Position numbers and translations under genes: made by a program. Shown here piece after piece: positions 1 to 64,000 of a stretch of 64,000 nt of DNA. Numbering within the stretch: position 1 is the first letter of the stretch; every line of letters begins with the position of its first letter. Under the pieces are notes generated by a model. It was given only the letters and a program-made list of their open reading frames with translations. It had not been told where the DNA came from and made no database searches. The DNA lies in NCBI RefSeq assembly GCF_000019905.1, contig NC_010556.1, positions 2,444,001 to 2,508,000 of the forward strand, read 5' to 3'. The stretch comes from Exiguobacterium artemiae 255-15. GTDB lineage: Bacteria > Bacillota > Bacilli > Exiguobacteriales > Exiguobacteriaceae.

Positions 1-2
1 AA

Positions 3-110
3 AACCGGATGACGTACGACGGACTCCATCTAGTCGGCGGCGGCTACCTGCGATGGAGTGATGCGTTAAAACCATTTGCGGAACGGATTCAGATTACGGA
101 AAACAAATGA
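3..110 (+). CDS. C-terminal fragment of an SGNH/GDSL-type hydrolase (cut by window start)
   Basis: Only the last 35 codons are inside the window. The fragment contains the tripeptide-like block DGLHL followed by GGGYLRW, which matches the block V region of SGNH/GDSL esterases, where Asp and His of a DxxH motif complete the catalytic triad. The reading frame ends at TGA 108-110 and runs directly into a strong terminator hairpin that even includes the stop codon. Substrate cannot be judged from this piece. The family call rests on one motif, so it is moderately sure. Confidence 0.55.
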   Translation, partial: NRMTYDGLHLVGGGYLRWSDALKPFAERIQITENK

Positions 111-164
111 ACGTCGAAAAAAGGAGACTCCGTTTTTTACGGAGTCTCCTTTTTTCGACGTTCA
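108..164. terminator. Long perfect bidirectional terminator
   Basis: A 25-bp perfect inverted repeat (108-132 and 140-164) closes a 7-base loop and carries A6/T6 runs inside the arms, so it can end transcription of the hydrolase on the plus strand and of the small minus-strand gene at 191-295. The left arm includes the stop codon of the hydrolase. Confidence 0.85.
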
Positions 165-190
165 TCTACGCGGTGACAGGCACCATGTCA

Positions 191-295
191 TCAGTCTTCC
201 TGGTTTTTAACACCCATGTATGCGGCGACGCTCGATGCTGAAAATACAGCAATCGCGACGATACCGACTGCAATCCATACGACTTGATCCATCAT
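191..295 (-). CDS. 34-residue single-pass membrane peptide
   Basis: This short frame reads MMDQVVWIAVGIVAIAVFSA, then SSVAAYMGVKNQED. Residues 5-28 form one hydrophobic helix and the end is charged and hydrophilic, so a small membrane protein is expected. A GGGGGAG ribosome binding site lies 4-5 bases before the ATG at 293-295. A TTGACG -35-like hexamer is at 349-354 on the minus strand, although the -10 is weak. It converges with the hydrolase on a shared terminator. It is not a family I recognise; function unknown. Confidence 0.6.
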   Translation of the reverse strand: MMDQVVWIAVGIVAIAVFSASSVAAYMGVKNQED

Positions 296-384
296 TTCTC
301 CCCCTTGTATGTAACCGTTCACTTTCTTTTTTTAGCGTACACGAAATTCGTCAAGAAAGAAACACATTTTCTATGTCTAACGAC

Positions 385-443
385 TAGACGTTTCGGGAAA
401 AAGTAACTATAGTAGAAAGACAACTATAAATTGTCAGAAAATT
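385..443 (+). promoter_or_regulatory. Promoter with a CodY-like box
   Basis: A sigma-A-like promoter can be read as TAGACG (385-390), a 17-base spacer and TATAGT (408-413). Downstream, at 429-443, lies AATTGTCAGAAAATT, which matches the CodY consensus AATTTTCWGAAAATT at 14 of 15 positions. It lies just after the expected start site, where a bound repressor could block elongation. Regulation by CodY is an inference. Confidence 0.5.
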
Positions 444-470
444 CGATTATTTAACAAGGAGGTGATTCTG

Positions 471-938
471 ATGTCAACCCCAATCCTGAAACCCCGACTT
501 CAGATGAAGCAACGAAGTCTAGTCAACTTTAGTTATTGGTTCGTCATCGGTCTCATTGGATGGACGATGCTCAGTTTCGTAACCGGACTTCGCGATCGAT
601 TGGCGAGCCTCCCCATCTACGAAAGCATTCCGCTTGTATTGGCTGTCCTCTTGACTACCGGCGTTTTATTAAAGATGGCCCGGGATGAATGGTGGATCCG
701 GTACCTCAATCGGCAAACCCAGTTTTACATCGGTCATGAAACCGTCGTGACCTGGTGCCTCATCATCGACAGCATGTGGTTGATCCGTAAACCGATGCGC
801 CGTGAACTCCGTCATCTCTATCGACACATTACCCGAACGAAAACTTCACCAGAAGCCATCGAGACACTTGCGAACGAACTGGTCGAACGTGGTATCCTCA
901 TCGTCTATTCCCGTCCTAAGAGTGACCATCCTGCTTGA
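471..938 (+). CDS. Membrane protein of unknown function, 155 aa
   Basis: I do not recognise the family. Two hydrophobic segments lie near residues 20-42 and 52-72, and the C-terminal half is soluble, basic and helical (SRPKSDHPA end). The start is the ATG at 471, because AAGGAGGTGA at 456-465 is a proper ribosome binding site for it; the upstream in-frame GTG at 462 lies inside that site. It is monocistronic, with a CodY-like box upstream and a bidirectional terminator downstream, so it may respond to branched-chain amino acid or GTP status (inference). Confidence 0.75.
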   Translation: MSTPILKPRLQMKQRSLVNFSYWFVIGLIGWTMLSFVTGLRDRLASLPIYESIPLVLAVLLTTGVLLKMARDEWWIRYLNRQTQFYIGHETVVTWCLIIDSMWLIRKPMRRELRHLYRHITRTKTSPEAIETLANELVERGILIVYSRPKSDHPA

Positions 939-942
939 ATGG

Positions 943-994
943 AAAAAGAGCATAGAAAATCAGGACACGCTTCCTGGATTCCATGCTCTTTTTC
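943..994. terminator. Bidirectional terminator
   Basis: AAAAAGAGCAT (943-953) pairs with ATGCTCTTTTT (983-993), with a second inner stem CAGGA/TCCTG. A and T runs on both flanks let it serve the membrane protein gene and the convergent hydrolase gene. Confidence 0.8.
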
Positions 995-999
995 TATGA

Positions 1000-1599
1000 T
1001 TATTTTTGGGCAAGCCAACTTGCTGCTGCTTCAATCGTCGGCATGATGAGCTGATGACCATGGTTCGACCAGGTCACATCGACCGTAGCCCCTGCCTGTT
1101 CGAAAATCACTTTTAAATCTTCCGTCTCCGAAGCCGGACAAATCGGATCATTGGTTCCGGCTCCGATAAAGACGCGAACTTGTGACGAATCCGGTAACGT
1201 CACGCCGCGACGCGGGACCATCGGATGCAACAAGATCGCCTGTTCAAACAACCGTTCTTCGAACATCATATTTGCCGCGATATTCGCACCGTTCGAATAA
1301 CCGACCGGGATGACGTCTTGAAGGGAAAAACCGGACGTACGGCTTGTCTCTTTCACGAAATCAATCAGACGGGCTGTCCGCAAAGCGAGATCCTCTTCAT
1401 CAAAGACACCTTCCGCCAATCGTTTAAAGAACCGCGGCATCCCGTTTTCTGTCACCTCACCCCGGACCGACAGATAACCGGCCTCCGGATCGAGAAGTCG
1501 AACGAGCCCGACTAAATCCTGTTCAGTCCCGCCTGTTCCGTGTAATAAAAGAAAAATCGGTGCGCCCGGTCGTTTCGCCGGTTCAAATAAATGAATCAT
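1000..1599 (-). CDS. mhqD: Carboxylesterase/phospholipase-like hydrolase of the MhqD family
   Basis: An alpha/beta hydrolase of 199 aa, the usual size for the MhqD/YodD esterase group. The oxyanion region is HGTGGTEQD (residues 20-28), the nucleophile elbow is G100-Y-S102-N-G104, and Asp151 (GTNDPI) and His182 (NHGHQL) complete the triad. Its ATG overlaps the TGA of the ring-cleavage dioxygenase gene by four bases, so the two are translated together. In Bacillus subtilis members of this group are paired with glyoxalase-type dioxygenases and respond to quinones. The exact substrate is unknown. The family call is firm; the symbol is by analogy. Confidence 0.75.
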   Translation of the reverse strand: MIHLFEPAKRPGAPIFLLLHGTGGTEQDLVGLVRLLDPEAGYLSVRGEVTENGMPRFFKRLAEGVFDEEDLALRTARLIDFVKETSRTSGFSLQDVIPVGYSNGANIAANMMFEERLFEQAILLHPMVPRRGVTLPDSSQVRVFIGAGTNDPICPASETEDLKVIFEQAGATVDVTWSNHGHQLIMPTIEAAASWLAQK

Positions 1600-2534
1600 A
1601 CAAGTCTCCCCTTTGGTAGTGTAATCGGTGCGACATGTCCTTCAATCGTCGCCCGGTGTGCTTCAAACTGTTCCGGTAATTTCAAATCTTCTCCAAGCAG
1701 CTCAAACGCTTCGTCGACCGTAAATCCCGGATTGTCCGTTGCGATTTCATGCAGAATCCGCCCCCGGTCGTGGAAGTAGATCGATGTAAAGTAATTACGG
1801 TCCTTCACTTCCGTCGTCATCAATCCGAATGCATTGATTTGTTTCATCCAGTCCAGTTGTTGGGTCTGGTCGTCGGCCCGCCACGCAATATGGTGGACTG
1901 TGCCGGCACCCGGACGGCCGACCGGTACGTTCGCATGCAAAATATCGATGGTATTGCCGAACTCGCCTTCCGCTGTATAGCGGTCCATCGTCTCGGAGCG
2001 TTTCGCAATCGTTAATCCGAATGCTTCCGTCAAAAGACGTGCCGTATCGGCCGGATCACGCGACAACAACGTCGCACCGGCAAATCCTTTGATCGCGACA
2101 TCCGTCGAGATCCCGTCGATTTCAAAGCGACTGTTCGGACCTTTGCTTCGTTCAACCAACTCAATCTGTAATCCGTGCGGATCTTGGAAAACAAGCTGCT
2201 TTTCGCCGAAGCGTTCTGCTTCTTCGAACGTCACTAACTTTTCCGTTAAACGGTTTTTCCAAAAGTCATAGCTGCCTGTCGGAATCGCATATGCCGTCGT
2301 TCCGACTTGACCCGCTCCGACTTTCCCCTGCTGCATGCCTTCAAACGGGAAAAAAGTGATGATTGTTCCAGGTTTACCCGATTCATTGCCGAAATAAAAG
2401 TGATAGGTTCCCGGATCGTCAAAGTTGACCGTTTTCTTGACGAAACGCAGACCAAGCGTCGTACCGTAAAAATCAAGATTTTCCTGTGGATTACCGACCA
2501 TTGCTGAAATGTGATGAATGCCTTTCGTTTTCAT
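1596..2534 (-). CDS. mhqO: Glyoxalase-superfamily ring-cleaving dioxygenase, MhqO/MhqA-like
   Basis: This 312-aa protein has two vicinal-oxygen-chelate halves. The first begins KGIHHISAMV with paired histidines; the second contains VHHIAWRADD and ILHEIATDNPGF. These histidines and the glutamate match the metal ligands of extradiol-type dioxygenases. Bacillus homologues (MhqO, MhqA, MhqE) are induced by methylhydroquinone and catechols. I chose ATG 2534 over the GTG four codons upstream, because that GTG abuts the ribosome binding site AGAAGGGAG. It heads a two-gene operon with the esterase. The promoter carries a palindrome over its -35 box, but no MhqR-like regulator lies nearby. Confidence 0.8.
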   Translation of the reverse strand: MKTKGIHHISAMVGNPQENLDFYGTTLGLRFVKKTVNFDDPGTYHFYFGNESGKPGTIITFFPFEGMQQGKVGAGQVGTTAYAIPTGSYDFWKNRLTEKLVTFEEAERFGEKQLVFQDPHGLQIELVERSKGPNSRFEIDGISTDVAIKGFAGATLLSRDPADTARLLTEAFGLTIAKRSETMDRYTAEGEFGNTIDILHANVPVGRPGAGTVHHIAWRADDQTQQLDWMKQINAFGLMTTEVKDRNYFTSIYFHDRGRILHEIATDNPGFTVDEAFELLGEDLKLPEQFEAHRATIEGHVAPITLPKGRLV

Positions 2535-2572
2535 ATTCGTTCGCACTCCCTTCTTTCATTTCCTTTAACACA

Positions 2573-2601
2573 ATAATAGTAACTCATTTACTAAAAGTAA
2601 A
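2573..2601 (-). promoter_or_regulatory. Promoter of the mhqO-mhqD operon with palindromic operator
   Basis: On the minus strand TTTACT (2601-2596) and TATTAT (2578-2573) are separated by 17 bases. The -35 is embedded in the perfect 15-base palindrome TTTACTAAAAGTAAA (2587-2601). A repressor bound there would mask RNA polymerase. The sequence resembles sites of HxlR/DUF24 or MarR-type quinone sensors more than the B. subtilis MhqR site, but the regulator is not identified. Confidence 0.55.
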
Positions 2602-2712
2602 CCATTATGCTTAAACATCTCTTTTTTGGAACCTTTCTTCCATTTACCCGTAAGAATAAGAGATACTTCAACTGGACCATGCACTTTATCTGAATGAAGG
2701 AGGACTGATTCC

Positions 2713-3606
2713 ATGCTTGAAATTAAAGCCATCACGAAACGATTCGGGTCGTTCACAGCGGTCGACGATTTATCATTCGAAGTGCCGGAAGGACAGATTT
2801 TCGGATTACTTGGAGCGAACGGAGCCGGAAAAACAACGACGTTCCGGATGTTGCTCGGTTTATTGCAACCGACAGAAGGGTCGATCACGTGGAAAGGACA
2901 ACCGATTCCTTTATCAAAAATCGGTTACCTTCCTGAGGAACGTGGCTTGTATCCGAAAATCCGGGTCGATGAACAATTGATTTTTTTAGCTGAACTCCGC
3001 GACATGAAACGAAAAGATGCCAAAGCCTCTTTACTCGAATGGCTCAACTACTTCCAGATTCCGCAGTACGAAAAGATGCGGGTCGAACAATTATCAAAAG
3101 GAAATCAGCAAAAAATCCAGCTGATTTCTGCCGTCCTACATAAACCCGACTTATTAATCCTCGACGAACCGTTCAGCGGACTTGATCCCGTCAACGTCGA
3201 ACAGTTGAAAAAAGCGGTCCGGAAACTGACGGCAGAAGGCACGACAATCGTCTTCTCAAGCCACCGGATGGATCATGTCGAGGAACTGTGTGAACATGTC
3301 GCCATTCTCGATCACGGGAAACCGGTTGTCGCAGGGTATCTTCCGGAGATCAAGGCAGGATACGGCAAGACACGTGTCTTATTGACGACCGATGCGCCTG
3401 CCCTGCTTTGGGATGCACTGCCGGGAATTCTTCAAGTCGAATCGGACGGAACCGGTCACAGCTTACAAGTCGAGTCAAAAGAGGCGGCCGACTTGCTGCT
3501 CCGTCATTTGATTACAGAAGGATTCCATGTCGAGCGATTCGTATGGGATCAATTATCCCTGCAAGACATCTTCATTGAGGAGGTTGGAAAACGTTATGAA
3601 CCGTAA
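2713..3606 (+). CDS. yhaQ: ABC exporter ATP-binding protein, YhaQ/NatA-like
   Basis: The 297-aa protein has a complete ABC ATPase: Walker A GANGAGKTT (34-42), signature LSKGN (127-131), Walker B LLILDEP (147-153) and a switch histidine in SSHRMDH. The C-terminal 80 residues form the accessory region usual in the NatA/YhaQ group. It overlaps the permease gene by 11 bases and so forms a two-gene transporter operon. Family members export drugs, sodium or unknown toxic compounds; the substrate here is not visible. The start has an AAGGAGG site at 2697-2703. Confidence 0.8.
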   Translation: MLEIKAITKRFGSFTAVDDLSFEVPEGQIFGLLGANGAGKTTTFRMLLGLLQPTEGSITWKGQPIPLSKIGYLPEERGLYPKIRVDEQLIFLAELRDMKRKDAKASLLEWLNYFQIPQYEKMRVEQLSKGNQQKIQLISAVLHKPDLLILDEPFSGLDPVNVEQLKKAVRKLTAEGTTIVFSSHRMDHVEELCEHVAILDHGKPVVAGYLPEIKAGYGKTRVLLTTDAPALLWDALPGILQVESDGTGHSLQVESKEAADLLLRHLITEGFHVERFVWDQLSLQDIFIEEVGKRYEP

Positions 3607-4798
3607 ATTCCTGACATTGTATCGTTTCAGTCTGTTTCAAAAATTACGGGCGAAAAGTTTTCTGATTTCGACCGTCCTGATGGTCGTGTTCCTTGTCGGA
3701 TTCAGCAACATCGAGCGGATCATCGACTGGTTCTCGGGAGACGATCCGAAAATCGCGGTCGTCAGCTCGCTTGAAGCTCCGATCGTTCCGGTTCTAAAAG
3801 AAGTCGGCATCAAAACAAAGATCACCGAAAAAGATTATTCCCTGAAGCAGGCACGACAAGTCGTCGACAAAGGGACGTATGACGCAGTCGCTTTGTTGTC
3901 CGACGATCCGTACCGGGTGACGTTAATCAGTGCCAGTCCGGAACAGGAGTTGCAGACACAACTGTCGACTGCTTTAAAACAAGTCCGTGACCAGACGATC
4001 ATTACGGACGCCGACGTCGATCCGGCATTGCTTGCTTCGCTTGCTGCTCCGATCGACGTGAAACAGGAATTGACCTCAACCGGCGGTAAGAGCGAGGACG
4101 AATTATTCGCCGCGTCGGCTCTCGTCTATGTGTTGCTGTTCCTGATGTACTTTACGATTGCCATCTACGGCGGCATGATCGTGACGGAAATCGCCAATGA
4201 GAAATCATCACGTGTCATGGAGTTGTTGATTTCCGCCGCCAGTCCGATTCAACATATGCTGGCCAAGATCACATCGATCGCCACCGTCAGTCTGATTCAA
4301 TTATCGTTACTCGTCGGAGTCGGTTATTACAGTGCCCAAAGCAGCAGCCTGTTTGATCAGCTGTCGCTTGATTCCCTGAGCGTCAAGACGATTGTTTACC
4401 TGTTCGTCTTTTTCCTGCTCGGTTATCTGCTGTATGCGACGCTCCTCGCCGCACTCGGTTCGCTCGTCAGCCGGGTCGAAGATGCCCAACAAGTCACTTT
4501 ACCGGTCATCATGTTGATCGTCGCTGCTTTCACGGTGTCGATTTTCAGCCTGAACGCTCCGACGAACCAGGCCGTCGTCATTCTGTCATTCGTGCCGTTC
4601 TTTACCCCGATGCTGATGTTCCTACGCGTCATGCTGACGGAAGTCCCGGTCTGGCAAGTCGCGTTATCACTCATCCTGATGGTGATCAGCATCTCACTCG
4701 CCCTGTTCGTCGGAGCACGATTCTACCGCGGGGGTGTCCTCTTTTACGGATCAAATCCGCTGAAGCAATTGCGCCGTATTTTAGGCGGACGCCAGTAG
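3596..4798 (+). CDS. yhaP: ABC exporter permease, YhaP/NatB-like
   Basis: A 400-aa ABC-2 type permease. One transmembrane helix follows the basic N-terminus (MNRKFLTLYRFSLF), then a soluble extracellular domain of about 150 residues, then five or six helices from about residue 175. The stretch ANEKSSRVMELLIS is the characteristic cytoplasmic coupling motif of this family. Start: ATG 3596, preceded by GAGGAGG at 3577-3583 inside the end of the ATPase gene; the longer upstream extension would overlap the ATPase coding region without its own ribosome binding site. It works with the preceding ATPase as an exporter. Confidence 0.8.
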   Translation: MNRKFLTLYRFSLFQKLRAKSFLISTVLMVVFLVGFSNIERIIDWFSGDDPKIAVVSSLEAPIVPVLKEVGIKTKITEKDYSLKQARQVVDKGTYDAVALLSDDPYRVTLISASPEQELQTQLSTALKQVRDQTIITDADVDPALLASLAAPIDVKQELTSTGGKSEDELFAASALVYVLLFLMYFTIAIYGGMIVTEIANEKSSRVMELLISAASPIQHMLAKITSIATVSLIQLSLLVGVGYYSAQSSSLFDQLSLDSLSVKTIVYLFVFFLLGYLLYATLLAALGSLVSRVEDAQQVTLPVIMLIVAAFTVSIFSLNAPTNQAVVILSFVPFFTPMLMFLRVMLTEVPVWQVALSLILMVISISLALFVGARFYRGGVLFYGSNPLKQLRRILGGRQ

Positions 4799-4864
4799 TA
4801 GTTTACAAGACGAACCGTTTCCGCTATCGTTAGGTGAGAAAAAGCCTTGAGGAGGAATTACGTT

Positions 4865-5296
4865 ATGCGGTCTCGTTTTTGGGCAGCGATTTTATTCACA
4901 GCTGCCGCCATCGTCTCGTCCCTTGTCATGTTCACGAAATTTCCACAAGCAAGTGAGACATGGAAGCTGGTCCTCGCTTACGGCGGAGTGACATTCATCG
5001 TCAGTTTATTTTATTGGTCTTTCGTCGCTGTACGGATCCAGTCCTCGCGTTTATTCGGAAGCTGGATCGGCGTCTTTATCGGCGGAACGACGGTTTTACT
5101 CGTTTGTGTCGCTCGTTTCCTGATTCGGGGAGACTTCATGATGATTTTAAAATGGCAGGCCATGCTCGGCAGTCTGACTTTAAACTTCGGCTATGTCGGC
5201 TGGGTGCTTGTCATCGCAAATGCCATCATCGGTTTCTTGATTGGACGGACACGACAAAAGGGACGCCGGGCTCCACGTCCTGCGCCACAGCGTTAA
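4865..5296 (+). CDS. Four-helix membrane protein of unknown function
   Basis: The 143-aa product has four hydrophobic segments, at about residues 5-24, 36-57, 66-87 and 105-128, and ends in a basic, proline-rich tail (RTRQKGRRAPRPAPQR). I do not recognise the family. The start at ATG 4865 is set by the GAGGAGGAA ribosome binding site at 4849-4857. It lies 66 bases after the exporter permease in the same direction with no terminator between them, so it may be co-transcribed and act with that transporter (inference). A bidirectional terminator follows. Confidence 0.7.
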   Translation: MRSRFWAAILFTAAAIVSSLVMFTKFPQASETWKLVLAYGGVTFIVSLFYWSFVAVRIQSSRLFGSWIGVFIGGTTVLLVCVARFLIRGDFMMILKWQAMLGSLTLNFGYVGWVLVIANAIIGFLIGRTRQKGRRAPRPAPQR

Positions 5297-5336
5297 TCGT
5301 TAAAAAAACATCACCGGCTTTAGCGTCGGTGTACAC

Positions 5337-5376
5337 AAAAGAGGAAAACGGACATTTGATCCGTCTTCCTCTTTTT
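5337..5376. terminator. Bidirectional terminator
   Basis: A 16-bp stem with one mismatch (5337-5352 and 5360-5375) closes a 7-base loop, with A4 on the left and T5 on the right. It lies between the converging membrane-protein gene and XRE regulator gene. Confidence 0.85.
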
Positions 5377-5403
5377 GTTTGGCTGAACATCAATTCCGGT
5401 CGT

Positions 5404-6033
5404 TCATTTGCGGTGATAACGTGTTCGGTCAATCTTTCGGCTGAACTCCGTATAACAATCGGTTGTCGTCGTCTCAGTGTCTTCCGTCAGACGGTTGAGG
5501 TATTCATCGAGTTGAAGCATCGTCGGGAGTTTGTCGGCAAACAGTTCAAACGTCTCTGCCGCGTCTTCCCGTTGCAATTCCCCCGCCTCCATGACCGCCT
5601 CCACCAGCTCATGAAAAATCCGTTGTTCCGTGGCACTCATCGTCTGTTCAATCCGTTTGACGTCCTCATCATACATCAAATCAAACAGGCGCATCCGTTC
5701 TTCCAGCTGCTGTTCAATCATCGTTTCGTCTTGTCCCATTGTCTGTTCATACGCCAATCGCATTTCTTCAAGCGGCGTTTTTTCCTGCATGACGAATTTT
5801 AAGGACTCCCCGGTCCAGATATGCCGTGCCAGATAACTGGAATCGATATGCAGGGCTTCCGCCAAGGATTCGATATAAGCTTTTGTCGGATACACTTCGC
5901 TGAGTTCCGTCCGGCGGATGAAATAGGGAGCGACCCCGAGATTGTCCGCTAACTGATCGATGGAGATTCCGGCGCGTTCCCGTAAGATTCGGATGCGGTC
6001 ACCGTATCCCCGGTAAGGTGAATGGTCCAGCAT
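5404..6033 (-). CDS. XRE-family helix-turn-helix regulator with long helical C-terminus
   Basis: Residues 10-60 (YGDRIRILRERAGISIDQLA and onward) form an XRE-type helix-turn-helix, followed by about 140 residues of charged, glutamate-rich helix that may bring about dimerisation or signal sensing. It is the last gene of the bce block, 25 bases after the second BceB permease, and has its own AGGAGGGG ribosome binding site. Being at the end of that operon suggests it responds to the same stress or tunes it, but nothing in the sequence shows the signal. Function in resistance is inferred only from context. Confidence 0.7.
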   Translation of the reverse strand: MLDHSPYRGYGDRIRILRERAGISIDQLADNLGVAPYFIRRTELSEVYPTKAYIESLAEALHIDSSYLARHIWTGESLKFVMQEKTPLEEMRLAYEQTMGQDETMIEQQLEERMRLFDLMYDEDVKRIEQTMSATEQRIFHELVEAVMEAGELQREDAAETFELFADKLPTMLQLDEYLNRLTEDTETTTTDCYTEFSRKIDRTRYHRK

Positions 6034-6058
6034 ATTACCCCTCCTCGCTATGCTATTA

Positions 6059-7993
6059 TCATACCCTCGAATCCGGTATCGGATACATCGAACTTTCGCA
6101 CGATTTTTTTAATAAATAACGCGGATAGCGGACCCATAACGGCAGGATACTGATGAAATAACAGCCGGTGACGATTCCGATCCAGGTGAAGGACAACGGA
6201 AGAAACGGACCGATCTCGAGTCCCCCTTCCGATATGATGACTTGAAAGAGTAACCAGGCATGAAAAATCGAAATAAAGTACGGAACCATCAACACCGTAC
6301 CGTATTTGATGAACAGGAAACGGCGAATGCTCTCTTTACTGAAACCAAGCGCAAACAGGGTCTTCAGCCGTTTTTGTTCACGCTCCGCCGTCATTTGCAT
6401 CCAGACGTGCAGGAAGCTTGCATTGATGACAAACAGCCAGATCGTCAACAGGATGACGACAAACGAGACAAGACGAATGATCCGGATCCCGTCCAGTTTA
6501 TCTTCCGTCTCATTGATCAATTGATAAGGAACCGATGCTTTTTTACCGAGCTCCGTTTTCGATTGGATGTCCCGGACAATCGACATCCAATTTGTCCAAC
6601 GCTCTGTCCCGTAATCGGCGTACGAGGGTGTATCAAAGACACGGATCCGGGCGACCGGACGATTCATCGTCGCAAACGCTCGGTCACTGACGACGAACAA
6701 TGTTTTAATCCGGTCGTTGTATCCGAATAACAGGCCGTGCTCCGCCATTGGTTCTAGCTGATAGCCGGCTTGCTTCATTTCCGCTTTTGCTTTTTTCATC
6801 GTCGGCGTCACTTCCTCGACTTGAACCGGACGGGCCGGAATCATAAACGTCTGTTTGTCCGTCAACAACGTCCGTTGCTCGTAACCCAAATGCTTCATCA
6901 GCTGATTGTAGTCCGACAACGGAATCATGTACCGGCTCTTCCCGCCTTTGAGCCGGACATCCTGCCGGTATTTATCCGGAAACGCTTTTGTCATCGTCCG
7001 TTCCAGAGTCTCCAGACGACCGGACGGAACAGACGATTCCTCGTAATAGACCAGTCCGAACTGATTGTCAGACGAGAGGTCAAACCCGATCATTTGAAAG
7101 ATAAAGATCAGACCGACAGCCGTTAAGGCACAGGAGGTCAAAATCGTCCCCAAGGCAACCAGTGTACTGTTCGTCCGTAATTGAACCGCGATTTCCGAGA
7201 CGATTAACTTGCGTAACGACAACCGGCGGGGCCGGTAGAGTTTGAGCGCCACCGGAATGACGTGGCGGCAGAAAAAGAACGAACCGACGAAGATGATGAA
7301 GGGAAAGACAAATAGAAAATTATCCTGCCGCGTCAATGCCATGAAATAGCCGTAAAACAGGATCAGTACGGCCGTTCCCTGCATCACAAGACCGAACCGG
7401 ACACGAAGCCGGGAACGGGTCCGGACAGGCCGGTCCGGACGGAATCTATAAATCGCGAGGACCGTCGCAATCAACAGCGTCAACATCGCTCCTGCAATCA
7501 ATACTAAAAAAGAAAGAACGGAAAGCTCAATCGTCAGGCGCGGTAAGAACATGACTTTTTCAATCGAAAGTAACATCAGCTTCGTCAGGACAACACCGAG
7601 CGTGATGCCGCCCATAATCGCGAGCCCGCCGACAATCAGGATTTCAATCATAAAATATTTCAGAAAATGTGAAAATCCGCTTCCAAGCGTCCGCATGATC
7701 CGTAAGTCGTTTTTCCGGTGCTCGAGCATCGTATAGGTCGTCGAATAGATGAATAAAATACTGAAAAACAGAATGATGACTTCGGCAATGAACACAAAGA
7801 TCATCGTCAGTTCGATGACCTGATTCAATTGGCTCAGGACTTTGGCGATGTTCTGAAACGATTCACTGACGACGAGATTCCAGTAACTGGTCGCAATCGT
7901 CATCGCGACGATGATCGTTAACGCATAGCCATAATAAAGACGTTGATAACGTCTGATGTTACGTAGGGCGTATTGCAGATAAGTGATGTTCAT
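6059..7993 (-). CDS. bceB: BceB-like antimicrobial-peptide ABC permease (second copy)
   Basis: The 644-aa protein has the BceB layout: an N-terminal helix, FtsX-type helices to about residue 300, a large extracellular domain of about 200 residues (near 310-510), and three final helices. BceB-type permeases bind peptide antibiotics such as bacitracin or lantibiotics bound to lipid II-cycle intermediates, and also signal to the histidine kinase. The gene starts inside the end of its ATPase gene (35-base overlap) with an AGGAGGGG site. It differs clearly from the other BceB protein at 10474-12390, so the two copies are not a recent duplication. Confidence 0.85.
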   Translation of the reverse strand: MNITYLQYALRNIRRYQRLYYGYALTIIVAMTIATSYWNLVVSESFQNIAKVLSQLNQVIELTMIFVFIAEVIILFFSILFIYSTTYTMLEHRKNDLRIMRTLGSGFSHFLKYFMIEILIVGGLAIMGGITLGVVLTKLMLLSIEKVMFLPRLTIELSVLSFLVLIAGAMLTLLIATVLAIYRFRPDRPVRTRSRLRVRFGLVMQGTAVLILFYGYFMALTRQDNFLFVFPFIIFVGSFFFCRHVIPVALKLYRPRRLSLRKLIVSEIAVQLRTNSTLVALGTILTSCALTAVGLIFIFQMIGFDLSSDNQFGLVYYEESSVPSGRLETLERTMTKAFPDKYRQDVRLKGGKSRYMIPLSDYNQLMKHLGYEQRTLLTDKQTFMIPARPVQVEEVTPTMKKAKAEMKQAGYQLEPMAEHGLLFGYNDRIKTLFVVSDRAFATMNRPVARIRVFDTPSYADYGTERWTNWMSIVRDIQSKTELGKKASVPYQLINETEDKLDGIRIIRLVSFVVILLTIWLFVINASFLHVWMQMTAEREQKRLKTLFALGFSKESIRRFLFIKYGTVLMVPYFISIFHAWLLFQVIISEGGLEIGPFLPLSFTWIGIVTGCYFISILPLWVRYPRYLLKKSCESSMYPIPDSRV

Positions 7994-8723
7994 CCCCTCC
8001 TAATAACGAGAGCGATTCGATGACACGCTGGAAAAAGACCCGGCGCGGTTCATCGCGGAACAGTTCCGTCTGAATGCTGCCGTCCTTCAGAAACAGGACA
8101 TGATTGCAATACGAGGCGACCGTCGGATCATGGGTGACGATGACCATCGTCATACCGGCTACATTCAATTCTGCCAGCAACTCCATGACGTGTTTCGTCG
8201 CCTGAAAATCAAGTGCCCCCGTTGGTTCGTCGGCGAGCATCAGACGCGGTGCGTGAATTAAAGCCCGTCCGATGGCCGTCCGTTGCCGTTGCCCGCCCGA
8301 GACCTCGTCGACCTGTTTATCAAGCAACTCATCAATCTGTAACCGTTTTGCGAGATGTTGCATCTCTTCCCGGGCTTCCTTCGTTTTTTTACCGCTGAGC
8401 ATCAAAGGAACAAGTATATTCTCAGCCACCGTCAACGAATCAAGCAGGTTGAATTCCTGAAAGATGATTCCGAGCGTCTCGCGCCGGAAGCGGGTTGTTT
8501 CTTTCCGTTTGAACGTCGCCGTATCGATGCCTTGAATCAAAATCGAGCCCCAACTCGGCTGATCTAGTGTCGCAAGCAGATTGATCAAGGTCGACTTGCC
8601 GCTGCCGGACGGTCCCATGACGGCGACCATCTCCCCTTCTTCCACACGAAAATTGATGTCGGTCAACGGCTGTTCCGTCACTTTTCCGGGATAGACTTTT
8701 CCTAACTGTTTGACTTCAATCAT
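7959..8723 (-). CDS. bceA: BceA-like ABC transporter ATPase (second copy)
   Basis: A 254-aa ATPase with Walker A GPSGSGKST (37-45), the Q-loop in GIIFQEFNLLDSLT, signature VSGGQRQRTAIGRA and Walker B RLMLADEPTGALD. The FNLLD and DEPTGALD forms are typical of the MacB/BceA group. It overlaps the histidine kinase gene upstream by eight bases and the permease gene downstream by 35 bases, so all are translationally coupled. It powers the neighbouring BceB permease. Confidence 0.9.
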   Translation of the reverse strand: MIEVKQLGKVYPGKVTEQPLTDINFRVEEGEMVAVMGPSGSGKSTLINLLATLDQPSWGSILIQGIDTATFKRKETTRFRRETLGIIFQEFNLLDSLTVAENILVPLMLSGKKTKEAREEMQHLAKRLQIDELLDKQVDEVSGGQRQRTAIGRALIHAPRLMLADEPTGALDFQATKHVMELLAELNVAGMTMVIVTHDPTVASYCNHVLFLKDGSIQTELFRDEPRRVFFQRVIESLSLLGGDEHHLSAIRPT

Positions 8724-9708
8724 CTTGTTTCCCTCCTACGAGCGTCAGACGACAGGTCGTCCCGACCCCTTCCGTGCTGTCGAGTTCAATGGTATGGCCG
8801 AGCTTGAGGCAAATCTGACTGACGAAGTACAATCCCATTCCGGTTGATTCGCCGTAACGCCGGCCGTTTTCCCCGGTGAAGAAGGCGTTGAAGACACGCG
8901 GCAGATCGCGTTTCGGTATGCCGACGCCGTCATCTTCAATCGTCAGCACGATTTTCCCCGCTTGTTCGACGGCACGGATATAGACTTCATGTCCGTGACC
9001 GGCCGTGTATTTGACGGCATTCGTCAGCAACTGCAGGACCACAAAACGGAACCACTTGGAGTCGGTATAGATATACAGCTCCGGTGCAAGCTCAAGCTTC
9101 GGGTACACTTTATTTTTAACGAACAGCCGTTTTTCCTGATTGATGATGCTCGTCACTAACGTCCGCAGATTTAGCCGTTCCGCCTTTAAGTCCGTCTCGA
9201 TCGCTTCGAGACGTGACGAATACAACATCTGATCCAGTCCGATCCGCAACCGGTCGACTTCATGGCGTAAGTCCGCCTGGAACTGTTCGCCCGGATGTTC
9301 CAGAATCAACTCGATGACCGACAGCGGCGTCTTCATTTGATGAATCCATTGGTCGACATACCGGTGCCGTTCCTTTTCCTTCCGTCGTTCAGCAAACAAG
9401 CTGTTCCGAAAGACGGTCTGTTGGCGTTCCAAGAAGTGCTCGACGGCTGCTGCCAGCGGTTCGTCACTGTCGGCCCGGATCGGTTCCGCAACCGACTCAA
9501 TCGGTGTCTGCAATCGTTTGAGCAACGGTAACATACTGAAGAAACGGTAACTTAAATAAATCAGCAAGGCGATTGCATTTAAGAGCGCGATGTAAAAAAA
9601 GGCTGCCGGACGATACAGATCGTATAACCACAGGATAAGAAACAAGGCTACCAACTGCCCACTGAAGAACAGAACCCCCGGAATCGCATGTTTAAAGAAA
9701 AGTCTCAT
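8716..9708 (-). CDS. bceS: BceS-like intramembrane-sensing histidine kinase
   Basis: The 330-aa kinase has two transmembrane helices (about 10-29 and 36-56) joined by an extracellular loop of only a few residues, so it cannot bind a ligand outside the cell itself. The phosphoacceptor is His123 in WIHQMKTPLS, followed by the N box LLTNAVKYT and the G boxes. In this family the kinase is switched on by the partner BceB transporter. The start codon overlaps the response regulator stop codon (ATGA). It sits between two transporter pairs, so either or both could be the sensor. Confidence 0.9.
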   Translation of the reverse strand: MRLFFKHAIPGVLFFSGQLVALFLILWLYDLYRPAAFFYIALLNAIALLIYLSYRFFSMLPLLKRLQTPIESVAEPIRADSDEPLAAAVEHFLERQQTVFRNSLFAERRKEKERHRYVDQWIHQMKTPLSVIELILEHPGEQFQADLRHEVDRLRIGLDQMLYSSRLEAIETDLKAERLNLRTLVTSIINQEKRLFVKNKVYPKLELAPELYIYTDSKWFRFVVLQLLTNAVKYTAGHGHEVYIRAVEQAGKIVLTIEDDGVGIPKRDLPRVFNAFFTGENGRRYGESTGMGLYFVSQICLKLGHTIELDSTEGVGTTCRLTLVGGKQDD

Positions 9709-10391
9709 TTGTCGAGGACCAATTTGTAGCCGACTCCCCGAACCGTCTCAAGACCCCCGATGCCGATTTCCGCCAACCGTTTCCGGACACGGGTGATGTT
9801 GACGTTCAGGGTATTTTCATCGACGAACGCTTCATCATCCCAAATCCGTTCCAGCAAGTCACCCCGACTGACGATCCGCGGACTCACCGTCAACAACATC
9901 TCTAAAATCAGTCCTTCTTTTTTCGACAGCTCGATCGATCGGTCCTCGTGCTCGACGATATACCGGTCCAAATATAACGTCAGTCCGTCACGACTGACCG
10001 TCCGCTCGTCACTTTCCTGCGACAATGTCCCGTAAGCGCGTCGAATCTGACTTTTGATTTTCGCGATGACGACGGCTCCCTGGAACGGCTTGACGATGTA
10101 ATCATCCGCGCCGTATTCGAGTGCCATGACTTGATCCATCTCCCCGACCCGGGCCGAGATGAACAGAATCGGTGCCCGCGTCTTCATTCGGAGCTGGCGG
10201 CACCAGTAAAATCCGTCAAACTTCGGTAAATTGACATCAAGCAGGATGACGTCCGGTTGCGTTTCTTCAAATCGAGCGACGACGTCTCCTAATCCATCTT
10301 CATGAATGACGTTAAAATCATACCGTTCCAACAATTCTTTTAATAACAGTGCAATCTGTTGATCGTCTTCTACCAATAAAATCGTTTCCAT
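9705..10391 (-). CDS. bceR: BceR-like response regulator, OmpR family
   Basis: The 228-aa product has a receiver domain with acidic pocket Asp9/Asp10, phosphoacceptor Asp52 (LLDVNLP), Ser79 and Lys101, then a winged-helix DNA-binding domain ending VETVRGVGYKL. I chose the ATG at 10391, where the receiver domain begins; the AAGGAG site is 12 bases upstream, and a TTG next to it is a less likely start. It is preceded by a terminator that separates it from the first permease gene, and it is coupled to the kinase gene. The expected target is the palindrome before the first BceA gene. Confidence 0.9.
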   Translation of the reverse strand: METILLVEDDQQIALLLKELLERYDFNVIHEDGLGDVVARFEETQPDVILLDVNLPKFDGFYWCRQLRMKTRAPILFISARVGEMDQVMALEYGADDYIVKPFQGAVVIAKIKSQIRRAYGTLSQESDERTVSRDGLTLYLDRYIVEHEDRSIELSKKEGLILEMLLTVSPRIVSRGDLLERIWDDEAFVDENTLNVNITRVRKRLAEIGIGGLETVRGVGYKLVLDK

Positions 10392-10427
10392 CTGCAGATT
10401 CAACTCCTTCTTCTTCCATGATACCGA

Positions 10428-10469
10428 ACAAAAAATGGACTGGAAACGATTAATCGTCTCCTGTCCATT
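10428..10469 (-). terminator. Terminator between the first bceAB pair and bceRS
   Basis: On the minus strand a 17-bp stem with two mismatches (10469-10453 and 10450-10434) and a two-base loop is followed by T6. It lies four bases after the first permease stop codon, so the first transporter pair can be transcribed separately, with bceRS-bceAB reached by read-through or by a weak promoter further on. Confidence 0.75.
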
Positions 10470-10473
10470 TACA

Positions 10474-12390
10474 TTAGATGACAATCCGTCGATATGCGCG
10501 TACCGTGACGAGATAGTACACGAGATAAACGACGGTATAACAACCGATTGCAAGCGACATCGGTAACCGTAAATCATAATTTAATAACTTTTCCAGGACC
10601 TGCATCGCAAACAGGCTGTGGACAAGACCGAGCAGATACGGCAGGACGAACATGAATCCGACTGATTGCCGGATGATACCGGTCTGTTCTTGCTGATCGA
10701 CGCCGATTTTTTGGATGATCGTAAACCGTTGTTTCGATTCTTCCGCCTCTGCGAGCATCTTAAAGTAGATGATGGATCCCGTCGCCAGTAAAAAGACGAG
10801 TCCGAGGAATCCGGCGGCAAAGGCAAGCAGACCTGTCGTCGCTGTCGTCATGGCATAGACCGGATAATAAGCGGCCATCTCCGTCTCCGCTTTTTTGCCG
10901 TACAATTGCTCCAGTCGGTCGATCAGTCCGTCATCTGAACGTTCGTTCGAGAACTGATAGTTTGTCAGCATCGCTGCTTTTTCCGGCATCATGGCAAAGA
11001 CATCATCCGAAACGGCAAAAGCCAGCCGTTTTTTCGCATAGAGTTGAGTGATTGGTAAATTCGTCGCACCGGTAATCCGAAAGGACGAGTGATCGTCTTT
11101 AAACGTCACGCCCACCGGTGACTTGACCGATTCCTTCAGCAAATCGTTCCCTTTGAACGTCTCAAGCACGATTGCTTCACCGGCTCCCGGTTCCGGCAAC
11201 TGCTTCTTCCCGTTGCTTTTGGCCAACTTCTGATAGTCGGAATAACTGATGTAGCTGAACTGTCCCGGCTCGCCGTCAAATCCGAATGTCTGATAGGACA
11301 TCGTAAACGACAACGGATTTGGTAACTCCTTCAATGGATGATTCACCGTTTTGACGTTGACCATCGTCCGCGATTCAATCGTTTGGTCGGATGACCGAAT
11401 TAATTTTTCGGCTGCCTGTTGCTGGCTTGCAATCGATAAACTATATGGCATCTGTTCCTCGACTGTTCGGTCAATATAATAATAGATTGACGTCGCGGTT
11501 CCGACCGTCGTCAAGGTGACGGCCGTGATGACGGTAATCGTCGACAACATGACGGCATTTGATTTAATCCGCGACAGCAACTGTCCGTGTAAAATCAGGT
11601 TCGTACCGCGATAATGGCGACCACGTTTGCTGAGGAGACGGAGTAAAAAAATCGTGAAATAGCTCATCGTACCGAACGTTCCGACGATGATGCAGAGCAT
11701 CAAGACCGGCGCAACAATCGTAAAGTGTGCGAGCAACGGTTCCCCGGTCAAATAATACCCGACACCAATCAACAGGACGGAAACAAGAGCCAGGACCGGA
11801 TGGACTTTCGGAATCGTTTCGACCTGCTGTTTCGCCTTAAACAACTCGATCAGGGTAAACCGATAAATCGTCCGGGCTGACCGGAGCGCAATCACAAGGA
11901 AGATTGTCAAAAAGACGACAACCGTCTGACCGATTGCTCCGGCATTGATGGAGAAATCGGCTTCAATCGTCATTCCCATGACGTAGGCCAACAGTTGGAC
12001 AAAGTATTTTGAGGCAATCGTTCCGAGTAAAACACCGATCAGTAGACCGATCAGTCCGTACCCCATCGTCTCAAGAAACAGCAACTTGGCAATCTGTTGA
12101 CGTTCGAGACCGAGTAACGCATACAGACCAATTTCCTGTTTCCGGCGCCGCAGGAAAAAGTCACTCGAATACCAGATGAAGACGGCGGAAAAAAGAGCCA
12201 GGATGACGCTTGAACCGGTAAAGACCGTCCCGAGTTTCCCGTATAGTTCATTGGCTTGTAACATCGCCTCATTGGAACGGATGGCTAAAAACGTATAATA
12301 AATCAAAATCGCGAACGTAACTGCGCCGAGATACATCATGTTTTGCCGGATGTTTTTTAAATTCCGGAAAGCTAATTTAAACAAGTTCAC
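10474..12390 (-). CDS. bceB: BceB-like antimicrobial-peptide ABC permease (first copy)
   Basis: A 638-aa FtsX/BceB-type permease with about ten helices and an extracellular domain of roughly 200 residues between about 300 and 510. I chose the GTG at 12388-12390 (MNLFKLAFRNLKN), because a CGGAGGTG ribosome binding site precedes it at the right distance and BceB proteins start with a similar LxLRNLK helix; an upstream GTG at 12411 is less well placed. It overlaps its ATPase gene by 14 bases. Its job may be sensing, detoxification or both. It is one of two non-identical BceB proteins in the locus. Confidence 0.85.
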   Translation of the reverse strand: MNLFKLAFRNLKNIRQNMMYLGAVTFAILIYYTFLAIRSNEAMLQANELYGKLGTVFTGSSVILALFSAVFIWYSSDFFLRRRKQEIGLYALLGLERQQIAKLLFLETMGYGLIGLLIGVLLGTIASKYFVQLLAYVMGMTIEADFSINAGAIGQTVVVFLTIFLVIALRSARTIYRFTLIELFKAKQQVETIPKVHPVLALVSVLLIGVGYYLTGEPLLAHFTIVAPVLMLCIIVGTFGTMSYFTIFLLRLLSKRGRHYRGTNLILHGQLLSRIKSNAVMLSTITVITAVTLTTVGTATSIYYYIDRTVEEQMPYSLSIASQQQAAEKLIRSSDQTIESRTMVNVKTVNHPLKELPNPLSFTMSYQTFGFDGEPGQFSYISYSDYQKLAKSNGKKQLPEPGAGEAIVLETFKGNDLLKESVKSPVGVTFKDDHSSFRITGATNLPITQLYAKKRLAFAVSDDVFAMMPEKAAMLTNYQFSNERSDDGLIDRLEQLYGKKAETEMAAYYPVYAMTTATTGLLAFAAGFLGLVFLLATGSIIYFKMLAEAEESKQRFTIIQKIGVDQQEQTGIIRQSVGFMFVLPYLLGLVHSLFAMQVLEKLLNYDLRLPMSLAIGCYTVVYLVYYLVTVRAYRRIVI

Positions 12391-13138
12391 GGACCGCACC
12401 TCCGAGTTCACGTTGGACTTCCATGATCTGTTCGAAAAACTCCTTGCGTGTCCCGAACTGGTGAATTTCCCGGAACAATTCTCCGTCTTTGACGAACAGC
12501 ACCCGTTCCGCGTACGATGCGGTCACCGGATCGTGGGTCACCATTAAAATCGTTGCACCCTGTTCATTCAAGCCGACCATGGCTTCAAGCAGACCGGTCG
12601 CTGATTTCGAGTCGAGTGCTCCGGTCGGCTCATCCGCCAAGATCAGTGACGGCTGATGAACGATGGCGCGTGCAGCAGCTGTCCGTTGCTTTTGACCTCC
12701 CGACAGTTCAGACGGCCGTTTTGCGAGCAGATCCTCAATTCCAAGCTCCCGGGCGACGGATGTGACCCGGACGAGAATATCGGCTTTCGGCATGTGTTGT
12801 AACGCCAGCGGTAAGGCAATGTTTTCTTCGACCGTCATCGTGTCGAGCAGGTTAAAGTCTTGAAAAATAAATCCGAGCTGTTCCCGCCGAAACCGGGCCA
12901 ACTGTTTTTCTTTCATCCCCGTCACGTCTTCTCCATTGATATGAATTGTCCCATCCGTCGGTTGGTCAATGGTCGACAACAAATTTAATAAGGTCGACTT
13001 CCCTGCGCCTGACGGTCCCATGATACTGACGAACTCTGCGTCGTGAATCGTCAGTGTCGTCGGTCGGAGCGCCTCGTGCCGTGCGTTTTTCGTATGGTAG
13101 ACTTTCGTGATCTGTTCTGCGTGTAAGATGGCTTTCAT
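12377..13138 (-). CDS. bceA: BceA-like ABC transporter ATPase (first copy)
   Basis: The 253-aa ATPase has Walker A GPSGAGKST (41-49), FIFQDFNLLDTMT, signature LSGGQKQRTAAARA and Walker B LILADEPTGALD. It is the first gene of the bce locus and follows a promoter with a BceR-like palindrome. It differs in many positions from the ATPase at 7959-8723, so each permease probably has its own ATPase. Confidence 0.9.
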   Translation of the reverse strand: MKAILHAEQITKVYHTKNARHEALRPTTLTIHDAEFVSIMGPSGAGKSTLLNLLSTIDQPTDGTIHINGEDVTGMKEKQLARFRREQLGFIFQDFNLLDTMTVEENIALPLALQHMPKADILVRVTSVARELGIEDLLAKRPSELSGGQKQRTAAARAIVHQPSLILADEPTGALDSKSATGLLEAMVGLNEQGATILMVTHDPVTASYAERVLFVKDGELFREIHQFGTRKEFFEQIMEVQRELGGAVRELV

Positions 13139-13173
13139 GATGTGTTTCCTCCCGTATTCTTGATCTTGCTGTC

Positions 13174-13239
13174 AGTATACCGAGCAATCCGTCTTTCAAA
13201 GAATCGGTCAGACTTTCATTCATCTTACAAAATAGTAAG
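13174..13239 (-). promoter_or_regulatory. Probable BceR-activated promoter
   Basis: On the minus strand a good -10 box TATACT (13179-13174) has no recognisable -35 at the right distance, as expected for an activator-dependent promoter. Upstream, at 13224-13239, is CTTACAAAATAGTAAG, a palindrome fitting the BceR-type pattern TNACA-N4-TGTAA with one mismatch. It is therefore the likely target of the response regulator encoded in the same locus. Confidence 0.6.
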
Positions 13240-13252
13240 TTCGGGTAGGAGA

Positions 13253-13284
13253 CGACAAAAAAGCCCCTTCGTCTAAGACGAGGG
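13253..13284 (-). terminator. Terminator of the EIIA-Glc gene
   Basis: CCCCTTCGTC and GACGAGGGG pair with one bulge (about 13264-13284), followed on the minus strand by CTTTTTTG. It lies 19 bases after the stop codon of the crr-like gene. Confidence 0.75.
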
Positions 13285-13302
13285 GACGTATTCGTTACAT
13301 GA

Positions 13303-13806
13303 TTATTTATGTGTTGCTTTGAAGAGTTCTGTTTCGCCTGCGACGACAGATGTTCCTTCAGCCGGTACTGCAGAAAGTGTAAATTGATCGTGGTTTGTCA
13401 CGATGATTGGTGTGATTGTAGATGGTGCGTTTGCACGGATGAATTCGAGATCAAACTCAACGAGGACGTCACCGGCTTTAACTTTATCGCCAGACTGAAC
13501 GTGTGCCGTGAAGCCTTCACCTTTAAGGTTAACTGTGTCTAATCCAACGTGGATCAACAACTCAAGACCATCTTCGCCTTTAAGACCAATTGCGTGTTTT
13601 GTAGGGAAGATTGTTTCGACCGTTGCGTTGATTGGTGAAACGACTTTACCTTCCGTCGGCTCGATTGCGATACCGTCACCCATCATTTTTTGCGAGAAAA
13701 CTTGATCAGGTACGTTCTCGATGCTGACGATTTTACCTGTAAGGGCAGAAGCGATTTTTGTGTTTCCTGCGTCATTACCACCAAACAATTTTTTAAAGAA
13801 TCCCAT
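13303..13806 (-). CDS. crr: Stand-alone PTS glucose-type EIIA component
   Basis: The 167-aa protein matches the EIIA-Glc fold: SPINATVE, HAIGLKGEDGLELLIHVGLD with the phosphorylated His86, and the partner His71. It accepts phosphate from HPr and hands it to an EIIBC protein; in Firmicutes such free EIIA domains may serve several sugar transporters lacking their own EIIA. No ptsH, ptsI or sugar permease lies nearby, so the partner is encoded elsewhere. It is monocistronic, divergent from the oligopeptidase gene. Confidence 0.9.
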   Translation of the reverse strand: MGFFKKLFGGNDAGNTKIASALTGKIVSIENVPDQVFSQKMMGDGIAIEPTEGKVVSPINATVETIFPTKHAIGLKGEDGLELLIHVGLDTVNLKGEGFTAHVQSGDKVKAGDVLVEFDLEFIRANAPSTITPIIVTNHDQFTLSAVPAEGTSVVAGETELFKATHK

Positions 13807-13980
13807 GATACTATCCCTCTACTTTCTCGATCGTTTTCTTCTTAAAGAAGATTCGATTTTTTTATAGGAGCCAGTTAAATGCAAACTCGCTCACGTTCTC
13901 ACAAAAAGCATACGTTTGTAACTCTGGTTTTGCAAGTATTTTTGTGTGATAATAGTTAGAAATCACAAGGAGGCGCTTAC

Positions 13981-15687
13981 ATGTTAACATTTTCAGAACT
14001 TACATATGTCCGTCCTGACCTGAACGTCCTTGAAACTTCTATGCATGCTGCTATCGATCGCTTGCGTGAAGCAACAGATGTCGATACAGCAAACAATGCC
14101 ATCTCTGAGATTAATACCCTTAGAAATCAATTTGAAACAGCCAGTCAGTTGGTGGAGATCCGTCATACGATCGATACGCGTGACGGTTTCTACGAAACAG
14201 AACAGGGTTTCTTTGACGAAGCCGGTCCGGTTTACCAAGGATACGTCTCGAGTTATTATCAGGCACTGACGACTCATCCTCTCCGTTCTTCGCTCGAATC
14301 GACGTGGGGCAAACAGCTTTTCTTACTTGCGGAAGCCAGTCTGAAAACATTCTCTGACGAAATCATTCCGAAACTCCAGGAAGAAAATCGCCTGGCCAGT
14401 GAATATACGAAACTGATGTCGGCGGCGCAAATCGAATTCGACGGCAAGACATTGAACTTGTCCCAGTTCGGCCCCTATCTCCAGTCAGCCGACCGGACTG
14501 TCCGGAAAGCCGCTTCTGAAGCACGCTACGGCTATTTAAAAGAACACGGTGACGCCATCGATACGATTTACGATAAACTCGTCCATGTCCGGACCGACAT
14601 CGCGAAGACACTTGGTTTCCCGTCGTTCGTCGAGCTCGGCTATGCCCGGATGTTGCGTGTCGATTACGATCAATCGATGGTCGAAAACTACCGTGAACAA
14701 ATTCTCGAGACGATCGTCCCGATTGCGACATCTCTCAAAGAACGCCAGCAGCGCCGGATCGGCGTCGATTCTCTCTATTATTACGATGAAGGATTTGCTT
14801 TTAAAACCGGCAATGCGACACCGCAGGGTGAAGAAGCGTTCATCATCGAAGGCGGGAAAAAGATGTACCGCGACATGTCACCGGAGACGAATGAGTTCTT
14901 CGAATACATGCTTGAACGCGGTGCGCTCGACTTGACGGCGAAACCGGGGAAAGCGGGCGGCGGCTATTGTACGTACATCGCGGACGAAAAACTCCCGTTC
15001 ATCTTCTCGAACTTTAACGGAACGGCCGGTGATATCGATGTCCTGACGCACGAAGTCGGACATGCGTTCCAGGTCTACGAAAGCCGTCACTTCACCGTGC
15101 CGGAATACGGCTTCCCGACGTATGAAGCCTGTGAAATCCACTCGATGTCGATGGAATACTTTGCTTATCCGTGGATGGAAGAATTCTTCGGCGATCAGAC
15201 GGCCAAGTACAAGTTCAGTCACCTTGCAGGCGGCGTGACGTTCCTGCCTTACGGAGTCGCCATTGATGAGTTCCAACATGTCATCTACAATCAACCGGAA
15301 CTGACACCGGCTGAACGCCGGACGGCATGGCGTGATATTGAGAAGAAATATCTGCCGCACCGGAACTATGAAGAAAATGATTATCTTGATTCAGGCGCTT
15401 GGTGGCATCAACAGGGCCACGTCTTCGGCAGCCCGTTCTACTATATCGATTATACGCTGGCGCAAGTCTGTGCCTTCCAGTTCTATGCCTGGATGGAGCA
15501 AGACCGGGAAGCTGCCTGGAAATCGTATCTTGAACTCTGTAAGGCGGGTGGGTCGGAAAGCTTCCTGACACTCGTCGAACGTGCCGGACTGAAATCCCCG
15601 TTCGCTCCTGGAACGGTCGGGACAGCCGTCGAACCGATCAAGGCCTATTTATCCGAAACGGATGATCTTGCACTCGATCGTGTGTGA
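13981..15687 (+). CDS. M3-family oligoendopeptidase (PepF-like)
   Basis: A 568-aa cytoplasmic zinc metallopeptidase. The zinc site is H357-E-V-G-H361 (THEVGHAFQ), and the third ligand probably lies in the following EACEIHSMSMEY segment. The protein cleaves short peptides, supplying amino acids after oligopeptide import. Length fits the M3B subfamily typical of Bacillales. The ATG is preceded by AAGGAGG, and a strong terminator follows, so the gene is transcribed alone. The substrate range cannot be read from sequence. Confidence 0.88.
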   Translation: MLTFSELTYVRPDLNVLETSMHAAIDRLREATDVDTANNAISEINTLRNQFETASQLVEIRHTIDTRDGFYETEQGFFDEAGPVYQGYVSSYYQALTTHPLRSSLESTWGKQLFLLAEASLKTFSDEIIPKLQEENRLASEYTKLMSAAQIEFDGKTLNLSQFGPYLQSADRTVRKAASEARYGYLKEHGDAIDTIYDKLVHVRTDIAKTLGFPSFVELGYARMLRVDYDQSMVENYREQILETIVPIATSLKERQQRRIGVDSLYYYDEGFAFKTGNATPQGEEAFIIEGGKKMYRDMSPETNEFFEYMLERGALDLTAKPGKAGGGYCTYIADEKLPFIFSNFNGTAGDIDVLTHEVGHAFQVYESRHFTVPEYGFPTYEACEIHSMSMEYFAYPWMEEFFGDQTAKYKFSHLAGGVTFLPYGVAIDEFQHVIYNQPELTPAERRTAWRDIEKKYLPHRNYEENDYLDSGAWWHQQGHVFGSPFYYIDYTLAQVCAFQFYAWMEQDREAAWKSYLELCKAGGSESFLTLVERAGLKSPFAPGTVGTAVEPIKAYLSETDDLALDRV

Positions 15688-15709
15688 TTGATTCGCAGGA
15701 AAAAACATC

Positions 15710-15762
15710 AAAAAACGAACCGATGGATCCCGGATCAGGGAAATCCTTTGGTTCGTTTTTTT
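15710..15762 (+). terminator. Terminator of the oligopeptidase gene
   Basis: AAAAAACGAACC (from 15711) pairs with GGTTCGTTTTTT (from 15750), enclosing an inner GGATCC stem, and ends in T7. Confidence 0.8.
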
Positions 15763-15807
15763 AGTTTCTGATTTCATCAAAAGAATTTAAAGACGGTTCC
15801 ATTCAAA

Positions 15808-15854
15808 CGAAAAGTGACCGCTCCCGACACCAGCCGGGAAGCGGTCACTTTTCG
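15808..15854 (-). terminator. Terminator of the GGDEF-EAL gene
   Basis: CGAAAAGTGACCGCTCCCG pairs with CGGGAAGCGGTCACTTTTCG, with a short loop and T4 on the minus strand. It sits 27 bases after the stop codon of the minus-strand gene. Confidence 0.75.
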
Positions 15855-15880
15855 TATGCAGATGATATCGGATGAATGGA

Positions 15881-18682
15881 TCATCCGGATTGTTTAATAT
15901 CTTCTTGATAACGGTCATACCAGATTTCGAATTCATCAGCCGGAATCGGACGAGAGTAATAGAACCCTTGACCATACTCACAATCGAGCTTTCGTAAGTT
16001 CTCTCCCTGTTCGGCCTGTTCAATCCCTTCCGCCACGACATCATACTTTAACGTATGGGCGAGTCGGATGATTGTCTCGATTAACGGAGCATTTGAACAG
16101 GCATCCGTTCCACTGATGAACGAACGGTCAATCTTCAGTCGTTGAATCGGCAAACGGCTCAAATACGACAGCGAGGAATAGCCGGTTCCGAAGTCGTCAA
16201 TCGCCAGCCGGTAACCGAGTCGATGCAGCGTCTGTAAGGCATCAAAGACCCGTGTATCGGAAAAGACACCAAATGATTCGGTAATTTCCAGCTCCATCCG
16301 TTGTTCAATCCCGGGATAAAGATCCCGGACATTCGTCAACAACTCGACGATCCGGCCGGAGACCAGTTCTTTGACGGATAGATTGGCGGACACACGAAGT
16401 GACTCAAGCGGTGTCCCTTCCCATCGTCTGACCTGATTGACGGATTCCTGGACCACCCACATTCCGATTTCTTCAATCAGCATCGACCGTTCGGCAATCG
16501 GGATGAAGACAGCCGGACTGATCATCCCACGCTCGGGATGGAACCAGCGCAACAAGGCTTCGCATCCGTCGACCGTTTTAGTTTTCAGATTGACTTGCGG
16601 CTGATAAAACAGTTGCAGTTCGTTCCGGGCAATTGCTTCCCGCAACTCGGCTTCGAGAACGACGGATTCCCGGTATTCTTCACTCATCCAGGACTCAAAC
16701 CAGATCGGTCCACCGGTCTGTTCCCGTTTCGCATGCTGCATCGCGATGTCGACGGAAGACAGCAACGACGTCACCGCGACCGCATCATCCGGATAACGGA
16801 CCATACTCATACTGATACTGACATCGATTTTTTCACCGTCAATCCGGTAAGGACGTTCCAAAATCGTTTTCAGATCGCGGTAATCAACGATCTCCTGTTG
16901 GAAAATCAGGACGGCAAACTCATCGCCGCCAATCCGGGCTGCTGAACCTGTCCCGATGAAATGGTGACGCAAGCGGTTTGCCAGTTCTTTTAGGATTTGA
17001 TCACCGGCACTGTGTCCGTAGATATCGTTGATCCGTCTGAACTGCCGGACGCCGATCGTCACCAGTTCTCCCGGTTGCGGCGCAGCGATGGCTTCCTCCA
17101 TCTTTTGCTCAAACCCGTTCCGGTTCAACAAAGAGGTCAGCACATCAAACAGGGCCAGTTGCGTGATCTTTTCTTCGCGCTTAAATTGATCGGTCTCATC
17201 ATGACAGGTCAGATAAAGTGCCGTTCCGTTGCCGTTTTTCGAAGGAACATGAATGATGTTGACGAACATGTTCCGAATGTCCTGCTTGAAAATCATCTGG
17301 CAACGGATGGTCTGGCTGTACCCGTCGATTGCCCGGTTGAGGGTCCGGCGGACACGGTTTAAATCTGCCGGATGAATCAGTTCCTCGATTGTCATCAATT
17401 CAGACGACTGGGCCAACTGTTTGAAACGGTCATTTCCGCTGAGCAGTTGAAAATCAGAGGAGAGTGCAACAATCGGATTCGTATTTTGAGAAAATAAGGA
17501 TTCGATTTCTGCTTTCTTCTGTTTGATTTCCATCGTTTTTTTATCGTTATAATCGAGTAATCCGGAAATGATCGTCGTCATCGTCCGGAACGCTTCAACG
17601 ACCGGATGGAAGTCATTTAACTCCGGCACCTGATGATGCGACTGTTTCGGACCTTCCGCAAAAAAGTCGGCTTCCGCCTGCAAAATATGTAAGTCCTTTC
17701 GGAATGCCCGTAACAGGGATAAGGTCAGCCAAAGCAGAAGCAGAATCACACAGCACGTCGCAATGAACATCAGCCAGGCATTTCGGATCAACGTATTTCC
17801 ATGATCCGTCATTTCGGTCTGAACATCGGCAATCCCTTGATCAAACGACCGGTACATACTGGTTTGATACCGCTTTGCCACTTCGTCCATCGTTCCGTAT
17901 TGTTTCAGTTCCGGTTGATTGATGGTCGCATCGATCATTCGTAAATAGGCGTACATCTGATTGCTCATCACCGAGATATCCCGGCGAAGCTCTTCATCTT
18001 CCGGCCGCATCGTTGCGTAAAAGGACTGGATCAAAGCGTTGTTCCGTGAGTTCAGCTCCTGGCGTGTCTGACGAAGGCGCAACAGATCAATCGAGTTCAA
18101 TTGATTCTCCCGGTTAATGCTCACTAAAAACTGTCCCGCCCGGCCAAGCTCTTCCTGCATCAAAAAGAGATTCGAGAAAAACGTGTAATAGGTCCCGGTC
18201 TCGCCGCTCAAATACAGTTGGTTGAACAGGACTTCGCTTTTATAGGCAGTCGCTGCCTGAAAAAATTGATGCTCCGACTGATATCCGCCGGTCTGCAGCC
18301 GGTTGATTTCAGACAGGAGTTCTTTTTGAGCAGGTCCTTCCATCCGGAGCTGCTTGATCTGCCGGCCAAGTGCCGTCAGTTCCGTTTTCGTTTGTTGCCA
18401 CGTCTCGGTCCGTGTCGCAACGGCATCTCCCGTCGTTTCACTTAAGGTGAGGTAATACTCATTCGTCACATCCCGTTCAACCTGATTGAGTCGTTCAAAA
18501 ATATCCATCATCTCGCTTGAGCGTTTGAACTGATATCCTTCTTCCAGATTCTTTACCAGTTGTTGCGTCGCGATCAACAACGCTAACAGACCAATAACTG
18601 AAATCATCCATGAGAACGTTTTGTAGTAGGAGCGTTTTCGGAATGCTTCTACGATGGAGACTGGTGATAAACGTCGCAACAC
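15881..18682 (-). CDS. Membrane GGDEF-EAL protein, probably a c-di-GMP phosphodiesterase
   Basis: The 933-aa protein has a transmembrane helix near 25-43, an extracellular helical domain of about 270 residues, a second helix near 305-325, a PAS-like segment, a GGDEF domain and an EAL domain. GGDEF itself is intact (585-589), but the metal-binding DxD of active cyclases is Gly544 and Arg546 here (IGVRQFRRIND). The EAL domain keeps E708-A-L, ELEITES, IDDFGTGYSS, KIDRSF and AEGIE. I infer a phosphodiesterase whose GGDEF domain is a GTP-sensing or structural part. The extracellular domain resembles a four-helix bundle sensor; ligand unknown. Monocistronic. Confidence 0.85.
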   Translation of the reverse strand: MLRRLSPVSIVEAFRKRSYYKTFSWMISVIGLLALLIATQQLVKNLEEGYQFKRSSEMMDIFERLNQVERDVTNEYYLTLSETTGDAVATRTETWQQTKTELTALGRQIKQLRMEGPAQKELLSEINRLQTGGYQSEHQFFQAATAYKSEVLFNQLYLSGETGTYYTFFSNLFLMQEELGRAGQFLVSINRENQLNSIDLLRLRQTRQELNSRNNALIQSFYATMRPEDEELRRDISVMSNQMYAYLRMIDATINQPELKQYGTMDEVAKRYQTSMYRSFDQGIADVQTEMTDHGNTLIRNAWLMFIATCCVILLLLWLTLSLLRAFRKDLHILQAEADFFAEGPKQSHHQVPELNDFHPVVEAFRTMTTIISGLLDYNDKKTMEIKQKKAEIESLFSQNTNPIVALSSDFQLLSGNDRFKQLAQSSELMTIEELIHPADLNRVRRTLNRAIDGYSQTIRCQMIFKQDIRNMFVNIIHVPSKNGNGTALYLTCHDETDQFKREEKITQLALFDVLTSLLNRNGFEQKMEEAIAAPQPGELVTIGVRQFRRINDIYGHSAGDQILKELANRLRHHFIGTGSAARIGGDEFAVLIFQQEIVDYRDLKTILERPYRIDGEKIDVSISMSMVRYPDDAVAVTSLLSSVDIAMQHAKREQTGGPIWFESWMSEEYRESVVLEAELREAIARNELQLFYQPQVNLKTKTVDGCEALLRWFHPERGMISPAVFIPIAERSMLIEEIGMWVVQESVNQVRRWEGTPLESLRVSANLSVKELVSGRIVELLTNVRDLYPGIEQRMELEITESFGVFSDTRVFDALQTLHRLGYRLAIDDFGTGYSSLSYLSRLPIQRLKIDRSFISGTDACSNAPLIETIIRLAHTLKYDVVAEGIEQAEQGENLRKLDCEYGQGFYYSRPIPADEFEIWYDRYQEDIKQSG

Positions 18683-18765
18683 ATCGTCCTCCCTAACTTG
18701 TCATTATGTTTCTATATCGTCTTGTCGGGACGGTTCGTGAAGTCAAAAGCAGTTAAAAAGGGTCA

Positions 18766-18812
18766 ATAAAAAGCACTTCTTCCCACTTTTCGTGAAAATC
18801 AGTGCTTTTTAT
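18766..18812 (-). terminator. Terminator of the CBS gene
   Basis: ATAAAAAGCACT (18766-18777) pairs with AGTGCTTTTTAT (18801-18812); T5 follows the stem on the minus strand. It is nine bases from the CBS stop codon. Confidence 0.8.
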
Positions 18813-18820
18813 ACTAGATT

Positions 18821-19243
18821 TTAGTATTGAACGTTCTCGCGTGCCACTTTTTTAGCAAAATAGTCAATGATGTCACGGCGACGAATGATGCCGATAAAGT
18901 GTTTCCCGTCATCGATGACCGGTACGAAATTTTGATCGGTGATGACTTCAATCATCTCTTCCATCTGTGCTGTGATCGAGACCGGTTTGTACCGGACACG
19001 CTGTTTGATATCCGTTAAACGGGTTTGCAGAACATGATCGTAATCCGCATGTTCAAGATTTTTTTCAAGTGCCCACAGGACATCCCCTTCCGTCAGGGTT
19101 CCTGCATATTTTCCTTTGTCATCAACGAGTGGGACCGATGTGAATCGATGATGTTTCATCTTTTCAAGTGCTTGTCTGACCGTTGATTCAGGATCTAAGT
19201 ATTTCACTTCGTCTTTTGGTAATAAGAAAAAAGCAATATTCAT
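18821..19243 (-). CDS. Two-CBS-domain protein
   Basis: The 140-aa protein is almost entirely a CBS pair: the first repeat reads STVRQALEKMKHHRFTSVPL, then DDKGKYAGTLTEGD; the second VSITAQMEEMIEVI, then NFVPVIDDGKHFIGIIRRRD. CBS pairs bind adenine nucleotides, and small stand-alone ones in Firmicutes can be receptors for AMP, ATP or c-di-AMP. The start MNIAFFLLPKDEV is typical of one widespread Bacillales group, but it is not clearly DarB/YkuL. No partner gene is adjacent. Ligand unknown. Confidence 0.75.
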   Translation of the reverse strand: MNIAFFLLPKDEVKYLDPESTVRQALEKMKHHRFTSVPLVDDKGKYAGTLTEGDVLWALEKNLEHADYDHVLQTRLTDIKQRVRYKPVSITAQMEEMIEVITDQNFVPVIDDGKHFIGIIRRRDIIDYFAKKVARENVQY

Positions 19244-19419
19244 GTTCGTTCCTCCCTAGCCACTCTGTGACACCGCTTCTATTTTATCATGAACTCAGGT
19301 TTCGTTCAGTTCCCAAATCATGAAAATCTCCCCACAATTCCTTCATATTTAGTACTACCCTTCCGATAATCAGAATAGACAGATTTTAAAGACTATTTAA
19401 AAAGATAGGAGAATTACAC

Positions 19420-21663
19420 ATGCGTCTTCCGATTACACGCCGGCTTTTCATCGGGTTGATTTTACTGCCCGCTCTCACGTTAGGAGTCTCGACCTGGTTT
19501 TCATATAATCAGACGAGTCAGACTGTCGAACGGTTGGTCGATTCGACCTCCCAAACGGCCTTAAAACAGCTTGAGCAATCCTTCTCCCGTATCATCGATG
19601 ACACAAAAAAAGATACGACCCTGTTGGCCGGTCTCCCGTTTAACCGGACGAACGGACAACTGCCGAGTTACATAAGCAATACACCGGAACCGGGAGCGGA
19701 ACTCCCGTCCCAAAAAGCGAAAGACATCTACAGCGTCCTCGAAAAATACGGTTCATCCAAAATCGAAAATTCCTTTGTCCAATATGCGGATACCAAGGGC
19801 GGTTATTTAAATTGGCCGAAACAGGAAGCCGCGTCGGGATACGATCCACGCCAGGACGTCTGGTACAAACAGGCGTTGGAAAATTCGAGTACGGTCGCGA
19901 TGAGCGAACCGTACTATGATCAAGCTACCAAGCTTTCGGTCATCGGTTTTTCAAAAGCAGCGCTCGATGATCAGGCGAATATCAAAGGTGTCTTATCCGT
20001 CTATAAAAGTGTCGACCGGTTATCGGAAGACATGAAACGGATTGAAATCGGTCAAAAAGGATTTGTCTTCAGTTATACAAAAGACGGTCAGATCGTCACG
20101 CATCCGAATAAAAACTATTTCTTTAAGAAAGTCGACCAGTTACGCGAAGATGGAAAAGCGTATTTCGAAGCCCCTAAACAAATGATCAGTCAGGAATCCG
20201 GTTCGACGATCATGGAGGTCGGCGGAAAAAAATCCGTCGTCATCTGGCAACTGTCCTCGAAGACGGGCTTTAAACTGGCGGTCGTTCTCGATTATGACTC
20301 GTTGTATGCTCCTAAGGACGCAATGCTGACACAATCGTTGATCAACTTCGTCATTGCAATCGCCTTGGCAACTTTAATCGCCTGGCTCATCGGCCGTTCC
20401 ATCCATCGACCGTTAGCCGGTCTTCGCCGTGAGGCGTTAGCCATCGCAAACGGTGATTTACGCACAACGAACCGCACGAAACGCTGGATCCGCGATGAAC
20501 TGTCGGATCTCGGCGAAAACTTTGACGCCATGCGCCAAAAGCTCCGGCAAACAATTACAGCGATGACCGAGTCCGCCGGCACCGTCCGGGATGCTTCGCA
20601 CGATTTATCGTCAAATGCCGTTCATGTTCAAAATGCATCGGTTCAAATCGGACAGACAATGGAAGAAATCGCTGCTGCCGGTGAAACGCAGACGAAACAA
20701 GCGGAACGTTCTTCCCATGCGGTTTACGGTGTCAAAGAACGATCGATCGCAATGCAGACTGCCGCTACCGAAACACTGACCGAAGTCGCATCTGTCGCCT
20801 CTGCCGCGACACGTGGCAGTCGCCTGACGAAACAGACTATCACGGATCTGTTACAGCATTCTGATTCATTGGAACAGGAGATTCAAAATACATCCGACTT
20901 CCTCGGCAAACGCTCTGAAGAAATCGGCAAGATTCTCGGAACGTTACAGGCCATCTCTAGTCAAACCAATCTCTTGGCTTTAAACGCGGCCATCGAGGCG
21001 GCACGTGTCGGGGAACAGGGACGCGGGTTTGCCGTCGTCGCGAGTGAAGTGCGGAAACTGGCCGAAGAAAGTGATCAGTCCGCGAAACAAATCAAACAGT
21101 TACTCGATAACATCCAACATGAAACGCAGACGGCGATGGGTGCGATGAACGGCGTCATGGATGACTTAAAACACTCGCTCGAATCGGTCAAGACGACCGG
21201 AGTCGATTTCGAACAGATTGCCGGGTCCGTCCAGCATGTCTCGAACCGGACAGAATCTTTGACGGGAGATATCAGTGCCCTGACTCATGCGACCGAAGAG
21301 GTTTCTGACGCGATGGGAACGATTCTTGCCTTGACGGAAGAAAATGCTGCCGGCATCGAGACGAGTGCCGCAAGCATCCAGGAAACAAATGCGACGATCG
21401 AAGCCGTCACGACAGCAGCGGCTCATCTCGCGCAAATCGCAACGGAACTCCATGCCTTGACCGTCGACTTCCAAGTCGATGAACCGATCGACGGGGACGA
21501 ACTTCTCCCTCCGGCTGAAACATCTGAACCACTCGTACACGACCTGTCTTACGACGAAGTAGCGGCTTCACTCGATGAACATGCTGAACCCGAGCAAACG
21601 TCAAAGGACGATGAATCGGCTGATTCGGCTGACTCAGACTCTTCTGACGATGCTCCCCGGTAA
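19420..21663 (+). CDS. Methyl-accepting chemotaxis protein with dCache sensor
   Basis: The 747-aa chemoreceptor has a transmembrane helix at 8-28, an extracellular double-Cache domain (about 35-300, with [12 protein letters not shown] and [10 protein letters not shown] typical of the ligand-binding dCache_1 fold), a second helix near 303-325, a HAMP domain, and a long coiled-coil signalling domain with the hairpin tip [20 protein letters not shown] (near 531-550). The last 55 residues are very acidic and rich in Ser and Asp. A TCCGATAA motif at 19362-19369 weakly resembles a sigma-D -10. Many dCache receptors bind amino acids, but the ligand here is not known. Confidence 0.88.
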
Positions 21664-21682
21664 ACGATTTTCCTTCCAACTC

Positions 21683-21736
21683 AAAAAGACATCAACCGCC
21701 TGAACAAACGGGCCGTTGATGTCTTTTGTTTTTTTA
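21683..21736 (+). terminator. Terminator of the chemoreceptor gene
   Basis: AAAAGACATCAAC and GTTGATGTCTTTT form the main stem with an imperfect CGCC/GGCC extension, ending in a T7 run at 21730-21736. Confidence 0.8.
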
Positions 21737-21831
21737 AATGTCTTCTCGGCTTCAAATGATTCTTGCTATACAATCATCGGGACACGACGTAAACTGAAAA
21801 CAACACGTTTTTAAAGAACGGAGGAACTCCA

Positions 21832-22986
21832 GTGTCGCCCTTATCAACAGAAGATTTGATTCAAATCGCGGAAAGTCTTTACGGGACGACGGGCTTTTTT
21901 GTTTCGTACCAGTCCCTGACCGGTGAGAAACTGGATATCAGTCCTGCCGCGCCTTCGCATCCGAGCCGGTTATCGATCGAACAGGAATGGCCGGCACCGG
22001 ATCAGACACCGCTCCTGTATACCTTAAAAGATGGAACGGCTTACCTGTTTATTCCCGTCCAGGAACAAGGACAGTACCGGATCGGTCCGGTCTTACTGCA
22101 ATCGGCTCTGTTCCGTGCGCACATTCAGGATGAAGCGTTCCATCAATTTTATAAAGCCTTGACCCGGACGACGGAAAACCGGTTGATCGACTGCGCTCAT
22201 CTGGTCCACCGTTTACTGACCGGCCAGCAACTCGCTAAACGGGACATCCGAACCGAATCGGAAAGCGAAGAGCAGGAAATTCCGCTGATTGCCGATGTTT
22301 CCCCTCATACTGCAACGACTGCCTACATCAAGGCCTGGGAGCGGGAACAGCAGATCATCGAATGGATTTCGTCCGGACAAAGCGAACGCTTGGCGACGAC
22401 CTACTCTCTACCCGCTTACGGTGAATTCGGATCACTCGCGCGGCACCAGCCGTTACGGGCGGAAAAAAATCTGTTGCTCGGCACAGTGTTATTGAGCGCC
22501 CGGGCTGCGATTAACGGCGGGCTGGAACCGGATGAATCCTTTATGCTCAGCGACCGGATGATTGAATCGATTGAAGCGGCAAACAGTATTTCCGAGCTGC
22601 GTAACCGCCACGTCCGGATCACGGTCAGCTTTGCAGAGGCCGTCAAACAGATTCAGGAGTTGCGCCATTCGCCGCACGTACTCGCCGCGATCCGTTATAT
22701 CCAGCAGCACTTGTATGATCCGTTATCAGTCTCGTCCATCAGCCAGGCGATTCACGTTTCATCAAATTATTTATCCGTCCTGTTCAAGGAAGAGACGGGA
22801 CTTCCGCTCGCGCGTTACGTCATTCGTGAACGGATTCGTGAAGCGAAACGGCTGTTGCGTTCGACGGATGATTCCCTGCTGACGATCTCGAACAAGTTAC
22901 ATTTCTCGAGTCAAAGTCATTTTAGTCAGGCGTTCAAACAGACGACCGGCGAGACACCGACTCATTACAGACAACATCATTTTTAA
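21832..22986 (+). CDS. AraC-family transcriptional regulator
   Basis: The 384-aa protein carries a C-terminal AraC DNA-binding domain (about 280-384) with both helix-turn-helix motifs: LSVSSISQAIHVSSNYLSVL and LLTISNKLHFSSQSHFSQAF, then TGETPTHYR. The N-terminal 270 residues are not a recognised sensor; a segment may form a ligand-binding domain like those in other Bacillales AraC proteins of this size. Start GTG at 21832, with ACGGAGGAA at the right distance. The glycerophosphotransferase gene follows after 21 bases in the same operon, so cell-wall glycopolymer synthesis may be linked to this regulator (inference). Confidence 0.8.
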   Translation: MSPLSTEDLIQIAESLYGTTGFFVSYQSLTGEKLDISPAAPSHPSRLSIEQEWPAPDQTPLLYTLKDGTAYLFIPVQEQGQYRIGPVLLQSALFRAHIQDEAFHQFYKALTRTTENRLIDCAHLVHRLLTGQQLAKRDIRTESESEEQEIPLIADVSPHTATTAYIKAWEREQQIIEWISSGQSERLATTYSLPAYGEFGSLARHQPLRAEKNLLLGTVLLSARAAINGGLEPDESFMLSDRMIESIEAANSISELRNRHVRITVSFAEAVKQIQELRHSPHVLAAIRYIQQHLYDPLSVSSISQAIHVSSNYLSVLFKEETGLPLARYVIRERIREAKRLLRSTDDSLLTISNKLHFSSQSHFSQAFKQTTGETPTHYRQHHF

Positions 22987-23007
22987 TCTTTTTTAAAGGA
23001 GTATGAC

Positions 23008-24189
23008 ATGACACAGCTACTTACGAAAATCCGCCGCAAGAAAATCCATAAAGGATTGCTTCTCTATCGGCTGTTTCAACAGCTTCCGGTTCAAAAAAAT
23101 CTTGTCCTGTTTGAAAGCTTTTTAGGTCGCGGTTATTCGGACAATCCGAAAGCGCTCTACCTGACACTTCAAAAACAGCGTCCGGAACTTGAACTCGTCT
23201 GGATTTTTGCCAAAGAACCGAACGCCGCAGTCAAGGCAGCTTGTCCGAACTGGGTATTGCGGAACAGCCCGAAATACTATTACCTGATGGCCCGGGCGCA
23301 GTACTGGATATTTAACACCCGTCAGCCGCTCAGCTTAAAAAAACGACGGGAAACGATGTATTTACAGACCTGGCACGGGACTCCTTTAAAACGGCTCGGA
23401 CTCGACATGGATGAGGTCCATATGCCGGGTACGAATACCGAACAGTACAAAAAGAACTTTTCTGCCCAGGCCAAGGAATGGAACTATCTGCTTTCACCCA
23501 ATCTCTATTCCAGCGCCATTTTCAAACGGGCCTTTGATTTCCGGGGACTGCTTCTTGAAACCGGTTATCCGCGAAATGACCTGTTGTATGCGCCGGACCG
23601 TCAGCAACAAGCCGGACAGATCAAACAGTCACTGCGATTGCCGCCCGGTAAAAAAGTCATCTTGTATGCACCGACCTGGCGGGACGACGAGTTCGTAACG
23701 AAAGGTCAGTACCGGTTTAATCTCAAACTGGATTTGAAACAGATTCAATCCCGTTTAGGTGACGACTACATCGTTCTGTTACGGATGCACTACTTGATTG
23801 CGGAACACCTGGACTTGACGGCGTTTGACGGGTTTGCATACGACGTGTCCGCTTACGGCGATATCGCGGAACTGTATCTGATCAGTGATCTGTTGATTAC
23901 GGATTACTCGTCCGTCTTCTTCGATTATGCTCACTTGAACCGTCCGATGTTATTCTTTACGTATGATTTAGAGAAATACGCTTCCATCCTCCGGGGATTC
24001 TATTTTGATTTTGAAGCGGTCGTTCCCGGTCCACTGTTAAAAGAAAGTGATCAGGTCATCGATTATATCGAAGACATTGCAACACAGTCCAAACAGTACG
24101 AAGAGAAATACACCGCGTTCCAGGAACGCTTTTGCAGCCTCGATGACGGGAAAGCCAGTCAACGGGTTGTTGATGCTTTGTTTAAATAA
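23008..24189 (+). CDS. CDP-glycerol glycerophosphotransferase family protein (TagB/TagF-like)
   Basis: The 393-aa enzyme matches the Glyphos_transf domain: LQTWHGTPLKRLG (residues 121-133), YAPTWRDD, LLRMHYL and ITDYSSVFFDYA, which surround the catalytic histidines and the CDP-glycerol binding site. Such enzymes transfer glycerol phosphate (or ribitol phosphate) units to a wall teichoic acid precursor at the membrane. It is short compared with full-length TagF polymerases (about 700 aa), so a primase-like or single-domain transferase is more likely. It follows the AraC gene closely, with an AAAGGAG site. No other teichoic acid genes are nearby. Confidence 0.85.
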   Translation: MTQLLTKIRRKKIHKGLLLYRLFQQLPVQKNLVLFESFLGRGYSDNPKALYLTLQKQRPELELVWIFAKEPNAAVKAACPNWVLRNSPKYYYLMARAQYWIFNTRQPLSLKKRRETMYLQTWHGTPLKRLGLDMDEVHMPGTNTEQYKKNFSAQAKEWNYLLSPNLYSSAIFKRAFDFRGLLLETGYPRNDLLYAPDRQQQAGQIKQSLRLPPGKKVILYAPTWRDDEFVTKGQYRFNLKLDLKQIQSRLGDDYIVLLRMHYLIAEHLDLTAFDGFAYDVSAYGDIAELYLISDLLITDYSSVFFDYAHLNRPMLFFTYDLEKYASILRGFYFDFEAVVPGPLLKESDQVIDYIEDIATQSKQYEEKYTAFQERFCSLDDGKASQRVVDALFK

Positions 24190-24222
24190 AATTAAATAAA
24201 GCTTCCTTACCTGCATTGATTC

Positions 24223-24333
24223 GCAGGAAAGACTTCGCTTTCCTCGGGCGAACGGCGAGCCTCCTCGACGCATACGCGTCTTCCGGGGTCTCACCGGTTT
24301 CGCTTTTCCCGCAGGAGTCTTCGTCTTTCCTGC
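24223..24333 (-). repeat. Bacillaceae-type intergenic palindromic repeat, copy 1
   Basis: A 111-base element bounded by GCAGGAAAGAC (24223-24233) and its inverse GTCTTTCCTGC (24323-24333). Read on the minus strand it contains GACTCCTGCGGGAAAAGCG, then GGTGAGACCCCG, a central GACGC/GCGTC hairpin (24267-24280), GAGGAGGCTC and GCCCGAGGAAAGCG. These blocks recur in intergenic regions of many Bacillaceae, where they are often mis-annotated as small ORFs. The function is not known. It fills the gap between the glycerophosphotransferase terminator region and the stop codon of that gene. Confidence 0.7.
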
Positions 24334-24369
24334 TCTTTTGCATACGCATTTTTATTTTGCGGCACCACT

Positions 24370-24428
24370 AAAAAACCGGAATGACTTTCTTTTTCTATAC
24401 AAGAAGAAGAAAGTCATTCCGGTTTTTT
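24370..24428. terminator. Strong bidirectional terminator
   Basis: AAAAAACCGGAATGACTTTC (24370-24389) pairs with its inverse ending at 24428 to give a stem of about 22 bp, with A6/T6 ends. It ends transcription from both the plus-strand transferase gene and the minus-strand two-gene cassette. Confidence 0.9.
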
Positions 24429-24463
24429 GTATATCACTTTAAGAAAAACCCGATTAAGTTAGT

Positions 24464-24841
24464 TCATCTTCTTGGTCGTCGGAGCGATTGCTTTGGCACC
24501 AGCTCTTCAAATTCCGGATGAACATAAGCAGGTCTTTTTCTCTCCCAATCTTTTCCCAGTAACTTTGTCGCTTCTTCCCAACTATGAACGACAGACGACT
24601 TCGTCTGAAGAAGGGCGTTCAGATTATCTTCATCTTCTTCGTCAAAAAATGCGGATTCGTTTGTTTCTTTTAGGAACACCCATTGTCCGTCCGGTTGTTT
24701 CTGTCCCATCAAGGTGACACGTCCACCTTCAAAGCGTAGTACCAGTATTTCTTCCCATGTTCCCTTCAAATGATTGTCCCCCGTTTCAATTCCCACGAAA
24801 TTTGGTTTGATGCAACTCGACAAGTTCTCCAAAGCGAACAT
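24464..24841 (-). CDS. Hypothetical protein, 125 aa, second gene of a DUF1643-like cassette
   Basis: I do not recognise the family. The product is acidic in the middle (FFDEEDEDN) and basic at the end (SLRRPRR), with no transmembrane segment or signal peptide. It overlaps the upstream gene by 56 bases in another frame and has only a weak ribosome binding site, so it is probably coupled to it. Codon use is more AT-rich than in the neighbouring genes, as in its partner, suggesting a gene pair with a different history (inference). Confidence 0.55.
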   Translation of the reverse strand: MFALENLSSCIKPNFVGIETGDNHLKGTWEEILVLRFEGGRVTLMGQKQPDGQWVFLKETNESAFFDEEDEDNLNALLQTKSSVVHSWEEATKLLGKDWERKRPAYVHPEFEELVPKQSLRRPRR

Positions 24842-25430
24842 TTCGATCGGCTACCCTTTGAGGAGACGGATGATAGTAGTCTGTCGTTCCCTGCTTTTCT
24901 TTTCCGAAAAAAGGAACCCCTGATGCTTTAATTCGTCTCATCCACTCTTGTTTCGCTTGATTGAGATGAAGCCATGATTTCCGATTTTCGACACCCCAAC
25001 CGATAAGCAACCAGGGATGCGTCTTTAATTCTTCAACAGACGCAAAGGAGTCACTCGAATCATACATTCCAAGTCGGGATAATTCTTCGAAGTATTTAAT
25101 GGACTCAACATTCTGCCCGTGACGAAGTTGAAACAAGTTATACAAGTGGAATCTTCCGGATAAGGGTTGATGATCCGTATGAATCTGTTCAACGATCCGG
25201 ATCAGCTGTTTCATAGTTGGATCATTCGCGTGGATCGGTCCAGTCGCTCGTCCAGTCGCATGAAGAACCGTATCTAGATCCTTTGTTAATCTTGCGGATC
25301 CGGGATTAAGCAAGAGGCAGGCGCCAAGTGAGTTCGTCCCTTCGCCCCATTGCAGATACGTTTCATTCCGATGAATCCGGTCCCCTACTTTTACAAAAGT
25401 ACCAAATGCTTGAACGTTCTGATGAGCCAT
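24786..25430 (-). CDS. DUF1643-like protein
   Basis: The 214-aa protein has LGACLLLNPGSARLTKD near residues 35-51 and ANDPTMKQLIRIVEQ near 69-83, a pattern close to DUF1643 proteins, which have a MLNPS motif and a downstream DPT motif. FHLYNLFQLR and WLLIGWGV also fit. Function in that family is unknown; some members occur with mobile or defence genes. It is the first gene of a two-gene cassette, with base composition lower in GC than the surroundings. The ribosome binding site is GGGGAG, 11 bases before the ATG. Confidence 0.55.
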   Translation of the reverse strand: MAHQNVQAFGTFVKVGDRIHRNETYLQWGEGTNSLGACLLLNPGSARLTKDLDTVLHATGRATGPIHANDPTMKQLIRIVEQIHTDHQPLSGRFHLYNLFQLRHGQNVESIKYFEELSRLGMYDSSDSFASVEELKTHPWLLIGWGVENRKSWLHLNQAKQEWMRRIKASGVPFFGKEKQGTTDYYHPSPQRVADRNVRFGELVELHQTKFRGN

Positions 25431-25542
25431 ACTTGACCATTCTCCCCTTCAAAATGGAATAAATAAATTTACATTTACATTTTATCACATTTTTAAAATA
25501 AAATGTTTCGTCCGGATTTCCCTTGATAACCTCTAATTCGAA

Positions 25543-25594
25543 CAAAAAAAGACTCCAACGATGAAACGAAATTTCCGTTCCGTCGATGGAGTCT
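25543..25594 (-). terminator. Terminator of rlmCD
   Basis: AGACTCCA...TGGAGTCT arms (about 25550-25558 and 25586-25594) with a partly paired interior, followed on the minus strand by T7. It lies 14 bases past the rlmCD stop codon. Confidence 0.75.
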
Positions 25595-25608
25595 CAAGGT
25601 TAGATTGA

Positions 25609-26973
25609 TTAGTTTTCTTCACGTACGAACAAGGCAACGCTCTCGACGTGTGTCGTATGCGGGAACATATCGACCGGTGTGACTTCCATCAGCTTGTAGC
25701 CGAGTTCAGCAAGAAGCTTCGCGTCACGCGCTTGTGTTGAAGCGTTACAAGAAACGTAAACGATCCGCTTTGGCGCGACTTCAGCAGCAGCACGGAGGAA
25801 TTCTTCGTCACAGCCTTTACGCGGCGGGTCAACGACGATGACGTCCGGCTTGATGCCGCCTTTAACGAGTGCCGGCATGACCGTTTCTGCCGTTCCGTAT
25901 TCGAACGAAACGTTATCGATGCCGTTAGCTTTTGCATTCCGGCGTGCGTCGTCAATCGCTTGCGGTACCATTTCAATGCCGTAGACGTGTTTTGCCTTTT
26001 GGGCGAGCGATAATGAAATCGAACCGATTCCGCAGTACGCATCAACGACGATTTCATCGCCTGTCAATTGCGCGTATTCCAGCGCTTTTCCGTACAGTTT
26101 TTCCGTTTGCAACGGATTGACCTGGAAGAACGAATGCGGTGAAATTTCATACGTCAATCCGGCGATTTGATCGCGGATGACAGACGGTCCGTGTAAGACG
26201 ATGTTCCGTTTTCCGAGGATGACATTCGTCTCATCCGGGTTGATGTTTTGCTGAATCGATGTAACGTTCGGGACAGCTTTTAAGATGCCTTCGACGATTT
26301 TATCAGCACCGCGCAATTGTTTGACCTTCGTCACGAGGACGATCATCAATTCGTTTGTGTGGTACCCGTGGCGTGCCATGATGTGACGGATGACACCGCT
26401 GTTTTTCTTTTCATCGTAAGCCGGAACCTTCAGGTCAGCCAGTACTTTCCGGACAGCTTGGATGGCATCGTCATTCTCTTTATTTTGAATCAGACAGTAA
26501 TCCATATCGATGATCCGGTGACTGCGTTTTTGATAAAAACCAGCCATTAACTTGTTGGATTGGAACGCGACCGGGACTTGTGCCTTGTTGCGGTAACCCC
26601 ATGGATCTTCCATGCCCATCGTTTCGTGGACCGGAATCTCAAGACCGGCAAGACGCGCGAACGCATCACGAACACGGTTGTGTTTGAATTTCAGTTCCGC
26701 ATCATACGAGAGGTGCTGCAACTGGCAACCGCCGCACTGGTTATAGACCGGGCAAGGCGGCTCGACACGATCGACACTCTTCGTTTTTTGACGGATGATC
26801 CGTCCGAAACCGTATGATTTCGTCGTTTTTGTAATTCTGATTTTGACTTGTTCCGTCGGCAAAGCACCGGGAATGAAGACCGTGTAGCCGTCAATCCGGG
26901 CAACTCCTGAACCGTCGTGCGTCAAGTCGACGATATCGACGACGTGCTCATCGTTTTTTTGTACTGGAATCAT
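25609..26973 (-). CDS. rlmCD: 23S rRNA (uracil-5-)-methyltransferase RlmCD-like
   Basis: A 454-aa SAM-dependent RNA m5U methyltransferase. It has an N-terminal TRAM domain (to about residue 60), a 4Fe-4S cluster site PCPVYNQCGGCQLQH with the first three cysteines, the SAM motif VVDAYCGIGSISLSLA, the DPPRKG motif and the catalytic cysteine in YVSCNAST. In B. subtilis RlmCD modifies both U747 and U1939. It follows dgkB by 29 bases with an AGGAGG site, the gene order known from B. subtilis (yerQ-yefA). The symbol is by family and synteny; a tRNA target cannot be excluded from sequence alone. Confidence 0.85.
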   Translation of the reverse strand: MIPVQKNDEHVVDIVDLTHDGSGVARIDGYTVFIPGALPTEQVKIRITKTTKSYGFGRIIRQKTKSVDRVEPPCPVYNQCGGCQLQHLSYDAELKFKHNRVRDAFARLAGLEIPVHETMGMEDPWGYRNKAQVPVAFQSNKLMAGFYQKRSHRIIDMDYCLIQNKENDDAIQAVRKVLADLKVPAYDEKKNSGVIRHIMARHGYHTNELMIVLVTKVKQLRGADKIVEGILKAVPNVTSIQQNINPDETNVILGKRNIVLHGPSVIRDQIAGLTYEISPHSFFQVNPLQTEKLYGKALEYAQLTGDEIVVDAYCGIGSISLSLAQKAKHVYGIEMVPQAIDDARRNAKANGIDNVSFEYGTAETVMPALVKGGIKPDVIVVDPPRKGCDEEFLRAAAEVAPKRIVYVSCNASTQARDAKLLAELGYKLMEVTPVDMFPHTTHVESVALFVREEN

Positions 26974-27002
26974 ATTGTTTTCCTCCTAGAAAATCCCGCG
27001 TC

Positions 27003-27971
27003 TTACGCGAGATTCGTTTCCTGTTCTTGTGCCTGTAGCTGTAAATTGATCGTTTCCATCTCGTCGATCCGGAACTTCGGCGTCATGACGTCGAAATGCG
27101 ATTGAAGATTCGTCATCTCCCCTTCACAAATTCCGCCAAACTCGCCATCGATGTTCAAGCTCATCTCGGATGTATTTCGCATCCGGACGAATGACGTCGT
27201 CACATGTTCAATACATGGATCAGAGAAGTGGTCTCCCTTTAACGCCAACCGCATGACGCGGATTAACTCAACGAGATTACATTTTTTCAAAATGAATAAA
27301 TCAAAGCGTCCATCATTGAGGGAAGCATTCGGTGAAAGTTTTTCAAAACCGCCTACAGAATTGGTGTTCGAAGTCAAAAACAACATGACTTCGCCTTTAA
27401 AAATCCCGCGTTCGTGTTCGAGCTCGACATAGGTCGGACGGATTTGCGGGAGTTTTTCCATCCCTTTGACGTAATACGCCAACTGTCCGAGTGCCGTCTT
27501 CAGTTTTGATGGAACTTCATACGAAAGTTCCGTCATGATGCCACCACCTGCGATGTTGATAAAGTAGTGGGTGCCTGTCGTCCCTTCGATTTTTCCGATG
27601 TCGACGGGCATCGTGTACCCGGTACAGATGACATCCATCGCCCCTTCAATCGTCAAAGGAATCCGCATCGCCCGGCCAAAGTCATTCGTCGTTCCGACCG
27701 GTAAGACACCGAGTTTCGGACGCACCGGATACGATGCCATGCCACTGATCACTTCGTTTAACGTGCCATCTCCACCTGCAGCAACGACAAGGTCAAATTC
27801 GGCTTCACAGGCCCGTGCTGCTTCATATGTCGCGTCACCGACCGCTTTCGTCGAATAGACGGAAGTCTCATAACCCGCTGCTTCCAGCCGGTCTAAGATA
27901 TACGGCAGATTTCGCTTTACCATCTCTTTCCCGGAAGTCGGGTTATAAATCACTCGCGCTCTAGGTCTCAT
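27003..27971 (-). CDS. dgkB: Diacylglycerol kinase DgkB
   Basis: The 322-aa protein has the DAGK catalytic signature GGDGTLNEV with upstream YNPTSGKE (residues 9-16) and the ATP loop GTTNDFGRA. It phosphorylates diacylglycerol released during lipoteichoic acid synthesis, returning it to the phospholipid pool. The start ATG at 27971 follows AAAGGAG; the longer in-frame extension upstream has no such site. It lies between the gatCAB operon and rlmCD, as in B. subtilis. Confidence 0.9.
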   Translation of the reverse strand: MRPRARVIYNPTSGKEMVKRNLPYILDRLEAAGYETSVYSTKAVGDATYEAARACEAEFDLVVAAGGDGTLNEVISGMASYPVRPKLGVLPVGTTNDFGRAMRIPLTIEGAMDVICTGYTMPVDIGKIEGTTGTHYFINIAGGGIMTELSYEVPSKLKTALGQLAYYVKGMEKLPQIRPTYVELEHERGIFKGEVMLFLTSNTNSVGGFEKLSPNASLNDGRFDLFILKKCNLVELIRVMRLALKGDHFSDPCIEHVTTSFVRMRNTSEMSLNIDGEFGGICEGEMTNLQSHFDVMTPKFRIDEMETINLQLQAQEQETNLA

Positions 27972-28057
27972 AAGATTTTCTCCTTTTTTACTCAACCGAT
28001 CCATTTGATACATAACTGTTTTATTTTACATGAAGTACCGGCACATTACAAAGGCAA

Positions 28058-28111
28058 AAAAAGAAGCCCCGCTTCCTTCTCTTGGTTTAGGAGAGGAGAG
28101 CGGCGCTTCAG
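28058..28111 (-). terminator. Terminator after gatB
   Basis: GAAGC-type arms (28065-28084 and 28091-28110) enclose a TTGGTTTA loop; the minus strand then has T7. It ends the gatCAB transcript seven bases after the gatB stop codon. Confidence 0.8.
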
Positions 28112-28117
28112 CAAGAC

Positions 28118-29551
28118 TTATTTTAATTTTTCGAGTTCTTCGTAGAACAGCTGATCGAGCAGAGCCGGATTCGCCATTCCTTTTGTTTTTTTCATGATTT
28201 GACCGATGACAAACCCTTTTTTCCGATCACGGCCGTTGACCAGTTCTTCAACGACTGCCGGGTTGGCTTCGAACATCTCGACGACCAGTCCGCGAAGCAG
28301 TCCTTCGTCCGAGATTTGCGCGAGTCCTTGTTCTTCGACGTAAGCGCGTGGTTCGACACCTTGTTCGATGACTGCCGTAAAGACTTGTTTCGCGATTTTC
28401 GATGAAATCGTTCCACCGGCAATCAGTTCGATCATTTCAGCAAGACGGGCCGGTGTGAGCTTGATCGTGTCGAACGTTTCTGTCGATTTGTTCAAGTGAC
28501 CTTGGACTTCCCCAACCGTCCAGTTGGCAGCGGCTTTCGGTTCCGCACCGGCTGCAATCGTCGCTTCGAAATACTCGGCCATCTCACGTGTGACCGTCAA
28601 TTGTTTCGCATCATACGCCGACAGACCAAGCGCTTCCTGGTAGCGGACACGACGGGCATCCGGTAATTCCGGAATGCCGGCGCGGATTGCTTCTTTCCAG
28701 TCGTGGTCGAGGACCAGCTTGACGAGATCCGGTTCCGGGAAGTAACGATAATCGGACGCGCCTTCTTTCACCCGCATCAGGACCGTTTGTTTTTTCGTTT
28801 CGTCAAAGCGAAGTGTTTCCTGACGCATGACACCGCCGGATAACAACAGCTTACGGTGACGGTCTTCTTCGAACTCCAGACCTTTTAAGACGTTTCCGAA
28901 CGAGTTCAAGTTCTTCAACTCGGTTTTCGTTCCAAACTTCTCTTGACCGTATGGACGGACGGAGATGTTACAGTCGCAACGTAACGAACCCTCTTCCATC
29001 TTAACGTCCGAGACACCGGCATATTGCAGGACTTCCTTGAGTCGTTCGAGGTAAGCGACCGCTTCTTTTGGTGAGCGCATGTCCGCTTCACTGACGATCT
29101 CAATCAACGGGGCACCTGTCCGGTTGAAGTCGACGACTGAATGGTTGGCACCGGTGTGGTTCATCTTCCCGGCATCTTCTTCGAGGTGGACGCGTTCAAT
29201 CCGGAAACGTTTTGTTTCGCCGTCGACCTCAGCATCGATGTAGCCGTCAAAACCGATCGGCTGATCAAACTGTGAAATTTGATAGGCTTTCGGTGTATCC
29301 GGATAAAAATAGTTTTTCCGGTCGAATTTCGTTTGATCGGCGACATGACAGTTTAACGCCATGGCAGCACGAACCGCGAGTTCAACCGCTTTTTCGTTGA
29401 TTTTCGGCAGGACGCCGGGATGTCCGAGACAGATCGGGCACGTCTTCGTGTTCGTTTCTGCACCGTATTCCCGGGCACAGCCGCAAAACATCTTCGTATT
29501 TGTATTTAATTCGGCATGGACCTCAATACCGATGACCGTTTCAAAGTTCAT
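28118..29551 (-). CDS. gatB: Aspartyl/glutamyl-tRNA amidotransferase subunit B
   Basis: At 477 aa this is a full-length GatB. It starts [15 protein letters not shown] and has the GatB signature region around [13 protein letters not shown] and QISQFDQPI, and a C-terminal YqeY-like helical tail domain. It activates the side chain of Glu-tRNA(Gln) or Asp-tRNA(Asn) with ATP. The chosen ATG at 29551 follows AAAGGAG; the longer frame upstream overlaps gatA. Last gene of gatCAB, 13 bases after gatA. Confidence 0.95.
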
Positions 29552-29564
29552 AAGGCATTCTCCT

Positions 29565-31007
29565 TTATAACTTCGGAAGCGCGAATCCGCCGGTCGCAAG
29601 CTCAAATGCATGCGCCGCACGATAAATCGTCGCCTCGTCAAAGTGTTTTCCGATGATTTGCAGACCGACCGGTAATCCGTCGACAAGACCGGCCGGGACC
29701 GAGATTGCCGGAACACCTGCCAAGTTGATTGGAATCGTCAAGATATCATTGGCATACATCGTGACCGGATCGTCGTTTTGGGCACCGAGTTCAAAGGCTG
29801 GAGTCGGAGCAGTTGGTCCGATAATGACGTCGTAGTTGGCAAGGACCTGGTCGAAGTCATGTTTGATCAGCGTCCGCGCTTGTTGTGCTTTTTTATAGTA
29901 AGCATCGTAGTAACCTGAGCTGAGGGCATATGTGCCGAGCATGATCCGGCGTTTGACCTCGTCACCGAAACCTTGAGCGCGTGAATACTTGAAGACATCT
30001 TCGAGTGCATCGGCTTCGGCGCGGACACCATAACGGATTCCGTCGAAACGGGCCAAGTTCGATGAGGCTTCTGAAGAAGCAAGCAGGTAATACGTCGCGA
30101 GCGCATATTTCGAGTTCGGAAGTGAGACTTCGTCGACCGTCGCACCAAGCGATTCAAGTTTCTTGATGGCAGCACGGATATTTTCCTTAACGCCTTCACT
30201 GATTCCTTCGCCGAAGTACTCTTTCGGAACAGCAATCTTCAGTCCTTTGATGTCCCCTGTCAGTGCTTGTGTATAATCCGTCGGGTTGACGTTCGCTGAC
30301 GTCGAATCCATGTCACAATGTCCGGCAATCGCACTCAATAAGTACGCATTGTCTTCGACCGTCCGTGTCAATGGACCGATTTGGTCAAGTGATGAGGCGA
30401 AGGCAACGAGACCGTAACGCGAGACGAGACCGTATGTCGGTTTTAAGCCGACGACACCACAGTAAGCAGCCGGTTGACGGATCGAACCACCCGTATCCGA
30501 ACCGAGGCTGAACAAAACTTCGCCTGCCGCGACAGCTGCTGCTGATCCGCCTGACGAACCGCCCGGTACGTGTTTTGTGTTCCATGGGTTACGAACCGGC
30601 TTGTAGGCCGAGTTTTCGTTTGATGAGCCCATCGCGAACTCATCCATGTTGAGTTTACCGATTGTGATGGCTCCTGCTTCATGCAGACGCTCGACGACCG
30701 TCGCATCATGCGCCGGAACGAAGTTTTCGAGGAACTTCGAACCACATGTCGTCGTCATCCCTTTCGTGACGATGTTGTCTTTGACACCAATCGGTAAACC
30801 GAATAATGGGTTCGCTTCGTGTTTCGCGATTTCGTCCATCCGTTTTGCCTGTTCGAAAGCATCTTCATTCAGAGACAAAAAGGCTCCGATTTTTCCATCA
30901 ACGCGGTCAATCCGGTCAAAGGATTCCTGGACAAGTTCAGATACTTTGACCTCCCCATCTTTGACGAGTGTGTGTAAGTTCTTTACACCATGTTCAAAAA
31001 GTGACAT
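29565..31007 (-). CDS. gatA: Glutamyl-tRNA(Gln) amidotransferase subunit A
   Basis: A 480-aa amidase-signature enzyme. [10 protein letters not shown] carries the catalytic lysine, and [15 protein letters not shown] plus [13 protein letters not shown] carry the cis-Ser and nucleophilic Ser. It frees ammonia from glutamine and passes it to GatB. ATG 31007 (MSLFEHGVK) has AAGGAGGAG upstream, so I rejected the 13-residue extension. It sits between gatC (16 bases away) and gatB. Confidence 0.95.
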
Positions 31008-31023
31008 ATCGGTGGTCTCCTCC

Positions 31024-31314
31024 TTATTCGAACACTGCCGGGACACGGACTTGTCCGTCTTCCCAATCAGGTGCGAGTCGTTCTACTTCCGTACGCGGAA
31101 GTGACGGGCGTACTTCGTCTTTACGCAAGACGTTTTTAAGATCGAGGACGTGTGTCGTCGGTTCGATCCCTGTCGTATCGAGCTCATTTAATTGTTCAGC
31201 AAACCCGAGAATCTTCTCGAGTTGAACGGTAAATTGTTGAACCTCTTCATCTGTTACGGCGAGACGTGCTAAATGCGCCACATGGCGGACTTGTTCTTCA
31301 TTGATCTTTGCCAT
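31024..31314 (-). CDS. gatC: Glutamyl-tRNA(Gln) amidotransferase subunit C
   Basis: The 96-aa protein starts [20 protein letters not shown] and has the GatC pattern of a helical N-terminus and a C-terminal [12 protein letters not shown] strap that wraps around GatA and GatB. It stabilises the complex and has no catalytic role. The start at 31314 follows GGAGGTGG. First gene of gatCAB. Confidence 0.93.
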
Positions 31315-31384
31315 CTGATTCCACCTCCGGAACTTTTTCAATATATTTTACACTATTTCTAATCATAGCACTTTTTGTCCAGAC

Positions 31385-31427
31385 AAAAAAGACGATGGTG
31401 CATCGGGGGGAGGTCCGCACCATCGTC
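31385..31427 (-). terminator. Terminator of mntH
   Basis: GACGATGGTGC (31391-31401) pairs perfectly with GCACCATCGTC (31417-31427), then T6 on the minus strand. It is upstream of gatC and downstream of mntH, so it insulates gatCAB. Confidence 0.9.
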
Positions 31428-31515
31428 CTTATAGGGGTAGCAAAGCTTCCGGGCAGAAAGCTTCTAGTAATGAATTACCCGTGCTGTGGATAAGCAAAAC
31501 AAAAAGTCTGATTAT

Positions 31516-32736
31516 TCAAAATAAAAGATCCCCCAGCAGATAGACATTGAAGACGATGACGATACTGACGATCGTCCAGGAAATCCCTTTCGTTAACGGC
31601 TGATTTTTATATTTGCCCATGATCCGTTCACTGGATGTGGCACGGATCAACGGGATTAACGCAAACGGAATTCCGAACGATAAGGCGACTTGACTCCAAA
31701 TCAACGCCCTGGTCGGGTCAAAGCCGGATAACAATAAGAGGATCGCCGGTAACATCGTCACACTGCGCCGGAGGAAAATCGGAATCTCCATCTTCAGGAA
31801 TCCGCGCATGATGGCATCCCCGGACATCGTCCCGACACTCGACGAGGCAAGTCCGGAAATCAGTAACGCTCCGCCAAACAGATAAGGTGCCGCGCCGCCG
31901 AGCGACGTCCCGAGTCCGTGAAAAATACTTTCCAGTGTCTCTGCCTGTTGGCTCGTTCCGAAGAAGACCGTCGCGGCAATGACAAGCATTGCGCCGTTGA
32001 CTGCCCCCGCAATCAGCATCGCAGCCCAAATATCCATCTTTTGAATCCGTAACAACCCTTTTTTATCCGCAATTGTCCCCATCCGGCGTTTCGTTAGATC
32101 GGAATGGAGATAAATCGCATGCGGCATGACCGTCGCCCCGAGCATCCCTGCTGCAAGGACAATGCTCGACGTTCCGGAAAATCCGGGAATCAATCCGCCG
32201 GCGACATCGCGCAGGACCGGTTTAACTTCAATGACCTGAATCGCAAACGCCAGAGCGATGACGAGGACTAACGCTCCGATGACAGCTTCAAAATGACGTA
32301 ACCCTTTCCGTTCAAATCCAAGGATGACGAACGAAGCAACCGCTGTCAGCAAGGCGGCGATTTTCAAATCGATGCCGAACAGCAGGTTAAAACCGAGTGC
32401 CGCCCCGACGAACTCCGCTAAATCCGTTGCCATCGCGACGAGTTCGGCCTGCGCCCAATAAAGAATTCGCATGACCGGCGACAGTTCATCCCGAATGACT
32501 TCCGCAAGGCTCGTATTGCTGACCAGCCCCAGTTTGGCCGATAGTGTCTGAATCATCACGGCCATCAGGTTGGCGGCAACAATTACCCACAACAGTAAAA
32601 ATCCGTACTGGGCTCCTGCCGTCATGTTCATCGCAAAATTCCCCGGATCGAGGTAAGCGACGGCGGCGACAAAAGCCGGTCCGATATAGTGTCTTTTTTT
32701 CAAACGCTCCACTGGAACGATCGGTTGACTTACCAC
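31516..32736 (-). CDS. mntH: Nramp-family manganese/divalent metal transporter
   Basis: The 406-aa proton-coupled importer has about eleven helices. The metal-site motif is in helix 1 (AAVAYLDPGNFAMN), with Asp-Pro-Gly-Asn matching the Nramp DPGN signature, and helix 6 has MPHAIYLHSDL (MPH motif). It imports Mn(II), perhaps Fe(II). It starts at GTG 32736 with GAGGTGAG upstream. It is transcribed alone, from a promoter with an MntR-like site. Confidence 0.93.
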   Translation of the reverse strand: MVSQPIVPVERLKKRHYIGPAFVAAVAYLDPGNFAMNMTAGAQYGFLLLWVIVAANLMAVMIQTLSAKLGLVSNTSLAEVIRDELSPVMRILYWAQAELVAMATDLAEFVGAALGFNLLFGIDLKIAALLTAVASFVILGFERKGLRHFEAVIGALVLVIALAFAIQVIEVKPVLRDVAGGLIPGFSGTSSIVLAAGMLGATVMPHAIYLHSDLTKRRMGTIADKKGLLRIQKMDIWAAMLIAGAVNGAMLVIAATVFFGTSQQAETLESIFHGLGTSLGGAAPYLFGGALLISGLASSSVGTMSGDAIMRGFLKMEIPIFLRRSVTMLPAILLLLSGFDPTRALIWSQVALSFGIPFALIPLIRATSSERIMGKYKNQPLTKGISWTIVSIVIVFNVYLLGDLLF

Positions 32737-32761
32737 TTTGCCTCACCTCTCTTTAGTTGTT

Positions 32762-32791
32762 AGTATACGCTTTTTTTGCGTATAGGCAACA
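32762..32791 (-). promoter_or_regulatory. mntH promoter with MntR-like operator
   Basis: On the minus strand TTGCCT (32790-32785) and TATACT (32767-32762) are 17 bases apart to within one (16). The segment TTTTGCGTATAGGCAACA (32774-32791) has TTGC/GCAA arms resembling MntR/DtxR-type operators and overlaps the -35. Repression by manganese is an inference from motif and gene. Confidence 0.5.
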
Positions 32792-32838
32792 TATATGCTT
32801 TATGTAAAGATATGTTCACCAAGTTAGTTTCTTCTATA

Positions 32839-32877
32839 GAAAAGAATGTCCGGCGCACAAGGCACCGGACATTCTCT
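32839..32877 (-). terminator. Terminator of putP
   Basis: AGAATGTCCGG (32844-32854) pairs with CCGGACATTCT (32865-32875); T4 follows on the minus strand. It is about ten bases after the putP stop codon. Confidence 0.8.
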
Positions 32878-32886
32878 CTGCTAACA

Positions 32887-34398
32887 TCAAACTACTTTCC
32901 GTTGTTGCTCCGCTCCTTTAAGTTGAGCTTGTACTTCATCGAATTCATCATACATCGCTTGACTTGGTGCCTTCGTCAAGAGACTGCCGACAACAAGTGC
33001 GACGGTAGACGCGATGAATGCAGGAATCATTTCATACATCTCCGAGATGTAGAACGGAAGATCTTTGACGTACATCTTCACTAAAATCCAGGCGATGACG
33101 ACGACCGATCCCGTAATCATCGAAGCAAGGGCACCATGTTTGTTCATCCGGCGCCATAATAGGCTGAACAGGACGACCGGTCCAAAGGCGGCACCGAATC
33201 CGGCCCACGCATATCCGACCAACGTCAGAATGGATTTTTGCGCGCCAAATGATAAGGCGATCGCAAGCAGTGCAACGACGAGAACCATGATCCGCCCCAT
33301 AACCATCAACTCTTTATCTGATGCATTCCGTTTCAGGAAACGCTGATAAAAATCATTGGTTGCAGCACTCGACGAGACGAGCAATTGCGTCGAGATCGTC
33401 GACATGATGGCCGCGAGCAATGCTGCGAGTAATAGCCCTGTGATGAAACCCGGGAACAAGTCACGCGACAATTGAATGAAAACGTTCTCCGGATTCTCGA
33501 GTATTCCGCCTTGTTGTGTGAAATAGGCATATCCGAATAATCCCGTTATCATGGCCCCGACGATCGAAAACGTCATCCAGATCATCCCGACCCGGCGCGC
33601 CGCTTTCATTTCATGCAGGTTTCGAATCGCCATAAAACGGACGATGATGTGCGGCTGACCAAAGTAACCAAGTCCCCATGCCAGCAGGGAAACGATCCCA
33701 ATCACAGTCTGCCCTTTGAACAGCTCGAGTTTCGAACCGTCCGTCGAACGGATCGTCTCAAGCGTTTCATTGATTCCGCCGCTGAGCGTCAGCGTGACAG
33801 CCGGAACGATCAGCAAGGCGATGACCATGATCATGCCCTGCACGACGTCCGTCCAACTGACGGCAAGGAATCCGCCGAGGAAGACATACGCAATGACGAC
33901 AGCCGCCAAAATCCATAAGCCGGTTGTATATTCGAGTCCGAAGACGGATTCAAACAGACGACCACCGGCAACAAAACCACTTGAAGCGTACATTATAAAG
34001 AATATTAAGATAACTCCAGCTGAAACTGTACGCAGGACACCACTTTTATCGTGGAACCGCTTTTCAAAGTAGTCGGGAATCGTGATGGCATCCCCGGCAT
34101 GCGCTGTATACGCACGTAAACGTGGTGCGACGAGTAGCCAGTTGGCATAGGCACCGAGCAATAACCCGATGACGATCCAACCACTGGACAGACCAGTTGC
34201 AAACATGGCACCCGGTAATCCCATCAACAGCCACCCACTCATATCACTGGCTCCTGCTGAGAGCGCTGTGACGACAGGTCCGATTGTTCGTCCTCCCAGC
34301 ATATAATCGTTCATGTTTTTTGTCCGATAATACGCGACGACACCTAGTGTGACCATCAAACCCAGATACAACAAAATCGCGAACCACATTCCGTTCAT
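32887..34398 (-). CDS. putP: Sodium/proline symporter PutP/OpuE-like
   Basis: The 503-aa sodium:solute symporter has 13 predicted helices. DMSGWLLMGLPG near residue 55 and the sodium-site region of helix 8 (AAIMSTISTQLLVSSSA) match PutP. It imports proline, either as nutrient or as osmoprotectant (OpuE in B. subtilis, at the same chromosomal position upstream of gatC). The start at ATG 34398 has AAAAGGGGGAG. It follows the P5C dehydrogenase gene by 77 bases with a terminator between, so the pair suggests a catabolic role, PutP rather than OpuE (inference). Confidence 0.9.
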   Translation of the reverse strand: MNGMWFAILLYLGLMVTLGVVAYYRTKNMNDYMLGGRTIGPVVTALSAGASDMSGWLLMGLPGAMFATGLSSGWIVIGLLLGAYANWLLVAPRLRAYTAHAGDAITIPDYFEKRFHDKSGVLRTVSAGVILIFFIMYASSGFVAGGRLFESVFGLEYTTGLWILAAVVIAYVFLGGFLAVSWTDVVQGMIMVIALLIVPAVTLTLSGGINETLETIRSTDGSKLELFKGQTVIGIVSLLAWGLGYFGQPHIIVRFMAIRNLHEMKAARRVGMIWMTFSIVGAMITGLFGYAYFTQQGGILENPENVFIQLSRDLFPGFITGLLLAALLAAIMSTISTQLLVSSSAATNDFYQRFLKRNASDKELMVMGRIMVLVVALLAIALSFGAQKSILTLVGYAWAGFGAAFGPVVLFSLLWRRMNKHGALASMITGSVVVIAWILVKMYVKDLPFYISEMYEMIPAFIASTVALVVGSLLTKAPSQAMYDEFDEVQAQLKGAEQQRKVV

Positions 34399-34417
34399 CT
34401 CGTGCTCCCCCTTTTCT

Positions 34418-34458
34418 AAAAAAAAAAAAAACGGATATGCAGGTTGCATACCCGTTTC
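34418..34458 (-). terminator. Terminator of the P5C dehydrogenase gene with unusually long T tract
   Basis: A stem of about 12 bp with one bulge (AACGG-ATATGCA / TGCATACCCGTT, 34431-34456) is followed on the minus strand by a run of 13 T. It lies between the dehydrogenase gene and putP, both on the minus strand. Confidence 0.85.
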
Positions 34459-34475
34459 ATCTATTAAACATCATT

Positions 34476-36020
34476 TTAGAACATTTCAGAAGTAGTTTTT
34501 GCTTGAAGATGTAAAGTCAAGTAATCCGGTCCGCCTGCTTTTGAATCCGTCCCTGACATGTTGAATCCGCCAAACGGTTGGTACCCAACGATTGCACCTG
34601 TGCAACCGCGGTTGAAGTACAAGTTACCGACATGGAAGTTCGCACGTGCGTATTCCTGGTTCGTACGATCTTGAGTGATGACGGCACCTGTCAAACCATA
34701 CTCCGTGTTGTTGGCAATGTCGATTGCTTCTTTGAAGTCTTTTGCTTTTGTGAACGCAACGACCGGTCCGAAGATTTCTTCCTGCATCAGACGGTCTGTC
34801 GGTTGGACATCAGCGACGATTGTTGGTGCGACGAAGTATCCTGTCGAATCATCCGCTGTACCACCTGCTGCAATCCGGCCTTCTTGTTTCGCGACATCGA
34901 AGTACGATGTGATTTTCTTGAACGCTGCTGCATCGATGACAGGTCCGACGTTGTTCGTCACGTCGACCGGGTTACCGATACTGAGTTTGTTTGTGTTTTC
35001 GACGACTTTCGCAAGCAACTCGTCATAAACCGAATCGAGTGCGACGACACGTGAACAAGCTGAACATTTTTGTCCCGAGAAACCGAATGCCGCTTTTGTG
35101 ATCATATCTGCCGCATAGTCGAGATCAGCCGACTCGTCGATGACCATCGTGTCTTTTCCGCCCATTTCCGCGATGACGCGTTTAAGCCAGATTTGACCGT
35201 CGTTCAATTTTGAAGCACGTTCGTTGATGCGGAGTCCGACATCACGCGAACCTGTGAAGCTGATGAAACGTGTTTTCGGGTGATCGACGAGATAGTCGCC
35301 GACTTCCGCCCCAGGTCCCGGAATGAAGTTCAAGACGCCGGCCGGAAGACCTGCCTGTTCCATGACTTCAACGAATTTAGCAGCGACAACCGGTGTCGTC
35401 GATGCTGGTTTCAAGAGGATCGGGTTACCTGCCACGATCGCAGCAACCGCTGTTCCTGCCATGATGGCCAATGGGAAGTTCCATGGTGAGATGATGACAC
35501 CGACACCAAGTGGAATGTAGTCGTACCGGTTGTATTCGCCCGGACGGCTCTCGACTTTTTTGCCTTCTTTTAAGACAAGCATTTGACGCGCATAGTATTC
35601 GAGGAAGTCGATCGCTTCCGCTGTATCCGCATCTGCTTCGTTCCATGGTTTACCTGCTTCTTTGACGAGGTAAGCCGAGAATTCATGTTTGCGTTTCCGG
35701 ATGATGTTTGCGGCTTTGAATAAGACGTCCGCACGAACACTCGGATTGACGAATTTCCACGTTTCAAATGCTTTGACAGCTGCCTGCATGGCATCTTCAG
35801 CGTGTGCTTGTGTCGCTTTCGAAACGCGTCCGACGATTTCTTCTTTGTTTGCCGGATTGACAGAAACGATTTTGTCCTCTGTCGTCACACGTTCTCCCCC
35901 GATGACGAGCGGATAATCTTTTCCAAGCTCTTTCGATACAAGTTCAAGCGCCTCTTCGAACGCTTTCTTGTTTGCTTCCTGTGAGAAGTCCGTGAATGGT
36001 TCGTGTTTGTACGGAATCAT
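34476..36020 (-). CDS. rocA: 1-pyrroline-5-carboxylate dehydrogenase (RocA/PutC-like)
   Basis: A 514-aa NAD-dependent aldehyde dehydrogenase that oxidises glutamate semialdehyde (from proline or arginine/ornithine) to glutamate. It has MGG around the base Glu (VIAEMGGKD), the catalytic Cys319 in [11 protein letters not shown] and the FTGS cofactor motif. ATG 36020 follows AAAGGGGGAA; a 90-residue upstream extension is an artefact of the missing stop codon. There is no proline dehydrogenase gene next to it. The promoter is overlapped by a cre-like site. Confidence 0.9.
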
Positions 36021-36045
36021 CTCTATTCCCCCTTTTATACTTGCT

Positions 36046-36094
36046 TTTAATCGCTTACATTCTCCATTGTACAGAAGCATGTCGCCGCTTACAA
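36046..36094 (-). promoter_or_regulatory. rocA promoter with cre-like site
   Basis: On the minus strand TTGTAA (36094-36089) and TACAAT (36071-36066) are 17 bases apart. TGTAAGCGATTAAA (36059-36046) matches the cre consensus TGWAANCGNTNWCA at 13 of 14 positions and covers the expected start site, where bound CcpA would block transcription when glucose is present. Direct control by CcpA is an inference. Confidence 0.6.
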
Positions 36095-36105
36095 TTATTC
36101 TAGAC

Positions 36106-36140
36106 AAAAAAATGAAGAAGACCGTTTCGGCCCTCTTCAT
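36106..36140 (-). terminator. Terminator of the HesB-like gene
   Basis: ATGAAGA and TCTTCTTCAT-type arms (36112-36140) form a stem with a GAAA-like loop, followed by T7 on the minus strand, eight bases after the stop codon. Confidence 0.8.
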
Positions 36141-36147
36141 CCGCTGT

Positions 36148-36435
36148 TCATTGCTTAGCTTGTGAAAAGACAATCTCTTCATTTTGGACGGATACTTCGA
36201 CATCCTGTCCCTGGAACAGCCAGTCATCCTGATCGGAGACGACGAAATGAATCCCGTCGACGGTTTCTTCAACCGCTGCCCGGTCAACGGTCTCCATGTG
36301 GACTCCGACTGAGAACCCTTGCGTTAAATCGGTAGAGCCGCCGTACTTGGCGAAAAAGCGGATCGTATCGCCTTCCTTTGCTTCCATCTCTTCTTTGAAA
36401 TATTGTAGTGCTTCGTCTGTTACGTGAATTTTCAT
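36148..36435 (-). CDS. HesB/YneR-like small protein without cysteines
   Basis: The 95-aa protein has the HesB/IscA-like fold pattern ([17 protein letters not shown], then IRFFAKYGG and [15 protein letters not shown]), as in YneR of B. subtilis. Unlike IscA or SufA it has no cysteine at all, so it cannot carry a cluster by the usual ligands. Function unknown. It is monocistronic and divergent from the lipoprotein gene, with GGAG upstream of its ATG. Confidence 0.7.
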
Positions 36436-36547
36436 GGTGAACCCACTCTCCTTTATGCTAGTGTACCTATTCCCTACTCAAAAAAGCGAATTTCCTGTAT
36501 GGTGAAGACATAATGAAAGATGTTGTTCATATAGGAGGAACTGAAAT

Positions 36548-37390
36548 ATGAAACGATTATTGACGGTACTCGTATCAACGGGAATCATCCTCGCCGGATG
36601 CGGAAACGATTCCGCTCCGTCTACTGATACTGAATCCCCGAAGTCGACGGAAACGAAACAAACGAAACAGGCAAGTCAAGACGTTCTTGATGTCTACAAG
36701 ACGTATCAACAAACTGTTGGTCAGTCCGGTACAGCTGATGCTGAAGCACTTGCCGCGATTGAGTATACGGGGGATCAAAAGTTGTTGCGGGCCGCGACAC
36801 TCGGCGCCAAGAATTTAAAGATCAAACCGGGTAAAGTCGTCAAAAGTTTTCAGGAAGGTAACGTCGCCTACATCATTCACGAATTCAACGATGAAGACGG
36901 ATTGCCTTTACCGAACCGCGCTTCAAAACTGTTTTTAAAACAGGACGGCGAATGGAAAGTCGTCATCGTGCCGACGAAGTTTGATCCCGAAGTCTTTACG
37001 ACCCTCGCCTCGCTGTTTGAATCCTTTAATGCCGATGAATACGGCGTCAATGCGAAAGCGGCGGAAGCCGTCGGGAATACGAAAGAAGATAAGCAGGATG
37101 AAGTCTTTACCCGGGTCAATGCCCAGACGGACTACATGGCGCTTGAAATGAACAGTAACATCCTGATGATTTATGGTCCGGCCCTCGGTAACAAGGGAAA
37201 TCCGGAGACGCTTGTCCATTACTATGAGGATTACGCCGACTGGTACCGGGAGGAACAATCCTTATTACTGAAGACGGCAAAAGCCGGCACCGACTTTGAA
37301 AAGTATTTGATTGCGCTCGATCCGTTAAAGGAAAGTCTGCAAAAGAAACTCGAAAAATACGCTGACCAGTTGAATATGGAACTGGGTTGA
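36548..37390 (+). CDS. Putative lipoprotein of unknown function
   Basis: The 280-aa product starts MKRLLTVLVSTGIILAGCGN with a lipobox LAGC at residues 15-18, so it is predicted to be a lipid-anchored extracytoplasmic protein; a low-complexity Ser/Thr/Lys-rich linker follows (about 21-45). The rest is a soluble, mixed helical domain I do not recognise. It lies 12 bases before the bcp gene with no terminator, and is probably co-transcribed, perhaps in oxidative or envelope stress (inference). The ATG follows AGGAGGAA. Confidence 0.7.
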   Translation: MKRLLTVLVSTGIILAGCGNDSAPSTDTESPKSTETKQTKQASQDVLDVYKTYQQTVGQSGTADAEALAAIEYTGDQKLLRAATLGAKNLKIKPGKVVKSFQEGNVAYIIHEFNDEDGLPLPNRASKLFLKQDGEWKVVIVPTKFDPEVFTTLASLFESFNADEYGVNAKAAEAVGNTKEDKQDEVFTRVNAQTDYMALEMNSNILMIYGPALGNKGNPETLVHYYEDYADWYREEQSLLLKTAKAGTDFEKYLIALDPLKESLQKKLEKYADQLNMELG

Positions 37391-37402
37391 GGAGGACCAT
37401 TC

Positions 37403-37852
37403 ATGAATACAGTCGATTTTACATTGCCGAATGCGCAGGGAGAGATGATTTCACTAAGTGATTTCCGCGGAAAAAAAGTCATCGTCTACTTTTATCCGAA
37501 AGATTCGACACCTGGGTGTACGACGGAGGCGTGTGACTTCCGTGATGCTTCGGAAGCCTTTGCCGCAAAGAACACGGTCATTCTCGGCATTTCGGCAGAC
37601 AGTCAAAAACGTCACCAGAATTTTATTTCAAAATACGAACTTCCATTCGAATTATTGTCTGATGTCGACCATACCGTCTGTGAGCAATACGGTGTCTGGC
37701 AGTTGAAAAAGAATTACGGAAAGGAATATTATGGAATCGTTCGTTCTACTTTTTTAATCAATGAATCTGGTGAATTGATTCAGGAATGGCGTTCCGTGAA
37801 AGTCAAAGATCACGTCACAGAAGCACTTTCCTTCCTCGAACAACTGAACTGA
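37403..37852 (+). CDS. bcp: Thioredoxin-dependent peroxiredoxin, Bcp type
   Basis: The 149-aa protein has the peroxidatic Cys39 and the resolving-type Cys44 in DSTPGCTTEACDFRD, with VYFYPKDSTPG typical of BCP/PrxQ. It reduces hydrogen peroxide and lipid peroxides using thioredoxin. A GGAGG site precedes the ATG. It is the second gene of an operon with the lipoprotein. Confidence 0.92.
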   Translation: MNTVDFTLPNAQGEMISLSDFRGKKVIVYFYPKDSTPGCTTEACDFRDASEAFAAKNTVILGISADSQKRHQNFISKYELPFELLSDVDHTVCEQYGVWQLKKNYGKEYYGIVRSTFLINESGELIQEWRSVKVKDHVTEALSFLEQLN

Positions 37853-37857
37853 CCGGA

Positions 37858-37893
37858 TTAAAACACGCCATTTGATGTGCGTGTTTTAATTTT
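37858..37893 (+). terminator. Terminator of bcp
   Basis: TTAAAACACGC (37858-37868) pairs perfectly with GCGTGTTTTAA (37879-37889), followed by T4. Confidence 0.88.
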
Positions 37894-37983
37894 GGAATCA
37901 TTTTTACCTCCCAATATTATCCTTCCGAAAAATTATTTTTACAAAAAAACCGTTGATATTACACGAAATTTTAATCAATTTGA

Positions 37984-38032
37984 AATAATCTGAAAATAAA
38001 CTATTGATTTTTCTGAATATTGTATTTATTAT
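37984..38032 (+). promoter_or_regulatory. Promoter of the OppA-like gene with two CodY-like boxes
   Basis: TTGATT (38004-38009) and TATTAT (38027-38032) are 17 bases apart. ATTTTTCTGAATATT (38007-38021) matches the CodY consensus at 13 of 15 positions and overlaps the -35 and spacer; AATAATCTGAAAATA (37984-37998) matches at 12 of 15 positions. CodY repression of oligopeptide uptake is established in Firmicutes, so control here is plausible. The stretch 37894-38178 contains this promoter and a structured leader and no gene. Confidence 0.65.
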
Positions 38033-38044
38033 TGGTAACAAGTT

Positions 38045-38114
38045 GATCCGGTGCTTTTCTTCAACAAAATAAAAGGCGATGACCCCTCTTATTTTTTTAA
38101 TAGGACACCGGATC
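38045..38114 (+). promoter_or_regulatory. Structured leader with a terminator-like hairpin
   Basis: In the untranslated leader, GATCCGGTG (38045-38053) and CACCGGATC (38106-38114) are perfect inverted repeats enclosing a smaller hairpin: AAATAAAAGG (38067-38076) with CCTCTTATTT (38085-38094), followed by T7 (38092-38098). The inner hairpin could end transcription early; the outer pair would re-form the leader around it. Attenuation is a possibility, not shown. Confidence 0.45.
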
Positions 38115-38178
38115 GCTATTCTAATCGGTACTCATTTTTCAATCATATATATTCATTCTTGGGAGGGAACTTATTATT

Positions 38179-39828
38179 ATGAAAACGAAAAAAACACTTG
38201 CACTTGTTGGTGCTTTAGCCATCGCCGGATCAAGCCTCGCTGCTTGTACATCGACAGATGATTCAAAAGATACTTCAGGTTCGACTGATACGAAAAAGGC
38301 GTCGGACAAACAGGTTCTTAACCTGACAAGCGGTTCAGACATCCCGGCACTCAGCCCGACCGTTGCGACAGACTCAGTTTCATTCACAGTCTTAAACAAC
38401 GTCCAGGAAGGTCTCTTCCGTCTCGACGAAAAACAAGAGCCGACACCTGGTGTTGCGGAAAGTGTAGACGTCTCTGAAGATGGTCTTACATACACATTTA
38501 AATTACGTGATTCTAAATGGTCGGACGGCAGTGACGTCACGGCAAAAGACTTCGAATATGCGTGGAAACGTGTTCTTGATCCGAAAAGCGGATCGCAATA
38601 TGCGTACATCATGTATATCATCGATGGCGCTGAAGCGTATAACACAGGAAAAGGAAAACCGGCTGACGTCGGTGTCAAAGCAGTTGACGACAAGACACTT
38701 GAAGTCAAACTGACACAACCGGCTGAATACTTCAAAGCATTGACTGGCTTCGGTTCATTCATGCCACTCAAACAGGAATTTGTTGAAGAAAAAGGCAAAG
38801 ACTTCGCGACGAACCCGGAGAACTTCCTTTACAACGGACCGTTCCAACTGACGGACTGGAAAACAGAAGTCGGCTGGAGCTACAAGAAAAACGATCAGTA
38901 TTGGGATGCAGATACGGTCAAACTCGAAGAAGTCAACTATAAAGTCGTTAAAGAAGTATCAACAGCCGTCAACCTGTACGAAAAAGGTGATATCGATACA
39001 GTTGGTCTGACAAGTGAGTTCGTTGATCAGTACAAAGATAGCGAAGACTTCGATACACGTCTTGACGCGTCGATGTACTACATCCAAATGAACTTCAAAA
39101 ACGAATTGCTCAAAAACAAAGACATCCGTAAAGCAATCGACTCTGGTTACGATAAAGAGCAGATGGCGAACGTCCTCTTAAACAACGGATCGATCCCTGC
39201 TTACTACTATGTACCAAAAGAATTCGCTAAAGGTCCGGACGGAAAAGACTTCCGTGACGGCAACGAAGGTTTCGGATCATTCGATGCTTCATCGGCTAAA
39301 GCTTCGTTCGAAAAAGGTCTGAAGGATATCGGTAAGAAATCCGTCAAGCTTGAGCTTCTTTCATACGATGACGACAACTCGAAGAAAATCTCCGAATACC
39401 TCAAAGGCGAGTGGGAGAAAAACCTTCCAGGTCTTGAAGTTACAATCAAACAGCAACCGTTCAAAAACAAATTGGACCTCGAGTCTAAAGGTCAGTTCGA
39501 ACTTTCATTCGCAGGATGGGGCCCTGACTACCAGGATCCAATGACATTCCTCGACATGTGGATGACAGATGGACCGTACAACCGCGGTAAGTACACAAGC
39601 GACAAGTACGATTCACTCATCAAGTCGGCGATGAAAGAAACAGATGCAGCAAAACGTTGGCAGTCACTGAAAGATGCGGAGAAAGTCTTACTTGAAGACG
39701 ATCAAGCGATCTCAGTTATGTACCAACGCGGTGCTTCCCTCTTACGTAAACCGTACGTTAAAGGAATCGTCAACCATAAAGTCGGTGCGGATACTTCGTT
39801 CAAATGGACGTATATCGAAGGAAAATAA
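38179..39828 (+). CDS. Oligopeptide ABC transporter substrate-binding lipoprotein, OppA/DppE-like
   Basis: A 549-aa SBP family 5 protein. The signal peptide ends in a lipobox LAAC (residues 14-17), followed by a Ser/Asp/Lys-rich linker. The mature domain has PTVATDSVSF, SDGSDVTAKDFEYAWKR, and ELSFAGWGPDYQDPMTF, typical of peptide-binding proteins. It captures oligopeptides for an Opp/Dpp permease, which is not encoded here. The gene is monocistronic with CodY-like boxes. The ATG has GGGAGG upstream. A symbol cannot be given, because OppA and DppE-type orphans are alike. Confidence 0.9.
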   Translation: MKTKKTLALVGALAIAGSSLAACTSTDDSKDTSGSTDTKKASDKQVLNLTSGSDIPALSPTVATDSVSFTVLNNVQEGLFRLDEKQEPTPGVAESVDVSEDGLTYTFKLRDSKWSDGSDVTAKDFEYAWKRVLDPKSGSQYAYIMYIIDGAEAYNTGKGKPADVGVKAVDDKTLEVKLTQPAEYFKALTGFGSFMPLKQEFVEEKGKDFATNPENFLYNGPFQLTDWKTEVGWSYKKNDQYWDADTVKLEEVNYKVVKEVSTAVNLYEKGDIDTVGLTSEFVDQYKDSEDFDTRLDASMYYIQMNFKNELLKNKDIRKAIDSGYDKEQMANVLLNNGSIPAYYYVPKEFAKGPDGKDFRDGNEGFGSFDASSAKASFEKGLKDIGKKSVKLELLSYDDDNSKKISEYLKGEWEKNLPGLEVTIKQQPFKNKLDLESKGQFELSFAGWGPDYQDPMTFLDMWMTDGPYNRGKYTSDKYDSLIKSAMKETDAAKRWQSLKDAEKVLLEDDQAISVMYQRGASLLRKPYVKGIVNHKVGADTSFKWTYIEGK

Positions 39829-39837
39829 GTATGACCT

Positions 39838-39876
39838 AAGACCAGTCTCGCTCCATGCGGGTCTGGTCTTTTTTTC
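39838..39876 (+). terminator. Terminator of the OppA-like gene
   Basis: AAGACCAG and CTGGTCTT arms (39838-39845 and 39863-39870), with an inner TCTCGC/GCGGGT extension, are followed by T6. Beyond it, 39877-40097 is AT-rich and has no gene that I can support. Confidence 0.82.
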
Positions 39877-40097
39877 CATATGAGACAAATGTACTGTTTT
39901 TATACGGTTCATTAAAAATTGGTAACATTCTGTTTTCATTTGGATTACTTCCATTTATACTTAGCAGAAGAATGATTTTCACTTTATTTACAATATTTCA
40001 CGGTAATTATTCATAATTAATGGAAAAGTGCCGATATATTCTATACAGAGGACTTTTGCCTCAACTATTACGATTTACTAGGAAGGAGGACTCACCC

Positions 40098-40748
40098 TTG
40101 AAACAACGTGTACTTACGAGTCAGCAAACATGGACGGAAGAACAACTTGAAATGATTCAAGCCATCCAAGCTTTAGGCGAACTCATCCAGGATCGTCCCC
40201 GCCGGACGATTTATCGTCGTTATGCCATCGAACATGGTTGGCCGCAACCGGAAACCATCATTCGTCAGTTCGGATCTTGGCCGGAAGCTTTATCAGCAGC
40301 CGGTTATGAATGGCATATCGATCAACAGCCGGAAGAACTCGAGCGGGCTCCGAAATATACAAAAGATGAAATCCTGAAATCGTTTCACCGGTACGCCCAG
40401 GATGTCGGATCGACCATCACCTTAAAGAAATATCAAATCTGGCGTAAATCGGTTCATCATGCTCCGAGTCATTATCATATCGTGAAGATGTTCGGATCTT
40501 GGCATGATGCCTGTACGGCCGCAGGATTAGAAGCGAGCGTCACCTATTCAAAAGCCGAGCTTGCTGCGTCGCTGCGCCAAGCGATTGAAGAAGTCGGTTT
40601 CTCGCTCTCATTCGAAGCCTATCGTGAATGGGCGAAACGAAACAACAAACCGTCGACGAAAGCTCTACTGCACCGGTATGGTTCTTGGTCTGCGGCCATC
40701 CATGCGATTGAAAGCGAAATCCGTACGAGCAACCAGCAAGCTCAATAA
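40098..40748 (+). CDS. Three-repeat HNH/homing-endonuclease-associated DNA-binding protein
   Basis: From the TTG start (GGAAGGAGGA upstream) the protein has 216 residues and three related repeats, each with a tyrosine-rich helix and the signature GSW followed by an Ala-rich turn: FGSWPEALSAAG (58-69), FGSWHDACTAAG (132-143) and YGSWSAAIHAIE (194-205). This is the pattern of the HNH-associated repeat, a DNA-binding helix-turn-helix-like unit often found next to nuclease domains. No HNH or GIY-YIG nuclease motif occurs here, so it may be a regulator or a degraded homing protein. Function unknown. Confidence 0.6.
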   Translation: MKQRVLTSQQTWTEEQLEMIQAIQALGELIQDRPRRTIYRRYAIEHGWPQPETIIRQFGSWPEALSAAGYEWHIDQQPEELERAPKYTKDEILKSFHRYAQDVGSTITLKKYQIWRKSVHHAPSHYHIVKMFGSWHDACTAAGLEASVTYSKAELAASLRQAIEEVGFSLSFEAYREWAKRNNKPSTKALLHRYGSWSAAIHAIESEIRTSNQQAQ

Positions 40749-40918
40749 TCCTGCTTTTATTTTTCCTTCAAATACATTCATAATCACTGAGCCTCCTTCT
40801 CTTGCAGAACGGGGCTTTTTTGTCTCATTTAACGCCCTCAGAGAGCTTCCTGTTCTTACCTCTTACTACGGGTACTTAAGAGCTCTCCACACGATCTACA
40901 CACGTTATCAGAACGTTA

Positions 40919-41160
40919 AAAGGGGCTGACTCAAAAAAGAAACACTCATTCTTTCACGCCCTTTCCTCAGGCGAGACACAAGCCAGTTTTCCTGCCTGAA
41001 TCAGGCAGAAACCCGGGTCTTGTTTGTCTCTGACAGCGCAAAATCGCGCTTTTCCCTGTAGGAGTCGCGTGAAAAGAGTGTTTTTTTACACGAAAAGGGT
41101 GGCAGATTCCAATTCTGCCACCCTTCTCTTTGTAGAATCTGACTTTTGAGTCAGCACCTT
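40919..41160 (-). repeat. Composite palindromic intergenic repeat, copy 2
   Basis: The gap 40749-41170 holds no gene. Its outer ends are AAGGGGCTGACTCAAAA (40919-40936) and the inverse TTTTGAGTCAGCACC (41144-41158), a sequence frequent in Bacillales intergenic DNA. Inside, on the minus strand, 41066-40958 begins GACTCCTACAGGGAAAAGCG and ends GCCTGAGGAAAGGGCG, the same end blocks as the repeat at 24223-24333 with a different middle (two internal hairpins, GCCTGAATCAGGC and GCGCAAAATCGCGC). CACTC-type arms (40943-40959 and 41067-41080) add a further stem. Confidence 0.6.
41093..41126 (-). terminator. Terminator of the diguanylate cyclase gene
   Basis: AAGGGTGGCAGA (41095-41106) pairs perfectly with TCTGCCACCCTT (41114-41125); the minus strand then has TTTTCG. 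It lies within the composite repeat, 45 bases after the stop codon. Confidence 0.6.
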
Positions 41161-41170
41161 TATCTTAAGC

Positions 41171-42868
41171 TTAGATGACACGTTCTTTCCACTCTTGGTA
41201 TGATGCGACACGGTCGCGTCCTTGGAACTTCGCACCGATATACATTGCCCGGTCGGCATTGCGGATCAGACTCGCTAAATCACCCAGCTCGTTTAACGTA
41301 TCGACACCGATACTTGCCGTAATCCTTAACGAATCTCCTTCAACCTGAATCGGATTGGCATGTAACGTCTCGCGAATCCGTTCGGCAACGATTTGAGCCG
41401 ATTCCAGATCCGTATTCGGTAACAAGACAACAAATTCCTCGCCGCCGTAACGGGCCACAAGATCGGTGATTCGCGTCGCCTGCATTAACAGCTTGGCGAC
41501 TTCAAACAGAACGATATCCCCGACTTCATGCCCATATGTATCGTTGATCTGTTTAAAATGGTCCAAATCGATCATCAAGGCTGAGAATGGATATAAATCA
41601 CGTTGCCGAATCCGGCGATCGCCCCACTCCTGCAACGCCCGGTAGTTCGGTAATTTCGTCATCGCGTCCGTCCGGCTGTCCGTCAACAGACGTTCCCGCT
41701 CCTGTGCCCGTTCAACTGCCCAGGAGAGGACACGTAACGCGCGGTACAATTCATAACCAAAGTCTTTTGTGAACTCGCCGCTCGCTTCAGATGCTAAAAA
41801 TAAAGAGCAATTGATTTTTTCGGTTGCTTCCGGCTGAATAAACAGAATCGATTGCGTTTCTTCCGGGACACAATCATACAGGCGGATATCCCATTCCTGT
41901 TGCATACCGTAAAGCAACACTTCTTCTTTTTCGTCAATGATATCTTCAATGATGATGCCGTGGACATGATCCGCTTTTAATTTCCGACCGTCCTTTAACG
42001 AATAATAAATCGACTCCCCTTCACCGAAATCAAACTTAATCCAGGCGATATCCGGACGAACGAAATGGTTCAATTGGCGTAAATACCGTTCGATGATGAA
42101 CTGGGCATCGCCGTCTTTCCAGGCTGCTTCCTTCAATCGTTCAATCTGTTCCCAGTGCTCGATCCGGTCACTGGCATGGACGGAACTGCCAAGCGACCGT
42201 TTGATGATGAACAGCGCAAAAGCTGTCATGACAAGACCGCTGTTGCCGTTGTTTTGAACCATCAACGTACTGAAAATTCCAAACAGCAATTCGGCGGCAA
42301 TGACAACTGCCTCAAACCGAAGCAACGGTAGCATGACACTGTTCGGGATGTTTTCACCAAGTAAAAAGTTCGACAATTTATACTGGAACAGTAAGACGAT
42401 CCATAAAATCAAGACCATGACGAGCAACGGTCCGACGTTTTCAATCAATAAAAAATCTTTTCCGTGCGTCCCGCCGAGCGCATTGTAAGCTAGTCCGGCA
42501 GGCAAAATCAATAACAGCTCGAGCGTGACATTAAACGGGTAATTATGTAGCATACGCCGGCGGCCGATTGCGGTATGGAACGTCCGCAATTGGTAAATCA
42601 ACATCGTCAATTGTCCAACACAGATGGCAGACAGGAGTCCATACGTTAAAAACGTAAACAGGACGAATCCGAAATGGAACGTAAAGCTCATATGTCTTCT
42701 GCGCACCGGATCAATAACAAAGATGGTGGAGAGTGCAACAACAAGCGTAAACGTAAAAAAGTCGATGCTCAGGTTGTAATCTCTTGATTTCGCCAGTAAA
42801 TCGATTCCGATGACGACAAGAAAAAATACAATCCAGCTTCGAAGGAGATATTGTTGAAAGCGACGCAT
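41171..42868 (-). CDS. Membrane diguanylate cyclase with product-inhibition site
   Basis: The 565-aa protein has about seven transmembrane helices (residues 8-220), a GAF-like or linker region (240-385) and a GGDEF domain. The catalytic motif is GGEEF (475-479), the metal Asp residues are present in MIDLDHFKQIND, and an I-site RITD sits eight residues before GGEEF, so it should be an active cyclase with feedback inhibition. Unlike the two EAL proteins in this window, nothing essential is missing. Signal unknown. It is monocistronic with a TTG-free ATG start and GGAAGGGGA upstream. Confidence 0.88.
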   Translation of the reverse strand: MRRFQQYLLRSWIVFFLVVIGIDLLAKSRDYNLSIDFFTFTLVVALSTIFVIDPVRRRHMSFTFHFGFVLFTFLTYGLLSAICVGQLTMLIYQLRTFHTAIGRRRMLHNYPFNVTLELLLILPAGLAYNALGGTHGKDFLLIENVGPLLVMVLILWIVLLFQYKLSNFLLGENIPNSVMLPLLRFEAVVIAAELLFGIFSTLMVQNNGNSGLVMTAFALFIIKRSLGSSVHASDRIEHWEQIERLKEAAWKDGDAQFIIERYLRQLNHFVRPDIAWIKFDFGEGESIYYSLKDGRKLKADHVHGIIIEDIIDEKEEVLLYGMQQEWDIRLYDCVPEETQSILFIQPEATEKINCSLFLASEASGEFTKDFGYELYRALRVLSWAVERAQERERLLTDSRTDAMTKLPNYRALQEWGDRRIRQRDLYPFSALMIDLDHFKQINDTYGHEVGDIVLFEVAKLLMQATRITDLVARYGGEEFVVLLPNTDLESAQIVAERIRETLHANPIQVEGDSLRITASIGVDTLNELGDLASLIRNADRAMYIGAKFQGRDRVASYQEWKERVI

Positions 42869-42996
42869 GTTGACTTCCCCTTCCTAACACATTTTGTGTA
42901 TATATGAAAAAAACAATCTGATTATCACTCATTTGAGCATTGAGGTCTATTCTTCAAGCTTTGATTTGTTACACTAGCAATAGAGGTGATAAATCA

Positions 42997-43605
42997 GTGA
43001 CTACACATTTTACGAAAGAAGCATTTGATACATTTGAGATTGAAGGACTGGAACAACGGATGGACGCGATTCGGGAACGGATTCAACCCGTTTTCAAACA
43101 AATCGGACAGGAAGTCTCACCCGATTTAACGGTCAACCTGGCAGAAGATATGTATGTGCATATTGCACAGCATGCCCGCCGGAAAGTAAATCCCCCGAAG
43201 GACACATGGATGGCTTTTTCCCCAAACAAACGCGGCTACAAAAAGCATCCGCATTTCCAAGTCGGCTTATTTGATGATCATCTGTTCATCTGGCTCGCTT
43301 ACATTTACGAACTTCCGAATAAATCACAGTACGCGACAAAACTCCTGAATCATCAGGAACTGTTGCACGCTCTTCCGTCTGATTTCGTTGTTTCTTACGA
43401 TCATATGAAGAAAGAGGCACAACAGATTGACGAGACCGGTCTGGAACAAGGACTGGTACGATTCCGTGATGTCAAGAAAGCGGAATTTTTGGTCGGCCGT
43501 CATGTCTCTGCCGAAGAAGTCAGTGCGATGTCGCACGAAGATCTAGTAAAATTGATTCGAAATACCTATGAACAACTCGTGCCAATCTATAAAAAAATTC
43601 AATAA
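42997..43605 (+). CDS. yktB: YktB/DUF1054-family protein
   Basis: The 202-aa protein matches DUF1054 throughout: FTKEAFDTFEIEGLEQRM, WMAFSPNKRGYKKHPHFQ, LFIWLAYIYELPNK and FLVGRHV. Function in this family is unknown. I chose GTG at 42997-42999, which follows AGAGGTGAT, because the longer frame upstream starts with TTG without a ribosome binding site. Monocistronic, convergent with the secreted protein gene. Confidence 0.85.
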   Translation: MTTHFTKEAFDTFEIEGLEQRMDAIRERIQPVFKQIGQEVSPDLTVNLAEDMYVHIAQHARRKVNPPKDTWMAFSPNKRGYKKHPHFQVGLFDDHLFIWLAYIYELPNKSQYATKLLNHQELLHALPSDFVVSYDHMKKEAQQIDETGLEQGLVRFRDVKKAEFLVGRHVSAEEVSAMSHEDLVKLIRNTYEQLVPIYKKIQ

Positions 43606-43633
43606 AAAGGATGGCCCAAAAGGTCATCCTTTG
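43604..43633. terminator. Terminator between converging genes
   Basis: AAAGGATGGCC (43606-43616) pairs with GGTCATCCTTT (43622-43632), with A5 at 43604-43608 giving a T run on the minus strand. Confidence 0.7.
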
Positions 43634-43637
43634 TTCG

Positions 43638-44147
43638 TTAGTTATATTTTACTAGAATTGACATGACTTGTGTACGTTCAGAATTTAAATTTAGATAAAT
43701 GTTGACCTCTTTTGTTGAAACGGTCATCAGGTTGAATGTTTTGTCGAGTTTTGCCGTTGAGTACGCTTTTTTGACTTCTTTGACGGTAATTGTCCGGCCG
43801 ATCACTTTTGGATTGTAGACGATGGCTGAGACTTTCGCTTTGCGGTCAGGCACACCGAATGTCGAGCAGTAGTGAACTGCTTTGTTCGGAGCGACCAATC
43901 CTTTACCGCTTTGGCACCACGTCGAGTTTTTTTCCCCTTTGTACGCGCTATGTACCTGGGCTAACGTCGTTTTTTCCAATGTCACTTTTCCATCGACGGA
44001 TTTGGCTTTTGACGCTGTCGTTTTAACTTGTTTCAACCAATCGATATCCGTCGGCTTCGCAGCTTCGGCAGACTGGTTATATGAAGGACCTGAGACGAGG
44101 CTCATGGTAAGTGCGGCAGTTAAGATAAGACCAAAAATTTGTTTCAT
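43638..44147 (-). CDS. Secreted protein of unknown function
   Basis: The 169-aa product starts MKQIFGLILTAALTMSLVSG with a hydrophobic signal peptide and a likely AEA cleavage site near 31-33. The mature part is Lys-rich, has two cysteines (WCQSGKG and HYCSTFG) that may form a disulfide, and ends in repeated-looking beta strands. I do not recognise a family. The start at ATG 44147 follows GGGGGAG. Monocistronic. Confidence 0.65.
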   Translation of the reverse strand: MKQIFGLILTAALTMSLVSGPSYNQSAEAAKPTDIDWLKQVKTTASKAKSVDGKVTLEKTTLAQVHSAYKGEKNSTWCQSGKGLVAPNKAVHYCSTFGVPDRKAKVSAIVYNPKVIGRTITVKEVKKAYSTAKLDKTFNLMTVSTKEVNIYLNLNSERTQVMSILVKYN

Positions 44148-44241
44148 GATGTGCTCCCCCTTGAAATGCTTTGATAAATATCTCATTCCCCCATTTTCGA
44201 AATAATATTCACTTTACATACATTTCTTTAAAAAATATTTC

Positions 44242-44277
44242 AAAAAAAGTTGTTACCCGTTTGGGCAACAACTTTTC
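44242..44277 (-). terminator. Terminator of the pot operon
   Basis: AAAAGTTGTTACCC (44245-44258) pairs with GGGCAACAACTTTT (44263-44276) with one mismatch, then T7 on the minus strand, four bases from the potD stop codon. Confidence 0.88.
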
Positions 44278-44280
44278 TTG

Positions 44281-45354
44281 TTATTTCTTATGCATTTTGA
44301 ACTCTAAAAATAGTTCATTATAATGAGCGAGCATTTCTTTTCCTAAGTTTTCATATACTTCAAGTGTATCCGTGACCTCTTTATCGGGATAAAAACGTTT
44401 GTCTTCCCGTACGTCCCGATCGAGCAATTTCAACGCTGCTTTGTTTGGCGTCGAGTATCCGACATAATCCGCATTTTTAGCGGCATTTTTCGGGTCCAGC
44501 ATGAAATTGATGAATTCATGGGCACCTTTGACGTTTTTAGCCGTTTTCGGAATGACGACGTTATCGAACCAGACATTTGATCCTTCCTTTGGAATCACAT
44601 AGTTCAAATTCTCATTTTCACTCATGATCTCATTGGCATCACCGGACCAGACGACACCGATTCCTGCTTCTTCATTGGCAAGCAAAAGCTTAATTTCATC
44701 CCCGACGATCGCTTTGACGTTTGGTGTCAAATCCATCAAGTTGGCTTTGGCTTCCTGCAGTTTCGTTTCATCGGTCTCGTTCAAGGAATAGCCAAGACTG
44801 TTCAGACTCATCCCCATCACTTCACGTGCTCCGTCTGCGAGAAGGATTTGATTTTTCAATGCCGGATCCCAGATATCTTTCCAGCTGGTCGGTTTTTTTC
44901 CGTCAATCAGTTTTTGATTGTAGACGATCCCGACCGTTCCCCAAAAATAAGGAATCGAATACTTGTTACCTGGATCAAACGATAAATCGAGGAACCGTGG
45001 ATCGATGTTCTTCAAATTGGGAATCTTTTGTTGATCGATCGGCAACACTAAATCCTCTTCGATCATCTTTGCGATCGCATAATCGGACGGCACAGCGATA
45101 TCGTACGTCGTTCCGCCTTGTTCGATTTTCGTCAGCATCGCTTCGTTTGAATCAAACGTCTGATAGACGACTTTAATACCGGATTCCTTTTCGAACTGAT
45201 CAATCAGTTCCGGATCGATATAATCGCCCCAGTTATAGATGTTCAGGACATTTTTGCCCGAATAACCTTGCGTCGTGTTCAACCGGTTCAACGCAAACAG
45301 GATGATACCGGAAATCAAGAAAATCGCGACAAACAATTGAATGAGTTTTTTCAT
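44281..45354 (-). CDS. potD: Spermidine/putrescine-binding protein PotD
   Basis: The 357-aa extracellular solute-binding protein has an uncleaved-looking N-terminal helix (residues 3-22) and lacks a lipobox cysteine. NIYNWGDYIDPELIDQFEKE and VPSDYAIAKMI are typical of PotD/PotF, and VVWSGDANE and NVWFDNVVIPK contain ligand-pocket residues. It captures polyamines for PotABC. Last gene of the operon, three bases after potC, with a CCGGAGGTG site inside potC. Confidence 0.9.
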   Translation of the reverse strand: MKKLIQLFVAIFLISGIILFALNRLNTTQGYSGKNVLNIYNWGDYIDPELIDQFEKESGIKVVYQTFDSNEAMLTKIEQGGTTYDIAVPSDYAIAKMIEEDLVLPIDQQKIPNLKNIDPRFLDLSFDPGNKYSIPYFWGTVGIVYNQKLIDGKKPTSWKDIWDPALKNQILLADGAREVMGMSLNSLGYSLNETDETKLQEAKANLMDLTPNVKAIVGDEIKLLLANEEAGIGVVWSGDANEIMSENENLNYVIPKEGSNVWFDNVVIPKTAKNVKGAHEFINFMLDPKNAAKNADYVGYSTPNKAALKLLDRDVREDKRFYPDKEVTDTLEVYENLGKEMLAHYNELFLEFKMHKK

Positions 45355-45357
45355 CGA

Positions 45358-46161
45358 TTATTTCACCTCCGGTCGGGACAACTTCATCGCAGAACGTTGG
45401 TTCAGGAAGTAATAGCCGATGACGAGTAAGAATGTAAACAGGAAAATCACGGTCGACAAGGCGTTGATTTTCATCGAAATCCCCTGCCGCGCAAGCGAAT
45501 AGATTTCAACGGACAATGTCGTGAATCCATTTCCGGTAACGAAAAATGTCACCGCAAAATCATCGAGTGAATACGTCAATGCCGTAAAGAAGCCGGCAAA
45601 GATACCGGGTGTAATGTACGGCAGGATGACTTTCGTCAGAACATCAAGCCGGCTCGCTCCTAAATCACGCGCTGCATCAACGAGTGTCGGACTCATTTCC
45701 TGCAGTTTCGGCAGGACCAGAATGACGACAATCGGGACGGAGAACGCGATGTGTGACAACAGGACCGACGTAAAGCCGAGCTGAATGCCGAGCATCGTAA
45801 AGAAGATCAGGAACGACGCCCCGATGATGACATCGGGACTGACGATCAGGATACTGTTGAGCGTCAACAACGACGTCTCAATCCGTTTCTTGCGGACCGC
45901 CTGTATCCCGATCGCTCCAAGGACACCGATGATCGTCGAAATCGCTGCGGACAGAAGCGCAATGACCAGCGTATTTAAGACGATGATCAAGAGACGGGAA
46001 TCCTGGAACACTTCCTTGTACCAATCCCACGTGAAGGAATCAAAGTTTGTCATGTTATCGGCACTGTTAAACGAGTAGAAGGCCAGATAAAGAATCGGGG
46101 CGTACAAGATGATGAAGACACCGATCAGGTACAGATTCGCTAATTTTAATCGTTTCATCAT
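45358..46161 (-). CDS. potC: Spermidine/putrescine ABC permease PotC
   Basis: A 267-aa inner-membrane permease with six helices and the EAA-type loop AARDLGASRLDVLTKVILPY (near 180-199) that couples to PotA. It forms the translocation path with PotB. It overlaps potB by four bases (ATGA). Confidence 0.9.
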   Translation of the reverse strand: MMKRLKLANLYLIGVFIILYAPILYLAFYSFNSADNMTNFDSFTWDWYKEVFQDSRLLIIVLNTLVIALLSAAISTIIGVLGAIGIQAVRKKRIETSLLTLNSILIVSPDVIIGASFLIFFTMLGIQLGFTSVLLSHIAFSVPIVVILVLPKLQEMSPTLVDAARDLGASRLDVLTKVILPYITPGIFAGFFTALTYSLDDFAVTFFVTGNGFTTLSVEIYSLARQGISMKINALSTVIFLFTFLLVIGYYFLNQRSAMKLSRPEVK

Positions 46162-46964
46162 GTCGTCGCTCCTTTCTTCCGTTTCGTACTCGTTAATGCC
46201 AGAATGATTGCCATCGCAATAATCAGGAAGACGGCAATCGTCGCGCCCATTCCCCAGTTTTGCGTGACAAGAAACTGCTGTTCAATCGCTGTTCCGAGCG
46301 TGATGACCCGGTTCCCGGCAATCAGACGCGTAATCATGAATAACGACAGCGCCGGAATGAAGACGAGCTGACAGCCCGATTTGACACCGTCAAGCGTCAA
46401 CGGAAAGACGACACGGCGGAACGTCATGAAATTCGAGGCCCCGAGATCGCGGGCCGCAAACACAAGTGACGGGTTCAATTTTTCAATCGCATTAAAGATC
46501 GGCAGGATCATGAACGGAATGAAGATATAGACGGAAACAAACACGAAACTGAAGTCCGTGAACAAAATCTGTTTCCGGCCGATTCCGATCGCTTCAAGCG
46601 TCTGGTTCGCCCACCCGTATGTGCTGAACAGACCGATGAAAGCATAGGCTTTTAAGAGCAGGTTGATCCAGGTCGGCAAGATGATCAACAGCAGCCACAA
46701 TTGTTTATGCTTTGTTTTCGTCAGCAGATAGGCAGTCGGATAACCAATTGCCAGTGAAAACAGTGTGATCAAAAAGGCATACCAAAACGAGCTGAGCGTC
46801 ATCGTCAGATACGTCGAGGTGAAGAACTTCTGGTAGTTGACGAGTGAGAAATGTCCTTCGAGATCGAGAAACGAATAATAGACGACGAGGACGATCGGCG
46901 CAATGACGAACAACGCAATCCAGAAACTATACGGAATCAGGTACCAGTTACGTGTCTTCTGCAT
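46158..46964 (-). CDS. potB: Spermidine/putrescine ABC permease PotB
   Basis: The 268-aa permease has six helices and the EAA loop AARDLGASNFMTFRRVVFPL. I chose the ATG at 46962-46964, which overlaps the potA stop codon (TGATG); a GTG three bases upstream is an alternative. Partner of PotC. Acts in the cell membrane. Confidence 0.88.
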   Translation of the reverse strand: MQKTRNWYLIPYSFWIALFVIAPIVLVVYYSFLDLEGHFSLVNYQKFFTSTYLTMTLSSFWYAFLITLFSLAIGYPTAYLLTKTKHKQLWLLLIILPTWINLLLKAYAFIGLFSTYGWANQTLEAIGIGRKQILFTDFSFVFVSVYIFIPFMILPIFNAIEKLNPSLVFAARDLGASNFMTFRRVVFPLTLDGVKSGCQLVFIPALSLFMITRLIAGNRVITLGTAIEQQFLVTQNWGMGATIAVFLIIAMAIILALTSTKRKKGATT

Positions 46965-48061
46965 CACAGCACCCCATCGTAGGACTCAAGCCGTTTGTCG
47001 AATTCCTCTTCCGTCTCATTCAGACGCATGACGTGAATCGCTTCCGGATCAAACGTCAAGCCGATCTGTTCCCCGACCGTCGCTTTTTTCGTACTGTGGA
47101 CGAGCCATTCGTTTCCGACTTCATCCATGCAGGCAATCTCATAGTGAACACCGCGGAACAGCTGGGAATCGACGGTCACGCGCAACTTCCCTTGGGCGAC
47201 GCTGGTGATTTCCAAGTCTTCCGGACGGATGACGATTTCGACCGGTTCATTTAATTCGAGACCGCGGTCGACACATTCAAATTCTTTTTCTGCGAACGAG
47301 ACCCGGTAATCCATCAACATCCGTCCCGGGATGATATTCGATTCCCCGATGAAATCAGCGACGAAACGGTTGATCGGTTCGTCATAAATATCCGTTGGTG
47401 TACCCGACTGCTGAATCAGACCGTGATTGAGGACAAAGATTTCGTCCGACATCGCCAGTGCCTCTTCCTGATCGTGCGTGACGAAAATGAACGTGATGCC
47501 GAGACGACGCTGTAAATCACGTAGCTCATACTGCATTTCCGTCCGCAGTTTCAGATCGAGTGCCGATAACGGTTCATCCAGTAAGATGACTTCCGGTTCG
47601 TTGACGATCGCCCGGGCGATAGCGACACGCTGGCGCTGTCCGCCTGACATCTCCGTGATTTCGCGGTTTTCGTATCCGGATAAGTTGACGAACTTTAACG
47701 CATCGAGCACACGTGTCTTGATTTCCGCGTCTTTCATCTTTTTGATCCGCAATCCGAACGCGATGTTCTCAAAGACGTTGAGGTGCGGGAACAACGCATA
47801 ATCCTGAAAGACCGTGTTGACCTGCCGTTTGTTGGCGGGAACATCGTTGATCCGTTTTCCATTGAACAGAATATCGCCTTCCGTCGCTTCAGTGAACCCG
47901 GCAATCAGCCGTAAAACCGTCGTTTTCCCGCAACCGGATGGTCCGAGCAGCGTATAAAATTTTCCACGTTCAATTTCAAAACTGACGCGTTCAAGAACCG
48001 TCTGATCGTCAAAACGTTTTGTCACGTCTGTAAATTGAATGATCGTATTGTTGTCTGCCAA
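46964..48061 (-). CDS. potA: Spermidine/putrescine ABC transporter ATPase PotA
   Basis: The 365-aa ATPase has Walker [10 protein letters not shown] (37-45), signature [10 protein letters not shown], Walker [13 protein letters not shown] and a C-terminal TOBE/regulatory domain (from about 235). It energises polyamine import. The start is a TTG at 48059-48061, with AAGGAGGAAT upstream, 13 bases after the regulator gene. Confidence 0.9.
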
Positions 48062-48074
48062 ATCTTATTCCTCC

Positions 48075-48620
48075 TTATAAGTACGAATCCGTGGCCGTCA
48101 CGAGTACTTTCGTTTCCGCCTTTGAATCATTTCGTAACTGATGAATTTCTGAAGCTTTATAATAGAGCGTCTCGCCTTGCGTCGCCACGAATGATTCCCG
48201 GCCAAGCTTCAACGTGACCGCCCCTTCAAGTACATAGACGAACGTTTCCGATCCGGACGGTTCGTATGCTTTAAAGTGTCCGCCCGGTGCCAATCGCAGT
48301 AAGACAGGCTCCATTTCCTTTTCATTCGATTCCGGAATCAGCCATGTCACATGATACCCTTGTTCCGGGTCCTCATAACGCGTGACATCTTTTTGCGAAT
48401 AAACGACCTTTTGATTTAATGTGTCTTCATCAAAGAAATCCTTCGCCGAGATGCCGAGTACTTCCAGAAGACTGAACAGCGTCTCGATCGACGGTGAACT
48501 GATCTCACGTTCGATTTGCGAGATGTATCCTTTACTTAAATCCGTCCGTTCGCCAAGCTCCTCTTGCGTCAAGCCTTTTTGAAGACGCAGATTTTTGATT
48601 TTGTTTCCGATCGTCCGCAA
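48075..48620 (-). CDS. XRE-cupin transcriptional regulator of the pot operon
   Basis: The 181-aa protein has an N-terminal helix-turn-helix (residues 5-58, GLTQEELGERTDLSKGYISQ) and a C-terminal cupin domain (from about 105, with GGHFKAYEPSGSETFVYVLE). The arrangement matches PuuR-like regulators that sense putrescine or a related small molecule. As first gene of its own operon it probably controls polyamine import by autoregulation. Start TTG 48620, with AAAGGAGGG. Ligand inferred from context only. Confidence 0.88.
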   Translation of the reverse strand: MRTIGNKIKNLRLQKGLTQEELGERTDLSKGYISQIEREISSPSIETLFSLLEVLGISAKDFFDEDTLNQKVVYSQKDVTRYEDPEQGYHVTWLIPESNEKEMEPVLLRLAPGGHFKAYEPSGSETFVYVLEGAVTLKLGRESFVATQGETLYYKASEIHQLRNDSKAETKVLVTATDSYL

Positions 48621-48686
48621 TCCGCGCCCTCCTTTCCAAATAACAGTTTAGTATAAGACGACTTCAAGTTTACTAATCACGTACCG

Positions 48687-48714
48687 ATTATAGCGTATTG
48701 GGCCAGTTAATCAA
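48687..48714 (-). promoter_or_regulatory. Promoter of the pot operon
   Basis: On the minus strand TTGATT (48714-48709) and TATAAT (48692-48687) are 16 bases apart, about 70 bases before the regulator start codon. The region between it and the gene has direct- and inverted-repeat traces where the XRE-cupin protein could bind; I cannot define the operator. Confidence 0.65.
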
Positions 48715-48744
48715 CTAAAATGTTTCAAAAATTTAAAGGTTCAT

Positions 48745-48773
48745 TTGACAGCGATAACGCTTACAACTACAAT
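48745..48773 (+). promoter_or_regulatory. degV promoter with a cre-like site in the spacer
   Basis: TTGACA (48745-48750) and TACAAT (48768-48773) are exactly 17 bases apart. The reverse complement of 48752-48765 is TGTAAGCGTTATCG, which fits the cre consensus at 13 of 14 positions and fills the spacer, so CcpA binding would exclude RNA polymerase. The divergent pot promoter is 31 bases away. Confidence 0.65.
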
Positions 48774-48806
48774 TAATACCAGGTACTAAAATAAGGAGGA
48801 AACAGC

Positions 48807-49652
48807 ATGAAGATTGCATGGATTACAGACAGTACGACGATTTTGCCCGATTCGATTTCTCAGCACGAAGACTTGACCGTCGTCCCTCTTCTTGTCATGA
48901 AGGATGGTGAAAGTTTTACGGACGGCATCGATGTCGAGGCCGAGACCGTCTATCAATGGATCGATGCGAAACATAAGGTCACGACCAGCCAACCGTCGAT
49001 CGGTACGTTCACGGAACACTATGAACGGTTAAAAGAGCAGTATGATATCGGCTTTGCGATCCATCTTTCAAGCGAGCTGAGCGGGACGTATAACGCTTCT
49101 GTTCAAGGGGCTGAAATTGCCGGATTCCGGTTGATTGCCATCGATTCCCGTTGCGGCATCTATCCGGCGGGCCAATTGCTTGCGGAAGCGATGCAACTCG
49201 CAGCAGATGGAATGGCAGTCACAGAAATCGAGCAGTATATTTTAGAGCGCCGCTTCGATCATCATATCGAGTTCACGGTCGCGAACCTCGATCAGCTGCA
49301 GGCAGGCGGACGCATTTCCTCGACGAAGGCGTTTGTCGGTAACTTACTTCAATTGCGGCCTCTGTTTCATTTCGAAGAAGGGAAAATCGTACCGTATCAG
49401 ACGGTTCGAACGTTCAAGAAAGCGCATGGGAAGATTTATGACCATCTCGTTGAAATGCTTGAGAGCGGAACGGTCACTGATGTTTCATTATTCCATGCAA
49501 CTGCCTACGATTTGGCGTTCGAGTGGAAAACGAATCTCGAAAAGCGGTTCGATGTCACAGTTCGCATCGATAACTTAACGCCTGTTCTCGGTTCACATAC
49601 CGGTAATCCGGCCATCGGCATGTCGTTCTTAAATCCGACGAGCCGACGCTGA
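48807..49652 (+). CDS. DegV-family fatty-acid-binding protein
   Basis: The 281-aa protein matches DegV: WITDSTTILPDSI at the N-terminus, TSQPSIGTF, HLSSELSGTYNAS and VANLDQLQAGGRISSTKAF. DegV proteins bind a fatty acid in a pocket and may act as partners of fatty acid kinase (FakB-like). It is monocistronic or followed by the next gene through a terminator-like hairpin. The ATG has AAGGAGGAAA upstream. Confidence 0.88.
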   Translation: MKIAWITDSTTILPDSISQHEDLTVVPLLVMKDGESFTDGIDVEAETVYQWIDAKHKVTTSQPSIGTFTEHYERLKEQYDIGFAIHLSSELSGTYNASVQGAEIAGFRLIAIDSRCGIYPAGQLLAEAMQLAADGMAVTEIEQYILERRFDHHIEFTVANLDQLQAGGRISSTKAFVGNLLQLRPLFHFEEGKIVPYQTVRTFKKAHGKIYDHLVEMLESGTVTDVSLFHATAYDLAFEWKTNLEKRFDVTVRIDNLTPVLGSHTGNPAIGMSFLNPTSRR

Positions 49653-49677
49653 TGTCTAAAGAGTCAAATATCCGGGT

Positions 49678-49708
49678 AAACCTCCTTTAGAGATTAAAGG
49701 AGGTTTTT
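49678..49708 (+). terminator. Terminator-like hairpin that contains the next gene's ribosome binding site
   Basis: AAACCTCCTTTA (49678-49689) pairs perfectly with TAAAGGAGGTTT (49695-49706), loop GAGAT, then T tail to 49708. The 3' arm holds AAAGGAGG, the ribosome binding site for the TTG at 49712. So the hairpin can end the degV transcript, but in any read-through RNA it also hides that site. Confidence 0.8.
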
Positions 49709-49711
49709 GTA

Positions 49712-50440
49712 TTGAAAAACAAATGGATTTGGCTCAACTGGCTTGGTTTTGTTTTTACGATCGCTGTCAATGCGCTTGACGGTGGAAAGACAGGACGGAT
49801 TTCGGACACGATCATGACCTATTTCAAACCCGCAGGTTATGCTTTCTCGATTTGGGGACTTATCTATCTTGTTTTGCTCGTCTGGTTGATCATGCAGACG
49901 ATTCCGAAATTCAAGGAACATGATATCGCAAAAAAAATCGGACCGTGGTTCTTGATCAGTTGTCTGTTCAATGCCGGTTGGATTGTTACGTTCTCATACA
50001 AGTTATTCCCGCTGTCGGTCGTCGTCATCGTCGGTCTTCTCGTTTCACTGATCGTGATTTACTCAAAAATCGACCGCGAGACAAAAGCCTTACGCTTTAA
50101 ATTGCCGTTCTCGCTTTACCTCGGTTGGGTATCGGTTGCGACGATTGCCAATATCTTCTTGACCATCGATACCGAAAACATCAACTCATGGCTTGGAATC
50201 GGCGATGCCGGTTGGACGATGATCATGCTTGGTGTTGGTGTAGTTCTCGCCTTGTTGTTCATGTTCTTTAACCGCGATCCGATTTATCCGCTCGTCTTCG
50301 TCTGGGCTTACATTGCAATCAACTTCCAGTCGGATAACGGGCTTGTTGATACAGTTGTTCTCGGAAGTGTCGTCGTCCTGCTTGCCGGATATGTCTTCCT
50401 GCTCGTCCGGATGCGCCGGCAAATGCGCGTGAGCAACTAA
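49712..50440 (+). CDS. TspO/MBR-related tryptophan-rich membrane protein
   Basis: The 242-aa protein has about seven helices. KPAGYAFSIWGLIYLVLLVW (near 40-59) and SVATIANIFLT resemble the TspO/MBR-like tryptophan-rich sensory protein family, but the length is greater than the classical 160 aa TspO. These proteins bind porphyrins or other ligands in the membrane; function here unknown. The start is TTG at 49712, whose ribosome binding site lies in the preceding hairpin. The next gene follows 51 bases later. Confidence 0.75.
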   Translation: MKNKWIWLNWLGFVFTIAVNALDGGKTGRISDTIMTYFKPAGYAFSIWGLIYLVLLVWLIMQTIPKFKEHDIAKKIGPWFLISCLFNAGWIVTFSYKLFPLSVVVIVGLLVSLIVIYSKIDRETKALRFKLPFSLYLGWVSVATIANIFLTIDTENINSWLGIGDAGWTMIMLGVGVVLALLFMFFNRDPIYPLVFVWAYIAINFQSDNGLVDTVVLGSVVVLLAGYVFLLVRMRRQMRVSN

Positions 50441-50491
50441 CGTTATTTTCTGCCCGGTTCGGCGTATAATGAAGTCAAAGGAGTGAATGTC

Positions 50492-50839
50492 ATGCATATC
50501 ACATTTACAGAAACGGCTCTGGCACGCATCGACCAGTTACGCGGGGATACTCCCGGTCAACTGCATCTTTATTATGATACGGAAGGATGCGGTTGCGGGA
50601 ACTCCGGCATCTTCAGCATCCGGCTCGTCGAAGGGGCGGCGGACGAAGATATGACGATTGATTCAAACGTCGGACCGGTCCTCGTTAAACGGTGGTCGAG
50701 CCATTTTCTCGATCAGGAAATGACGCTTGATTACATTCCCGAGAAAAAATCATTGATTCTAAAAAGTGATGGTCAATACTTCAATACGAACGTCCTCGTT
50801 ACAGATCAGACCGGCTGCCAGTTGACAGCCAACCGGTAA
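50492..50839 (+). CDS. YqkB/HesB-like small protein with a Cys-x-Cys motif
   Basis: The 115-aa protein has the HesB/IscA-like fold (MHITFTETALARIDQLRG) with a GCGCGNSG motif near residue 32 and a further Cys in TGCQL near the C-terminus. It belongs to the group of B. subtilis YqkB, which may assist iron-sulfur cluster assembly. ATG 50492 has AAAGGAG. It is paired in family with the cysteine-free protein at 36148-36435. Confidence 0.75.
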   Translation: MHITFTETALARIDQLRGDTPGQLHLYYDTEGCGCGNSGIFSIRLVEGAADEDMTIDSNVGPVLVKRWSSHFLDQEMTLDYIPEKKSLILKSDGQYFNTNVLVTDQTGCQLTANR

Positions 50840-51030
50840 GACGACAAAAAAGGCAGCTTCCCTTGTGGAAAGCTGCCTTTGTAGTGTGATGGACAGACAG
50901 GTACTGGATTGAGTAGAGAGCTGAGCAACCATCGAAATGTACGGCGATTCTGTCTGCATCTTGCACAAGTCGAACAAATTCCTGCCCGGAATTCGTTCAC
51001 GAAGCCATTGCGTCCCCCATGATCGCACAC
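50806..51030 (-). CDS. Possible cysteine-rich small protein, 74 aa
   Basis: This frame, in the gap between two converging genes, starts GTG at 51028-51030 with a GAGGAAT site and a TATACT -10-like box at 51053-51058 (minus strand), but no clear -35. Its N-terminal half has CSTCARC (residues 19-25) and a further Cys46, suggesting a metal-binding or redox micro-protein. It overlaps the end of the YqkB-like gene by 34 bases and passes through a terminator, which speaks against it. Treat as tentative. Confidence 0.3.
   Translation of the reverse strand: MCDHGGRNGFVNEFRAGICSTCARCRQNRRTFRWLLSSLLNPVPVCPSHYKGSFPQGKLPFLSSYRLAVNWQPV
50848..50881 (+). terminator. Terminator of the YqkB-like gene
   Basis: AAAGGCAGCTT-CC (from 50849) pairs with GGAAAGCTGCCTTT (50867-50880) with one bulge; T3 follows. 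It ends transcription nine bases past the stop codon. Confidence 0.75.
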
Positions 51031-51094
51031 ATATTCCTCGTGTGCTTATCCAGTATACGTAAAAAGACACGGATTGGATTGAACGGATGTGCTG

Positions 51095-53137
51095 TCAGCC
51101 CACATCCAGGACAGTTCGTTCAATCGTCTGCTGGTCGAGATCCTTGACCTTGACCGGACGGCTGTAATAATAACCCTGCCCATAGTCACATCCGAGTCGT
51201 TTCAGGAATTCATGCTGCTCAAGCGTCTCGACGCCTTCCGCCACCACTTCAATCCCAAGACTCTTCGCCAACTGGATGATCATTTCGGTAATCGCCGTTC
51301 CCCGCTCATCATGCGGTACTTCATCAATGAATGATTTATCAATCTTCAAGATATCGATCGGTAAATGCTTTAAATGCGTCAGCGAGGACAGTCCTGTCCC
51401 GAAGTCATCGAGCGCAATCGTCAAACTCAATTGCTTCAATTCTCCGAGCATCAATAAGGCCCGCTCCAGATTTTCCATGACGGATGTCTCCGTAATCTCC
51501 AGTTGAAGTTGCAATTCTCCGCCGTTCTTCAACGAATGATGAACGATTTCCTTGATCATCAAATTATGCGATTCCGACCGGAAATGCATCGCTGACAGGT
51601 TGACGGAGACTTGACGGATGAAGTGATCCTCTTCCCGCCAGACTTCCATTTGCTTGACAGTTTCCTGCAGTACCCACTGGGTCAGCCGATGGATCAGACT
51701 GTACTTTTCAGCGAGCGGAATGAATTCCGCCGGTGAAATGAAACCGAATTTCGGATGATTCCAGCGAATCAGGACTTCTGCCTGCTCGACCTTGCCTGTT
51801 GCCAGCGCAATTTTCGGTTGATAGACGAGATTAAACTCTTTAAAGTCCGTCATGGCCCGACGGAGGGAACCGACGATTTGTTGTTCCCGGCGATCCGAAT
51901 GGAGCAGTTCATCGTAGATGACAAAACGGTCCCGTCCTTCATTTTTCCCTGCACGCAGGGCGCTTTCCATCTGACCAATCCGCATTTCCAGTGTATCCGT
52001 AATATTCGGAACGATGATGCCGATGGTCGCAGTCAAATGAATCTCCTGCCCGTCGAGAAAAATCGGTTGCCGGATTGCTTCCAGGACATCCGTGAAGGCC
52101 TCTTCGAGCAGATCGGGATGGATGTTTTGAATCAGGAAAAATTGGGTTCCATTGTAACGGATACAGGCTTCATCTTCTCGAAGTAACGCTTTGATCCGGT
52201 CCGAGAATTGCCGAATGACGATGTCTCCCTGATCAAAGCCGAATGTATCATTGATCCATTTGTACCCGTCCAGATCGAGCAACGCCATCGTCATCCGCTT
52301 TTTCGTCCGGCTGTATTGTCCGTCGACTTTTGACATATGATGATCCAGCCAACGGCGATTGTGCAATCCGGTCAAATGATCCGTATACGCCATCATCTGT
52401 AAGGCCCGCCGTTCAAGATGAATATACAGTCCGACGATCAACAGAACGATTAAAAAGACCGGAACTGCCACGTCGCTTAAGATATTTGATGTGACGGGGC
52501 TGGCTGAGACGTCCACTCCCGAAGCACCGGGAACACAAAACGTCGTCCCGAGCATTCCGACATAGTGCATCGTTGAAATACCAAACCCCATTAAGATGGC
52601 AACGGGAATCAAAATTCGTTTTTTATCGACATGCCGTGTCATATACAGCAACAGGAGGGCGACATAAGCGACCGTGATGGCAATCACAATCGATAACGTG
52701 AATAACGCCGCATCATAGCGGACATCCCCATCGAACTGCATCGCAACCATACCAAGATAATGCATCATGGCGATTCCCGTCCCCATTAACGTTCCGGCAA
52801 TGATGACTTTTTTCCGTGTCAGCTCCGAATAATATAAGAGATAAAAGGCAATCCAGGCAGCCGTCACGGCGGGGACGATTGACAGGAACATCAGCACCCA
52901 GTCGTATTTGACCGGTACCGCCAACTCAAATGCCCCCATGCCAACGAAGTGCATACCCCAAATGGATAATCCCATCGTCAAGCAAGAGACGAACAATGCT
53001 CTTTTCTTTAAAGATACGGCTTTTGCCAACCGGCGATTTAATTCAAGTGAGGCATAGGATCCGACAATGGCCACGATGACCGATAGGATGACCAATGTCT
53101 CTTCGTAATGTTTCGTTAAGGTGATCCATTCATTCAT
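51095..53137 (-). CDS. MHYT-GGDEF-EAL membrane protein, probable c-di-GMP phosphodiesterase
   Basis: The 680-aa protein starts with a seven-helix MHYT sensor; its three repeats read MHFVGM, MHYLGM and MHYVGM, thought to bind copper and sense oxygen, CO or NO. The GGDEF domain has NGTQF (329-333) in place of GGDEF, so cyclase activity is unlikely, although DLDGYKWIND is intact. The EAL domain reads E454-V-L and retains ALDDFGTG, KIDKSF and AEGVE. It is related to B. subtilis YkoW in its MHYT-GGDEF-EAL arrangement but lacks a PAS domain. Monocistronic. Confidence 0.88.
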   Translation of the reverse strand: MNEWITLTKHYEETLVILSVIVAIVGSYASLELNRRLAKAVSLKKRALFVSCLTMGLSIWGMHFVGMGAFELAVPVKYDWVLMFLSIVPAVTAAWIAFYLLYYSELTRKKVIIAGTLMGTGIAMMHYLGMVAMQFDGDVRYDAALFTLSIVIAITVAYVALLLLYMTRHVDKKRILIPVAILMGFGISTMHYVGMLGTTFCVPGASGVDVSASPVTSNILSDVAVPVFLIVLLIVGLYIHLERRALQMMAYTDHLTGLHNRRWLDHHMSKVDGQYSRTKKRMTMALLDLDGYKWINDTFGFDQGDIVIRQFSDRIKALLREDEACIRYNGTQFFLIQNIHPDLLEEAFTDVLEAIRQPIFLDGQEIHLTATIGIIVPNITDTLEMRIGQMESALRAGKNEGRDRFVIYDELLHSDRREQQIVGSLRRAMTDFKEFNLVYQPKIALATGKVEQAEVLIRWNHPKFGFISPAEFIPLAEKYSLIHRLTQWVLQETVKQMEVWREEDHFIRQVSVNLSAMHFRSESHNLMIKEIVHHSLKNGGELQLQLEITETSVMENLERALLMLGELKQLSLTIALDDFGTGLSSLTHLKHLPIDILKIDKSFIDEVPHDERGTAITEMIIQLAKSLGIEVVAEGVETLEQHEFLKRLGCDYGQGYYYSRPVKVKDLDQQTIERTVLDVG

Positions 53138-53273
53138 GATAAGTGCCTCTCTTTTTTGACTGACATTCCTATTAGTATCGTCTGCTTACCGGTATTTTTT
53201 CAGTCTTCTGAAGAAATTTCATTAGAATGCGTGTGCTTTTTTCTAAAATAGGCGGATATACTCGAAAAACGAA

Positions 53274-53308
53274 CAAAAAAAGGGATGCTGTTGATATCGC
53301 ATCCCCTT
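53274..53308 (-). terminator. Terminator of the sigma/anti-sigma operon
   Basis: AGGGATGC (53281-53288) pairs with GCATCCCCT (53299-53307); the minus strand then has T7. It is 26 bases past the anti-sigma stop codon. Confidence 0.75.
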
Positions 53309-53333
53309 ACTGTTATCTCTCATTCACTGATTG

Positions 53334-54092
53334 TTATAACGCGACGGAAGCCACGACTTCGCCGGTCGGTTTTTCTAAATCCGGTTCAGGTTCGACTGTG
53401 ATGGCGACCGCATCAATTGTTCCGTCTCCTTTGATCGGGAAGACAGCTGCCGCTTCCCCGTCCTGTTCGATGACCCCGTTCGCACGAGGCGTATCACCTT
53501 GAATCGTCCAAAGTTGATACAACTCACCCTTCTTCAGCGGCGGTAAATCTTTCAGTTGGACAAGCATGAATTCCTGATCATCTTTTGTAAAAATCATGCT
53601 TGACCCCTTAATTGAGGTCGTACTTTCAAAGTTGCCCATTCCTTTGACTTCGTCCATCGCAAACTCTTCCGCCGGAGAAGACTCGTCTTGCGACAAGAAG
53701 TAGGCGTTGGCACCAAGTGACAGGATCAAGGCGGCTGCGATACTCATCAACCATCCGAGCGGCACAGACCGTTTTTTCTCTTTCTTCGATCGTGCTGCGT
53801 CGAGGTCAGACAAGTGCGTCTCCTCTACAGCCGGTTTTTCAACTGCTGCTTGCACCGGTTTTTGTCCTTGTTTCGTCGATCCAAGGACTTCACCGAGAAT
53901 TCTTGACTTCATGCCGGTTGGTATCGGTCGTTCCGGAAGTGATTCCGCGATGGGCAGCATCAAGTCTTGCATTTCTTGGAGCGCCTGTTTGCAGTCATCA
54001 CAAGTCGCCAAGTGTGCCTCGAACGCGTCGCGATCGGCAGCTGATAATGTTCCGTTGAAGTAATCGATTAAATCATGACAACGTTCTTCCAT
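53334..54092 (-). CDS. Anti-sigma factor with zinc-finger and RskA-like domain
   Basis: The 252-aa protein has an N-terminal ZAS-type zinc finger (H...ATCDDC, Cys near residues 31 and 34 and an upstream His/Cys in ERCHDL), a transmembrane helix near 112-130, and an extracellular RskA-type domain (about 165-250). It binds and inhibits the ECF sigma factor encoded just upstream. I start it at the ATG at 54092, overlapping the sigma stop codon (TGATG), with GGGAGGG before it. The trigger for release is not visible. Confidence 0.85.
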   Translation of the reverse strand: MEERCHDLIDYFNGTLSAADRDAFEAHLATCDDCKQALQEMQDLMLPIAESLPERPIPTGMKSRILGEVLGSTKQGQKPVQAAVEKPAVEETHLSDLDAARSKKEKKRSVPLGWLMSIAAALILSLGANAYFLSQDESSPAEEFAMDEVKGMGNFESTTSIKGSSMIFTKDDQEFMLVQLKDLPPLKKGELYQLWTIQGDTPRANGVIEQDGEAAAVFPIKGDGTIDAVAITVEPEPDLEKPTGEVVASVAL

Positions 54093-54637
54093 CAACGTTC
54101 CCTCCCGTCTAGTAATTTCCGGAGTGCCTGGATAGCACTCCTTATTCTGGTTTTCACCGTTCCAAGCGGTAAATTAAGCTGATCTGAAATTTGTTGTTGT
54201 GTCAGGCCTTTAAAATAAACGAGTTCAATTAACTCTTGTTGATCGGGTTTCAGTTCATTGACGGCATCGCGGACTTCCGTCGCTGTTTCCCGCTGCATGA
54301 CCGTCCGTTCGACCGGTTCATCATATCCGCCGTCCCGCTCCTCGACTTCAATCGTCGGTTGGCGTTTCTCGCGTCTCAGACAGTCGAGCGCTGCATTGCG
54401 GGTAATCGTTAATATCCAAGAGGAGAACTTTCCTTTATCGGTATTAAAATCGACCCGTCCGTTCCAAATCTTCATCCAGACTTCCTGGATGACTTCTTCT
54501 GATAAACGATCATTGTTCGTAAAGCGATGAGCGAATGAAAACAACAGCCTTTCATACTTGTCATACAGTACTTCGAGAGCTTGTTCATCTCCACTGCGCA
54601 TCTGATGATAAAGCGATTCATCGGATTGAGTATGCAT
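54092..54637 (-). CDS. ECF-type sigma factor, SigK/YlaC-like group
   Basis: The 181-aa sigma-70 protein has region 2 (LLFSFAHRFTNNDRLSEEVI to IWNGRVDFN, about 30-70) and region 4 (ELIELVYFKGLTQQQISDQL, 135-154), with the LPLGTVKTRIRSAIQ recognition helix. It directs RNA polymerase to a stress regulon and is held by its cognate anti-sigma factor. The ATG at 54637 follows AAGGAGGAG. Regulon unknown. In mycobacteria the anti-sigma partner pair is SigK-RskA. Confidence 0.85.
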   Translation of the reverse strand: MHTQSDESLYHQMRSGDEQALEVLYDKYERLLFSFAHRFTNNDRLSEEVIQEVWMKIWNGRVDFNTDKGKFSSWILTITRNAALDCLRREKRQPTIEVEERDGGYDEPVERTVMQRETATEVRDAVNELKPDQQELIELVYFKGLTQQQISDQLNLPLGTVKTRIRSAIQALRKLLDGRER

Positions 54638-54790
54638 CCTTCTCCTCCTTGGTGATCAGTCAGCCTTATCATATAGTATACGCAAGCTGACGCAAAATCG
54701 TTTTAGTTTTTTCACTTTATTTCATTTTTTTGTCCACCACATCCATATTCCCTATTCCGCTAAAAAATATAGCTGAAAAAAGCGGTTAGA

Positions 54791-54815
54791 TTGACAGCAA
54801 TACCGTGATGGGCAT
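54791..54815 (+). promoter_or_regulatory. cstR promoter with CstR-like operator
   Basis: TTGACA at 54791-54796 is a perfect -35; a plausible -10 TAGCAT follows after 18 bases (54815-54820). In the spacer lies ATACCGTGATGGGCAT (54800-54815), which has the ATACC/GGG half-site arrangement seen in CsoR-family operators. Autoregulation of cstR is likely but unproven. Confidence 0.5.
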
Positions 54816-54866
54816 AGCATAAAGGTATCGAACAGACGGATTGCATCTTAGAATGGAGGAAAATGA

Positions 54867-55130
54867 ATGGATTACGATCGTAAAATGAAGAACCGGGTCA
54901 GCCGGATCGAAGGACAACTTCGCGGTATCTTGCGAATGATGGAAGAAGGACAGGATTGCCGTGATGTCATCACGCAACTGTCGGCTGCCCGCTCCGCCAT
55001 TGACCGGACGATTGGTGTCGTCGTCAGCTCCAATCTGATCGAGTGTGTCAAAGAAGCCGAACAATCCGGCGAAGGACAGACGGAGGAATTGGTTAAGGAA
55101 GCCGTGAACTTGCTGGTAAAAAGCCGCTAA
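54867..55130 (+). CDS. cstR: CstR persulfide-sensing repressor
   Basis: The 87-aa all-helical protein belongs to the CsoR/RcnR family. Cys31 (GQDCRDVI) and Cys60 (NLIECV) match the Cys31/Cys60 pair of Staphylococcus aureus CstR; the metal-binding His of CsoR is replaced by Asn56. The sequence MDYDRKMKNRVSRIEGQL is close to CstR. CstR senses polysulfides through di- or trisulfide formation and controls sulfide-detoxification genes. Here none of cstA, cstB or sqr lies next to it. Monocistronic with a terminator; the ATG has GGAGG upstream. Confidence 0.85.
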   Translation: MDYDRKMKNRVSRIEGQLRGILRMMEEGQDCRDVITQLSAARSAIDRTIGVVVSSNLIECVKEAEQSGEGQTEELVKEAVNLLVKSR

Positions 55131-55152
55131 TCGATTCCTTGGAATCGTTGAT

Positions 55153-55192
55153 AGTCTTGCTCTGCTTGGATGCGGTGCAAGACTTATTTTTG
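55153..55192 (+). terminator. Terminator of cstR
   Basis: AGTCTTGC (55153-55160) pairs with GCAAGACT (55177-55184) around a 16-base loop with some further pairing; T5 follows. Confidence 0.7.
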
Positions 55193-55278
55193 TTTCCGCT
55201 GTATGTTTTGGAATCGAGATAAAAAGGAACAATAAAAGGCATGACGAAAAGTGACTTGAACATGAGGAGGAACCGAAT

Positions 55279-55803
55279 ATGGCTACGTATCAACTCGATC
55301 AGGACCACAGCTCCATCACATTCTCAGTCAAACACATGATGATTTCAAAGGTTAAAGGAGAGTTTCGTGACTTTACCTTCGATGTCAGTGGAGAAGCACA
55401 TGATTTGGAAAACGCTTCTGCTGTCGTAACGATTCCGGTCGCTACGATAGACACACGCAGTGCGGACCGCGATACACATTTGAAATCAGCTGATTTCTTC
55501 GATGTCGAGCAGTATCCGAACATTACTTACCGTGTGACTTCGTTTAAAAAACACGCCGGTGACGAATATGAAGTGACCGGTGATTTGACGATTAAGGATG
55601 TTACGCGGACAGAAACGTTTAAGGTCGAGTATGAAGGCAGCGGTGTTGATCCTTGGGGTAATACACGTTCCGGTTTTGAAGTCGACGGGAAGATCAAACG
55701 GGAAGACTACAATCTCACCTGGAACGTCGCGCTCGAAGCCGGAGGTGTTCTGGTCGGCAGTGATGTGAAGTTCCAATTGCACCTCGAGTTCATTCACGGG
55801 TAA
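55279..55803 (+). CDS. YceI-family lipocalin-like protein
   Basis: The 174-aa protein is a YceI domain: WDPWGNT-like and GRV motifs are recognisable in DQDHSSITFSVKHMM, IDTRSADRDTHLKSADFF and WGNTRSGFEVDGKIKR. YceI beta-barrels bind amphiphilic lipids such as polyisoprenoids. No signal peptide, so it is cytoplasmic as in other Firmicutes. The ATG has AGGAGGAAC. The neighbouring genes do not reveal a pathway. Confidence 0.85.
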   Translation: MATYQLDQDHSSITFSVKHMMISKVKGEFRDFTFDVSGEAHDLENASAVVTIPVATIDTRSADRDTHLKSADFFDVEQYPNITYRVTSFKKHAGDEYEVTGDLTIKDVTRTETFKVEYEGSGVDPWGNTRSGFEVDGKIKREDYNLTWNVALEAGGVLVGSDVKFQLHLEFIHG

Positions 55804-55839
55804 TTATTAGAGATCATAGTAGATGTAGGGGGAAATCAG

Positions 55840-56643
55840 ATGACAGTTTCACTTTTTATTGATGTTGCATGTAAGACCGGGGAGTCGCCCGTCTATGACG
55901 CTAAAACAAAACGATTTTATTTCGTCGATATTCCGGGCAAGCTTCTTTTTTCATATGATTTAACGACAGAGGCTTTAAAACCGTACCAAGTACCAAGTGC
56001 CATCACCTCGATCGCTTTGACGGATGCGCCGGATTTCCTTCGTGTCACGTCGGCACATGGTTTCGGAACGTTTGATTTAAAGGAAGGACACCTCTCACTG
56101 GAAACCCAATTGACGCTTCCTGACTCCGACCGGATGAATGACGGGAAACTTGATCCATCGGGTCAGTATGTGGCCGGAAGTATCAATGAAGAGGACGGCG
56201 AGACCGCTTCCCTCTATCGTCTGCGTCATGACGGTTCCGTCGATGTCCTCCTCGAAAACTTAACGAACTCGAACGGACTCGTTTGGTCCGAGGACGGTAA
56301 GACACTTTATCACATCGATACGCCAACGAAAAAAGTCTATGCCTTCGACTATGTTGCGGATCAACCTTTGACGAACCGTCGGGTGGCAATCGATTTAGAG
56401 GACGAAGATGGTTTCCCGGACGGCATGACAAAAGATACGGAAGGTCATGTCTTCATCGCCCATTACGCTGGGTCGTGCTTAACACGCTGGAATCTTGAAA
56501 CCGGTGAAAAACTCGCCCATATCGATTTCCCGGTTTCAAATCCGACTTGCCCGATTCTGTATGAAGACCGGTTACTCGTCACGACAGCAGCAGACGGGGA
56601 CGATTCCGAACATGCTGGAGCCGTTTTCGAAGTGACGTATTGA
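55840..56643 (+). CDS. SMP-30/gluconolactonase-like beta-propeller protein
   Basis: The 267-aa protein has the SMP-30 pattern of a six-bladed propeller with a single metal ion: GESPVYDAKTKRFYFVDI, NDGKLDPSGQYVAG, LTNSNGLVWSEDGKTLYHID and DEDGFPDGMTKD, with Glu15 and the Asn/Asp residues as probable metal ligands. It would hydrolyse a sugar lactone. It lies 36 bases after the YceI gene, without a terminator, and may be co-transcribed. The substrate is unknown. Confidence 0.85.
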   Translation: MTVSLFIDVACKTGESPVYDAKTKRFYFVDIPGKLLFSYDLTTEALKPYQVPSAITSIALTDAPDFLRVTSAHGFGTFDLKEGHLSLETQLTLPDSDRMNDGKLDPSGQYVAGSINEEDGETASLYRLRHDGSVDVLLENLTNSNGLVWSEDGKTLYHIDTPTKKVYAFDYVADQPLTNRRVAIDLEDEDGFPDGMTKDTEGHVFIAHYAGSCLTRWNLETGEKLAHIDFPVSNPTCPILYEDRLLVTTAADGDDSEHAGAVFEVTY

Positions 56644-56650
56644 CACATTT

Positions 56651-56677
56651 ACTCCCTCATGAGAGGGAGTTTTTTTG
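56651..56677 (+). terminator. Terminator of the SMP-30 gene
   Basis: ACTCCCTCATGAGAGGGAGT (56651-56670) is a compact hairpin followed by T7. Confidence 0.85.
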
Positions 56678-56687
56678 TGGACGTCTG

Positions 56688-56713
56688 TACTAAAACAGGC
56701 GATACTAAAACAG
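56688..56713 (+). repeat. Tandem direct repeat before the MBL hydrolase gene
   Basis: TACTAAAACAG occurs at 56688-56698 and again at 56703-56713, with a centre-to-centre spacing of 15 bases. TATATT (56719-56724) follows as a possible -10, without a good -35, so the repeats may bind an activator or repressor. Confidence 0.5.
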
Positions 56714-56746
56714 AAGTGTATATTAATGACGAGGGAGTGTAACCGG

Positions 56747-57475
56747 ATGCATATTTCGACGATTGAACGACTTCATCAACTGCAAACAACTCCGTCCTTC
56801 TTTCCGGTCAACTGTTACTTATTCGAAGAAGCCGACAGTCTCACCCTGATTGATACGGGGATTTCACTGAATGCCAAAGCCATCTATTCTGCCATCAAGT
56901 CGTTTGACAAACCGTTACAATCGATCATCCTGACGCATGCTCATGCCGATCATGTCGGATCCCTTGATTTTTTAGCGAGCGCTTTTCCGCTTGCCAAAGT
57001 CTCAATCAGTTACCGGGACGCCGCTCTCCTCAGCGGCGATGAGTCGTTGCGTGAAGGCGAGACGACACCGCTGAAAGGCGGGATTCCGAAAAACATCAAA
57101 ACCCGTCCGGATCGGTTGCTCGAAAGCGGTCAACAGGTCGGCAGTTTAAGTGTCATTGCTTCTCCGGGACACACACCAGGTTCCATCTCCCTGTGGCATG
57201 AAGGCAGCAGGACGTTGATTGCCGGTGACGCCTTCCAAACCCAAGGTGGTCTGGCGGTGTCGGGGGACACACGTTGGCAGTTCCCCTTCCCGTCGCTTGC
57301 GACCTGGGATAAGGAAGTCGCCCTCCAATCGGCACATCAGTTGACGGAATTGACACCGGACGTCCTCGCGGTTGGTCACGGACCGCTCGTCGTCGCACCA
57401 AGCTTCGATATGCGCCAGGCAGTCGACCGGTTCGAACAGCTCTTATCCTCGAAAAAGCGCAACGGTTATACGTAA
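56747..57475 (+). CDS. Metallo-beta-lactamase-fold hydrolase
   Basis: A 242-aa MBL-fold enzyme. HAHADHVG holds the HxHxDH metal motif (about residues 64-70), and the other ligands lie in SPGHTPGS, IAGDAF and VGHGP. The substrate may be a lactone, thioester or nucleotide; it is not a clear persulfide dioxygenase. The start at ATG 56747 follows GAGGGAGTG. Monocistronic, downstream of a tandem repeat. Confidence 0.82.
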   Translation: MHISTIERLHQLQTTPSFFPVNCYLFEEADSLTLIDTGISLNAKAIYSAIKSFDKPLQSIILTHAHADHVGSLDFLASAFPLAKVSISYRDAALLSGDESLREGETTPLKGGIPKNIKTRPDRLLESGQQVGSLSVIASPGHTPGSISLWHEGSRTLIAGDAFQTQGGLAVSGDTRWQFPFPSLATWDKEVALQSAHQLTELTPDVLAVGHGPLVVAPSFDMRQAVDRFEQLLSSKKRNGYT

Positions 57476-57491
57476 AAAAATCAGCTGGTTC

Positions 57492-57557
57492 AAAAAAATC
57501 CGGACATTTTCCTGCTCCTCATTTAGAAATGAAGAGTAGAAGATGTCCGGATTTTTT
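57492..57557. terminator. Bidirectional terminator
   Basis: AAAAAATCCGGACAT (from 57493) pairs with ATGTCCGGATTTTTT (to 57557) with a partly paired interior. It separates the convergent MBL and alpha-glucosidase genes. Confidence 0.85.
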
Positions 57558-57577
57558 CTGTTGACCGTCACCGCCAA

Positions 57578-59188
57578 TTAAGGCATCTCGTATTGGTACA
57601 ACCGGGCTTCGTACGGTGCCAATCGATTGATGTCCGCCGTCTCATAATTCGTCAAAATCAACTGTTCTTCCGGTAAACCGAACGTCGTCGTCACCGGTTC
57701 ATCATGGACGTTTAAGACAATCCGCCAAACCACTCCGTCTAGGACCCTTTCATAGACATACAGGTACGGATCTTGAATCGCCAAATCACGATAAACCCCG
57801 TAAACCATGACCGGATGAGTCTTCCGTAAATCAATCAGTTGCCGGTAAAAAGCCAGCACGGAATGCGGATCCTGTTCCGCTGCTTCGACGTTAATGTCAC
57901 GGTAGTTCGGATTGACCGCCATCCATGGTGTCCCTATAGTAAATCCGGCTGATTGGTCCGTATTCCACTGCATCGGTGTTCGTGAGTTGTCACGCGCCCG
58001 CAACTGCATCGATGACAGGACCGTTCCGGGTGATTCACCGGCCGCAATCCGTTCGGCGTACTGATTTCGAAACGCAACGTCCTGATAGGACTCCGGATCA
58101 GAAAAACGAATGCCGGTCATACCGATTTCTTCGCCCTGATAAATGTACGGAATGCCCGGTAACGTGTGGAGCATCAAACCCAGTAACTTGGCACTTTCGA
58201 CGCGATACCGTTCGCTTCCGAACCGGGTCACCTGACGGGTGTGGTCATGGTTATTCAAGAATTGGGACGCGACACCGCTCGGATAAAGCGCCTCATACCA
58301 ACGCTTCTGGATTTGTTTAAAGCGCGGTAAATCCATCGTCTCCATGTCGTCCGCGACTTCGAAGTGAAACAGCGTTCGCAGCTCATTCCGTTCCTCCCCG
58401 ACATACAGCAACCCGTCTTCCGGGCCGACAAACGGAATCTCACCGACGGTAAAGAGATCGGTTCCCGCCAGTACTTCTTGGTGCATCTCCTGTAAGAACT
58501 CGTGAATGCCCGGTTGATTCCCTAAGTAGGATAATTCCAAAGGATCTGCGACATCATCATACGTCGCCCGTTTCTTGATCAGATTGATGACATCCATCCG
58601 GAAGCCGTCGATTCCTTTATCGGCCCACCACCGCATCATCGTATATACGGCCTGCCGGACAGCAGGATGCTCCCAGTTCAAGTCCGGTTGCTCCGATGCA
58701 AAGGAATGGAAATAATACTGCTCGCGTGTCTCATCCCACGTCCAGGGACTCGGCGCGAAATACGACCGCCAATTGTTCGGCGGCGTTCCTTTGACCCCGT
58801 CCCGCCAAATGTACCAATCGGCTTTCTCGTTCGTCCGACTGCTGCGGGATTCTTTAAACCACGTATGTTGATCACTCGTATGATTGACGACCAAATCAAG
58901 AATCAGTTTCAGTCCTCGTTCATGGGCGGACGCAATCAGTTCTTCCAGATCCGACATCGTTCCCGCCTTCGGCATAATCGAGTAATAATCCGAAATGTCG
59001 TATCCGTTATCGACATCCGGTGATGTATAACAGGGATTTAACCAGATGATATCGACATCCAGGGAAGCGATGTAATCGAGTTTTTCAATTACTCCGCGTA
59101 AATCGCCCATCCCGTCTCCGTTCGAATCTTTAAAACTGCGCCAATACACTTGATAGACAACGGCTTCTTTCCACCAGGCCCGATTCAT
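57578..59188 (-). CDS. GH13 alpha-glucosidase, oligo-1,6-glucosidase type
   Basis: The 536-aa enzyme has the GH13 blocks DLVVNHTSDQH, GFRMDVINLI with the nucleophile Asp, VGEIPF with the acid/base Glu, and NNHDHTRQVTRFG. ADWYIWRDG and the length fit oligo-1,6-glucosidase, MalL or TreC. It splits isomaltose, maltose or trehalose-6-phosphate in the cytoplasm; the substrate cannot be settled. The start at ATG 59188 follows AAAGGAGATG. The left end of the tnpB element begins about 95 bases upstream, so its original upstream region may have been disturbed. Confidence 0.85.
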   Translation of the reverse strand: MNRAWWKEAVVYQVYWRSFKDSNGDGMGDLRGVIEKLDYIASLDVDIIWLNPCYTSPDVDNGYDISDYYSIMPKAGTMSDLEELIASAHERGLKLILDLVVNHTSDQHTWFKESRSSRTNEKADWYIWRDGVKGTPPNNWRSYFAPSPWTWDETREQYYFHSFASEQPDLNWEHPAVRQAVYTMMRWWADKGIDGFRMDVINLIKKRATYDDVADPLELSYLGNQPGIHEFLQEMHQEVLAGTDLFTVGEIPFVGPEDGLLYVGEERNELRTLFHFEVADDMETMDLPRFKQIQKRWYEALYPSGVASQFLNNHDHTRQVTRFGSERYRVESAKLLGLMLHTLPGIPYIYQGEEIGMTGIRFSDPESYQDVAFRNQYAERIAAGESPGTVLSSMQLRARDNSRTPMQWNTDQSAGFTIGTPWMAVNPNYRDINVEAAEQDPHSVLAFYRQLIDLRKTHPVMVYGVYRDLAIQDPYLYVYERVLDGVVWRIVLNVHDEPVTTTFGLPEEQLILTNYETADINRLAPYEARLYQYEMP

Positions 59189-59282
59189 CCCATCATCTCC
59201 TTTGTGATTCAATCGTATTCTAGTTTAGTGTATCAAAAACACGAAAGCCATCGGTTCTTTTTACCAAAATTAGGCGAGAATA

Positions 59283-59313
59283 CTCCCACTTCTAAACGAA
59301 GTGAAAGTGGGAG
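59283..59313 (+). repeat. Left-end palindrome of the tnpB element
   Basis: CTCCCACTTCTAAACGAAGT is followed by GAAAGTGGGAG. The hairpin, with its TCTAAACGAAG loop region, corresponds to the right-end hairpin CCTCCACCTCTAAGCGAAGC, the pairing of ends expected for this family. Confidence 0.75.
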
Positions 59314-59364
59314 ATGAATCGCCAGCCTGTCTTTCGGGTATATTCCCTTCAAAGGAGGTGAAAA

Positions 59365-60527
59365 ATGGTGTTGAAGCACAAGGCCTACAAATTCAGAATC
59401 TATCCGACAAAAGAGCAGGAAATCCTGATCGCGAAGACGATTGGCTGTTCGCGTTTCGTCTTCAACCACTTCCTGGCGAAGTGGGATGAAACGTACAAGA
59501 CCACTGGAAAAGGACTGTCCTACGGCTCTTGTTCCAAAGAAATTCCCTTGTTGAAGCAGGAATTCGACTGGTTGAAAGAAGTCGATAGTACATCTGTTCA
59601 AACGAGCGTCAAATACCTTGCCGATGCGTTTGACCGCTTCTTCAAGAAGCAGAATGAACGCCCTCGATTCAAGTCGAAGCGAAACCCCGTCCAGTCGTAC
59701 AAGACCAACATACAGGGCAAGTCTCAACTTCCTGAAGTCTCGATTGTGTGCAAAAAGCTCAAACTTCCTAAGCTGAAATGGGTACGTTTCGCCTATTCGA
59801 AACAGATCACAGGCCGTATCTTAAATGCCACGATTCAGGTAAGTATTTCGTTTCCCTGCTCGTTGAGCAGAAAATCCACGAAATGCCGAAAGCCAGTTCG
59901 TCCATCGGCGTCGATGTCGGACTCAAAAACTTCGCCACCCTGTCGGACGGAACGATGTACAAGAACGATCGTTACTTCCAAACACTTGAGAAGAAACTGG
60001 TACGCGAACAGCGTAAGCTCTCCAGTCGTCAACGCGTCGCTCTGAATAAAAAAGTCAAGCTTTCCGAGGCGAGGAACTATCAGAAGCAGAAGCGAAAGGT
60101 TGCCCGTATCCACGAGAAGATTGCCAACAAGCGCACTGACTTCCTGCACAAGGTATCGACTGAGATCGTCAAAAACCACGACGTCATCGGCATCGAGACC
60201 TTGCAGGTGAAGAACATGCAGAAGAATCGCAAGTTAAGCAAAGCCATCTCAGACGTCAGTTGGTCGGAGTTCTTCCGCATGCTCAAATACAAGGCGGACT
60301 GGTATGGGAAAACCGTCGTGAAGGTCGGAAAGACCTTCGCATCAAGTCAACTCTGCTCGAGTTGCGGTCATCAACACAAGGACGTGAAACATCTAGGCTT
60401 GCGAGAATGGACATGTCCGAATTGTGGGATCCACCATAATCGTGATGTGAACGCAGGATTGAATCTCAAACGAGAAGCTGAACGTATCTTAGCTTCTTCA
60501 ACCGTCGGGACGACGGGGTTAGCCTGA
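59365..60527 (+). pseudogene. tnpB: Frameshifted tnpB (RNA-guided nuclease of IS605 type)
   Basis: The first half (59365-about 59835; MVLKHKAYKFRIYPTKEQE) is the WED/REC part; the second half, in another frame (about 59832-60527), is the RuvC part with Asp in GVDVGLKNF, Glu in IGIETL, a CSSC...CPNC zinc finger and the last Asp in NRDVNAG. The two frames join at GCCACGATTCAGGT near 59835. All catalytic residues are intact, so only the frame is broken, by net loss of bases. The gene has AAAGGAGGTG before ATG 59365. As written it cannot give a full-length protein, so mobility depends on other copies. Confidence 0.82.
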
Positions 60528-60563
60528 TCAATTTTCGACCGTTAGGTCGGATAACTCAGGAAT

Positions 60564-60594
60564 CCTCCACCTCTAAGCGAAGCGAAGGTGGAGG
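60564..60594 (+). repeat. Right-end palindrome of the tnpB element
   Basis: CCTCCACCTC pairs with GAGGTGGAGG-type bases at 60585-60594 (GAAGGTGGAGG); the loop contains TAAGCGAAGC. It corresponds to the left-end palindrome and lies just before TTCAAC. The guide RNA of this type of element would run into it. Confidence 0.75.
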
Positions 60595-60634
60595 TAGTTC
60601 AACAATTATCAGCAATTATTAAAAAACTCTTTTC

Positions 60635-60649
60635 TTTTTTCTGAAAATT
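60635..60649 (+). promoter_or_regulatory. CodY-like box before the aminotransferase gene
   Basis: TTTTTTCTGAAAATT matches AATTTTCWGAAAATT at 13 of 15 positions. It lies 41 bases before the start codon, just outside the tnpB element's right end. The core promoter is not clear. Confidence 0.4.
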
Positions 60650-60689
60650 CGTTATCCTTGACGACAATACCCAACAAGGAGGAAGACAG

Positions 60690-61877
60690 ATGAAACATTT
60701 CGCCCCATCTATTGCGATTGATCGGTTACCCGCTCCGGTCTTTGCCGAGCTCGCCCAGCGGATCGGTGCAGTCAAGGCTGCCGGTCATGACGTCATCACG
60801 CTTGGTCAGGGAACACCGGATCAGACGACACCCGTACATATTCTGGATGCCTTGAAAGAAGCGATCAATGACGCTTCAAACCTCCAGTACCCGCCGTTTC
60901 GCGGACACGATTTCCTCAAACAGGCTGTCGCGGATTTTTATCAGTCAGAGTTTGGCGTAAACATCGATCCGGCCTCTGAAGTCGCCATTTTGCTCGGCAG
61001 CAAAGCCGGTATCGTCGCTTTACCGCAAACGATCGTCAATCCCGGTGAAGGTGTCATTGTTCCTGATCCCGGATACCCGGATTACTTATCCGGCGCCGCC
61101 CTTGCCGGAGCTTACCCGATCACATTGCCGCTCCTTGCGGAAAATGCCTTTTTACCTGACTACACGTTACTTGATACGACAGATGTCGAACGGGCCCGGA
61201 TGTTGTTCCTCAACTACCCGAGCAATCCGACCGGGGCGACGGCAACAGCGGAAGCCTTCGAGCAAACGGTTTCCTTCGCTGATGCGAACGACATTTGCGT
61301 CGTCCACGACCTCGCCTACGGCGGAATCAGCTTCGACGGTCCGACCCGCAGTTTCCTCCAGACGGAAGGCGCAAAAGACGTCGGAATCGAACTGTTTTCA
61401 TTATCGAAACGTTTTAACATGTCCGGTTTCCGAATCGCCTTCGCCATCGGGAATCCGTCCGTCATCGCAAGTATCGAGACGTACCAGGAACACTTATACG
61501 TCAGTGCTTTCACGCCGATTCAACAGGCAGCAACCGTCGCTCTTTCAAGCGATCAGACGTGTGTCCGCGAACTGAGCGCTCTGTATGAAGCCCGGCGTGA
61601 TGCCTTGTTCGGAAAGTTACAGGAAATCGGTTGGGACGGACCGATCCCGGGCGGTTCGTTCTTCGTCTGGTTGCCGGTCCCGTCCGGCTACACGTCCCAA
61701 AGCTTTACCGATCACCTGCTCGACGAAGCGCATGTCGCCGTCACACCGGGACATTTCTTCGGCGAATACGGGGAAGGTTACGTCCGGATCAGTCTGATTG
61801 CCGACGCCGAACGATTGGTCGAAGCGGCAGAACGGATTGGTCAATTGAATCTGTTTCGTCAGACCGTTGCGGAATAA
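60690..61877 (+). CDS. mtnE: PLP aminotransferase, MtnE-like
   Basis: The 395-aa fold-type I aminotransferase resembles B. subtilis MtnE (YkrV): DVITLGQGTPDQTTP, VPDPGYPDYLSG, LNYPSNPTGA, VVHDLAYGGISFDGP and the PLP lysine in SLSKRFNMSGFR. MtnE makes methionine from ketomethylthiobutyrate in the methionine salvage path. The adjacent SAM-riboswitch-controlled metNIQ operon supports a sulfur amino acid role. GGAGGAAG precedes the ATG. Whether it is MtnE or another aminotransferase of the same group needs the enzyme data. Confidence 0.75.
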   Translation: MKHFAPSIAIDRLPAPVFAELAQRIGAVKAAGHDVITLGQGTPDQTTPVHILDALKEAINDASNLQYPPFRGHDFLKQAVADFYQSEFGVNIDPASEVAILLGSKAGIVALPQTIVNPGEGVIVPDPGYPDYLSGAALAGAYPITLPLLAENAFLPDYTLLDTTDVERARMLFLNYPSNPTGATATAEAFEQTVSFADANDICVVHDLAYGGISFDGPTRSFLQTEGAKDVGIELFSLSKRFNMSGFRIAFAIGNPSVIASIETYQEHLYVSAFTPIQQAATVALSSDQTCVRELSALYEARRDALFGKLQEIGWDGPIPGGSFFVWLPVPSGYTSQSFTDHLLDEAHVAVTPGHFFGEYGEGYVRISLIADAERLVEAAERIGQLNLFRQTVAE

Positions 61878-61891
61878 TTCTGAAAAAACGT

Positions 61892-61921
61892 TTGACAAAT
61901 GGGAATGATTTCCGTTACAGT
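61892..61921 (+). promoter_or_regulatory. Promoter of the metNIQ operon
   Basis: TTGACA (61892-61897) is followed after 18 bases by TACAGT (61916-61921). It lies 20 bases before the S-box riboswitch. Confidence 0.7.
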
Positions 61922-61940
61922 AAGTCCCAACAGCATATCT

Positions 61941-62107
61941 ACTTATCGAGAGCGACCGAGGGATTAGGCCCAACGACGTCCGGCAACCACCTTTAAGGAA
62001 CGGTGCCACATCCTACAGAATGTTTCATTCTGAGAGATAAGTTACGAAATCTTACACTTCGTCGCTTTTTTCTGGTTGCTCTTAACTGGAAAAAAGCGAT
62101 TTTTTTG
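61941..62107 (+). ncRNA. SAM-I (S-box) riboswitch with terminator
   Basis: The P1 stem ACTTATC (61941-61947) pairs with GATAAGT (62036-62042). Conserved S-box core elements GAGAGCGACCGAGGGA and GGCCCAACGACGTCCGGCAA are present. The expression platform ends with a TCGCTTTTTT (62062-62071) and AAAAAAGCGA (62090-62099) terminator, then T7. Low SAM should let the antiterminator form and permit metNIQ transcription. Confidence 0.95.
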
Positions 62108-62126
62108 TATAGGGAGGAAACGACAG

Positions 62127-63140
62127 ATGATTGAATTTAAAGGAATCACCAAACGGTTCGTTCGTGACCGGACACCAATCTTTGCATTACGCGACGTCAA
62201 TTTAACGATTCAGCAAGGTGAAATCTTTGGCATCATCGGTGAATCCGGTGCCGGAAAAAGCACCCTGCTCCGTCTGATCAATGGACTGGAGACACCGACA
62301 CAAGGAACGGTTAAAGTATCGGGTATCAATCTGTCGGATCTCTCAAAAGGCAGCTTACGCGAACTGCGATTGAACATCGGGATGATTTTTCAACACTTTC
62401 AACTGATTCAATCCCGGAATGTCGCCGACAATATCGCCTTCGCTTTAAAGGCTGCCGGCGTCAAACGGACTGACTTCCCGCAACGGATTAAAGAGCTCGT
62501 CTCCCTGGTCGGGCTTGAAGGCTTCGAGACGAATTTCCCGAGTCAGCTCAGCGGCGGTCAAAAGCAACGGGTCGGGATTGCCCGTGCCCTTGCGAATAAT
62601 CCGAGCGTCCTGTTATGTGACGAAGCCACGTCCGCTCTTGATCCGGTCACGACGCTGCAAATTCTCGAACTGCTGAAAGACTTGAATGAACGGCTTGGCC
62701 TGACGATTATTCTTATCACCCATGAAATCGAAGTCGTCAAACAGATCTGTCACCGTGTTGCCGTCATGGCACAAGGTGAAGTCGTCGAAGTCGCCAGTAC
62801 ATATGACCTGTTCAGTCAGCCGGCCCATGATGTCACGAAACATTATGTCGATACGGCACTCCAGATCGAGTTGCCGGAACGGATTTTGCGGACGACACCG
62901 GGAAAAATCATCCGCCTGCAATTCACGGGTGAAAAGACCGGTGAAAGTACGTTATCGGAAGCAATCAAACAGTTTGATATCTCCGTCAGCATTCTTCACG
63001 GCAAGGTCGATTATATCCAGAACGTCGCTTTCGGAGTGCTGATCGTCAGTTTGACCGGTCCGACGCTTCACGTGAATAAGGCCCTGACATGGCTCGAAGA
63101 ACAACTTCACACACTTGAGGTGATCCAGGATGTGGCTTGA
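62127..63140 (+). CDS. metN: Methionine ABC transporter ATPase MetN
   Basis: A 337-aa ATPase with Walker A GESGAGKST (35-43), signature LSGGQKQRVGIARA, Walker B VLLCDEATSALD and a C-terminal NIL domain (about 260-337) that binds methionine and inhibits the transporter. It starts at ATG 62127 with AGGGAGGAA. First gene of metNIQ, under S-box control. Overlaps metI by 11 bases. Confidence 0.95.
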   Translation: MIEFKGITKRFVRDRTPIFALRDVNLTIQQGEIFGIIGESGAGKSTLLRLINGLETPTQGTVKVSGINLSDLSKGSLRELRLNIGMIFQHFQLIQSRNVADNIAFALKAAGVKRTDFPQRIKELVSLVGLEGFETNFPSQLSGGQKQRVGIARALANNPSVLLCDEATSALDPVTTLQILELLKDLNERLGLTIILITHEIEVVKQICHRVAVMAQGEVVEVASTYDLFSQPAHDVTKHYVDTALQIELPERILRTTPGKIIRLQFTGEKTGESTLSEAIKQFDISVSILHGKVDYIQNVAFGVLIVSLTGPTLHVNKALTWLEEQLHTLEVIQDVA

Positions 63141-63795
63141 ACGCATTGAAATCATGTTACCGGAGCTTGCGAAAGCGTTAGGTGAGACCGCCTTAATGGT
63201 CGGAATTTCACTGGGCTTTGCTCTCATCGTCGGCATTCCACTCGGGATTTTGTTGTTCATCACGGACCGCGGATTGTTTTTCCAGAACGTCTTCGTTCGC
63301 AGCATCTTGGACTTTTTCGTTAATATCGTCCGTTCGTTACCGTTCATCATCCTGCTCGTCGCGTTGATTCCATTGACACAATTATTACTCGATAACACGA
63401 TTGGTCCGACAGCGGCTTCCGTCAGTCTGAGTGTCGCTGCCATCCCGTTTCTCGCCCGGCTCGTCGAGACATCGCTCCGTGAGATTCCACCGGGATTGAT
63501 TGAAGCAGCGGAAGCATGCGGCGCGACACCGTTTCGGATCATCATCAGTGCACTCTTACCGGAAGCCCTTCCCAGCATTATTCAAGCCGTCACCTTAACG
63601 ACGATCAGCCTGATCGGTTTTTCCGCCATGGCGGGTATCGTCGGCGGTGGCGGTGTCGGTGACCTGGCTATCCGCTTCGGCTATTACCGGTACGATAATG
63701 TCGTCATGATTGTGACAATCGTCGTCCTCGTCATCATTGTTCAAAGTATTCAAGGGCTCGGCAATGTTCTGGCCCGTCGTGCTGATAAACGGTAA
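63130..63795 (+). CDS. metI: Methionine ABC transporter permease MetI
   Basis: The 221-aa permease has five helices and the coupling loop GLIEAAEACGATPFRIIISA. It forms the transport path for D- and L-methionine. The ATG at 63130 is inside the metN end with GAGGTGATC. Confidence 0.93.
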   Translation: MWLERIEIMLPELAKALGETALMVGISLGFALIVGIPLGILLFITDRGLFFQNVFVRSILDFFVNIVRSLPFIILLVALIPLTQLLLDNTIGPTAASVSLSVAAIPFLARLVETSLREIPPGLIEAAEACGATPFRIIISALLPEALPSIIQAVTLTTISLIGFSAMAGIVGGGGVGDLAIRFGYYRYDNVVMIVTIVVLVIIVQSIQGLGNVLARRADKR

Positions 63796-63829
63796 CTACA
63801 AATAGAGAACTTCAAGGGAGAGAATGAAG

Positions 63830-64000
63830 ATGAAAAAACGTTATGCCTTTTTAGCAACAGGATTACTCGGTGCCGGAATTCTTGCCGGTTGCGGTGACAG
63901 CAGTGCCAAAGAAGACAATAAATCGATCAAGATCGGCGCAACGAGCGGTCCCTACAGTGACATGGTCAAAGAAGCAATTCAACCCGGGCTTGAAAAGAAA
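63830..64000 (+). CDS. metQ: Methionine-binding lipoprotein MetQ (cut by window end)
   Basis: The first 57 codons are present. MKKRYAFLATGLLGAGILAGC gives a signal peptide with lipobox LAGC (18-21), followed by KIGATSGPYSDMVKEAIQP, which matches the start of MetQ/NlpA binding proteins. It captures methionine for MetNI. The ATG has GGGAGAGAA upstream and the gene follows metI by 34 bases. The end lies outside the window. Confidence 0.93.
   Translation, partial: MKKRYAFLATGLLGAGILAGCGDSSAKEDNKSIKIGATSGPYSDMVKEAIQPGLEKK

Follow-up and report, generated by a model that had tools for sequence, protein, structure and literature searches.

When one BceS-like kinase lies between two BceAB-type transporters, which transporter senses the antibiotic and which one protects? 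The question is raised by a locus on the minus strand of the window (i.e., the whole 64,000-nt stretch of the Exiguobacterium artemiae 255-15 genome analyzed here), where the genes are ordered A1-B1, a terminator, and R-S-A2-B2-X.

Gene organization and protein features

A1 (13138 to 12377; 253 aa; PF00005, ABC_tran) encodes a BceA-type ATPase, and B1 (12411 to 10474; 645 aa) encodes a BceB-type FtsX permease (PsdB, E = 1.1e-60; BceB, E = 3e-50) that is the likely effector. R (10391 to 9705; 228 aa; PF00072, Response_reg, and PF00486, Trans_reg_C) is an OmpR-type response regulator, while S (9708 to 8716; 330 aa) was identified as a BceS-like intramembrane-sensing kinase by its HATPase_c domain, the motif HQMKTP at position 123, and its place in the kinase tree. 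They are followed by A2 (8723 to 7959; 254 aa; PF00005), a BceA-type ATPase and likely sensor part; B2 (7993 to 6059; 644 aa; PF02687, FtsX; PsdB, E = 1.9e-15), a highly diverged BceB-type permease and the likely sensor; and X (6033 to 5404; 209 aa; PF13560, HTH_31, and PF01381), an XRE-type regulator. The listed open reading frame of R extends beyond its gene call. Gene coordinates, families, and the predicted terminator confirm the order described in the first-pass annotation, whose wording that nearly all genes overlap is slightly generous because only four of the six junctions do so (A1/B1 and A2/B2, 35 nt each; R/S, 4 nt; S/A2, 8 nt); gaps of 82 and 25 nt separate B1 from R and B2 from X. 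Gene spacing is alike in the 17 Exiguobacterium relatives compared with the window.

Both A1 and A2 carry the Walker A, signature, Walker B, and THD motifs, and the locus has the OmpR-type regulator and BceA-type ATPase of a Bce-type module. Permeases of this type have a large extracellular domain of about 200 to 250 aa, according to the parts of PMC5786555 considered here. B1 and B2 each combine an FtsX permease with a candidate for such a domain, i.e., a stretch free of membrane windows (approximately residues 305 to 529 and 303 to 504, respectively). The 64-row model of B2 (pLDDT, 75.7), used in place of a poor 10-row model (pLDDT, 56.7), resembles BceB in its predicted fold (Z = 27.2 over 575 residues). 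The hydrophobic windows of S are confined to residues 8 to 63, which fits a two-helix kinase without an extracellular sensor domain, and S falls within the S-like kinase clade (support, 99). Membership of the locus in the SapRS type (SapS presumably being the Enterococcus faecalis kinase) was rejected, as S scored 159 bits against a curated SapS cutoff of 550; five other kinases of both types that were scanned scored above S (197 to 298) and also below that cutoff.

Descent of the two transporters

The trees bear out the first-pass annotation in that one kinase lies next to two diverged transporters. In mixture-model trees computed from author-chosen subsets (51 of 114 permeases and 50 of 111 ATPases), A1 and B1 fell in a clade of AnrAB and orphan transporters (100/99 and 100/100, respectively), with B2 outside that clade, while A2 grouped with ATPases encoded beside S-like kinases (98/92). 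The A, B, and S trees omit 14 Exiguobacterium near-copies, three redundant Listeria loci, and L105. A quick tree nested B2 beside S-linked permeases (98; branch length, 2.9), whereas the mixture-model tree did not (branch length, 5.3). With B2 itself placed so uncertainly, the case for its kinship with S comes from A2 and from gene linkage. Transporter clade matches kinase clade for A2 with S and not for A1B1, under a rule that has exceptions elsewhere in the sample: seven loci (L134 to L136, L138, L140, L144, and L145) combine kinases of the S-like clade with transporters from the A1B1 side, six of them with a TGAC-type site and one with no site.

The adjacency of the two transporters might suggest a tandem duplication inside the genus, an origin to which we give almost no credence. 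It was rejected for both the ATPases and the permeases (AU test, P = 0.00214 and 0.00577, respectively) in tests that were run after the trees had been seen and that hold under the model used, with the long branches a caution. Judged from these trees, A1B1 and A2B2 are not duplicates of each other.

Candidate operator upstream of A1

An inverted repeat upstream of A1 (minus strand, 13224 to 13239), CTTACTATTTTGTAAG, is a likely BceR-type operator, and CTTACYRTTTTGTAAG is kept at this position in all 18 members of the genus that carry the locus. The block delimited in the first-pass annotation ended at 13239, i.e., at the edge of this repeat, and the annotation was silent on an operator. In the Lacticaseibacillus paracasei ApsRSAB/DerAB system, target promoters share the consensus AnnTTACnAnnnnGTnAG (PMC10858260, in the portion cited here). 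The window site with its neighboring bases fits this consensus, and most other copies in the genus miss it by one or two positions. The operator is found before A1 in 18 of 18 loci and before A2 in none of the 18. The kinase-linked transporter therefore lacks the site that marks a Bce-type module, and the locus is not of the standard single-transporter form.

The type of site is informative as well. Loci were classed by kinase score relative to the S of the window, and among those scoring at least 235, 35 of 49 A genes were preceded by a site, 34 of the 35 sites being TTAC-type; in the class of loci with other kinases, which takes in L095 (stop-split kinase; TGAC site) although its permease belongs to the S-linked group, 2 of the 19 sites were TTAC-type. 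These counts include a second locus of one genus member (L049) and sister-genus loci. Where a locus had no scored kinase, an operator-like site preceded only 4 of 21 A genes. The A1 site is of the S-like-kinase type, so that a second BceAB-type transporter appears to carry the regulator's site; that A1B1, from another clade, has a TTAC-type site suggests that it is wired to this R. The operator pattern was not enriched genome-wide (32 occurrences with at most one mismatch versus 37 in a reversed control; 3 exact), and no clear target was found for the two other exact sites. A possible −10 element of A1, TATACT (minus strand, 13174 to 13179), was assigned by eye and is conserved as TANACT in 18 of 18 loci; no good −35 element was seen in this promoter.

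Predicted terminators and putative promoter of the R operon

An intrinsic terminator hairpin is predicted after B1 (minus strand, 10433 to 10470, with a T run to about 10430; −21.1 kcal/mol; z = −6.39; none of 200 shuffles as good). All 18 Exiguobacterium carriers have a predicted hairpin with a T run at the corresponding position (−12.5 to −19.6 kcal/mol over shorter stretches), which supports the earlier suggestion that a terminator could separate the expression of the two transporters. On the basis of conservation, we infer an R-operon promoter from the element TTTCCA-N17-TATCAT (minus strand, 10418 to 10446), whose hexamers are kept as TTTYCA and TATSAT in 18 of 18 loci and whose first hexamer lies within the 3′ arm of the terminator; the scan that yielded it found promoter-like sites in numbers not above chance (11 versus 10.3 expected). 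The overlap of S and A2 leaves no space in which A2B2 could have its own promoter. A second hairpin follows X (minus strand, 5335 to 5385; −24.4 kcal/mol; z = −6.43).

Distribution of the locus

The bce locus was found in the same order in 18 of the 19 Exiguobacterium genomes; one species lacks it. The comparison of related genomes proposed in the first-pass annotation thus showed one order in every carrier, and the layout, which had been singled out as an oddity unless it proved to be the common form for the genus, is that common form. Outside the genus, 2 of 59 kinase-matched loci from 41 other genera had one kinase accompanied by two AB pairs; the 59 loci were picked by hand rather than at random among the kinase matches listed, each genus giving one or a few, and some reach contig ends. 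Both instances (L088 and L089) belong to one genus (g13) and consist of an AB pair of the AnrAB clade beside RS-AB with an S-like kinase and TTAC-type sites. Among the loci examined in other genera, R-S-A-B with a single transporter was the most frequent layout; A-B-R-S alone was seen in two (L087 and L120), whose permease belongs to the S-linked group. No permease was seen in the comparison loci L105 and L137. Comparison loci for the A1B1 side were likewise hand-picked from listed matches, and two filler regions (L146 and L186) were left out. A scan of named genomes with S returned eight loci, all from Exiguobacterium, with no named relatives in other genera; a search for B2 on plasmids gave no match. 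Our literature search, which excluded the co-evolution survey of Dintner et al. (2011), found nothing on BceAB in Exiguobacterium.

The first-pass annotation let the XRE gene end the block, which holds for its position and fails for its membership in the module. A relative of X is present in all 14 sampled sister-genus genomes, which lack a BceS match at E = 1e-45. In the one Exiguobacterium species that lacks the locus and in five sister-genus genomes, X directly adjoins a PTS gene, and no bce genes intervene; X was therefore rejected as a part of the module by origin. X is probably a resident gene that came to have the six bce genes as neighbors. At the 3′ end of B2, a conserved stretch of DNA (minus strand, 6058 to 6098) is a possible X promoter; the fraction of identical codons is 0.886 in the last 12 B2 codons versus 0.548 across the gene.

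Proposed division of labor between the transporters

We consider it probable that the locus is a self-contained Bce module with split functions, in which A2B2 and S sense and R induces A1B1 as the effector. On meeting a peptide antibiotic that acts on the lipid II cycle, A2B2 would make the intramembrane kinase S, with which it would form the sensor, phosphorylate R. R would then bind the inverted repeat upstream of A1 and induce A1B1, a transporter that may protect its target or remove the antibiotic from it. The terminator and the overlapping promoter would let RS-A2B2 run steadily while A1B1 is induced. The gene content, the descent of B1 and of both ATPases, the place and conservation of the operator-like site, and the predicted terminator were obtained by computation; the roles, the signal flow, and the substrate in this scheme are suggested by the protein families. 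The trees and the placement of the operator support the sensor-plus-pump reading that the first-pass annotation had raised. Whether A2B2 has been reduced to signaling, with the pump role passed to A1B1, the inducible promoter lost, translation coupled to the kinase, and the permease diverged well beyond its relatives, is a narrower question, on which we lean tentatively and by a little toward the negative. If it has, Bce sensing and Bce protection would be naturally separated throughout the genus, and an AnrAB-type pump of another clade would have come under the regulator's operator.

The most serious competitor, which we regard as unlikely, is that both transporters protect: A2B2 would sense and protect, A1B1 would add spectrum or capacity, and one kinase would serve both. 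The motifs of the A2 ATPase are present, single-transporter R-S-A-B loci predominate among those read elsewhere, and in modules like that of Bacillus subtilis the kinase-linked transporter does both jobs; against this stand the absence before A2 of the site seen in most high-scoring loci, the lack of space for a separate A2B2 promoter, and the unusual divergence of B2. It is improbable that the roles are reversed, so that A1B1 senses or co-senses for S and A2B2 acts as the pump. A1B1 does precede R, some S-clade kinases elsewhere adjoin transporters of its side, and the A-B-R-S order can stand alone, though with an S-linked permease; A1 and B1, however, belong to a clade found with other kinases or without any, and the transporter gene that overlaps S is A2. 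More remote still is the idea of chance neighbors, with an orphan pump placed next to an RS-AB module to which it has no functional connection. The scarcity of sites among loci lacking a scored kinase implies that such pumps need no regulator of this kind, but the invariant order and the S-like-kinase type of site in all 18 carriers, together with the divergently arranged pairing in another genus, argue for a link.

Under the split-function reading, a small, genus-wide locus appears to assign BceAB-type sensing and protecting to two transporters of separate descent. Since the two jobs appear to be split in this way, the transporters could be removed in turn in an environmental genus, with a single promoter as the readout. 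The arrangement also illustrates how a circuit of this kind may come together: the operator type seen with one clade's regulators is found with a pump of another clade, and a similar pairing occurs in a second genus.

Comparison with known systems

A division of labor between sensing and protecting transporters is known elsewhere, where it is normally spread across separate loci. The best Listeria match of B1 (32.8%) lies beside hemQ, and we take it to be AnrB from this gene order; the permease that we take to be VirB was likewise assigned from gene order. Both Listeria permeases fall in the clade of B1, whereas the Exiguobacterium transporters come from different clades, and no kinase gene lies beside Listeria anrAB, whereas both Exiguobacterium transporters share one locus. 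In Listeria monocytogenes, the part of PMC7828314 cited here describes VirAB as the sensing transporter and AnrAB as the protecting one, and the likeness of VirAB-VirRS-AnrAB to our locus lies in one kinase serving both, with the regulator's site in the promoter of the protector.

Members of the Staphylococcus aureus BraDE-BraRS-VraDE system lie outside our trees, and the likeness is one of description. In this species, braDE is linked to kinase genes and vraDE lies elsewhere. As excerpted from PMC6291627, BraDE senses and contacts the kinase BraS (NsaS), and VraDE, which detoxifies, is the more strongly induced (64-fold for vraD versus 2.8-fold for braD in an activated mutant); here too, one transporter senses and another, strongly induced one protects. 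In genus g13, unlike Exiguobacterium, the extra AB pair runs divergently, and a site precedes each of the two A genes. In L. paracasei, derAB lies elsewhere. The likeness to ApsRSAB with DerAB is in the operator, the window site fitting their shared consensus (PMC10858260, as above). The cited portions of PMC7828314, PMC6291627, and PMC10858260 and our survey of chosen loci agree with the first-pass remark that sensor and pump usually occupy separate loci. BceRS-BceAB of B. subtilis shares the protein families and the predicted fold of B2, with the difference that one BceAB transporter both senses and protects (PMC10858260 and PMC5786555, in the parts considered). By analogy, the Exiguobacterium locus is best read as the VirAB-VirRS-AnrAB logic packed into one locus.

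Organization and distribution of the locus

The locus (5404 to 13239, minus strand) carries seven genes in the order A1, B1, R, S, A2, B2, X, encoding two BceA-type ATPases (A1, 13138 to 12377; A2, 8723 to 7959), two BceB-type permeases (B1, 12411 to 10474; B2, 7993 to 6059), an OmpR-type regulator (R, 10391 to 9705), a BceS-like kinase (S, 9708 to 8716), and an XRE-type protein (X, 6033 to 5404). Four of the six junctions overlap, and gaps separate B1 from R (82 nt) and B2 from X (25 nt). A B1 search of the window's own genome (E = 0.001) returned only B1 itself. The seven FtsX matches in that genome fell in B1 (one), B2 (one), a 1,241-aa frame (two), and frames of 484, 344, and 333 aa (three); given these sizes, B1 and B2 are its only BceB-sized FtsX proteins.

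B2 is a BceB-type protein despite its divergence: it has an FtsX domain, matches PsdB (E = 1.9e-15), and its predicted model (pLDDT, 75.7) has BceB chains as its best solved-structure matches (Foldseek E = 4.8e-17; Z = 27.2 over 575 residues, 5.3 A). Its predicted extracellular domain (residues 312 to 496) resembles a small lipoprotein (4noh; Z = 10.0, 148 residues). In another locus (L147), a YxeA-family protein is encoded downstream of a B1-like transporter; any link between these two observations is only a guess.

Among named genomes, the loci with the closest kinases all belong to Exiguobacterium, including E. antarcticum, E. undae, and E. indicum. Both B1 and an S ortholog (>600 bits) occur in 18 of 19 Exiguobacterium genomes, the 19th (G005) having only a distant kinase (80 bits). 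The order PTS-A1-B1-R-S-A2-B2-X, with near-constant spacing inside the block, is identical in 17 fetched loci and the window; thus, this is the layout typical of the genus. When the 17 loci are compared with the window, identities are 91 to 99% (A2), 88 to 99% (R), 82 to 96% (A1), 77 to 96% (S), 78 to 98% (X), 78 to 94% (B1), and 67 to 92% (B2). In a 299-genome sample of the class, a B2 profile (E = 1e-10) matched 13 genus members, with none listed without a match, and 0 of 14 sister-genus genomes; outside the genus it gave eight partial matches (E = 9e-11 to 3e-21). One genus member has a second Bce module (L049, G014:C1:1403355-1420311), an ordinary R-S-A-B locus with the other kinase type and one transporter.

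From kinase matches in this sample we selected and read 59 loci outside the genus (52 genomes, 41 other genera), which carried one permease (52 loci), two (5), or none (2). Of these, only L088 and L089, both from one genus (g13), combine a single kinase with an additional AB pair next to it. L111 (G290:C35) holds two whole RS-AB modules, one on each strand and separated by about 4.6 kb, and L117 and L134 have the order R-S-A-B-B, in which a single kinase is followed by one ATPase and two permeases. Most of the remaining loci are R-S-A-B, the commonest order. L087 and L120 are A-B-R-S, a single transporter of the S-linked group lying upstream of its own regulator genes.

Descent of the transporters and the kinase

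Descent is clearer for the ATPases than for the permeases. A1 falls within the AnrAB/orphan clade (100/99), A2 groups with ATPases beside kinases resembling S (98/92), and S lies within the clade of those kinases (99). In a quick permease tree (114 rows), B1 shares a 50-row clade (100) with permeases like AnrB and VirB from Listeria, with orphan pumps, and with loci whose kinase is of the other type; B2, at the end of a branch 2.9 long, falls in the part of the tree where permeases neighbor S-like kinases (98). Under a mixture model (51 rows), B1 stays in its clade (100/100) and B2 falls outside both groups (branch, 5.3). A constraint joining both Exiguobacterium transporters in one group was rejected (AU P = 0.00214 for A and 0.00577 for B), a caution being that the tests were made after the trees had been seen.

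A B1 profile (E = 1e-70) matched 11 of the 14 sister-genus genomes; the four orphan AnrAB-clade AB pairs fetched there (L171 to L174) are not the closest relatives of A1B1 in the quick permease tree. On a Bacillus arachidis plasmid (L148, NZ_CP127373.1), two tandem AB pairs each have a TTAC-type site upstream, and no kinase was found near them; the first pair groups weakly with A1B1 (88 and 83, quick trees) on a long branch.

Candidate operator and transcription signals

The candidate operator CTTACYRTTTTGTAAG upstream of A1 is kept in 18 of 18 carriers amid variable flanks. The window copy matches the consensus for Bce-like regulators of L. paracasei (PMC10858260), and most other genus copies are 1 to 2 positions off it. 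No operator-type site precedes A2, which starts inside S, in any of the 18 carriers. Genome-wide, the pattern is no commoner than its reversed control; the argument for an operator is therefore conservation and place, not pattern. A second full site in the same genome (CTTACTGTTTTGTAAG-ATGAA; L194, G000:C1:1312446-1312459) lies near a transposase-like ORF (IS605 OrfB type by eye), and no clear target gene was found there.

Elsewhere, TKAC-N6-GTNA was sought within 250 nt of A genes. It occurred in 35 of 49 cases with a kinase score relative to S of ≥235, 7 of 11 at 190 to 235, 19 of 25 at <190, and 4 of 21 lacking a scored kinase (background, 3.2% of random windows). Sites were TTAC in 34/35 (≥235) and TGAC in 7/7 (190 to 235) and 17/19 (<190), the last including L095, which its permease places with the ≥235 group. 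The Fisher P value for ≥235 versus <190 (6e-11) is optimistic, since the loci are related. A1B1 descends with the <190 group and orphans, yet its site is of the TTAC type; the AnrAB-clade A gene of L088 and L089 is likewise preceded by a TTAC site.

A hairpin with a T run is predicted in the B1-R gap of 18/18 carriers (window, -21.1 kcal/mol, z = -6.39; two other lineages, -16.1, z = -4.16, and -14.3, z = -2.88, the latter equaled by 2 of 200 shuffles). Its 3' arm contains a conserved TTTYCA, with TATSAT 17 nt further on; thus, the terminator and a putative R promoter appear to be superimposed, the latter not rising above chance in a promoter scan. Another hairpin lies between the PTS gene and A1 (-15.4 kcal/mol, z = -3.04).

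The XRE gene and a probable history of the locus

An X relative is present in all 14 sister-genus genomes of the class sample, and none of them gave a BceS-type kinase match (E = 1e-45). G005 and 5 of the 14, which were fetched, share a row (names assigned by eye) of esterase-like, glyoxalase-like, ABC pair, small membrane protein, X, PTS IIA, and M3 peptidase genes, with no bce genes found between X and the adjoining PTS gene. Since a tree built from three flanking proteins unites the 18 carriers in one clade (97/100) and makes G005 its sister, a single gain of the six bce genes on the carrier stem would be the simplest history; earlier presence followed by loss would require at least two losses. 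Because GGGTATAAT directly precedes X in G005, GGGTATGAT spans the B2 stop in the window, and B2 is unusually constant over its last 12 codons (identical codons, 0.886 versus 0.548 over the whole gene), X probably retains its own promoter within the B2 3' end.

Proposed circuit

The computed results comprise the set of genes and its conservation, the separate descent of the transporters, the position of the sites, and the predicted terminator. In the mechanism that we infer, A2B2 and S would form the sensing part, R would induce A1B1, and A1B1 would protect the cell. We regard this scheme as a whole as fairly probable, with confidence slightly reduced because kinase and transporter clades are mismatched elsewhere: seven loci have S-clade kinases of middling score, yet transporters on the side of A1B1, so the rule that kinase clade equals transporter clade is imperfect. 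The same mismatches slightly raise the odds of the reverse assignment, with A1B1 as sensor or co-sensor for S and A2B2 as the pump, which we consider very improbable.

The genus-wide arrangement is real, rare among the loci read elsewhere, and probably a single-locus variant of the known split sensor/effector circuit. An ordinary Bce module has a site before its kinase-linked transporter, whereas this locus does not. With sensing by A2B2-S and protection by A1B1, its working, as read from the genes, would be like that of VirAB-VirRS-AnrAB (PMC7828314) and BraDE-BraRS-VraDE (PMC6291627).
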